Positions 1-32,395 of a DNA stretch of 32,395 bases are shown piece by piece. Below the pieces are notes generated by a model, which was not told the origin of the DNA, ran no database searches, and saw only the letters and a list, made by a program, of their open reading frames with translations. A program made the translations under genes and the position numbers. Position 1 is the stretch's first letter, and each line of letters begins with the position of its first letter. This DNA comes from Lysobacterales bacterium (GTDB lineage: Bacteria; Pseudomonadota; Gammaproteobacteria; Xanthomonadales; SZUA-36), in assembly GCA_029935455.1 (NCBI GenBank), contig JAOZKI010000025.1, positions 1-32,395 of the forward strand, given 5' to 3'.

Positions 1-76
1 TGGGCAGTGAGGCGTAAAAACCGTATGCTAAGTGCAGAGGCGCCAAGTTCGGACCGCCTCAAGAGGATTGGTTCAC

Positions 77-889
77 ATGATCAAAACGCGTTGCTTTCTG
101 TCTGCTACGGTGGCCGTTGTGCTTAGTCTGTTCCCGCTTTCCGTGCTGGCGCTCGCGCCACAGTGGTACATGAAGATGACTGCTGTTGTGGAAGATGGGG
201 AAACTTTTTTTTATGACGATCGATCCGGCGTTTTTGGGCGTTTGTCAGGGGCTGGCAATGGTGAGGACAAGCATGACATTCCCGCTTTTTCTGATTTGAC
301 CGGATTGCCAGTGGCGATCGTATTCGATAAGGACAGTCGTTGGTGGTCGAAACAGCAATATTTGAGTAGCTACACGAACCAAGGTAAGGGCCGTAAAACC
401 TGGGACTTTACGATCCATAGCCGCTATCCCAACGGTCAGATAACGCTGGTGTGGGACGGTCTTAATGTGGTCACTGGTGCCGATGGGGATTTTCGCACCA
501 GTTTCAACCAGAACGATGAAGTGCTGGAGCGTCTTACCTTGATTGATCGTGAGACCGGACAGCAGATTGCCGCTAAATCTGGCAATTCGCTTAACAGCTA
601 TGAGTTCAATATGAACGGACAGACGGAGCGTAAGTTCCGATGGGTGCAGAATCGGGTTCGTCGATCGGATACGCGCCCGCTGCCGATCAAGCCCCAAGAT
701 CCAGGCATCACCGCTACACCTGGGACGGTGCGTGTCCGCACACCAGGAGAGCAGGTGTTTTCTTGGCAGCCTGGAGATAGGCTGCCGAGCCCGGAGGAAG
801 CGGGCGCCTTACCGGTTTTTCCGGCGGGGCCGACGCCAGAAGAGTCGGCTGGCGAACAGCCAATAATTGAGCGTTTAAAGGAAGATTAA
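77..889 (+). CDS. Exported protein of unknown function
   Basis: I do not recognise the family. An in-frame ATG exists at 32, but the start at 77 is preferred: it opens directly into a signal peptide (MIKTR, then a hydrophobic run ending in SVLALA), and AAGAGG at 61-66 can serve as ribosome binding site, although 10 bases away. The mature part is about 245 residues, hydrophilic and rich in aromatic and charged residues, with no membrane segment. The last 60 or so residues are proline-, glycine- and glutamate-rich and look like a disordered tail. A periplasmic or surface location is inferred from the signal peptide. The gene stands alone, with a terminator-like hairpin about 50 bases downstream and a tRNA promoter after that. 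A 6-bp inverted repeat (37-42 with 55-60) lies just before the ribosome binding site. Confidence 0.75.
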   Translation: MIKTRCFLSATVAVVLSLFPLSVLALAPQWYMKMTAVVEDGETFFYDDRSGVFGRLSGAGNGEDKHDIPAFSDLTGLPVAIVFDKDSRWWSKQQYLSSYTNQGKGRKTWDFTIHSRYPNGQITLVWDGLNVVTGADGDFRTSFNQNDEVLERLTLIDRETGQQIAAKSGNSLNSYEFNMNGQTERKFRWVQNRVRRSDTRPLPIKPQDPGITATPGTVRVRTPGEQVFSWQPGDRLPSPEEAGALPVFPAGPTPEESAGEQPIIERLKED

Positions 890-937
890 CCGCTGTTTGG
901 GGCCGACCTCGGAGCGCTACGTTAGCCCTGCGCTTAT

Positions 938-958
938 GGCGTCGGCTGACGCCCTTTT
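938..958 (+). terminator. Rho-independent terminator of the first gene
   Basis: GGCGTC (938-943) pairs with GACGCC (948-953) around the loop GGCT, followed by CTTTT. The stem is short and the T-run only four bases, so it is modest. It separates the exported-protein gene from the tRNA promoter. Confidence 0.5.
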
Positions 959-988
959 GAGTAGGACCAGGAATGGCAGGGCGGGGCG

Positions 989-1017
989 TTGACAAGGCTG
1001 TGTCAACTGCTCATAAT
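989..1017 (+). promoter_or_regulatory. Sigma-70 promoter of the tRNA array
   Basis: TTGACA (989-994, perfect -35) and CATAAT (1012-1017, -10) are separated by exactly 17 bases. The bases just after the -10 are C-rich (TCGCCCCC), the GC-rich discriminator typical of stable-RNA promoters under stringent (ppGpp/DksA) control. The first tRNA begins 31 bases after the -10. Confidence 0.8.
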
Positions 1018-1047
1018 TCGCCCCCTTCGCGTTTGACGCGAGGCAAC

Positions 1048-1124
1048 GCGCCCGTAGCTCAGCTGGATAGAGTACCTGGCTACGAACCAGGCGGTCGGAG
1101 GTTCGAATCCTTCCGGGCGCGCCA
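1048..1124 (+). tRNA. tRNA-Arg (anticodon ACG)
   Basis: Full cloverleaf. Acceptor stem GCGCCCG pairs with CGGGCGC (1114-1120), discriminator G, and CCA is encoded. The anticodon stem CCTGG/CCAGG holds the loop CTACGAA, anticodon ACG (A34 normally becomes inosine). The T-arm carries GGTTCGAATCC. It is the first tRNA of the array. Confidence 0.97.
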
Positions 1125-1133
1125 TATAGACGA

Positions 1134-1163
1134 CGCGGGCTCCAGCAGGGGCCCGCGTTTTTT
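1134..1163 (+). terminator. Terminator-like hairpin between tRNA-Arg and tRNA-Pro
   Basis: CGCGGGC (1134-1140) and GCCCGCG (1151-1157) form a perfect 7-bp GC-rich stem with a 10-base loop, followed by six T. By sequence it is a good intrinsic terminator. Only 17 bases separate it from the next tRNA, so either read-through feeds the downstream tRNAs or a promoter lies inside this hairpin or the tRNA before it. Confidence 0.8.
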
Positions 1164-1180
1164 AGATCGGGAGCAATGTT

Positions 1181-1257
1181 CGGGGTGTAGCGCAGCCTGG
1201 TAGCGCAACTGCTTTGGGAGCAGTGGGTCGGGGGTTCAAATCCCTCCACCCCGACCA
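1181..1257 (+). tRNA. tRNA-Pro (anticodon TGG)
   Basis: Acceptor CGGGGTG pairs with CACCCCG (1247-1253), discriminator A, CCA encoded. The anticodon stem ACTGC/GCAGT holds TTTGGGA, anticodon TGG. The C1-G72 start is the usual form for bacterial tRNA-Pro. Confidence 0.97.
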
Positions 1258-1280
1258 CATTCAGTGTAGGCTGATATAAG

Positions 1281-1357
1281 GCGCCTGTAGCTCAACTGGA
1301 TAGAGCATCGGCCTTCTAAGCCGGCGGTTGCAGGTTCGAGTCCTGCCGGGCGCGCCA
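1281..1357 (+). tRNA. tRNA-Arg (anticodon TCT)
   Basis: Acceptor GCGCCTG pairs with CGGGCGC (1347-1353) with one T-G wobble, discriminator G, CCA encoded. The anticodon loop CTTCTAA gives TCT, reading AGA/AGG codons. It follows tRNA-Pro after 23 bases, so the two are probably co-transcribed. Confidence 0.97.
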
Positions 1358-1419
1358 TGGCTCGCTAACGGCAGGCAATCGCGGTTGGTGTACACTGGAA
1401 CCGATTGGATAGAACAGTG

Positions 1420-1495
1420 GTGGGCGTAGCTCAGTTGGTAGAGCGCCGGATTGTGATTCCGGTGGTCGTGGGTTCGAGCCCCATCGTCCACCCCA
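1420..1495 (+). tRNA. tRNA-His (anticodon GTG)
   Basis: Acceptor GTGGGCG pairs with CGTCCAC (1485-1491), discriminator C at 1492, CCA encoded. The anticodon loop TTGTGAT gives GTG. A genome-encoded G at 1419 sits opposite C73 and supplies the extra G-1 that marks tRNA-His. Confidence 0.97.
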
Positions 1496-1502
1496 TTTTA
1501 TG

Positions 1503-1533
1503 CAGGGCCGGGCACCACCCGGCCCTGTTCGTT
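1503..1533 (+). terminator. Terminator-like hairpin after tRNA-His
   Basis: CAGGGCCGGG (1503-1512) pairs perfectly with CCCGGCCCTG (1518-1527) around the loop CACCA. This 10-bp stem is very stable, but the tail is only TTCGTT, so the U-tract is poor. It probably ends the Pro-Arg-His transcript. Confidence 0.6.
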
Positions 1534-1544
1534 ACCTGATCGGC

Positions 1545-1577
1545 TAATGACCGCTTGCTCCGTTTGCACGGTCATTA
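1545..1577 (+). repeat. Inverted repeat between tRNA-His and tRNA-Ser
   Basis: TAATGACCG (1545-1553) is perfectly complementary to CGGTCATTA (1569-1577). The 15-base loop holds a further TGC/GCA pairing (1556-1558 with 1566-1568). There is no T-run, so it is not a standard terminator. It could be an operator, an RNA hairpin or a relic. Confidence 0.5.
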
Positions 1578-1637
1578 ACACGGGCGTTCTGCAAATGGCG
1601 CTGCGCTGTGCCACCGACGGGTGATAAGTGAAAATGT

Positions 1638-1730
1638 GGAGAGGTGCCGGAGTGGTTGAACGGGCTCGCCTGGAAAGCGAGTATACGGTTTATCGCCGTA
1701 TCGAGGGTTCGAATCCCTCCCTCTCCGCCA
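1638..1730 (+). tRNA. tRNA-Ser (anticodon GGA)
   Basis: A 93-base class II tRNA. Acceptor GGAGAGG pairs perfectly with CCTCTCC (1720-1726), discriminator G, CCA encoded. The anticodon stem CTCGC/GCGAG holds CTGGAAA, anticodon GGA. The long variable arm pairs TACGG with CCGTA. No clear promoter of its own is visible upstream. Confidence 0.97.
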
Positions 1731-1743
1731 TCCTTAAGAGAAG

Positions 1744-1767
1744 CCCTGCCTCGCAGGGTTTTTTTTT
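1744..1767 (+). terminator. Rho-independent terminator after tRNA-Ser
   Basis: CCCTGC (1744-1749) and GCAGGG (1753-1758) with the loop CTC, followed by nine T. A textbook intrinsic terminator 13 bases after the CCA end. Confidence 0.9.
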
Positions 1768-1853
1768 GCCTGATGCGTGCTAAAGCCCAGAAAAGTAATG
1801 CCGTTTTTTCTGTCGAGTGGTTACACTAAGTGAGTTCATTGAGTGGAATTTCT

Positions 1854-2756
1854 ATGAAACGTCTGATCCTTGCAGGGTGTTTACTCACCGGCGCGGTTGA
1901 ATCCATGGCACAGGAGCTGCTCCATGGTATGGATGTGCAGGGGAACTTGTTCACGGTGGATTTAAATACGGGTGCGGGCACCCTGGTTGGCGTTCTGGAC
2001 TTTCCTGGCAACGCGATTCTGGCCGGTTATAACGAAATCGTTCACGATCCGGACAGCGAACGCTCCTATGCACAGGAGCGGGACGGGAATTTCCGTTTGC
2101 AGCCCTTTGACCACATTTCGGGCAACGCGCTGGGCCCGGCAGTTGATGATGACGGTTCCTGGCATGCGCTTGAGTTCGTTGATGGAACCCTGTACGGGGT
2201 GTATTTCACGCAGTCGGGCGATTCAAACTTCGCTACCCTGGATCCCGCCACCGGCGAGCCCACCGATATTGCCAATTTTTCACTGGGCGTTCAGGTTAAT
2301 GTGACGGGCCTTGCCTGGGACGGGGCCGTACTCTACGCCATTACCAATGGCGGCGCCGCGCAACAGGGCTCACCACAGAATCCCTCCGTGCTCTACCAAA
2401 TTGACCCTTTAAGCGGGGCAACGGCAGAGATCGGACCGACCGGTATGCGCGCTGGGGGCATGGCTTTCGGGCCGGATGGCCAGCTTTACGCTGGTGGAAC
2501 GGGCCCCAACCGGGGCGAGATCTGGCGTCTTGACACATTCACGGGAGCGGGCGTTCTGCTGGGCGCGACTGGTTTCGGTCAGGGTCAGGGTAACGGCATT
2601 GGCGGTCTTATGACCGCGGACCGCACGGTTCCGCCTCCCGTTCCACCACCACCGCCACCACGCCCTGCGGTGGGCGTGCCTGCGGTGCAGGGAGGGATCC
2701 CTTGGCTGGTGGCGGTTTTCCTGATCACTGGCCTGTGGCGAACCGGCCGCCGCTAG
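1854..2756 (+). CDS. Exported beta-propeller-like protein with C-terminal sorting-signal-like tail
   Basis: An in-frame ATG exists at 1830, but the start at 1854 is preferred: GAGTGGA at 1841-1847 is well spaced and MKRLIL begins a signal peptide ending near ESMAQ. The LAGC at residues 6-9 lies too near the N-terminus to be a good lipobox. The body of about 240 residues repeats a pattern of G-x-LY followed by hydrophobic strands (TLYGVYF, VLYAITN, QLYAGGT) and D-x-x-T/S-G-x-x motifs (DLNTGAG, DPATGEP, DPLSGAT, DTFTGAG). This fits a WD40/YncE-like beta-propeller. A proline-rich linker leads to a tail of Gly-Gly, about 15 hydrophobic residues and a basic RTGRR end, resembling GlyGly-CTERM surface-sorting signals. 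Substrate and function are unknown. Confidence 0.8.
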   Translation: MKRLILAGCLLTGAVESMAQELLHGMDVQGNLFTVDLNTGAGTLVGVLDFPGNAILAGYNEIVHDPDSERSYAQERDGNFRLQPFDHISGNALGPAVDDDGSWHALEFVDGTLYGVYFTQSGDSNFATLDPATGEPTDIANFSLGVQVNVTGLAWDGAVLYAITNGGAAQQGSPQNPSVLYQIDPLSGATAEIGPTGMRAGGMAFGPDGQLYAGGTGPNRGEIWRLDTFTGAGVLLGATGFGQGQGNGIGGLMTADRTVPPPVPPPPPPRPAVGVPAVQGGIPWLVAVFLITGLWRTGRR

Positions 2757-2774
2757 AAGCTGCCTTGCAGGCAG

Positions 2775-3203
2775 TTAGTCGATCGCAACCAGTTCCAAGG
2801 CAAAAGTGAGGTCCTTGCCGGCCAGGGGGTGATTGCCATCGACGGTAATGGTTTCCTCGGACAGGGCCGTAATGACGAAACGCATCTCCGCCCCGTTGGG
2901 ATCCCGAGCCGCCAGCGGCATGCCGACTTCGGGCGTGAGTTCGGCAGGCAGCACGTTCCGTGGCACCTGCTGTACCCGGGCCGGATCGTGGGCGCCGTAG
3001 GCCTCGGCCGCCGGAATGTTGACCGTTTTTGTGTCACCGGGGCTCATGCCTTGCACCGCCGCGTCAAAGCCAGCGATCACCTGGCCCTCACCCAGCGTAA
3101 AAGTCAACGGGTCCCGCCCGCGCGATGAATCGAACTCGGTGCCGTCATCCAACGTACCTGTGTAGTGAATATGAACCGTATTGCCGGTGCTTGCTGCTGT
3201 CAT
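2775..3203 (-). CDS. FKBP-type peptidyl-prolyl cis-trans isomerase (SlyD-like fold)
   Basis: Isomerises X-Pro bonds during folding; probably cytoplasmic, since no signal peptide is visible. Hallmarks are VHIHYTGTLDDGTEFDSS near the N-terminus, GEGQVIAGFDAAVQGM, and the PxEAYG-x-HD segment that opens the inserted flap of SlyD/FkpB-type proteins. It lacks the histidine- and cysteine-rich tail of SlyD, which makes it more like FkpB or a generic short FKBP. A longer reading from 3236 has no ribosome binding site. The ATG at 3203 has GGAA upstream and starts close to the domain, so it is preferred (142 residues). It lies downstream of coq7 on the same strand and convergent with the beta-propeller gene, 18 bases away. 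Confidence 0.9.
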   Translation of the reverse strand: MTAASTGNTVHIHYTGTLDDGTEFDSSRGRDPLTFTLGEGQVIAGFDAAVQGMSPGDTKTVNIPAAEAYGAHDPARVQQVPRNVLPAELTPEVGMPLAARDPNGAEMRFVITALSEETITVDGNHPLAGKDLTFALELVAID

Positions 3204-3298
3204 GGTCGTTTCCAAATCCGTAGCGTCAGGGGGCATTAGGGGGAAAGCTCACGCTAACAGAGTCTGGTGGCCCGGCATAGCGATAATGTGTCCAGGTC

Positions 3299-3859
3299 TC
3301 AAATTCGTGCGGCGATGGCAACACCCACCCGGGAACCGGTGCCAATCACTGCGGACCAACACCGTTCGGGCCAATTGGGCGCACGGGTCAGAGCGGCGGC
3401 TGCCTCATCACGATGTTCCAGCTCGTCCTCGCGGAAGCAGGCGATCATGCCAGCGAGCGCTGCAAGCTCGGGTTTTCCCTCCAGGAATCGGAGCTGCGTC
3501 GCGTAGTGATCGTCAACGAAGCTTTCCACCGCCCTGACGGTCTCAAAAGCCATACGGGTGCCGCCCAGGGCACTCAATGCTCCCAACAACCATCCCGCCA
3601 GGCGCCAGAGGGGTAGGGCATGACTGCGGCCAGCAGGACTGAGCCAGCTGTCAAAAAAGGCCAGATGTTGCTGCTCCGTGCGCAAATGTCTATCCGCAAA
3701 GCGGCGCAATTTCGGGTTGCGGGTGCACGCCAGCATGCCGCGATAGATCTCCACAGCGCCGGCCTCGCCGGCATGGTCGGAACGCAAGGCGCGAACCAGG
3801 CAAGGATCAAGCGTGAGCGTTTCGTAGGGCGCAGGGCGTTGCATAAACATGAGTTTCAC
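3299..3859 (-). CDS. coq7: 3-demethoxyubiquinol 3-hydroxylase (Coq7)
   Basis: A di-iron hydroxylase of ubiquinone biosynthesis that performs the C6 hydroxylation (the step catalysed by UbiF in E. coli). The ferritin-like helical ligand set is visible: Glu32 in DHAGEAG, Glu62 and His65 in EQQH, Glu112 in AVES, and Glu146 and His149 in the ExxH of DELEH. Hydrophobic helices at about 84-100 fit membrane-surface association. The 186-residue length is close to other bacterial Coq7 proteins. The first codon here is GTG; ATG codons at 3850 and 3844 are alternatives and none has a convincing ribosome binding site. It is divergent from the EamA gene, only 23 bases away, so their promoters must overlap coding sequence. 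Confidence 0.93.
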   Translation of the reverse strand: MKLMFMQRPAPYETLTLDPCLVRALRSDHAGEAGAVEIYRGMLACTRNPKLRRFADRHLRTEQQHLAFFDSWLSPAGRSHALPLWRLAGWLLGALSALGGTRMAFETVRAVESFVDDHYATQLRFLEGKPELAALAGMIACFREDELEHRDEAAAALTRAPNWPERCWSAVIGTGSRVGVAIAARI

Positions 3860-3882
3860 TGATCAGCGGTGATACTGCCGTC

Positions 3883-4869
3883 ATGCAGCAACGCGCTACC
3901 ATCAAAGACTGGTTCGTTCTTTTTTCCCTGACCATTTTCTGGGGCACGTCCTTCGTGTTTAACGAATTGGCCCTGGCTGCGGTGCCGCCTTCGGTGCTGG
4001 TGATGGTTCGGCTGTTACTGGGTTTTTTGGTGCTGCTGGCCGCACTGCTGGCCAGCAGGCAAGGCCTGCCACGCCCCAGCCGCGCCTGGCTTCCCTGGTT
4101 GGTCATCGCTTTGCTCGGCACTTTCTTACCCATGCGCCTGACCGCCTGGGCACAGCTCTTTATCGGCAGCGCGGAAACCGGGGTGCTCATGGCCATAACG
4201 CCGCTGATGGTCTTCGCGCTCAGCTGGATATTTTTACCGCAGGAACGGGCATCGGGTTGGCAGTTTCTCAGCCTGCTCTTCGGGTTTGCTGGGGTCTTTT
4301 TACTGGTGGCTGGTGATATGCCTAGCGGCCTGCGCAACAACCCGCATCTGTTTGGTCTTCTCGCGGTGCTGGTGGCGGCATTTTGTTATGCCATGAACAG
4401 TGTTTATGCGCGCCGCTTTGCGGCTTCTCAGTCGCCGCTGGTGCTCGCTACCGGAACCATGCTGCTGGCTTCACTGCTGACCGCACCCGCCGCCTTGGCA
4501 GATCTGTCCATGGTGCTATGGCCGCTACCGCTGTCCGCTGTTGTGGCGCTGTTAATGCTCGGTTTGGTGAGCACGGGGCTCGCCAGCGTGCTCTATTTTC
4601 GACTGGTTCAGGGTCCCGGGCCGGTATTTACGGCGCAGGTTACCTACGGCGTACCGGCCTGGGCTGTGCTGGCAGCTGCCTGGGTGTTGCAGGAGCCGAT
4701 TGGAACACGAATTCTACTGGGCCTGGCCCTAATTCTATTGGGTGTTGCCCTTACCGAGTGGGGTGGGCGTCGCAGCCGCTGGCGTGCTCTTCCGCTGGCA
4801 GACGCCCATGCATCAGGCGCCACCAGAGTGGCGGCAGCAGTGCCAGCAGTACGGCCAGTGAGTAAGTGA
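3883..4869 (+). CDS. EamA/DMT-family transporter
   Basis: A drug/metabolite-transporter-superfamily permease of the inner membrane with about ten hydrophobic helices in two EamA repeats. The first starts near FWGTSFVFNELAL and the second near CYAMNSVYARRFA. The substrate cannot be read from sequence; relatives export amino acids, metabolites or toxic compounds. After the last helix (ILLGLALILLGVALTEW) there is a tail of about 35 residues rich in Arg, Ala and Val. This tail is encoded where the gene overlaps the 3' end of the convergent AlkB-like gene by 119 bases (4751-4869). Confidence 0.9.
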   Translation: MQQRATIKDWFVLFSLTIFWGTSFVFNELALAAVPPSVLVMVRLLLGFLVLLAALLASRQGLPRPSRAWLPWLVIALLGTFLPMRLTAWAQLFIGSAETGVLMAITPLMVFALSWIFLPQERASGWQFLSLLFGFAGVFLLVAGDMPSGLRNNPHLFGLLAVLVAAFCYAMNSVYARRFAASQSPLVLATGTMLLASLLTAPAALADLSMVLWPLPLSAVVALLMLGLVSTGLASVLYFRLVQGPGPVFTAQVTYGVPAWAVLAAAWVLQEPIGTRILLGLALILLGVALTEWGGRRSRWRALPLADAHASGATRVAAAVPAVRPVSK

Positions 4870-5851
4870 CCGGTAATTGCGGGGCGGTTTCGCTGCGATG
4901 CAACTCAGGGTAGGGACGACCGGGGTTCACGTGGTGGTCCGCGTGGCGTGGGAGTTGTAACAGCAGGGCGTTGCTGAGCCAAAAGCTCGAATCCCAGCTG
5001 TGTTGCAGGCTGGGCCTGGTGTCGTGCTCCGGGGCCCGTCGGAGCCCGTAGTGTTCGACGTAGTTGATGACCTCAAGCAACAGTGCGGCCCCCAGACCCT
5101 GAACCACAAACAAAGCGGCTGCCAAGGGCCCCAGCGCCATGAGAATCACCAGCACAAGGCTCAGACTAAGGACATACCAGCCGACCATCTCGTTAAGCCA
5201 AGCAGGTCGTCCACGACGGCGCGCGTCGCCGGCGGCTAGCAGAAATCCCCGACGCGTATTGAGCCACCAGGCCCGGGGCGCACGCCAATAAACGTTACTG
5301 CCGCGGGGCGCAGAGCTTGGGTCATCTGCTGTGGCAACCTTGGCGTGATGCCATCGAGGGTGCACCAGCTTAAAGCATGGAAAACAGACGGCAGACAGAA
5401 GCAGCGCGCCCAGAGTCCGTTGCCATTGTGAGCGGCGATGGATGAGTTCATGGGCGACGTTGATGGCGATAACGCCGCCCAGGTTGATCAGTGACAGGGT
5501 GAAGCCAGTCAGGGTTCCAGCGCCAAACTGCGCTGGACTTTGGGAAATCACGACCAGCGCCCAGCCCAGTACTAGCGCCCAGCTTGCTGCGGCACAGCAC
5601 AACACCATGGTGTCACCAGTGCGCGAGCGGGGGTGCTGAGGCGGGTCACTCACATCTCGTCCCAGGACTGCATCGGCGACGGGCAACAGCAGGTACAAGC
5701 TCAGCGGGATCAGCCAGGTAGAAAGCCAGCCTATGCCCGGCGCATCGCGCATGAGCCACCCAAGCGGCAGTAACAGGGGCAAAAAGACGGCCAGCCAATA
5801 GGCACGACGGGTGAGTGCGGCGTTGAAGCTGCGTGAGGGGATCATGGGCAT
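4751..5851 (-). CDS. alkB: AlkB-family membrane di-iron hydroxylase (alkane 1-monooxygenase-like)
   Basis: Integral-membrane non-haem di-iron oxygenase. AlkB proteins oxidise the terminal carbon of alkanes or related chains with electrons from rubredoxin. Counting from the chosen start, the boxes are HELIHR (134-139), HPRWHH followed by AKVAT (164-174), NYVEHYG (263-269, the AlkB HYG signature) and LPRHADHH (300-307). Several hydrophobic helices flank them. The second box departs from the usual EHxxGHH: the Glu is Val and the Gly is Trp. The first has HR where AlkB normally has HK. A TTG-started reading from 5914 is possible; the ATG at 5851 (or 5845) is preferred on protein grounds, without a strong ribosome binding site. 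No rubredoxin gene lies nearby. Alkane, fatty-acyl or other lipid substrates remain possible. Confidence 0.87.
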   Translation of the reverse strand: MPMIPSRSFNAALTRRAYWLAVFLPLLLPLGWLMRDAPGIGWLSTWLIPLSLYLLLPVADAVLGRDVSDPPQHPRSRTGDTMVLCCAAASWALVLGWALVVISQSPAQFGAGTLTGFTLSLINLGGVIAINVAHELIHRRSQWQRTLGALLLSAVCFPCFKLVHPRWHHAKVATADDPSSAPRGSNVYWRAPRAWWLNTRRGFLLAAGDARRRGRPAWLNEMVGWYVLSLSLVLVILMALGPLAAALFVVQGLGAALLLEVINYVEHYGLRRAPEHDTRPSLQHSWDSSFWLSNALLLQLPRHADHHVNPGRPYPELHRSETAPQLPVTYSLAVLLALLPPLWWRLMHGRLPAEEHASGCDAHPTR

Positions 5852-6079
5852 AGCATAGCAGCAGTTATCGTCCGTGGTAGGAGGACGCTCATGCGCGTTA
5901 AGACGTTGTCGCAAGCCTTTAAATACCCGTCCCCAATCCCCAAGTGCTTGTGTACGCCAGGCATCGCCCGGCGCGGGTCTTTTCGGTTAAAATGTCGGCG
6001 CAGGTCGCGGGACAGCTAGAGGCGTGCATGGGTCCATGGACAAGTGTGCAGACCAGGCTGGTCAACGGAAACAAACTGC

Positions 6080-6164
<85 letters not shown>

Positions 6165-6243
6165 TATATCGCCGATGCGGATAGCGCTCCGCGTCGCATC
6201 AGGCTCCCTGTAGCGGTGAGCTATAAACAAGGAAAAATGATTC

Positions 6244-7554
6244 ATGCAAGTAACGGTTGAGAACTCAGGCGGCCTGCAGCGCCGGCTGACGGTCCAGGTA
6301 CCCGCAGAGGAAGTGCAGGGCAAAATCGACGCGCGTTTGAAGGAAATTGGCAAGACGGCGCGCATGAAAGGCTTTCGTCCCGGCCGCATTCCGATGACGG
6401 TGCTCAAGCAGCGTTATGGTGGGTCCGTGCGCAACGAGGTGTTGTCCCAGACCATGCAGGCCAGCCTGGCCGAGGCGATTGCCCAGGAAAAAATGCAACC
6501 AGCGGGCAATCCGGTCATCGAATCCATGCCGGATTTGAATAACGGCGAGGAGTTGAGCTTTACCGCTCTGATTGAGGTCTATCCGGACTTCGACGACATT
6601 GACGTTTCATCCCTTGAGCTAACCGCGCCGCAAACGGAAGTGTCAGATGACGACGTGAGCAACATGCTGCAAACGCTGCGCGAGCAACGGCAGAGTTGGG
6701 AAGAAGTCGAGCGTAAAGCGGAACAGGGCGATCAGGTGCTGTTTGAGTACGCTGCTGAAAACGATGAGGGGCGGGTGCCAGAAGAGGGCATGACCCTGCT
6801 CGCAGTACCCTTTGGCACATCCGGTTTTGATGCGCTGGAAGACCTGTTGGGTGGCTTGGCGCCTGGAGAGAGTGGAGAGGCCGAACTTACCTTCCCAGAA
6901 AATTTCTCTGCCAATCAACTTGCGGGTAAGGAAGCCAAGGTCAGCGTTAAGGTCAACAGCGTGCGGGAATCATCCATGCCGGAGTTGGATGAGGTCTTCA
7001 TTCAATCCTTCGGCGTTGAATCGGGCGCGCTGGAAGACATGCAAAATGAAGTGCGAAATAACCTCGAGCGTGAACTCACCGGTGCGCGCCTTACCTATCT
7101 GAAAACGCAGCTGGTTAAGCGTCTTTTGGACGCCCATGCTGGCCTGGAAGTGCCTGAGTCATTGATCCAGCAGGAAGCGGCGCAGCTACAGGCCATGGCC
7201 GCACAGCAACAGGGTAAGCAGGCCGATCCTGCGGAAGCAGGGGCGTTTGAGGAGCCTGCGCGCCAGCGGGTGAAAGCAGGCTTGCTGATGGGTGAGATTG
7301 CTCGACAAAACGACATTGCGGTCGACGGCGCGAAGGTCCGTCAGGCGATTGAAATGGTCGCCAGCACCTACGAGCAGGCCGATGAGGTGGTGCAGATGTA
7401 CTACAACAACCCGGACATGCTGCGGGCTATCGAATCATCGGTCCTTGAAGAGCAGGTGGTCGACTGGGTGCTGGAACATGCAAAGGTCAGTTCTCAGGAT
7501 ATGGTGTTCACGGATTTGATTAACGCTGCAGCCGAATCCCGGCAAGGTCTCTGA
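6244..7554 (+). CDS. tig: Trigger factor (ribosome-bound chaperone)
   Basis: Binds the ribosome exit tunnel and shields nascent chains, with added prolyl isomerase activity. The N-terminal ribosome-binding domain carries GFRPGRIP at 43-50, the same position as in E. coli. An FKBP-like domain follows at about 150-245, then the helical C-terminal chaperone domain. The length of 436 residues is normal. The start is supported by AAGGA at 6229-6233, although 10 bases away. Between tRNA-Leu and the start, GATGCGGA (6174-6181) can pair with TCCGCGTC (6188-6195) to form a leader hairpin. The TGA stop shares one base with the clpP ATG (TGATG), so the two genes are translationally coupled. Confidence 0.98.
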
Positions 7555-8171
7555 TGATGGAAACGCAAGCCCTTAACCTGGTCCCAATGGTGGTTGAACA
7601 AACGGCTCGTGGCGAGCGTGCCTACGATATTTATTCGCGTTTGCTTAAAGAGCGAGTGATCTTCATTGTGGGTCCCATCGACGACCATACGGCCAATCTG
7701 GTGGTTGCCCAGTTACTGTTTCTGGAATCAGAAAACCCGGACAAGGACATCAATATCTACATCAACAGTCCTGGTGGCGTGGTGACAGCGGGCTTGGCAA
7801 TCTACGACACGATGCAGTTTATCAAGCCAGACGTCTCCACCATGGTGGTCGGTCAGGCCGCCAGCATGGGCGCGGTTCTGCTGGCCGCTGGCACCAAGGG
7901 TAAGCGCTACAGCCTGCCGCATTCGCGGGTTATGATCCATCAGCCCCTGGGTGGCTTCCAGGGACAGGCGACGGACATTGATATCCACGCACAGGAGATT
8001 CTCAAAATCCGCGCCCGCTTGAATGAACTTTTGGCGCACCATACCGGTCAGTCGGTAGAGCAACTGGCGAAGGACACGGATCGTGATAACTTCATGGGGC
8101 CCTCGCAGGCACAGGAGTATGGTTTGATTGATCGGGTGCTTGACAGTCGGGCACCAGAAACGGACACTTGA
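7554..8171 (+). CDS. clpP: ATP-dependent Clp protease proteolytic subunit
   Basis: Serine peptidase that forms the tetradecameric chamber fed by ClpX. The catalytic triad is visible: Ser104 in GQAASMGA, His129 in MIHQP and Asp178 in TDRDNF, each offset by seven from E. coli (111, 136, 185). [15 protein letters not shown] at the N-terminus matches the start of the mature enzyme, so the propeptide is only a few residues. An in-frame second ATG at 7557 could also start. It overlaps the tig stop by one base and is followed by clpX after 72 bases. Confidence 0.98.
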
Positions 8172-8243
8172 AAGCGTTTAAGCGTTTCTTTTCATTAAGA
8201 TAGACCGCTTTTATAGAAATACTGGCAACACGGGCAATGGCGT

Positions 8244-9515
8244 ATGAGCGACAACGAGCAAGGCACTGACGGCAAGATCCTCTACTGTTCCTTTTGCGGG
8301 AAGTCCCAACACGAGGTACGCAAACTGATTGCGGGGCCTAGCGTCTACATCTGCGACGAGTGTGTTGAGCTGTGCAATGACATCATTCGCGAGGAACTGG
8401 AAGATGCCGGCATTGCTGATCGTGAGCAACTACCGATCCCCAAGGAAATTCACGCCTTTCTTGACGAATATGTGATCGGTCAGGAGGAAGCCAAAAAAGT
8501 CCTGTCGGTGGCGGTCTACAACCATTACAAACGGCTGGAGCCAGGCCGTCGTGGTGAAGACGCTATCGAGCTGACGAAAAGCAACATTCTGCTGATCGGC
8601 CCCACAGGCTCCGGCAAAACCCTGCTCGCGGAAACGCTGGCTCGCATGCTCAACGTGCCCTTCACCATTGCCGATGCGACCACGCTGACGGAAGCGGGTT
8701 ACGTAGGAGAGGACGTCGAAAATATCATTCAGAAGTTGCTGCAAAAGTGCGACTATGATGTGGAAAAAGCCCAGACCGGCATTGTCTACATCGACGAAAT
8801 CGACAAGGTGTCTCGTAAGGCTGAGAATCCCTCCATCACCCGTGATGTCTCCGGTGAGGGGGTGCAGCAGGCGCTGTTGAAACTCATCGAGGGTACCATC
8901 GCGTCCGTGCCGCCCCAGGGCGGACGCAAGCACCCTCAGCAGGAATTTCTGCAGGTGGACACCGGTCAGATCCTGTTTATCTGTGGGGGCGCTTTTGCTG
9001 GCCTCGAAAAGGTGATCCAGGACCGCTCCAGCAAGTCCGGCATCGGTTTCTCAGCGGAAGTGAAGTCTCAGGAGACACAGCCTGATGTGGGTGAGCTGCT
9101 GGCGGACGTGGAGCCTGAGGATCTGGTCAAGTATGGCCTGATACCGGAATTCGTCGGGCGGCTGCCGGTGGTGGCCACACTGCGCGAGCTGAATGAAGAC
9201 GCGCTGGTACGAATTCTGGTGGAGCCCAAAAATGCGCTTGCCAAGCAGTATGGCTTGCTGTTTGAAATGGAAGGTTGTGAGCTGGACATCCGGGAAGAGG
9301 CGCTACACGCGATTGCGCGTCGCGCCATGGCCCGCAAAACCGGGGCGCGGGGATTGCGCACGATTCTTGAATCGGTGCTGCTAAATTCCATGTACGAGTT
9401 GCCGTCCATGGAAGGCGTTAGCAAGGTGGTGGTGGACGAGACCGGTATTGACGGTGATGCAGAGCCACTGATGCTGTACGAGAATCAGGCGCAGCAGGCC
9501 ACCGGTAGCGAATAG
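8244..9515 (+). CDS. clpX: ATP-dependent Clp protease ATP-binding subunit ClpX
   Basis: AAA+ unfoldase that recognises substrates and threads them into ClpP. All landmarks are present: zinc-binding cysteines 15, 18, 37 and 40; Walker A GPTGSGKT (119-126); pore-1 loop GYVG (152-155); Walker B VYIDEID (181-187); the RKH loop (228-230); and the ClpP-docking loop IGF (267-269). The length of 423 residues equals that of relatives. The ribosome binding site is weak. The 72-base gap after clpP is AT-richer than its surroundings and could hold a secondary promoter. A strong terminator follows 22 bases after the stop. Confidence 0.98.
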
Positions 9516-9537
9516 ACCGGCTGCTTACAAGGATTAG

Positions 9538-9567
9538 AAACGGGTGCTGTGTGCACCCGTTTTTTTT
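9538..9567 (+). terminator. Rho-independent terminator of tig-clpP-clpX
   Basis: AAACGGGTGC (9538-9547) pairs with GCACCCGTTT (9553-9562) around TGTGT, with an eight-T run at 9560-9567. A very strong terminator that isolates lon as its own transcription unit. Confidence 0.93.
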
Positions 9568-9680
9568 GCCTGGCAAATTTGTCGCCGGGCATCGCCTGCG
9601 ACAAGCCGGCTCTGGCAAGCGCCCTGGCTGATTTGGTCTTTTGGCTTCGCCATGGGTCCTGCGCTTTCATTCTCAGACCG

Positions 9681-9709
9681 TTTGAATTTATGCTGCGACA
9701 ATCCCATAT
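9681..9709 (+). promoter_or_regulatory. Candidate sigma-32 (heat-shock) promoter of lon
   Basis: TTTGAA (9681-9686) followed after exactly 15 bases by TCCCATAT (9702-9709). The E. coli heat-shock consensus is CTTGAA, 13-15 bases, then CCCCATNT; groE also has 15. The upstream TCTC at 9671-9674 adds to the resemblance. It lies about 92 bases before the lon start. lon is a classic heat-shock gene, so the context supports the call. A GGCACG/CGTGCC stem (9763-9768 with 9779-9784) lies in the leader just before the ribosome binding site. Confidence 0.6.
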
Positions 9710-9801
9710 GAGATGTAGCGAAGGTTGATTGGGTTCGCCTTCATTTATTCTTAAGTTCCTACGGCACGGCGCCTTGTTCGTGCCACGCACCGGAAGATTG
9801 C

Positions 9802-12213
9802 ATGTCTGATAACGAAACAAGCTCAGTCGCTAGCCAGCCCACACCGGTTTTAAGCCTGCGTGACGTGGTGGTTTACCCCTACATGGTGATTCCACTTTTC
9901 GTCGGGCGGGATCGCTCAATTCAGGCGCTGGATCAGGCCATGAACGTCGATAAGCGCATATTGCTGGTCACCCAGCGTAGTCCGGATCTGGACGAGCCTG
10001 GTGCGGATGATCTCTATGCGGTGGGTACCCTGTCGACCGTCCTGCAACTGCTGCGCCTGCCGGATGGCACCACCAAAGTGCTGGTTGAGGGCGGTGAGCG
10101 GGTTCGCATCACGGAGCTGTCTGATGCGGACGGCTACTTCGAGGCCAGTTGGGAACCGCTTGCGGATGAAGGTAGCCCTGATAAGGAGCTGGAAGTAGCC
10201 ATGCGTTCCTTGGTTGGCGTGTTCGAGCAGTACGTCAAGTTGAACCGCAAGATCCCGCCGGAGCTTCTGACGACGCTGGCGGGCATTGATGACCCCTCGC
10301 GACTGGCCGATACGGTGGCGGCGCATCTATCGATCCGTCTGGAGCAAAAGCAGGAGCTGCTGGAAATGGGCAGCGCATTCGATCGTATCGAGCACCTTAT
10401 GGGCCTGGTTGAAGGTGAGATGGAGGTCCTGCAGCTGGAAAAACGGATTCGTGGGCGGGTTAAGACCCAGATGGAAAAATCCCAGCGCGAGTACTACCTG
10501 AATGAGCAGATGAAGGCCATTCAAAAGGAGCTCGGGGATCTGGACGATGCACCCAATGACCTGGAAGATCTCGAGCGCCGCATCCAGGAAGCCGGCATGA
10601 GTGAGGAGGCGTTGAAAAAATCCACCTCCGAATTGAACAAGCTCAAGATGATGTCGCCCATGTCTGCGGAAGCGACCGTGGTGCGCAATTACATCGACTG
10701 GGTTCTGTCCGTACCCTGGAAAAAGCGTTCGCGTATCCGTAAGAAGCTGGATCAGGCTGAGGATATTCTGGAAGCAGATCACTACGGGCTGGACAAGGTC
10801 AAGGAACGGATTCTTGAGTATCTGGCCGTACAGCAACGGGTGAAGGCCATGAAGGGGCCGATCCTGTGTCTTGTTGGTCCGCCAGGTGTGGGTAAGACCT
10901 CCCTGGGCCGGTCCATCGCCAAGGCAACCGGGCGTAAATTTGTGCGCATGAGTCTTGGCGGTGTGCGCGATGAGGCGGAAATTCGCGGTCATCGGCGTAC
11001 CTATATCGGCTCCATGCCGGGGCGTCTGGTACAGAATCTGGCCAAGGTGGGAACGCGCAATCCCCTGTTTATGCTCGACGAGCTGGACAAGATGTCCATG
11101 GATTTCCGGGGAGACCCTTCTTCAGCGCTGCTGGAGGTGCTGGATCCGGAACAGAATAACGCCTTCAACGATCACTATCTGGAGGTCGACCTGGATCTGT
11201 CGGAGGTCATGTTTATCGCGACCGCCAATTCGCTGAATATTCCCGGCCCCTTGCTGGACCGTATGGAAGTGATTCGCATACCGGGTTACACGGAAGATGA
11301 AAAGCAAGCCATTGCTGAGCGCTATCTGCTGCCCAAGCAAATGGCTCAACACGGGCTCAAGCAGGAAGAGGTCAGCGTTTCCGGCCAGGTCCTGCTGGAC
11401 ATTATTCGTTACTACACGCGTGAGTCCGGCGTTCGTTCACTGGAACGTGAGATTGCGAAGATTTGCCGCAAGGTGGTCAAGCGCCTGGCCATGGAGCGTG
11501 ACAAGACCTCCATGACGGTCACTGCGCGCAATCTCGAGTCCTACCTGGGCGTTCGACGCTTCCGTTATGGTGTGGCCGAGGACACCAACGAGATCGGTCA
11601 GGTTACCGGGCTGGCCTGGACTGAGGTCGGTGGCGAGTTGCTGACGCTGGAGGCAACGCTGGTGCCCGGTAAAGGGGCGCTCACGCTGACCGGACACCTG
11701 GGCGATGTGATGAAGGAGTCCATCCAGGCGGCCATGACCGTGGTGCGCAGTCGCGCGGAACTCCTGGGTATTGATGAAGAGTTTTACAAGAAATTCGACG
11801 CTCACGTGCATGTGCCGGAAGGCGCGACACCAAAAGACGGGCCCAGCGCCGGCATTGGCATGTGTACCGCGCTGGTGTCTGCGTTGACGCGCATTCCCGT
11901 ACACGCGGACGTGGCCATGACCGGAGAGATTACGCTGCGGGGCAAGGTGCTACCCATCGGCGGTTTGAAAGAGAAGCTGCTGGCAGCGCATCGCGGCGGC
12001 ATGCGCATGGTGATCATTCCCAAGGAGAATGAGAAGGATCTACCGGATATTCCCAAGAATATTATCCGCAAGCTGGACGTACGCCCGGTCAGTACCATTG
12101 ATGAGGTGCTGAACCTGGCGCTGGTTGAATTGCCACAGGGCGAGGCGGTAAGAACGGAGGCGGATACGGCGCGTGGCGAAGGCGATAGCGAGACGGGCCG
12201 GCGAGCTCACTAG
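9802..12213 (+). CDS. lon: ATP-dependent protease La (Lon)
   Basis: Homohexameric AAA+ serine protease that degrades misfolded and regulatory proteins in the cytoplasm. The N-terminal LON substrate-binding domain covers about 15-210, followed by a coiled-coil stretch around 225-290. Walker A is GPPGVGKT (359-366) and Walker B lies within [10 protein letters not shown]. The proteolytic domain has the catalytic Ser682 in PKDGPSAG and the partner Lys in GGLKEKLL. The length of 803 residues is slightly longer than E. coli because of a charged C-terminal tail. The start is supported by GGAAG at 9792-9796. It stands alone between the clpX terminator and the hupB promoter region; no clear terminator follows it. 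Confidence 0.98.
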
Positions 12214-12400
12214 GGTGCCCTGAGGTCGTTCGGCAGGCACGCCGGCCGTTCGGTAGCGAGTACACGCGCTGGTTCTTCCGGGTCCGTTTGTCGCTTATTT
12301 TGCCAGTGAAAATAGCGGCTAAAAACGGTCGTTTTCAACCAAATTAGACGCTTGGGTTGGCTAGCTCACAAATGACATTCACAAAGGCGCTGAAAAGTCG
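12214..12400 (+). other. Untranslated stretch after lon
   Basis: No credible ORF and no tRNA or mobile-element signal. A short AT-rich hairpin (AAAAC at 12322-12326 with GTTTT at 12331-12335) is visible but is not a terminator by itself. The stretch contains the end of the lon transcript and upstream promoter DNA of hupB. Confidence 0.5.
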
Positions 12401-12430
12401 TTGCAACGCCTCTTGTGGGTGTATTAGTAT
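12401..12430 (+). promoter_or_regulatory. Candidate sigma-70 promoter of the hupB leader
   Basis: TTGCAA (12401-12406) and TAGTAT (12425-12430) are separated by 18 bases. The predicted transcript would start near 12437 and run about 150 bases before the hupB start codon. It is the best promoter-like pair in the lon-hupB gap. Confidence 0.45.
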
Positions 12431-12431
12431 C

Positions 12432-12506
12432 GACCGCACGCCGCGACAGGCTGAGGTCTGCAGCGGTCTCCGGGCTTAAAGGGAGCCCGGTGCCGGGCAG
12501 ATTTTT
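12432..12506 (+). ncRNA. Structured leader or short RNA ending in a terminator, upstream of hupB
   Basis: Several helices can form in succession: GACCGC (12432-12437) with GCGGTC (12463-12468), and CCGGGCT (12470-12476) with AGCCCGG (12484-12490). A third, GCCCG (12485-12489) with CGGGC (12494-12498), is followed by AGATTTTTT. The last two share bases 12485-12489 and exclude each other, so the terminator hairpin and the upstream hairpin compete, as in attenuators. It could be a premature terminator controlling hupB or a short independent RNA. No family is recognised. Confidence 0.45.
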
Positions 12507-12587
12507 TGTTACTGGCCGTGACCAAAAAACCCCGTATTAGCCCTACGCATTTTTTCTACAGCTACTTGACATACTTGGAGTGCAAGA

Positions 12588-12860
12588 ATGAACAAATCTG
12601 AACTGATCGATGCCGTTGCTGCGGCAACTGGCCTGACCAAGGCCGATGCCGGTCGTGCTCTGGACGCTACCACCGACGCCATCGCTTCCGCTCTCCAGCA
12701 GGGCAACCAGGTCTCTCTGGTCGGCTTTGGTACCTTCACGGTACGCCATCGCGCAGCACGCACGGGCCGCAACCCGCGCACCGGTGAAACCATCGAAATC
12801 AAAGCGTCAAATAACCCGGCATTTAAGGCTGGCAAAGCGCTTAAGGATGCCGTAAACTAG
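12588..12860 (+). CDS. hupB: DNA-binding protein HU-beta
   Basis: A 90-residue nucleoid protein that bends and compacts DNA. The HU signature is complete: [11 protein letters not shown] at the N-terminus, GFGTF, the flexible arm RTGRNPRTG, and the C-terminal [20 protein letters not shown] at 12577-12580, seven bases before the ATG, fixes the start. Its codon use is strongly biased, as in highly expressed genes. tRNA-Val begins 13 bases after the stop, so gene and tRNAs are probably on one transcript. Confidence 0.98.
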
Positions 12861-12873
12861 CGCGCCTTTCGCA

Positions 12874-12949
12874 GGGTGCTTAGCTCAGTTGGGAGAGCAT
12901 CGCCCTTACAAGGCGAGGGTCGGCGGTTCGAGCCCGTCAGCACCCACCA
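12874..12949 (+). tRNA. tRNA-Val (anticodon TAC)
   Basis: Acceptor GGGTGCT pairs with AGCACCC (12939-12945), discriminator A, CCA encoded. The anticodon loop CTTACAA gives TAC. It lies 13 bases after hupB with no intervening terminator. Confidence 0.97.
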
Positions 12950-12964
12950 GTTGTAAACAGTTTA

Positions 12965-13041
12965 GGAGTGGTAGTTCAGTTGGTTAGAATACCGGCCTGT
13001 CACGCCGGGGGTCGCGGGTTCGAGTCCCGTCCACTCCGCCA
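12965..13041 (+). tRNA. tRNA-Asp (anticodon GTC)
   Basis: Acceptor GGAGTGG pairs perfectly with CCACTCC (13031-13037), discriminator G, CCA encoded. The anticodon stem CCGGC/GCCGG holds CTGTCAC, anticodon GTC. It is paired with tRNA-Val 15 bases upstream. Confidence 0.97.
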
Positions 13042-13050
13042 CTGATCGAG

Positions 13051-13077
13051 AAGGGCGCCCATGGCGCCCTTTTCTTT
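13051..13077 (+). terminator. Rho-independent terminator of hupB-tRNA-Val-tRNA-Asp
   Basis: AAGGGCGCC (13051-13059) pairs with GGCGCCCTT (13063-13071) around CAT, with TTTTCTTT following. A strong terminator just after tRNA-Asp. The next 128 bases, up to ppiD, show no clear promoter. Confidence 0.9.
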
Positions 13078-13205
13078 AACCGGCGCTGCGAGCAGGGCAC
13101 GCGCGCTTGTGCTGCCAGGCAGCCACAGCGCAAACGTCAGCCGTAACGCCCTAACGTCCGCTCACGGTCACCTGACCCCGGACATGACTACGGATATTTC
13201 CAAAC

Positions 13206-15131
13206 ATGGTTTTGCAGTCAATTCGTGATCGCCTGACGGGCGTGCTGGCCTTTGTGGTGTTGGGTTTGCTCGTCATTCCTTTCGCCTTCGTAGGCGTCAA
13301 CGAGTACTTTTCCAGCAGCAGTCTGAATCAGGTCGCACTGGTCAATGACGAGGAAATCACATTTGACCAGTTCAACCAGAGCTTCCTTAACTACCGTCGC
13401 CAACGTCAGCAGCAGCTCGGCGCCGCTTTTGATCCTGATGTTTTTGATGGCCTGATCGCACGCCTTGAACATCTGGATCGGATGATCGATGAAGAGCTGC
13501 TACGTCAGGCTGCCGTGTCACTGGGCTACGATGTGGATAACACGCTGCTGGCGGAACAGATTCGAACCATTCCAGCCTTTCAGGTTGATGGCGTTTTTAA
13601 CGCCGACGTCTATCAGGCGCGACTGCTTGCGGAAGGCTTGACCATTGCGCAGTTCGAGCAGCAGCTGCGGCAGGCGGCCATCATGGAAACCTTGCCGCGG
13701 GGCGTTCTCGAATCCAGCTTCGCAACGCCCATAGAATCCGAGCGTCTGATTGCGTTACTGCAGCAGCAACGGAGTTTTGAGGCGGTGACCGTGCCGGCTG
13801 ATCCAGCCAGCATCGTGGGTGAGTTTACCGCTGAAGAAGAGACGAGCTGGTTCGAGCAGAATCAGTCGCGCTTTATGACCGAAGAACAGGTCACGATCGA
13901 GTTTCTGGAACTGAACGCCGATCAATTTCCGGCGGCGGAAGCGCCCGATGACGATGTGCTTCTGGCCAGCTATGAAGCTCAGAAGGGACGTTTTCTCGTA
14001 CCGGAGCAGCGCCAGGTGTCGCATATTTTGATCGAAGTTCCAGCCACGGCTTCCAGCACGGAAATTGAGCAGGGCCGGCTGGAGGCCGAGGTGTTGAGCC
14101 AGCGCGCCCTGGCCGGAGAGGATTTTGCCACCCTGGCTAGGGAAAACTCCGAGGACATTGGCTCGGCCAGTGCCGGCGGAAGCCTTGGCTTCCTGGAGCA
14201 GGGCATCATGCCCGAAGCCTTCGAGGCGGCTGTCTATGAGTTGTCACTCGCCGATCCCATATCCGAGCCGGTGCAGACCGGCTTTGGCTGGCACGTCATT
14301 TTACTGACCGCTATCGAGCCGGCCACGGGCATGGACTTCGAAGCGGCCCGGGAGGTGCTGCTGGAAGAGGCGCAGCAAGAGCAGGCTGAACGCCAGTTTC
14401 TTGAATTGGCGGATCGCCTGGTCGATATCGTTTATGAAGACCCCACCACGCTCGAAGCCGCGTCCCTGGATATGGGGCTGGAGATTCAGACCGAGGGCCC
14501 CTTTACCCGAAACGGCGGCTTTGGTGTGAGTGCGGAGCCAGAGGTACTTGCAGCTGCCTTTTCTGACCTGGTGCTGGAGCAAGGTTCCGCGTCGGATCTG
14601 ATTGAACTGAGCCCGACACGGGCGGTCGTGCTGCGGGTGCTGAATCATGAGCCGGTGCGTGCGCAGACGTTGGATGAGGTACGTGAGCAGGTGCAGAGCC
14701 TGCTGCGCCAGGAGCGGGCCAGTGAGCTGGCCCGAGTGCAGGCGGAGAGCATGTTGGTGCGCTTGGAGACCGGCGAAGAACTGGCTGCGATCGCGGAAGA
14801 GGCAGGGCTGGTGGTTGTCACCGTGCCGGCGGCGCGCCGCCAGTCCATGAGCCCGGATCCTGTGGCGGTGCAAAACGTCTTCAAACTACCGCGTCCCGCT
14901 GAGGACGGCGAAAGCTATCACGTGGTAGACGCGGCGAACGGTTCAGCCCTGGTCATACTTCGGGCCGTGACCGATGGCGTTGCTGATGAAGCGAGCGGCT
15001 TTGGCAGCCTGCAGGCAGGCCAGATGATGGGTACAGTGGTCGGTAGCGTGGAAAGCATTGGGTTGGTGCGACAGCGACGCGAAGCGGCCTCGATCCCGGT
15101 TTTTGAAGACCGGGTGGGCGTCTCACGCTAG
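13206..15131 (+). CDS. ppiD: Periplasmic folding chaperone PpiD (SurA-N and parvulin domains)
   Basis: Inner-membrane-anchored chaperone at the Sec translocon exit that assists folding of exported proteins. A short cytoplasmic start (MVLQSIRDRLTG) leads into one membrane helix (about 13-32). Next come a SurA-N-like chaperone region (about 40-190), a parvulin domain at about 265-365 (RQVSHILIEV, GSLGFLEQG, FGWHVILL) and an alpha-helical C-terminal region to residue 641. The length matches PpiD. The ribosome binding site is weak (GGAT at 13192-13195). A bidirectional terminator separates it from convergent fabI. The position between hupB and fabI matches the order I recall from Pseudomonas. Confidence 0.95.
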   Translation: MVLQSIRDRLTGVLAFVVLGLLVIPFAFVGVNEYFSSSSLNQVALVNDEEITFDQFNQSFLNYRRQRQQQLGAAFDPDVFDGLIARLEHLDRMIDEELLRQAAVSLGYDVDNTLLAEQIRTIPAFQVDGVFNADVYQARLLAEGLTIAQFEQQLRQAAIMETLPRGVLESSFATPIESERLIALLQQQRSFEAVTVPADPASIVGEFTAEEETSWFEQNQSRFMTEEQVTIEFLELNADQFPAAEAPDDDVLLASYEAQKGRFLVPEQRQVSHILIEVPATASSTEIEQGRLEAEVLSQRALAGEDFATLARENSEDIGSASAGGSLGFLEQGIMPEAFEAAVYELSLADPISEPVQTGFGWHVILLTAIEPATGMDFEAAREVLLEEAQQEQAERQFLELADRLVDIVYEDPTTLEAASLDMGLEIQTEGPFTRNGGFGVSAEPEVLAAAFSDLVLEQGSASDLIELSPTRAVVLRVLNHEPVRAQTLDEVREQVQSLLRQERASELARVQAESMLVRLETGEELAAIAEEAGLVVVTVPAARRQSMSPDPVAVQNVFKLPRPAEDGESYHVVDAANGSALVILRAVTDGVADEASGFGSLQAGQMMGTVVGSVESIGLVRQRREAASIPVFEDRVGVSR

Positions 15132-15150
15132 CGCCCCGCAGGACGCCCAT

Positions 15151-15179
15151 AAAAAAAGCGGCCGGGAGCCGCTTTTTTT
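15151..15179. terminator. Bidirectional terminator between ppiD and fabI
   Basis: Seven A, then GCGGC (15158-15162), loop CGGGA, GCCGC (15168-15172), then seven T. The A-run and T-run make it work on both strands, ending both convergent genes. Confidence 0.92.
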
Positions 15180-15199
15180 GTGTCTTCTTGTCGGCCCGG

Positions 15200-15985
15200 C
15201 TAGGACAGATCGGGTATGCCGAGAATGTTGTAGCCGGAATCGACATAGGTAATCTCGCCGGTAACACCGGACGCGAGATCAGAACACAGAAAGGCGGCCA
15301 CATTACCCACTTCCTCCGCCGTGATGGTGCGGCGCAGCGGCGCACTGTCCGTAATGTGCTCAAGGATCTTGCGAAAATTGCCGATGCCAGCTGCCGCCAG
15401 CGTCTTGATCGGCCCGGCCGAGATACCGTTAACACGAATGCCCTCCGGGCCGAGGCTGTTGGCCATATAGCGCACATTGGCCTCCAGTGAGGCCTTGGCC
15501 AGGCCTATGACGTTATAGCCGGGCAGGGCGCGAAGGGCGCCCAGATAGCTTAGCGTTAAGCAGGCTGCCTGGCGGCCCTGCATCATGCTGCGACCGGCTT
15601 TGGCCAGCGCGGCAAAGCTGTAGGAGGAAATATCATGCGCGATCTTGAAGCCCTCCCGGGTGACCGCATCCATATAGTCGCCCTGGATTTGCTCGCGGGG
15701 GGCAAATCCGACCGCGTGCACGAGAATGTCATAGCCATCCCAGTGCCCGGCCAGGTCGCTGTAGACCTGGTCGATTTGCTCATCATGTGCGACATCCAGC
15801 GGCAAAACGATCCGGGATCCGGTTTGTTCCGCGATGCGATCGACGCGTGATTTCAGTTTTTCCGTTTGATAGGTAAAGGCCAACTCGGCACCTTCGCGAT
15901 GCATGGCCTCCGCGATACCCCAGGCAATAGAACGGTTACTCGCGACGCCTACGATCAGGGCGCGCTTACCGGCAAGAAATCCCAT
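15200..15985 (-). CDS. fabI: Enoyl-[acyl-carrier-protein] reductase (NADH), FabI type
   Basis: Catalyses the last reduction in each round of type II fatty-acid elongation; the target of triclosan. A short-chain dehydrogenase fold with the FabI-specific glycine motif ([14 protein letters not shown]) and catalytic Tyr157 and Lys164 (Y-x6-K) with Tyr147 upstream, one residue offset from E. coli. Two ATG codons lie in tandem (15988 and 15985). AAGGAGA ends five bases before the second, and MGFLAGKR matches the E. coli start, so 15985 is preferred (261 residues). It is the first gene of a minus-strand run that ends at the shared terminator with ppiD. Confidence 0.97.
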
Positions 15986-16059
15986 CATGTTCTCCTTTCT
16001 TCTTTATCTCTGTGCGTCACGGCTATCTCCAGACGATACGCGTGAGGCCAGTGGGTCAT

Positions 16060-17397
16060 TTAGCGGTCATAGTCGAGCGCCTGTGCAGCGCCATGTTCAA
16101 TCACGTCCGTACCGTCAAAGGCCAGGGCACCATTCACCCAGGTTGACATCACACGTCCTTGAAAACTGCGTCCCTCAAACGGCGTCCATGCGATATGCGC
16201 GCGCTGTCGTTCCTGCGTGGCCAGGGTCTCACCCTGCAGGTCAACCAGCACCAGGTCAGCCCAGTAGCCCTCGCGGAGATAGCCCCGATCTTTGACATCA
16301 AAACGGTCCGCCGGATTGTGCATGCCCTTGGTCACCAGATTGGTCAGAGACAGCTTGCCGCGCGCTACCAAATCCAGGCTACCGACCAGCACATCCTGGA
16401 CCAGCGGCAGGCCCGCGGGTGCTTTGAAGTAGTCGTTCGTGCTTTTTTCCGCCAGCGTATGTGGCGCGTGGTCCGTGGCCAGGATATCGATGCGGCCATC
16501 GTCCAAAGCGGCTAACAGGCCCGCCTGATCAGCGGCGGTCTTGATGGCCGGGTTGCACTTGATGCGGTTGCCGAGGCTGGCAAAGTCGGCATCGGTAAAA
16601 TGCAGGAAATGGATACAGGTCTCAGCGGTAATCTTCTTGCCGGCCATGGGGCCGGGTTCAAAAAAGTCCAACTCGCGGGCTGTGGTCAGGTGGAGCACGT
16701 GCAAGCGCGCTTCGTGTTCACGCGCCAGGGAAGTGGCCATGTCGGTTGAGGCATAGCAGGCTTCGGCGCTGCGAATCCTGGGGTGTAACTCAACGGGTAT
16801 TTCCCGCCCGTAGCGGGCTTCGGCAGCGGCGATGTTTTCCTCAATCATGGGGGAATATTCACAGTGGGTCGCTATCACCAAGGGACAGTCGCGAAAAATC
16901 AGGGACAGGACCTTCTCATCGTCTACCAGCATATTGCCGGTACTGGCCCCCATGAATACCTTGACACCACAGGCGAGGTGGGGGTTCACGGCTCGCACGT
17001 CCTCAATATTGTCGTTGCTAGCCCCAAGATAGAAGCCCCAGTTGGCCGCCGCATGCTCGCGGGCCACCGCATGTTTGGCCTCCAGAGCGGCCTCATTGGT
17101 GGTGGTTGGGTTGGTGTTAGGCATATCCATAAAACTGGTCACACCACCCGCGACGGCGGCCCGAGACTCGCTACGAATGCTGCCCTTGTGGGGGGCGCCA
17201 GGATCGCGGAAATGAACCTGATCATCAATAAAGCCCGGCAGTAGGTGTAATCCTTTTGCGTCAATGACCTGTGCGCCCGCCGGCGCGCTGATCGAATCGC
17301 TGATGCGCTCGATGCGCCCGTCCTTGATCAGTAGATCGGCCGTGAAGACCTGACCTTCGTTAACCAGAGTTGCATTGGTGATCAGTGTTTGGCTCAT
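16060..17397 (-). CDS. Dihydroorotase, class I (long form)
   Basis: Cyclic amidohydrolase of pyrimidine synthesis (carbamoyl aspartate to dihydroorotate). The metal-site elements are readable: Gln60 and His62 in GFIDDQVHFRDPG, Lys146 in GVKVFMGAS (the carbamylated lysine), His178 in ATHCE, His236 in HVLHLT, and Asp309 in TDHAPH. At 445 residues it is the long class I type, not the short E. coli PyrC type. The first metal-binding position, His in most dihydroorotases, is Gln here; I recall the same DDQVHF wording in Bacteroidetes-type enzymes. The ribosome binding site is weak. It lies downstream of yidD on the same strand. A related amidohydrolase activity is possible, but every other motif says dihydroorotase. 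Confidence 0.9.
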   Translation of the reverse strand: MSQTLITNATLVNEGQVFTADLLIKDGRIERISDSISAPAGAQVIDAKGLHLLPGFIDDQVHFRDPGAPHKGSIRSESRAAVAGGVTSFMDMPNTNPTTTNEAALEAKHAVAREHAAANWGFYLGASNDNIEDVRAVNPHLACGVKVFMGASTGNMLVDDEKVLSLIFRDCPLVIATHCEYSPMIEENIAAAEARYGREIPVELHPRIRSAEACYASTDMATSLAREHEARLHVLHLTTARELDFFEPGPMAGKKITAETCIHFLHFTDADFASLGNRIKCNPAIKTAADQAGLLAALDDGRIDILATDHAPHTLAEKSTNDYFKAPAGLPLVQDVLVGSLDLVARGKLSLTNLVTKGMHNPADRFDVKDRGYLREGYWADLVLVDLQGETLATQERQRAHIAWTPFEGRSFQGRVMSTWVNGALAFDGTDVIEHGAAQALDYDR

Positions 17398-17453
17398 GGA
17401 TGGCCCCCGCGCAAAGCCGTAAGTGAGGAAGCCTGATTGTACCGCGCTTGTGC

Positions 17454-17687
17454 TTAGGGCGGGGGGTGTTTGTCGGAACCCGGGACGGGATCAATGCCGC
17501 CTTCGCAGAGCGGATGGCAGCGCAGGATGCGCTTGATGGCCAGCCAGCTGCCCCGTGCCGGACCGTGCAAGCGGATGGCTTCCTGCGCATAGCGTGAACA
17601 GCTTGGCGTGAAGCGGCAATGCATGCCAATCAACGGACTCAGCGTCAGCTGGTAAAGGCGGATCATGCTAAGCAGTAAACGTTCCAT
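17454..17687 (-). CDS. yidD: Membrane protein insertion efficiency factor YidD
   Basis: A small protein that associates with the inner membrane by an N-terminal amphipathic helix and aids insertion of membrane proteins near YidC. The family signature is clear: IRLYQLTLSPLIG, then CRFTPSCSRYAQEAI, then RCHPLCEGGIDPVP, with the conserved cysteines. Its 77 residues are typical. In many bacteria yidD sits in rpmH-rnpA-yidD-yidC; here it is beside dihydroorotase, 56 bases upstream of it. Confidence 0.95.
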   Translation of the reverse strand: MERLLLSMIRLYQLTLSPLIGMHCRFTPSCSRYAQEAIRLHGPARGSWLAIKRILRCHPLCEGGIDPVPGSDKHPPP

Positions 17688-17729
17688 GGGCGCAGCTTAG
17701 GCGCTTTTGCCCTGTGGAGCAAAAAACAC

Positions 17730-17758
17730 TTGCCCCAGACTGGCGCTTCGGCTATAAC
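17730..17758 (+). promoter_or_regulatory. Candidate sigma-70 promoter of dksA
   Basis: TTGCCC (17730-17735) and TATAAC (17753-17758) with a 17-base spacer. Transcription would start near 17765, leaving a leader of about 95 bases that holds CCCC-TTCA-GGGG and the palindrome at 17818. Confidence 0.55.
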
Positions 17759-17817
17759 ATCGGTCTTTTCCCGCCCCTTCAGGGGTTCGGTGCTTAGTAA
17801 AAAGCAATAAAATCAAG

Positions 17818-17834
17818 GGTTTATTAAATAAACC
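17818..17834 (+). repeat. Perfect AT-rich palindrome in the dksA leader
   Basis: GGTTTATTAAATAAACC reads as an 8-bp perfect inverted repeat with one central base. It ends nine bases before the ribosome binding site (AGAGGAG, 17844-17850). It looks like an operator for a dimeric repressor; a leader hairpin is unlikely with a one-base loop unless the inner pairs open. Confidence 0.55.
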
Positions 17835-17860
17835 TGCGTAGTAAGAGGAGTTAATGCCGG

Positions 17861-18289
17861 ATGTCCAGCACGCAAGTCAAGCTGCCCAAGGGTTACAAGC
17901 CCACGCAGAAAGAAGAATATATGTCAGCCAAACAGCTGGAGTACTTCCGTCACAAGCTACTGAGCTGGCGCGATGAACTGGTGGAAGAATCACGTGAAAC
18001 CATCAGCAATCTGCAGGAAGAGGTGCGGGATGTTGGTGATGAGGCGGAACGCGCGACCCGCGAAACGGAAAACAGCCTTGAGCTTCGCACGCGCGATCGC
18101 TACCGCAAGCTGATCAAGAAAATTGATCAGGCGCTCATGCGCGTTGACGAGGGTGAGTACGGTTACTGCGAAGAAACTGGCGAAGAGATTGGTCTGGCGC
18201 GACTTGAAGCACGCCCCATCGCCACCTTGTGCCTGGATGCACAGGAGCGTTGGGAGCTGCGCCAGAAACAGATGGGTGATGGCCGCTAG
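17861..18289 (+). CDS. dksA: RNA polymerase-binding transcription factor DksA, zinc-finger-less type
   Basis: Binds the secondary channel of RNA polymerase and, with ppGpp, down-regulates stable RNA promoters and activates amino-acid promoters. The 142 residues show the DksA plan: N-terminal helix, long coiled coil (about 25-95) and globular part with ARLEARP. The tip motif is Asp60-Glu-Ala-Glu63-Arg-Ala65; E. coli has DxxDxA, so the second acidic residue is Glu. Two of the four zinc cysteines are missing: Cys103/Thr106 and Cys124/Ala127 replace CxxC and CxxC. This matches the zinc-independent DksA type (for example DksA2 of P. aeruginosa). AGAGGAG at 17844-17850 supports the start. A terminator follows 19 bases after the stop. 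Confidence 0.95.
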   Translation: MSSTQVKLPKGYKPTQKEEYMSAKQLEYFRHKLLSWRDELVEESRETISNLQEEVRDVGDEAERATRETENSLELRTRDRYRKLIKKIDQALMRVDEGEYGYCEETGEEIGLARLEARPIATLCLDAQERWELRQKQMGDGR

Positions 18290-18308
18290 ACGGTTTCATG
18301 GAACGACG

Positions 18309-18337
18309 GAAAAACCGGCTTTCGGGCCGGTTTTTTT
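18309..18337. terminator. Bidirectional terminator between dksA and sufE
   Basis: An A-run, CCGGC (18315-18319), loop TTTCGG, GCCGG (18326-18330), then seven T. The last T bases are also part of the sufE stop codon on the other strand (18336-18338). It can end dksA and, in reverse, the minus-strand transcript. Confidence 0.9.
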
Positions 18338-18764
18338 ATGCCTGTTCGTCGCGCTCCATGCGCTCCGCCGCCTGCATGATGGCAGCGAGCATGGCATGCA
18401 GGCCGTTGGCTCGGGTTGGGCTCAGATGCTCGCCCAGACCCAGTTCCTTAACAAAGCGCGGTGGTGTTTCCAGAATGACCCGGGCCGGTAGATCGGAATA
18501 GACACGCACCAGCAGGGCGATAAGGCCACTGACAATGGCTGCATCGGAGTTGGCGCGAATACGGACCGCTTCCCGGTCACCGTCAATCAGCAGCCAAACG
18601 CGACTTTGACAGCCATCAAGCAGCTTGTCATCACGTTTTTCATCTGCGTCCAATGGCGCCAATTTGCGGCCCAGATCGATCAGATACTGGTAACGATCCA
18701 GCCATTCGGGAAACAGGCTGAACTCGTCGATAATCTCATCTTGTGCGCTCTGCGGATCGTTCAT
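18336..18764 (-). CDS. sufE: SufE-family cysteine desulfurase sulfur acceptor
   Basis: Accepts persulfide sulfur from a cysteine desulfurase (SufS or CsdA) and passes it on for Fe-S cluster assembly. The acceptor Cys52 lies in the family motif LLDGCQSRVW. Other family features are the N-terminal DEFSLFPEWLDRYQYLIDLG region and ADSDA-like RANSDAAIVSGLIALL. A TTG-started reading from 18770 is possible; the ATG at 18764 gives 142 residues and has a modest AG-rich site upstream. It lies just upstream of the terminator and 15-21 bases downstream of cysS, so the two are probably co-transcribed. It could equally be CsdE, and no desulfurase gene lies in the window. Confidence 0.9.
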   Translation of the reverse strand: MNDPQSAQDEIIDEFSLFPEWLDRYQYLIDLGRKLAPLDADEKRDDKLLDGCQSRVWLLIDGDREAVRIRANSDAAIVSGLIALLVRVYSDLPARVILETPPRFVKELGLGEHLSPTRANGLHAMLAAIMQAAERMERDEQA

Positions 18765-18785
18765 ATGCAAGACTCTCGAGATGCG

Positions 18786-20171
18786 TTAGCTGCGCCGCCA
18801 GCGGGTTGCACCAGCGCCATCTTCCAGCACAATGCCCATGCCGGTCAGCTGATCACGCAACTCATCCGCGCGACCGAAATTCCGGTCCTTGCGGGCCTGG
18901 TCGCGTTCTTGCACCAGTTGGTCAATGTGCGCGTCATCATCTTGTGCACCGCCCTTAAACCACTGTTCCGGATCAACGGTCAGCAAACCGATCAATGCGC
19001 CATCCGCGAGCAGTTCACCAGCCAGCACGCGCAGTTGATCGTCCGGAGCCTCTGCCCCCAGAGCGCTGCCCAGTTTCCGTGCCAGGGTATTGAGTTCCGC
19101 CAACGCGTCGGGCGTTGCCAAATCGTCTTCCAGCGCGGCGATAAAAGCGGCGCCGGGCTCGCTGGCTTGCAGGTCCGGTAAGACCGCCAGCGCATCGCGA
19201 AGTACCGCATACATGCGGTCCAGTGTGCGCTGAGCCTGCCGAATGGCTTGTTCTGACCAGTCCAGGGGCTGTCGGTAGTGGGCGCTGAGCAGAACATAGC
19301 GCAGCGCCTCACCGGGGAAGTGCTGAATCAGTTCGTGCACGATCAGCGTATTACCCAGTGACTTGGACATTTTTTCCTTGTCGACCGTTACAAAGCCATT
19401 ATGCATCCAGTAGCGCGCAAACGGCTTACCGCCGTGCACGCAAACGCTCTGGGCAATTTCATTCTCATGATGCGGAAATACCAGGTCCTGACCACCGCCA
19501 TGAATATCGATGGTTTCGCCGAGATGTTCCGCTGCCATGGCTGAGCATTCAAGGTGCCAGCCCGGACGCCCCCAGCCCCAGGGGCTTTCCCAGCCTGGTT
19601 GTGGGTCAACGGACGGTTTCCACAGCACAAAATCACCCGCATTGCGCTTGTAGGGTGCCACCTCAACACGGGCGCCGGCTACCATGTCGTCCATGCTGCG
19701 GCGTGATAGGGCGCCGTACTGCTCGTAGCTATCGATGGCGAACAGCACATGACCCTCAGCCGCGTAGGCATGCCCCGAGGCAATAAGCCGTTCGATCATG
19801 GAAATCATCTGCGGAATATGCTCGGTAGCAAGGGGTTCAATCGTTGGCAAGCGCACACCGAGAGCCCCCATATCCTCATGGTAAGCGCGTGTGTAGCGAC
19901 CACTGATCACTTCAATGGGCACATTTTCGGCGGCGGCTGAGGCGTTTATTTTGTCGTCCACATCGGTGATGTTGCGGGCATAGACAACCTCGCCAAAGCG
20001 ACGTGCGAGCACCCGCGCCAGCAATTCAAAGATAACCGCCGGACGGGCATTGCCGATGTGTGCGTAGTTATACACGGTTGGTCCGCAGGCATAGAGCGTG
20101 ACCCGGTTGGGATCGAGCGGTTCAAAGCGTTCCTTGCTGCGGGACAACGTATTGTATAAGCGGATAGTCAC
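18786..20171 (-). CDS. cysS: Cysteinyl-tRNA synthetase
   Basis: Class I aminoacyl-tRNA synthetase that charges tRNA-Cys. The HIGH-type motif is AHIGNAR (HIGN at 38-41), the KMSKS motif is in [11 protein letters not shown], and zinc ligands are at Cys29 (YACGPT), the Cys of HLECSAMA and the HHENE segment. The length of 461 residues is normal. The start codon is GTG at 20171, supported by alignment with the E. coli start, with only a distant AAGG upstream. It is the first gene of a minus-strand pair with sufE and divergent from pepQ across 201 bases that hold GC-rich hairpins (GGCCG 20255-20259 with CGGCC 20269-20273) but no obvious promoter. Confidence 0.97.
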
Positions 20172-20372
20172 TGCTCTGGCTACCTTGTAATGGGGCGGGC
20201 CAGCGGGGCAGGGCTGGCAGGTTTGATCCTGACGCGTGCTGCCGTTAAAGTCGTGGCCGGTCGCCGTTCGGCCGGCGGTACCGGCAAGCGACTATTCTAA
20301 CCCGAAGATACGAGATTCGGGCGCATCAAATGGGCCAGATATACGATCAGGCCCGGTTCAGGAGACGGTACC

Positions 20373-21689
20373 ATGACAGCGAGTCAGTCCCCAGTTTCCC
20401 ATTTCGGGAATCATGTGCAGCAGCAACAGGCCGTCTGGGCACAGGCCTTGCAGGCCGAGCAGTTCGATGCGGCGCTTATACACTCCGGCAGCCAGCTGTA
20501 CAGCTTCCTTGATGATTACCACTACCCATTCCGCGCTAACCCGCATTTTCTGGCCTGGCTGCCGCTGGCACGCCACGATGAGAGCGTGCTGATTATCCGG
20601 CCAGACCAGCCACCGGTGCTGTACTACTTTCAACCTGATGACTATTGGTATCTTCCACCGGCTGACCCGGAAAGCTGGTGGGGGGATTTTTTTGATGTGC
20701 GTCCAGTGCGGGAAACGGGGCAGTGGCGCAGCGCCATCCCCGAAGGTCGTGTGGCTTATGTGGGCGATGCTCCCGCCTTAAATGATTGCCAGGAATTGAA
20801 TCCGCCCCGGCTTCTGAATCGTCTGCACCTGGCCCGTACGGTCAAGACGCCCTATGAACAGGCCTGCCTGCGCAGCGCCGCGGCCACCGCCGCGCGCGCC
20901 CATCGGGCTGCTGCGGAGGCGTTTCGGGACGGCCAGTCCGAGTTCGCGATTCATCAGGCTTACCTGCATGCGGCACAGCAGGAGGACGCGGACCTGCCCT
21001 ACGGCAGCATCGTGGCATTGAACGAACATGGTGCGGTATTGCATTACCAGCAGCATGAACGCATTGCGCCACACACCCACCGGTCTTTTCTGATCGACGC
21101 GGGGGCTACCTGCCATGGGTATTGCTCGGACATAACGCGTAGCTACAGCGCTAGCCCCGGCGCTTTTGCGGATCTGATTAGCGCTATGGATGCCCTGCAA
21201 CTGCGCCTTTGTGACGGCATGCGGGCGGGCGTGGACTACCGAGCGCTGCACCTTGAGGCGCACGCGGGCATTGCTCAGCTGTTGGTCGACTCGGGGCTGA
21301 TTCGCTGTGATGTGGAGCAGGCCCTCAGCACCGGGCTGAGCAGTGTGTTTTTTCCGCACGGTCTAGGGCATTTCCTCGGGCTCCAAACCCATGACGTGGC
21401 TGGTTTGCTGGCGGATGCGGACGGCACTGAGATCGCGCGCCCAGACGGACATCCTTTTCTCCGGCTGACACGGGTGCTGGAGGCGGGCAATGTGGTCACG
21501 GTTGAGCCGGGTCTCTATTTTATAGATTCGCTGCTGAACCGCTGGCGTGCTGGCCCCGACGCAGCGCTGATTCACTGGCCTGCCGTAGAAGAATTGCGCC
21601 CCTATGGTGGCATTCGTATTGAGGATGATGTGCTGGTTACCGATGCGCAGCCGGAGAACATGAGCCGTGATGCTTTTGCGGCGCTCTGA
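20373..21689 (+). CDS. pepQ: Xaa-Pro dipeptidase (PepQ type)
   Basis: A metallopeptidase of the M24B 'pita-bread' fold that cleaves dipeptides with C-terminal proline. The N-terminal domain has LIHSG and FLDDYHYPFRANPHF, which match E. coli PepQ closely. The C-terminal domain has the five metal ligands: the aspartates in FLIDAGATCHGYCSDITR, His in HGLGHFLG, Glu in VTVEPG and Glu in GGIRIEDD. The length of 438 residues is normal for PepQ. The start has AGGAGA seven bases before the ATG. PepQ-type enzymes can also hydrolyse organophosphate triesters as a side activity. It is convergent with the next gene, 14 bases away. Confidence 0.95.
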   Translation: MTASQSPVSHFGNHVQQQQAVWAQALQAEQFDAALIHSGSQLYSFLDDYHYPFRANPHFLAWLPLARHDESVLIIRPDQPPVLYYFQPDDYWYLPPADPESWWGDFFDVRPVRETGQWRSAIPEGRVAYVGDAPALNDCQELNPPRLLNRLHLARTVKTPYEQACLRSAAATAARAHRAAAEAFRDGQSEFAIHQAYLHAAQQEDADLPYGSIVALNEHGAVLHYQQHERIAPHTHRSFLIDAGATCHGYCSDITRSYSASPGAFADLISAMDALQLRLCDGMRAGVDYRALHLEAHAGIAQLLVDSGLIRCDVEQALSTGLSSVFFPHGLGHFLGLQTHDVAGLLADADGTEIARPDGHPFLRLTRVLEAGNVVTVEPGLYFIDSLLNRWRAGPDAALIHWPAVEELRPYGGIRIEDDVLVTDAQPENMSRDAFAAL

Positions 21690-21701
21690 GCGCAAGCTCA
21701 G
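21686..21701. other. Hairpin at the convergent end of pepQ
   Basis: CTGAGC (21686-21691), loop GCAA (a GNRA tetraloop), GCTCAG (21696-21701). It includes the pepQ stop codon and lacks a T-run, so it is at best a weak terminator or 3'-end stabiliser. Confidence 0.35.
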
Positions 21702-21703
21702 GC

Positions 21704-22339
21704 TCAATCGTCGCCAATCCCCAGCCCACGCAGCTGCGAGACCGGCATTTCGCCAGCGGGGCCGTGATTCCAGATATTGGCACGGTTTTCCACGTCACGG
21801 CGCTTGTCGATGCTGGCCATGGCCTTAACGGCCTGCATAATGCCCGCATCTTTTATCGCGTTGGTGACGAATAAATCCAGTTCGGCCACATAGGGGTCGC
21901 CGATAATTTTCCGCATCACGCGATTGGCCGTTGATAGATCCTCCGGAAACAGATGCTTGCCCGTCTGCAGCAGGTAATGATCTGACACCGATTGCAGTGT
22001 GACCAGACTGCAGTAGGCATCGTCCAGCAGGCCGATAATGCCGAGATGGTCAGGAATCACGTCCTCGCCTTGTTCCCAGTAGGAGATCACCATGGCAACG
22101 ATCTGTTCCATCTCCGATTCCAGACCCACCGTCCGCGCCGCGGTCATGGCCACCTTGAGCATGTAAGGTACCTGCTCAACATAGCCGGTGACAAAGCGCG
22201 TACCGCGCTCCAGTTCTGCCTCATCCGGGACGATGCCGTTACGTTCCGCAATGACCGCCAACAGATCATGCAGGTCGCGCGCCGCCAGCGCATCACTACA
22301 GATGTCGTGAATCATGGCTTCTATGGCGGACGTTTCCAT
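21704..22339 (-). CDS. Protein of unknown function with DUF1232-like segment
   Basis: A soluble-looking protein of 211 codons, acidic, mostly helical, with no signal peptide. Around the middle, DVIPDHLGIIGLLDDAYCSL resembles the I-P-D ... G-x-x-DD core of DUF1232 (YkvA-type) proteins, but that family is usually short and membrane-linked, so the link is tentative. A GTG-started reading from 22438 adds 33 residues without a good ribosome binding site; the ATG at 22339 is preferred. The longer reading would overlap the region upstream of the divergent ZIP-like gene. A CAGAC-TTTC-GTCTG hairpin lies in the leader. It stands alone on its strand between convergent pepQ and the divergent ZIP-like gene. 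Confidence 0.75.
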   Translation of the reverse strand: METSAIEAMIHDICSDALAARDLHDLLAVIAERNGIVPDEAELERGTRFVTGYVEQVPYMLKVAMTAARTVGLESEMEQIVAMVISYWEQGEDVIPDHLGIIGLLDDAYCSLVTLQSVSDHYLLQTGKHLFPEDLSTANRVMRKIIGDPYVAELDLFVTNAIKDAGIMQAVKAMASIDKRRDVENRANIWNHGPAGEMPVSQLRGLGIGDD

Positions 22340-22470
22340 GTCTCTATCGCGTGGCTCGAAACAGACGAAAGTCTGCGTGATTTGGCCGCTTATCACAAGC
22401 CAAACCACCTTTTTGCTTGGCCTCGGAAAGCGCTTCACGTAGGCTAAGCCGTCCGTGCTGGAGTCCCGCT

Positions 22471-23091
22471 GTGCTGTACCTGTCTGTTGTCGCCCTTTTT
22501 ATCGGGCCTCTGCTCTACCGTTGGCTGCGCCGCGGCGGCTTGCTGGCCCGGGCGGTTGATCGCTTTCTGGTAGCCATTCTGGTTGTGCTGATCGTGTTCT
22601 TGCTGGTGCCCGAGATGTTTGTGCACATGGGTTTCACAGCTATTGCTCTGATAGCAGCCGGCTATCTCATCCCTGGCCTGCTGGAACGTCTCGTGCAACG
22701 GGCGGCATCCACGTTTCACACCATAAGTCTGCTCTTGGCCCTGACGGGCTTGGTGTTGCATGCGCTGCTCGAGGGCGCTGCGCTGGTTGGCAGCGGTGGA
22801 GAATCCGGCTTTTCGATCGTTGTGATCCTGCATCGTCTGGGGGTTGGCTTGGTGCTCTGGTTTATGGTGCAGCCGGTCTTTGGCGGGCGCGTAGCCTGGA
22901 GCGTCCTGACGCTTGTGGCTGTGGCTACGCTAGCAGGAGCATGGCTTTCAGAACCCTTGCTTTCCAGAGGGCACGATCATGGGGTGCACGTGCTCCAGGC
23001 GCTGGTTATCGGCACCATCATTCACAGCCTGGTACATCGTGGCCACGCGCATGCGAATTCCTCAGCACACACGCAAAGCGGATCGAACTAA
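22471..23091 (+). CDS. ZIP-like integral membrane protein with histidine-rich ends
   Basis: An inner-membrane protein of 206 codons with about seven hydrophobic helices. It opens LYLSVVALFIGPLL and carries a polar HALLEGAAL segment (97-102) inside a helix, followed by ILHRLGVG (His121). This is the layout of the metal-binding helices 4 and 5 of ZIP transporters, where the usual motifs are HxxxEG and HExxH. The E of the second motif is replaced by Arg. The loops have histidine clusters (RGHDHGVH, and HRGHAHANSSAH near the C-terminus) typical of zinc-handling proteins. GTG at 22471 is preferred because GGAG lies seven bases before it. A role in metal (zinc, iron or manganese) transport is inferred; the short length leaves function open. 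Confidence 0.7.
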   Translation: MLYLSVVALFIGPLLYRWLRRGGLLARAVDRFLVAILVVLIVFLLVPEMFVHMGFTAIALIAAGYLIPGLLERLVQRAASTFHTISLLLALTGLVLHALLEGAALVGSGGESGFSIVVILHRLGVGLVLWFMVQPVFGGRVAWSVLTLVAVATLAGAWLSEPLLSRGHDHGVHVLQALVIGTIIHSLVHRGHAHANSSAHTQSGSN

Positions 23092-23153
23092 GCCTGTCAA
23101 TGCAGCAGGGAATTATTTGGTCAAGTCGTTGTCCTAGATAAGCAAGCGAGTCT

Positions 23154-23180
23154 CACGACATAAGACTACTCTTGGTCGTG
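23154..23180 (+). other. Imperfect hairpin in the untranslated stretch after the ZIP-like gene
   Basis: CACGAC (23154-23159) pairs with GTCGTG (23175-23180), and inside it AAGA (23162-23165) with TCTT (23170-23173) around CTAC. Together with the terminator at 23215-23241 it could be the 3' end of the ZIP-like mRNA or a small RNA. No promoter is evident. Confidence 0.4.
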
Positions 23181-23214
23181 AAATCTCTAGTTCTCCTCTT
23201 GTGTATTGACTTTT

Positions 23215-23241
23215 AAGGCGCCGCAACCGGCGCCTTTTTTT
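23215..23241 (+). terminator. Rho-independent terminator after the ZIP-like gene
   Basis: AAGGCGCCG (23215-23223), loop CAAC, CGGCGCC (23228-23234), then seven T (23235-23241). A strong terminator, but 124 bases after the stop codon. Confidence 0.9.
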
Positions 23242-23320
23242 ATGGCGGTGCTGGTCGTCAGCCCGGGTTCAGGTTAGCCTTGAGACATTCCCGCTAGCGC
23301 GTCGTCGCAAGGAGTTCTCT

Positions 23321-23794
23321 ATGCCTCTGGATCCCGGACTTGGACTGACCATTCGCCCCCTGACTGCAGCCGACGAGGCGGCCTGGCGGGAACTGTGGAC
23401 CGGCTATCTTGAATACTACGAATCAGAGCTGCCCGAGGAGATTTACCGCACCACCTTTGCGCGGCTCCTGAGCGATGATCCACAGGAATTTCACGGTCTC
23501 GTTGCCGAGCGGGGGGGAGAACTGCTGGGTCTGGTGCATTACGTGTATCACCGCAGTTGCTGGAGCATCGAAAACAACTGCTACCTGCAGGATCTTTTTG
23601 TGGCGCCTGAATGGCGTGGCAAAAGCATCGGGCGGGCTCTGATCGAGGCGGTCTATGCGGCCTCTGATATGGATGGGCATCCCAATGTCTACTGGCTAAC
23701 CCAGCACTTTAACGACGTTGGGCGACGTCTCTATGACCGGGTAGGGACCCTGAGTCCGTTCGTGGTCTACAACCGGCCCGGCTACGACGCCTAA
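23321..23794 (+). CDS. GNAT-family N-acetyltransferase
   Basis: An acetyl-CoA-dependent acetyltransferase of 157 residues. It opens LTIRPLTAADEAAWRELW, the usual first strand and helix of GNAT folds. The acetyl-CoA site is the LQDLFVAPEWRGKSIGRALIEAV segment, which contains the R/Q-x-x-G-x-G/A-type loop (RGKSIG). The C-terminal strand-helix FNDVGRRLYDRVG is also typical. The acceptor substrate cannot be told. AAGGAG at 23309-23314, six bases before the ATG, is a strong start signal. It is a single gene between a terminator and the tamA promoter. Confidence 0.92.
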   Translation: MPLDPGLGLTIRPLTAADEAAWRELWTGYLEYYESELPEEIYRTTFARLLSDDPQEFHGLVAERGGELLGLVHYVYHRSCWSIENNCYLQDLFVAPEWRGKSIGRALIEAVYAASDMDGHPNVYWLTQHFNDVGRRLYDRVGTLSPFVVYNRPGYDA

Positions 23795-23801
23795 AGCTGC
23801 A

Positions 23802-23810
23802 TGGTATAAG
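23802..23810 (+). promoter_or_regulatory. Candidate extended -10 promoter of tamA-tamB
   Basis: TGG immediately followed by TATAAG matches the extended -10 pattern (TGn-TATAAT) in eight of nine positions allowing any n. The -35 position (around 23782-23787) is poor, which extended -10 promoters tolerate. A transcript would start about 37 bases before tamA. Confidence 0.4.
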
Positions 23811-23853
23811 CAGAAGCGCCCATGCTGACAGTACGATCAACGGCAACTAGCCA

Positions 23854-25749
23854 ATGATGTTTCGTTCGCTATGGGTTGCCTGTCTGCTAGTGGGCGCTCT
23901 CATGTCGCACCCAGCAGAAGCGGATCAACTCCTTATCGAGGTCAGTGGTGTGGATACGCCCGCCGCTAACAACATCCGTGCGGAGCTCGATGGTGGCTGG
24001 GTGTCCGGCGGCATGTTGACTTCCGAACGTCGCCGGGAGCGATTGCTGAAACTTATCGAGGCGGGTGCAGTCGCCGCCATGCGTCCCTTCGGCTATTACG
24101 AGGCGCAGGCCAGTGCGAGATTGCAACAGCAAGATGATGGCTCCTGGCGTGCAGACATTGCGGTGCAGGCCGGCCCACCGGTTCGCATAGACGATTTGCT
24201 TTTAGAGATCAGCGGTGAGGGTGCTGAGTCGCCGGATCTGCGCGCGTGGGAAACGCGCTGGCCCCTGCATGGGGGCGAGGTCCTGAATCAGGTCGCCTGG
24301 GACGCGCAGATAGCACAGCTGCGCGATTTGCTGGAAGCGGACGGTTATTTCAATGCCGTATTTGTCCAGCAACGGATTGAGCTTTATGCGTCTGAGCAGC
24401 GCGCAGATCTGTTTCTGGAGGTGCATACGGGGCCTCGTTCCGTGTTCGGTGAGGTGGTTTTTGAGCAGGACTTTCTGGCGCCTTACGTGTTGGCGCCGGT
24501 GCCCCGGTTTCGGCCCGGTGAACCCTATGCGCAATGGCAGGTTGATCAGCTTCGAACGGACCTCTGGAAGCTGGGTTTTTTCGGCACGGTTAACGTTAGC
24601 GAGGAGCGCTCATCTGGCCTGGCCCCGCCGACCGTTGACCTGAGGGTGGAGTTGACACCGGGCAAGCGCAATACCCATCAGGGCACATTAGGCTACGGGA
24701 CCGATACGGAATGGCGCGCCCAGTATCGCTGGCAGCGCCATCTGCTCTCAGAACGTGGTGACTCGCTCTCGCTTGGCACCTCGTGGCAAAAACGCACGCG
24801 CAAGCTCCTGCTAACCGGTGAATATCGACTGCCCCGTCGTGCACGCCGTCAGGAGTACTGGCTGTTCAGTCCAAGTCTGGCCCAGGAAGACCAGCTGTTT
24901 GAGCTCGACATTGATGGTCAGGACGAGAAGTTGCCGATAGCCGAGGGGCGTCTGGATGAGGCCTTTGCCCGTCTGGGCCGCGTCAGGCTGCGGAATCCCC
25001 GTAACAGCCGTGAACAACTGATCGAAACAATATTTCTTCAGTTTGTTTCAGAAGACAATGAATTTGCTGAGATTTCTGACCTGGATCGTGCTGCTCTACG
25101 CCACAGTGCTCCGCTGATCCCCGGTGGTCGAGTGAACTCGCTGGCACTGGGCATTGAGTGGGATCTGCCGGTGCTAACGGGGCGGGGTTTTGATCTCAGC
25201 GGTCACCGACAGCGCGCCAGCCTGTTTAGCTCCAGTGATCGCTGGGGTTCGGACGTTAGCTACAGCCAAATCTACCTGTCGTCGCGCTGGAACCTCCGGC
25301 TCAATGACGACTGGCGCTTACTGCTGCGTGGCGAAGCGGCATACAGTGACGCCGAGGTACGGGAGCTTTCCTTTGAGCGCCAGGGTTTGCAGCTGGAGGT
25401 TTCCTTGACTGAGCTGCCCGTTCGCTATCGGTTCAAGGCTGGCGGTGGGTTCAGTGTTCGAGGTTATGGCTACGAAAGCCTGAGTAATAACGGCCTGGGC
25501 TCCAATCATTTGCTTACCGCAAGTGTGGAGTTGGAGCGTCGACTGGTGGGTGATTGGTCCGTCAGCACGTTCTTTGATACGGGGAATGCTTTCAATGACT
25601 GGAGCCAACCTGGCCTGCGCAAGGGCGCGGGCCTTGGGCTGCGTTGGTATGCGCTGGGTTTTCCGCTGCGTCTTGATGTGGCTTCGGCGCTGGATCTACC
25701 CGGCAATCCCTGGCGGCTGCATCTGACGCTGGGCACGACACTTTTCTGA
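23854..25749 (+). CDS. tamA: Translocation and assembly module outer-membrane subunit TamA
   Basis: An Omp85-family outer-membrane barrel that works with TamB in inserting outer-membrane proteins and moving lipids. Signal peptide of 23 residues (cut after HPAEA). Three POTRA-type domains at about 25-265, of which the last two include LRDLLEADGYFNAV and LRTDLWKLGFFGTVNV. The barrel has the Omp85 motif KAGGGFSVRGYGYES and ends in LHLTLGTTLF with the C-terminal Phe used for barrel recognition. The length of 631 residues is close to E. coli TamA (577). Two ATGs lie in tandem (23854, 23857), without a strong ribosome binding site. The TGA overlaps the tamB ATG by one base. Confidence 0.93.
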   Translation: MMFRSLWVACLLVGALMSHPAEADQLLIEVSGVDTPAANNIRAELDGGWVSGGMLTSERRRERLLKLIEAGAVAAMRPFGYYEAQASARLQQQDDGSWRADIAVQAGPPVRIDDLLLEISGEGAESPDLRAWETRWPLHGGEVLNQVAWDAQIAQLRDLLEADGYFNAVFVQQRIELYASEQRADLFLEVHTGPRSVFGEVVFEQDFLAPYVLAPVPRFRPGEPYAQWQVDQLRTDLWKLGFFGTVNVSEERSSGLAPPTVDLRVELTPGKRNTHQGTLGYGTDTEWRAQYRWQRHLLSERGDSLSLGTSWQKRTRKLLLTGEYRLPRRARRQEYWLFSPSLAQEDQLFELDIDGQDEKLPIAEGRLDEAFARLGRVRLRNPRNSREQLIETIFLQFVSEDNEFAEISDLDRAALRHSAPLIPGGRVNSLALGIEWDLPVLTGRGFDLSGHRQRASLFSSSDRWGSDVSYSQIYLSSRWNLRLNDDWRLLLRGEAAYSDAEVRELSFERQGLQLEVSLTELPVRYRFKAGGGFSVRGYGYESLSNNGLGSNHLLTASVELERRLVGDWSVSTFFDTGNAFNDWSQPGLRKGAGLGLRWYALGFPLRLDVASALDLPGNPWRLHLTLGTTLF

Positions 25750-28700
25750 TGCGCAGGCGCAGACCTATGCTCCGGGGCTTTTTACTTGGCGCTACCGTGC
25801 TGCTGGTGCTGAGTGCGCTGTCCGTTGGTTGGCTGCTGCGCAGTGAGCAGGGCGCCCGTTTCCTGTTGCACCGCATCGGTGCTGGCCAGGGACTCTCCTA
25901 TGGCACGCTGCGGGGCGACCTGTGGCATGGGCTCACCCTGCAGGAGGCCCGGTGGCGCACGGATACGCTCACCTGGTCAGCGCAAGCTCTGGTTCTGAAA
26001 GTCAGACTCGGCTGGCGCGATCAGAGTCTGCGCATTAGACAGCTGGATATTAAGACGCTGCATGTGGACTCGACCGCCGGTGGCGCCGCACGAAAGCCGA
26101 ACCTGGAGTCCTGGTCCCGGTCTTTGCCTCTACCCGCCGCGCCGGTCCCTATCCATTTGGAGCAGTTGCGTATTACCGGCGGGTCATGGCAAGGCCCGGC
26201 GCAGACGCTGCAGGCGCCCCATGCGTTGCTTCTGGGCAACGGGGTCTGGCGTGGCACCCGGGTGGAGTTGCAACTGCACGCAGAGGCCCCCGGGCTGGAA
26301 ATCAAGCTGGTGGGTGATGTGCGCCAACAGGGCCCTGGCAGCGCCCTCGAACTGGAAGCGCGCTTGGCCGGTCACCAGTGGCATGGACAGCTGCCTAAAG
26401 CGATGCAGTTGCAGATGGAATGGCTGGATTTTCAGCCGCAAATCAGCCTTAGGCTTCGCACGAGTGAACCGGCCCTTGAGGTCATTGGTACGGTAGAAGA
26501 GCTGATGCAGGAGCCGCAGCTCAAGCTCAGCGTAGTGGGTGACTCCGTCACATTACCGGGTTGGCCGGACGCACTGTTCTCGTCGCTTGAGGGTCGATTG
26601 CACGGCGCCCTATTGGCACCGGAGTTTTCCCTGGCTGGCAATCTCGTCATGCCCGACCAGCCGCCGATTCCGGTTACCAGTGAGGGACAATTTGACCAGG
26701 ATGCGCTGGAGCTAAGTCGGTTGGTGGCCGACTTGCCGTCCGGTGCCGTCACAGCCAGGGGGCGTTATCCGTGGGCGGAGCGGGACGAGCTATGGGCCGA
26801 CCTGGACTGGGAGGCCTTGCGCTGGCCTCTGCTGGGTGAGCCATTGCTGGAAAGCCCGACGGGCAACGCGAGGCTTCGTGGCACCATGGATGCTTGGGTG
26901 CTCGAGTCGGCGCTGGACCTGCTCGCCGCCGAGGATTTGCCAGTAGGCGCCGAACTGCGGGGCCATGGGGGGCGGTCACGGGCCCAGTTTTCGCTTGATT
27001 CACTCAGCCTTCTTGCCGGTCGGGTGGAGGGGACGGTGGATCTGGATTGGCGCCATGAGCTGACTGGTCAGGCGCAGTTTACCGCGCAGGGCATGGAGCC
27101 AGGCCGTTACTGGCCCGATTGGCCAGGCCGTCTCAGCGGCAAGGCTGACCTGAGCTGGCAGGACGGAGTGTTAGCCATTGAGTTCCAGCAATGGTCGGGC
27201 ACCCTGCGCGGTGAGTCTTTGCGCCTAGAGGGAGGATTACAAAAAGGCCTGGAGGGCTGGTCTGCCCAGGCTTTAGCGCTGGATGCGGGCAGCGCATCTT
27301 TCTGGGTTGATGGCCGTCTCGGTGCACAGCTCAGTTTGCGGGTCCATGCGCTGGCGCCGGGCTGGTTCCAGGATTGGTTGGGTGGTGCTGTTGTCGGACA
27401 GCTGCAATGGCAGGGCCAGGATCCTCAACCTCTGAGTTTCATTGATCTGGAACTGGAGCAATTCTCTCTGGGTGAGCTGTCTCTGGCCACCGCCAGTGTC
27501 CGCGGTGGTGCCCGTATCGGGTCCGAGACAAGCCTTACTCTGGCGGCCAGTGAGCTGACTCTGGGCGACCGGGAGCTGGGCGCCTTGCGCGGGCAAGTGA
27601 CGGGGCGGCCTGAGCAACATCGGTTGGAGCTGGCCCTTACTGAAGCGCCCTTCACTGGCACGCTGGCACTCACGGGCCAACTGGATCTTGCTGCGCCTGA
27701 GCTGAGCTGGGAGGGGCAGCTGAGCACCCTCGAGGCGGCTCAGAACGGACAGCCGTTGGGTGCGCTCCGGAAGCCTGCAGCGCTGCGTCTGGATAAGGCG
27801 AAGCTTCAGCTTCAAGCACTGTGTCTGGATCTCAGGCCATCCGGCTCCCTGTGCTTCGATGGTGCTCTGAGCCAAGAGCGCCTCTACGGCGCTGAAGCTC
27901 GGCTGGACGCGATCCCGCTGGTCGTCTTTCAGCACTGGATTAACGCGGACCTTGAGTTGAGCCAGGATCTTAGTGGCACGCTGGACTGGCGCTGGCCTGA
28001 GGGTTCGGCACCCAGCGGTCAGTTTGAGCTGACCCTCAGTGAGGGCCAGGTGGCCGGGCTCACGCCCACTGGGCGGGCGCTGCGTACCGGTGTGGGGTTC
28101 TGGTCAGGGCAGCTCAATGCAAAGGGTGAGGCCAGCAGTTCTCTCAGTCTGGACCTGGCCGATCATGGGCGTGCCAGCGCGAACATCACGCTCAGCGATG
28201 CATTGAACTACCGGCAGGCACAGATCCGGGGAGAGGCTCAGCTGGCGCTGGATGATCTGGGAACGCTGCGCGGCCTGCTGACCAACCTGGACCTGCTTGA
28301 AGGGCGCCTGGCGCTCCAGCTTGCGATTGCTGGCACCGGGTCTGAACCGGAGCTGCGTGGTGACCTGCAGCTTGCTGAGGCGGCTATGGATATCCCCATT
28401 CTGGGGTCGCAACTGCGATCGGTAAATCTGGACGGCCGCCTCAGGGGGCCACAGAGGCTCCAGTTTGAAGGTGACTTTGCGCTCGGTGCTGGTAGCGGGC
28501 GCCTGGTGGGCGACATGCAGGTGCCTGCGCTGGACGACTGGCAGCTGCACGCGCTGTTGACGGGTGAGGATCTGGCCCTGATCCGGTTACAGGACCTGCG
28601 TTTGGATATGGACAGTGCTTTGCAGCTCGCACTTACGCCTCGGGCGCTGGAACTGAGCGGGGCGCTGCACGTGCCCCGCGCGACTCTGGCGCCAGTGGCC

Positions 28701-29372
28701 TCGCTGCTGGATCGGCAAACGGAAAGTCCAGACCTGGTACGCATGGATGAGATAGCGCCTGGTGAGCAGGTCGATGCGGTCTTTCGTACCACCGGCCGGG
28801 TAGGTTTGTCGCTGGGGGATGCGGTCTGGCTTGATACGTCGGGTGCGCGCCTTCAGCTCGAAGGGGGGATCAGCATGGATTGGCGGGGTGCGCCTGTGCC
28901 GCGGGCGACCGGTGTGGTGCTGACCCAGGGCGAACTATCGGCCTGGGGGCCCAGCCTTTCCGTTCGTAACGGCCTGCTTCGCTGGACGGATTCGCCCCTG
29001 GATGATCCCGTGTTAGACCTGCGTGCGGAGCGAGATGTGTTCGGAAATACTGAGATTCGCGCGGCCGGGATCAGCATCGCAGGTTCCGTGGAACAGTTAA
29101 CCATTGAACCCTATACGCGACCGCTCACCAGTCGCGAGCGTGCCTGGGCCCTGCTACTCACTGGCTCGGATATCAATTTAGGGCAGGGTATTGGCGCTTT
29201 TGACGTGGGGTCTTACATCGCTCCTGGTGTCTTTCTTAGCTATGGCATCAGTCTTTTTGATAGCGAAAACGTGGTCGGCCTGCGCTATGACCTGAGTCGT
29301 AATTGGGGCGTGAAAGCGACCTCCAGTCAACGCGCTTCAGGTGTTGACCTCTCCTATACGATCGAGGACTGA
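25749..29372 (+). CDS. tamB: Translocation and assembly module inner-membrane subunit TamB
   Basis: An AsmA/YhdP-like protein that spans the periplasm from the inner membrane to TamA. It has a basic start (MRRRRPM), one membrane helix at about 9-29, then about 1,150 residues of repeating beta strands. The C-terminal TamB domain (DUF490, roughly the last 330 residues) ends with LRYDLSRNWGVKATSSQ and GVDLSYTIED, close to the usual end of TamB proteins. At 1,207 residues it is a little shorter than E. coli TamB (1,259). It is coupled to tamA through a TGATG overlap. It ends 14 bases from the stop of the convergent pldA gene, with no clear terminator between them. Confidence 0.93.
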   Translation: MRRRRPMLRGFLLGATVLLVLSALSVGWLLRSEQGARFLLHRIGAGQGLSYGTLRGDLWHGLTLQEARWRTDTLTWSAQALVLKVRLGWRDQSLRIRQLDIKTLHVDSTAGGAARKPNLESWSRSLPLPAAPVPIHLEQLRITGGSWQGPAQTLQAPHALLLGNGVWRGTRVELQLHAEAPGLEIKLVGDVRQQGPGSALELEARLAGHQWHGQLPKAMQLQMEWLDFQPQISLRLRTSEPALEVIGTVEELMQEPQLKLSVVGDSVTLPGWPDALFSSLEGRLHGALLAPEFSLAGNLVMPDQPPIPVTSEGQFDQDALELSRLVADLPSGAVTARGRYPWAERDELWADLDWEALRWPLLGEPLLESPTGNARLRGTMDAWVLESALDLLAAEDLPVGAELRGHGGRSRAQFSLDSLSLLAGRVEGTVDLDWRHELTGQAQFTAQGMEPGRYWPDWPGRLSGKADLSWQDGVLAIEFQQWSGTLRGESLRLEGGLQKGLEGWSAQALALDAGSASFWVDGRLGAQLSLRVHALAPGWFQDWLGGAVVGQLQWQGQDPQPLSFIDLELEQFSLGELSLATASVRGGARIGSETSLTLAASELTLGDRELGALRGQVTGRPEQHRLELALTEAPFTGTLALTGQLDLAAPELSWEGQLSTLEAAQNGQPLGALRKPAALRLDKAKLQLQALCLDLRPSGSLCFDGALSQERLYGAEARLDAIPLVVFQHWINADLELSQDLSGTLDWRWPEGSAPSGQFELTLSEGQVAGLTPTGRALRTGVGFWSGQLNAKGEASSSLSLDLADHGRASANITLSDALNYRQAQIRGEAQLALDDLGTLRGLLTNLDLLEGRLALQLAIAGTGSEPELRGDLQLAEAAMDIPILGSQLRSVNLDGRLRGPQRLQFEGDFALGAGSGRLVGDMQVPALDDWQLHALLTGEDLALIRLQDLRLDMDSALQLALTPRALELSGALHVPRATLAPVASLLDRQTESPDLVRMDEIAPGEQVDAVFRTTGRVGLSLGDAVWLDTSGARLQLEGGISMDWRGAPVPRATGVVLTQGELSAWGPSLSVRNGLLRWTDSPLDDPVLDLRAERDVFGNTEIRAAGISIAGSVEQLTIEPYTRPLTSRERAWALLLTGSDINLGQGIGAFDVGSYIAPGVFLSYGISLFDSENVVGLRYDLSRNWGVKATSSQRASGVDLSYTIED

Positions 29373-29386
29373 AGGGGCAGGGCAGT

Positions 29387-30391
29387 TTAATCCAGCCAGT
29401 CAGTGATAGAGATGCCAATGCCCAGTCGGTTCACGCGTCGGTCATAGTCGATCAGGCTTTCTCCATAGCCGTAAAAATACTGCACATAGCCCTTCAGATA
29501 GGGATAGTCGAAAACGGGGAAACTCCAACCCAGCTCGACGGCGCCCCGTTCGAAACGACTTTCCAGCTGATTGCGTACCATGGTGCTCAGCACGTGGCCG
29601 TTATGGTCCCAGGCTGCCCGAATCTCGCCATGGCCCAAATAGTCGTCGATATCCGGGTTATCGCTGTTTTTGTCATTGCGATCCAGCCAAATCCAGGGTT
29701 TCACGCTGAGGGCAAAACCTTCCCGTGCGAAGATGAAGTTGGCATACATGCGATTCCAGCTGCGGGACAGGAGTTCCGCGCGCCCGTTGGATTGATGCAC
29801 CAGGCCAACCGTATTCAGGCGGTTCGTTAGGCCCCAGATTTTCCAGTCGTTACGGAACTGAACCCACAGCTCAGGTTCATGGTTGGTTTCCCGGAAGGGG
29901 GCGGAGTTTTCGCCGTTATAGGCCTGCCAAAAGGAGCGGTTCGTATAGGCGGTGAAGATATCCATACGTCCATCGAACAGGTCGATGGCCAGAGGTACCT
30001 TGAAACTGAATTGAAACTGGATTTCCACATCGTCGTTCAGATAGTCCGGATCCAGTTGTTGGACCAGAGAGCCGTCCCAGCCACGCTGATTATAAGCGGC
30101 ACCGAGAATATAGTTGGGCTTGTGGGCAAGGATGCTAAAGGGTTGCGAGGCCGCAGAGCGTTCTGCCGCCAGCCGCTTGTCGAGAGCTGCTGCAGGCGGC
30201 GCCAGTGGCTCAGGCTCACTCTCACAGCGGGCGCGCATCTCGCCCAGCGTGAGGGTATCGGCACCCGTTTCCAGGAAACCCTGCAGGCAACTGCGCTGAT
30301 CAGGCGTCTGCTCGGCATGGGCCGGTGCAAGGCAGGCCAAAGCCGTCAAGAGGGGCAAAAGGATCAGGCCGGCTCGGTGTAGATCAATCAT
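29387..30391 (-). CDS. pldA: Outer-membrane phospholipase A (OMPLA)
   Basis: A 12-strand barrel that hydrolyses mislocalised phospholipids in the outer leaflet; active as a calcium-dependent dimer. The catalytic triad is complete: His199 and Ser201 in VHQSNGR and Asn213 in SWNRMY, each offset by exactly 57 from E. coli His142, Ser144 and Asn156. The extra N-terminal length is a signal peptide (cut near APAHA) plus a region of about 60 residues with two cysteines and a proline-rich stretch. The barrel ends near GIGISITDWLD. The ribosome binding site is weak. It sits convergent with tamB and downstream of a minus-strand terminator, so it has its own transcript. Confidence 0.96.
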   Translation of the reverse strand: MIDLHRAGLILLPLLTALACLAPAHAEQTPDQRSCLQGFLETGADTLTLGEMRARCESEPEPLAPPAAALDKRLAAERSAASQPFSILAHKPNYILGAAYNQRGWDGSLVQQLDPDYLNDDVEIQFQFSFKVPLAIDLFDGRMDIFTAYTNRSFWQAYNGENSAPFRETNHEPELWVQFRNDWKIWGLTNRLNTVGLVHQSNGRAELLSRSWNRMYANFIFAREGFALSVKPWIWLDRNDKNSDNPDIDDYLGHGEIRAAWDHNGHVLSTMVRNQLESRFERGAVELGWSFPVFDYPYLKGYVQYFYGYGESLIDYDRRVNRLGIGISITDWLD

Positions 30392-30433
30392 GGCAGATGC
30401 TCGTTGGGAAAGGTGCAGTTTAACGTGTCAGGC

Positions 30434-30459
30434 AAAAAGAAACCCCGCCGAGGCGGGGC
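30434..30459 (-). terminator. Rho-independent terminator of the DUF3313-like pair
   Basis: Read on the minus strand: CCCCGCC, two-base turn (or CCCCGC around a four-base loop), GGCGGGG, then TTTCTTTTT. It lies downstream of the DUF3313-like genes and upstream of pldA. Confidence 0.88.
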
Positions 30460-30507
30460 TGTGGTGTACTGCTAGGGGCTGGCCTTGCGTGGCGATGACG
30501 CCAGGGC

Positions 30508-31170
30508 CTACGGTGACGATTCGGTTTGCCGAACTTCGTTCAGGCCGTCAGTAAGGGTATTCGCCCAGCGTTTCAAAATCCGATCAGCCGCCGCCTTATT
30601 GGTAACGGAGTTTGACCACATCATGTAGCCCCGATGGGGGTCTTCCTTCCGATCCATGGCCTGGGCCAGTAACTGGCCGGTTTCAGAGTCGGCCAGGTTG
30701 AGGTTCAAGGTCATATAACCCGCGCTTTCCGTATAGCTGTCGCGGCGCCCGGCGCTCGGCAGGTCGGGGGCATTGATGTACAGGTCGGTGATGCTGGGTG
30801 TGATTTCAAGTACATCCGCACCTGCTTCGCTGACCAGGGTATAGCCGCCTTCTGTCAGGGCTTTGGAGAAGGTTTCGCCGAGATCGGCTGCGAGTCGTGC
30901 CCGGATGTTGGTGATGTCCTGTTCCGGAATAACGCGCCGTTCATTCCGCTGTAGATCCCGCTCCCAATTCTTTTTAAAGGCCACGGTCGCCGGTTGAAGC
31001 AGGATTTTGTCGTAGCCGCTGAAATCCGCGCCGGGGGCCATGTAAACCGCCTGCATTTTGCTGCCTTTTACCCGTTCCAGGCCGTCGGCTGTCACATCTG
31101 GGAACTTTTTGGCATGTGCGCTGACGCTTAAGAGCGAGCCGGTCAGGGCCACCAGGATCCATTTGTTCAT
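30508..31170 (-). CDS. DUF3313-like exported protein, second of two tandem paralogues
   Basis: A periplasmic or secreted protein of 220 residues; signal peptide cut near VSAHA. After it come YDKILLQP, RRVIPEQDI, a helix (RLAADLGETFSKAL), DVLEITPSITDLYINAPD and SAGRR-x-SYTESAGYMTLNL. The order fits the DUF3313 pattern (GADFSGYDK near the start, the conserved helix, then strands with LADSETGQLLAQ). No lipobox Cys is present, although many DUF3313 proteins are lipoproteins. The gene has GGAGG with a nine-base spacer, and it follows its paralogue after 16 bases. Function is unknown. Confidence 0.75.
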   Translation of the reverse strand: MNKWILVALTGSLLSVSAHAKKFPDVTADGLERVKGSKMQAVYMAPGADFSGYDKILLQPATVAFKKNWERDLQRNERRVIPEQDITNIRARLAADLGETFSKALTEGGYTLVSEAGADVLEITPSITDLYINAPDLPSAGRRDSYTESAGYMTLNLNLADSETGQLLAQAMDRKEDPHRGYMMWSNSVTNKAAADRILKRWANTLTDGLNEVRQTESSP

Positions 31171-31186
31171 CGTTATTTACCTCCAA

Positions 31187-31870
31187 TTATGGGCCAACAG
31201 CAACAGGCTGATCCCAGGGATATGAGGCCAATTCGTCGCCGAGTTCTCGGGCCCAGCCCCGCAACATACGCCGGGCGGTAGCTTCATTCGATACGCGGGT
31301 GCGCCATTCAAACACATTGCGCCGCGGATCGCGCTTACGATCACGAACCTGTCCAATCACCTCGTTGCTGTCACCATCACGCAGATTGAGTAGCAGGGTG
31401 AGTTGCCCCGCACTCTGAGCATAGCTGAAGCGCCGCCCTGGTGCGCTGCTATCAGGCGCCGTGATATCGAGATTAACGATATTTGGTCGCAGTATCAGGG
31501 TATTCGGGCCTGGTTCGGCAACGATATTGAACCCGTCTTTCTTCAGTTGATTCTGGAATACGGTCACGGTCAGTTCGCTCAGATCGCTTTTGATGCGCTC
31601 AATATCGCGTTGGGTAATGCGATTCGCATCAAAACGGTTCTGATCCCGCTGCCAGCCCTTTCGCAAGCTGACGTCTGGCTCCTCAATAAAAATATTGCTG
31701 TAACCGGCCAGGGCGCTTTCTCCTTTTAACCAGACTTCATCGAAGGTCGGGTTGGGAATCTTGGTGAGACCGGCCACCGGCTCGCTTGCCGGATGGGCCT
31801 GGGCACTTGCAGCACTGAGGCTAAGGAGACCCGCCAGGAGGAGGTGTTTCGAGAAATAGGGTGTGCTCAT
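31187..31870 (-). CDS. DUF3313-like exported protein, first of two tandem paralogues
   Basis: A 227-residue protein with signal peptide (cut near ASAQA). It aligns with its neighbour over most of its length: YSNIFIEEPDVSLRKGWQRD against YDKILLQPATVAFKKNWERD, then NITDAPD-like DITAPDSS, APGRRFSYAQSAG, LLLNLRDGDSNEVIGQVRDRK and RMLRGWARELGDEL at the end. The pairing of both genes, with separate signal peptides and the same strand, shows a gene duplication that has diverged strongly. The ATG at 31870 has only a weak ribosome binding site. It is upstream of its paralogue in the same transcript. Confidence 0.75.
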   Translation of the reverse strand: MSTPYFSKHLLLAGLLSLSAASAQAHPASEPVAGLTKIPNPTFDEVWLKGESALAGYSNIFIEEPDVSLRKGWQRDQNRFDANRITQRDIERIKSDLSELTVTVFQNQLKKDGFNIVAEPGPNTLILRPNIVNLDITAPDSSAPGRRFSYAQSAGQLTLLLNLRDGDSNEVIGQVRDRKRDPRRNVFEWRTRVSNEATARRMLRGWARELGDELASYPWDQPVAVGP

Positions 31871-31995
31871 GATGTTCTACCGCGCAACGGCACCGGTCGT
31901 GCCTGTTAAATGCGACAGCAAAAAGCGCCGATGGTTCGCACGGCTTGTGTGGCCTGACGTAGCAGGCAACCGACCAGGGGCTAGCGGCGTAGGAC

Positions 31996-32133
31996 TTATT
32001 CCTGCCAGAGAGAGCGCAGGTCAATGGTGGGCAACCGGTTGCCGACCACAGAGCCAAGCGCAAGGCCCGTGACCACCGACACAAGGCCGAGTGAAGGGTT
32101 CAGGTATTCCAGGTGCTGTAGTAAGGGGACCAT
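31996..32133 (-). CDS. Small membrane-protein candidate (45 codons)
   Basis: A 45-codon ORF with ATG at 32133 and TAA at 31996. AAGGA lies six bases before the ATG, the best site in this area. The peptide starts MVPLLQHLEYLN and has a hydrophobic, glycine-rich stretch at residues 14-31 (SLGLVSVVTGLALGSVVG), long enough for one membrane helix, and a polar end RLPTIDLRSLWQE. No family recognised. It lies 125 bases upstream of the DUF3313-like pair on the same strand and could share its transcript. It is short, so it may be spurious. Confidence 0.5.
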   Translation of the reverse strand: MVPLLQHLEYLNPSLGLVSVVTGLALGSVVGNRLPTIDLRSLWQE

Positions 32134-32357
32134 GTCGCATCCTTTCTTTTGTTCCGCAAATAAGCAAACGTGAGTGAGCCGGAAAAAATATAACGCAGCT
32201 TGATGACTTTATGCGAGTTTTTATCACTTCACATGCTCAATATGCGGGCCTGTGCGTCAGGAGCGGGTGAAAAAAGCGTGTTGCCGCAGCCTCGTGTTAG
32301 CTGTGCGCAGCTGGCAGCAATTTTTTGTGGGCCGCCTATACTGTGACGACGGATTGG

Positions 32358-32395
32358 ATGAACGATGTCATGAATCAACAGGAAATAGACACGCT
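32358..32395 (+). CDS. Start of a gene cut by the window end
   Basis: An ATG at 32358 with a second in-frame ATG at 32370, reading MNDVMNQQEIDT before the window ends. A weak GGATTGG lies upstream, and TATACT at 32337-32342 could be a -10 without a clear -35. Too little is present to name the product. Confidence 0.4.
   Translation, partial: MNDVMNQQEIDT

Follow-up and report, generated by a model that had tools for sequence, protein, structure and literature searches.

An apparently single DksA without the four-cysteine zinc site, and with a DxxExA coiled-coil tip, in a draft Lysobacterales genome

Does a DksA that keeps only half of its zinc-site cysteines serve as the everyday stringent regulator of its host, or is it a stand-in used when zinc runs short? 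The question is raised by a gene located on the plus strand at positions 17861 to 18289 (stop codon included) of a 32,395-nucleotide stretch of DNA from a bacterium of the Lysobacterales (Xanthomonadales); this whole stretch is referred to below as the window. A preliminary description of the locus had left two branches standing: if the product is the only DksA of the genome, stringent control through DksA would need no zinc; if a second DksA with four cysteines exists, the product may be a zinc-starvation copy comparable to DksA2 of Pseudomonas aeruginosa. The reading that we favor, with a probability of roughly 87%, is that of a sole housekeeping DksA belonging to a zinc-free branch of the family, which would be expressed constitutively, would carry no metal, and would act as a normal, zinc-independent stringent regulator.

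The 142-aa open reading frame stood up to re-examination, and a profile search identifies its product as DksA, with 155.4 bits against TIGR02420 for a cut-off of 115.5; the Pfam domains DksA_N (101.9 bits) and zf-dskA_traR (48.3 bits) are both present. Membership of the TraR/YbiI-like proteins failed, with 27.2 bits against TIGR02419 (cut-off 59.7), 18.4 bits against PRK11019 (cut-off 96), and no C4 motif. Among solved relatives, phmmer ranks E. coli DksA best (124.3 bits), with 62 identities over 128 positions in a gapless alignment, and gives 86.8 bits to P. aeruginosa DksA2.

Residue numbers C114, C117, C135, C138, D71, D74, and K139 are those of E. coli DksA. Alignment with this protein bears out both residue patterns announced in the preliminary description. 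Two of the four zinc-site cysteines are kept, Cys103 (C114) and Cys124 (C135), while C117 is replaced by Thr106 and C138 by Ala127; the former zinc site reads C103-E-E-T106 in its first half (18167–18178, plus strand) and C124-L-D-A127 in its second half (18230–18241, plus strand), and the four-cysteine site, usual but not required in DksA, is thereby absent. The DxxDxA tip of the coiled coil is absent as well; the protein has instead DEAERA (DxxExA; codons at 18038–18055, plus strand), that is, D60-E-A-E63-R-A65, in which D71 and A76 are kept and D74 is conservatively changed to Glu63. A further change concerns K139, which belongs to ppGpp Site 2 in the E. coli protein and is Gln128 here (18242–18244, plus strand); the Site 2 positions R91, L95, K98, and R129 are kept, and N88 is Thr77.

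An AlphaFold model was built from a 47-row alignment (A1). Its mean pLDDT is 86.3, the tip being less sure (67–68 for residues 51–70), and its helices span residues 23–56, 63–97, 112–117, and 125–138, so that coiled coil, globular domain, and C-terminal helix are all found. Structure matches are 7khi, 1tjl, 5vsw, and 4ijj, with TM values of 0.74–0.77 to E. coli DksA and 0.74–0.81 to the zinc-free DksA2. Our protein thus resembles E. coli DksA (1TJL, 5VSW, 7KHI) in its fold and in most of the residues facing RNA polymerase and ppGpp, but it differs from it by C117T, C138A, D74E, N88T, and K139Q.

P. aeruginosa offers the model for a zinc-starvation copy. The pair DksA1 and DksA2 and the repression of DksA2 by Zur are described in PMC9213440, and DksA2 is reported to have the same globular fold without the zinc finger (PMC9239242). 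The likeness to DksA2 (4IJJ) suggested in the preliminary description holds for the CxxT...CxxA pattern and for the fold; it does not extend to closest kinship, given the phmmer scores above, and DksA2 differs in being a second, Zur-repressed copy (PMC9213440) with D74 and K139. If the gene studied here were a Zur-repressed paralogue of this type, substituting for a four-cysteine DksA, the nearby dihydroorotase gene and cysS would also fit, since other bacteria are listed as having Zur-linked paralogues of PyrC, CysRS, and DksA (PMC2770081). The content of the genome, a draft of 2.63 Mb in 130 contigs with completeness given as 100, argues otherwise. TIGR02420 has one match in it, the gene at 17861–18289, and PF01258 has two, DksA itself and a YbiI-like, four-cysteine protein of the DksA/TraR family on contig C21 (L262: 8575–8937, minus strand), which scores 148.7 bits (cut-off 96) against PRK11019, presumably the YbiI model; the four-cysteine DksA sought as a second copy was not found in the draft. 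No Zur was found there either: the only protein of the FUR family scores as Fur (153.4 bits, cut-off 146) and not as Zur (22.6 bits, cut-off 167). Likewise, the Zur box sought upstream of dksA is missing, no Zur-like palindrome occurring in the window within three mismatches of what we take to be the Zur-box consensus. It should be remembered that a gap of the 130-contig draft could hide a second DksA or a Zur, and that the apparently single copy holds for this draft genome only; in many others from the order, TIGR02420 has two or three matches (E ≤ 0.001), of which the stronger were listed.

The neighborhood has a housekeeping character. The gene order is ppiD-like, fabI, dihydroorotase, yidD, dksA, sufE-like, cysS, and pepQ, with scores below the model cut-offs for ppiD, fabI, and sufE. 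On the upstream side, the divergent yidD (17454–17687, minus strand) scores 83.8 bits against TIGR00278 (cut-off 40), and the dihydroorotase gene (16060–17397, minus strand) 651.5 bits against PRK09236 (cut-off 535); on the downstream side, we found the convergent sufE-like gene (18336–18770, minus strand), with 102.5 bits against PRK09296, below the cut-off of 160, and cysS (18786–20171, minus strand). A zinc-starvation cluster composed of dihydroorotase, cysS, and dksA was considered and rejected: no gene of the genome other than cysS exceeds the TIGR00435 cut-off, and the dihydroorotase is the only strong match to TIGR00857, a comparison covering one dihydroorotase type, at 247 bits (below the cut-off of 279.05) with all other matches at or below 25.2 bits. 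The arrangement is moreover conserved in the order. In 14 loci taken as order members (L004–L009, L011, L012, L014, and L295–L299, some of them titled only Gammaproteobacteria or Oceanospirillales), yidD lies near dksA in 12, the exceptions being L012 and L295, and sufE and cysS are both nearby in 10; in loci outside the order (L018, L021, L038), dksA appears alone, with none of its order neighbors shown. Farther along the window, a 244-aa open reading frame (21704–22438, minus strand) has no NCBIfam match at 1e-10 and recurs near pepQ in L004–L008.

Upstream of dksA lies a sigma-70-like promoter (17730–17758, plus strand) made of TTGCCC (17730–17735), a 17-bp spacer, and TATAAC (17753–17758), conserved as TTGC(C/T) and TATAA(C/A) in an upstream alignment of the window and 16 loci, 12 of them distinct. 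A ribosome-binding site, AGGAG, is found 10 nt before the ATG (17846–17850, plus strand) and is aligned in the leaders of relatives, and a terminator-like hairpin follows the gene (18308–18337, plus strand; fold of −17.0 kcal/mol, with a 3′ arm ending in a T run). A consensus scan reported neither the dksA promoter nor the terminator, which are proposed on the basis of conservation and of the fold, respectively. We also considered TATAACAT, upstream of dksA, as half of a Zur box and rejected it, as it is the conserved −10 element. The leader contains in addition a perfect 17-bp palindrome, GGTTTATTAAATAAACC, at 17818–17834, which is not conserved in the aligned relatives. From the housekeeping context and the conserved promoter, we infer that expression is constitutive. 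With a sole copy in this draft, a Fur and no Zur found there, and a synteny and promoter conserved as for a housekeeping gene, the zinc-starvation branch fails, and we hold a Zur-repressed substitute to be extremely improbable; the same evidence supports the other branch, that of a single DksA through which stringent control would need no zinc.

We then asked how far these features extend in the order. TIGR02420 matches over cut-off were obtained in 183 of 200 order genomes; the other 17, including G063 (99% complete, 80 contigs), have no such match, owing either to a gap or to a true loss. Sequences were examined for 93 order genomes from 12 families (92 of the 183, plus G030); this sample consists of the search loci, minus repeats and minus proteins that scored below 70 BLAST bits against the window or against E. 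coli DksA, and of 60 stretches chosen to span families, two of which came from genomes already in the sample. C117T, C138A, and K139Q are each found in 93 out of 93 genomes and D74E in 92, a recurrence that argues against chance changes in one sequence. C114, D71, and A76 are kept in all 93, and position 135 is Cys in 58, Ser in 17, and Thr in 18. In many genomes of families f2, f3, f4, and f12 (L147–L163, L191–L199), the dksA open frame has about 300–580 codons, versus about 145 in the window, a length suggestive of a long extension at the N terminus.

These counts bear on whether zinc might still be bound, through C103, C124, and other ligands. Indeed, all 47 rows of A1 have C103, and both cysteines are kept in 58 of the 93 order members; however, C124 is lost in the other 35 (17 Ser, 18 Thr), Thr and Ala occupy positions 117 and 138 in all 93, and P. 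aeruginosa DksA2, which has its cysteines at the same two places, is described as coordinating no zinc (PMC9213440). A remaining zinc site of this kind is therefore quite improbable in our view. According to the reading that we favor, Thr and Ala would replace two zinc cysteines in a globular domain that would fold metal-free.

Outside the order, we looked at 50 genomes of the same class that belong to different orders, a non-random set of 30 best-scoring loci and 20 picked lower-scoring ones. All four cysteines, K139, and D74 are present in 38 of them; the zinc site is absent from the other 12, among which 10 have Q139, two K139, and one E74. The best 80 matches of the scan for relatives, a set chosen for likeness and sharing some genomes with the other counts, all lack the zinc site and all have Q139; 16 have E74 and 64 have D74, the latter (DxxDxA tip) being mostly Rhodobacterales by title. 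Beyond the order, the closest zinc-free relatives are alphaproteobacterial and other gammaproteobacterial DksAs. The Rhodobacterales rows share C117T or C117S, C138A, and Q139 with the window DksA, but their tip is DxxDxA instead of DxxExA. A mixed case is L231 (G219, same class), with a coiled coil resembling that of four-cysteine proteins (DPNDRA, RDRERKL) but with CxxT...CxxA and Q139, for which independent loss and recombination are suggested as alternatives.

A tree was built from 79 rows and 145 columns only, and many of its forks are unresolved. When unlabelled rows are left out, a single change suffices for the 19 four-cysteine rows, and likewise for the 35 labelled E74 (100/95); in the tree as drawn, the four-cysteine fork has a support of 91/95 and the fork with all E74 rows 92/86. 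Two more E74 rows, L168 and L172, fall outside the 35-row label and under the same E74 fork, and L245, which comes from a different order of the same class, also belongs to the E74 group. The only one of the 93 order members with D74, G053 (L170, family f8), groups with Rhodobacterales rows (100/99) on a long branch, and its dksA (L295) is without the yidD-dksA-sufE-cysS synteny; because of this grouping and of the missing synteny, its dksA is probably a horizontal replacement. The simplest reading of the tree, whose root is unresolved, is that D74E would have arisen once near the base of Lysobacterales, within the zinc-free DksA branch.

Zinc-free DksAs are a kind already known. RSP2654 of R. 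sphaeroides and SMc00469 of S. meliloti are reported to lack the C4 zinc finger and to have a DksA-like function (PMC9239242); it is by this published description that both are set beside the window DksA, as functional DksAs without the C4 site. Within the order, the DksA of Stenotrophomonas (Lysobacteraceae) has the E74 tip and Q139 as well, with yidD, pyrC, sufE, and cysS nearby in L014, but it differs in that C114 is the sole cysteine left of the four. For X. citri, a DksA 46.88% identical to that of E. coli is reported, together with a zinc finger domain (PMC6804348); since the Stenotrophomonas relatives keep one of four cysteines, this wording may not mean a working metal site. In titles and the beginnings of abstracts, we found neither D74E nor an order-wide loss of the zinc site described for Lysobacterales, but either may have been mentioned before; the order-wide DxxExA tip is the part that we did not find described.

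What would such a tip do? In E. coli, D74 is reported to be essential and very highly conserved, the substitution tested being Asn (PMC6488371); D74N fails, the charge of the carboxyl group at this position is described as critical, and the presumed contacts of D74 are beta R678 and R1106 (PMC7461557). We rejected a compensating change at these tip-binding arginines, both being kept unchanged in this genome. As Glu at position 74 retains the carboxylate, which would contact the same two arginines, the tip probably still works. DxxExA is also the tip motif of GreA and GreB, and the Gre tip is described as acting on backtracked elongation complexes and the DksA tip before promoter binding (PMC9239242). 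Gre factors form a separate protein family, and we rejected the idea that their loss accounts for the DxxExA tip of DksA: this genome encodes a GreA and a GreB, each scoring above its cut-off, with the tips GDLKENA and GDRSENA, respectively (GDEAERA in the window DksA), and at least one Gre N-domain match was found in each of the 41 genomes searched, including this one.

The replacement of K139 touches on ppGpp, whose contacts in E. coli DksA are given as K98, R91, K139, L95, and R129, with K139 coordinating phosphates (PMC7676912). With Gln128, one phosphate-binding lysine of Site 2 would be lost, for which R91, K98, L95, R129, and beta′ N680 and K681 probably compensate. The latter two are kept in this genome and invariant in 21 rpoC rows of the order (its own included, some partial), a set from which five further loci were left out; at Site 1, this genome retains beta′ R417, K615, D622, and Y626 and the omega N-terminus MAR. 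Another Site 1 residue, beta′ R362, is Met in the rpoC of this genome (L276); across the 21 rows, position 362 is Lys in 15, Met in 4, and Arg in 2. Since K139 binds ppGpp phosphates in E. coli and R362 is Met here, the ppGpp response may be weaker.

One can go further and propose that D74E and K139Q together make an attenuated or re-tuned DksA, which would bind RNA polymerase with a ppGpp dependence unlike that of E. coli, a proposal compatible with the reading that we favor. The two residues do matter in E. coli, nearly all genomes of the order sample carry both changes, and beta′ 362 varies too; yet, I619 aside (Val in 18 of the 21 rpoC rows, Ile in 3), the other named residues of Sites 1 and 2 are conserved, and Q139 is also found in 64 out of 64 DxxDxA loci, mostly from Rhodobacterales, the order to which we take R. 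sphaeroides, with its functional RSP2654, to belong. In X. citri, moreover, the genes affected by a dksA deletion are reported to be of the same kinds as those affected when (p)ppGpp is lost (PMC6804348). On balance, we find re-tuning rather unlikely, and it is very doubtful that the loss of zinc and of K139 accompanied a move away from gating by ppGpp toward more direct control. According to the reading that we favor, DksA, as a normal stringent regulator, would enter the secondary channel of RNA polymerase, its acidic tip (D71/E74/A76) reaching the active site, and together with ppGpp from SpoT (one SpoT/RelA match in this genome) it would adjust transcription initiation at various promoters, those of rRNA among them.

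In E. coli, D74 is regarded as essential; Glu nevertheless occupies this position in 92 of the 93 genomes sampled from the order, to which Stenotrophomonas belongs, and the same proteins keep just one or two zinc cysteines out of four and lack the ppGpp-contacting K139. These natural variants offer a direct test of which features of the tip, of the zinc site, and of Site 2 DksA needs, and control of DksA through zinc or through the redox state of four thiols should not be assumed in Lysobacterales.
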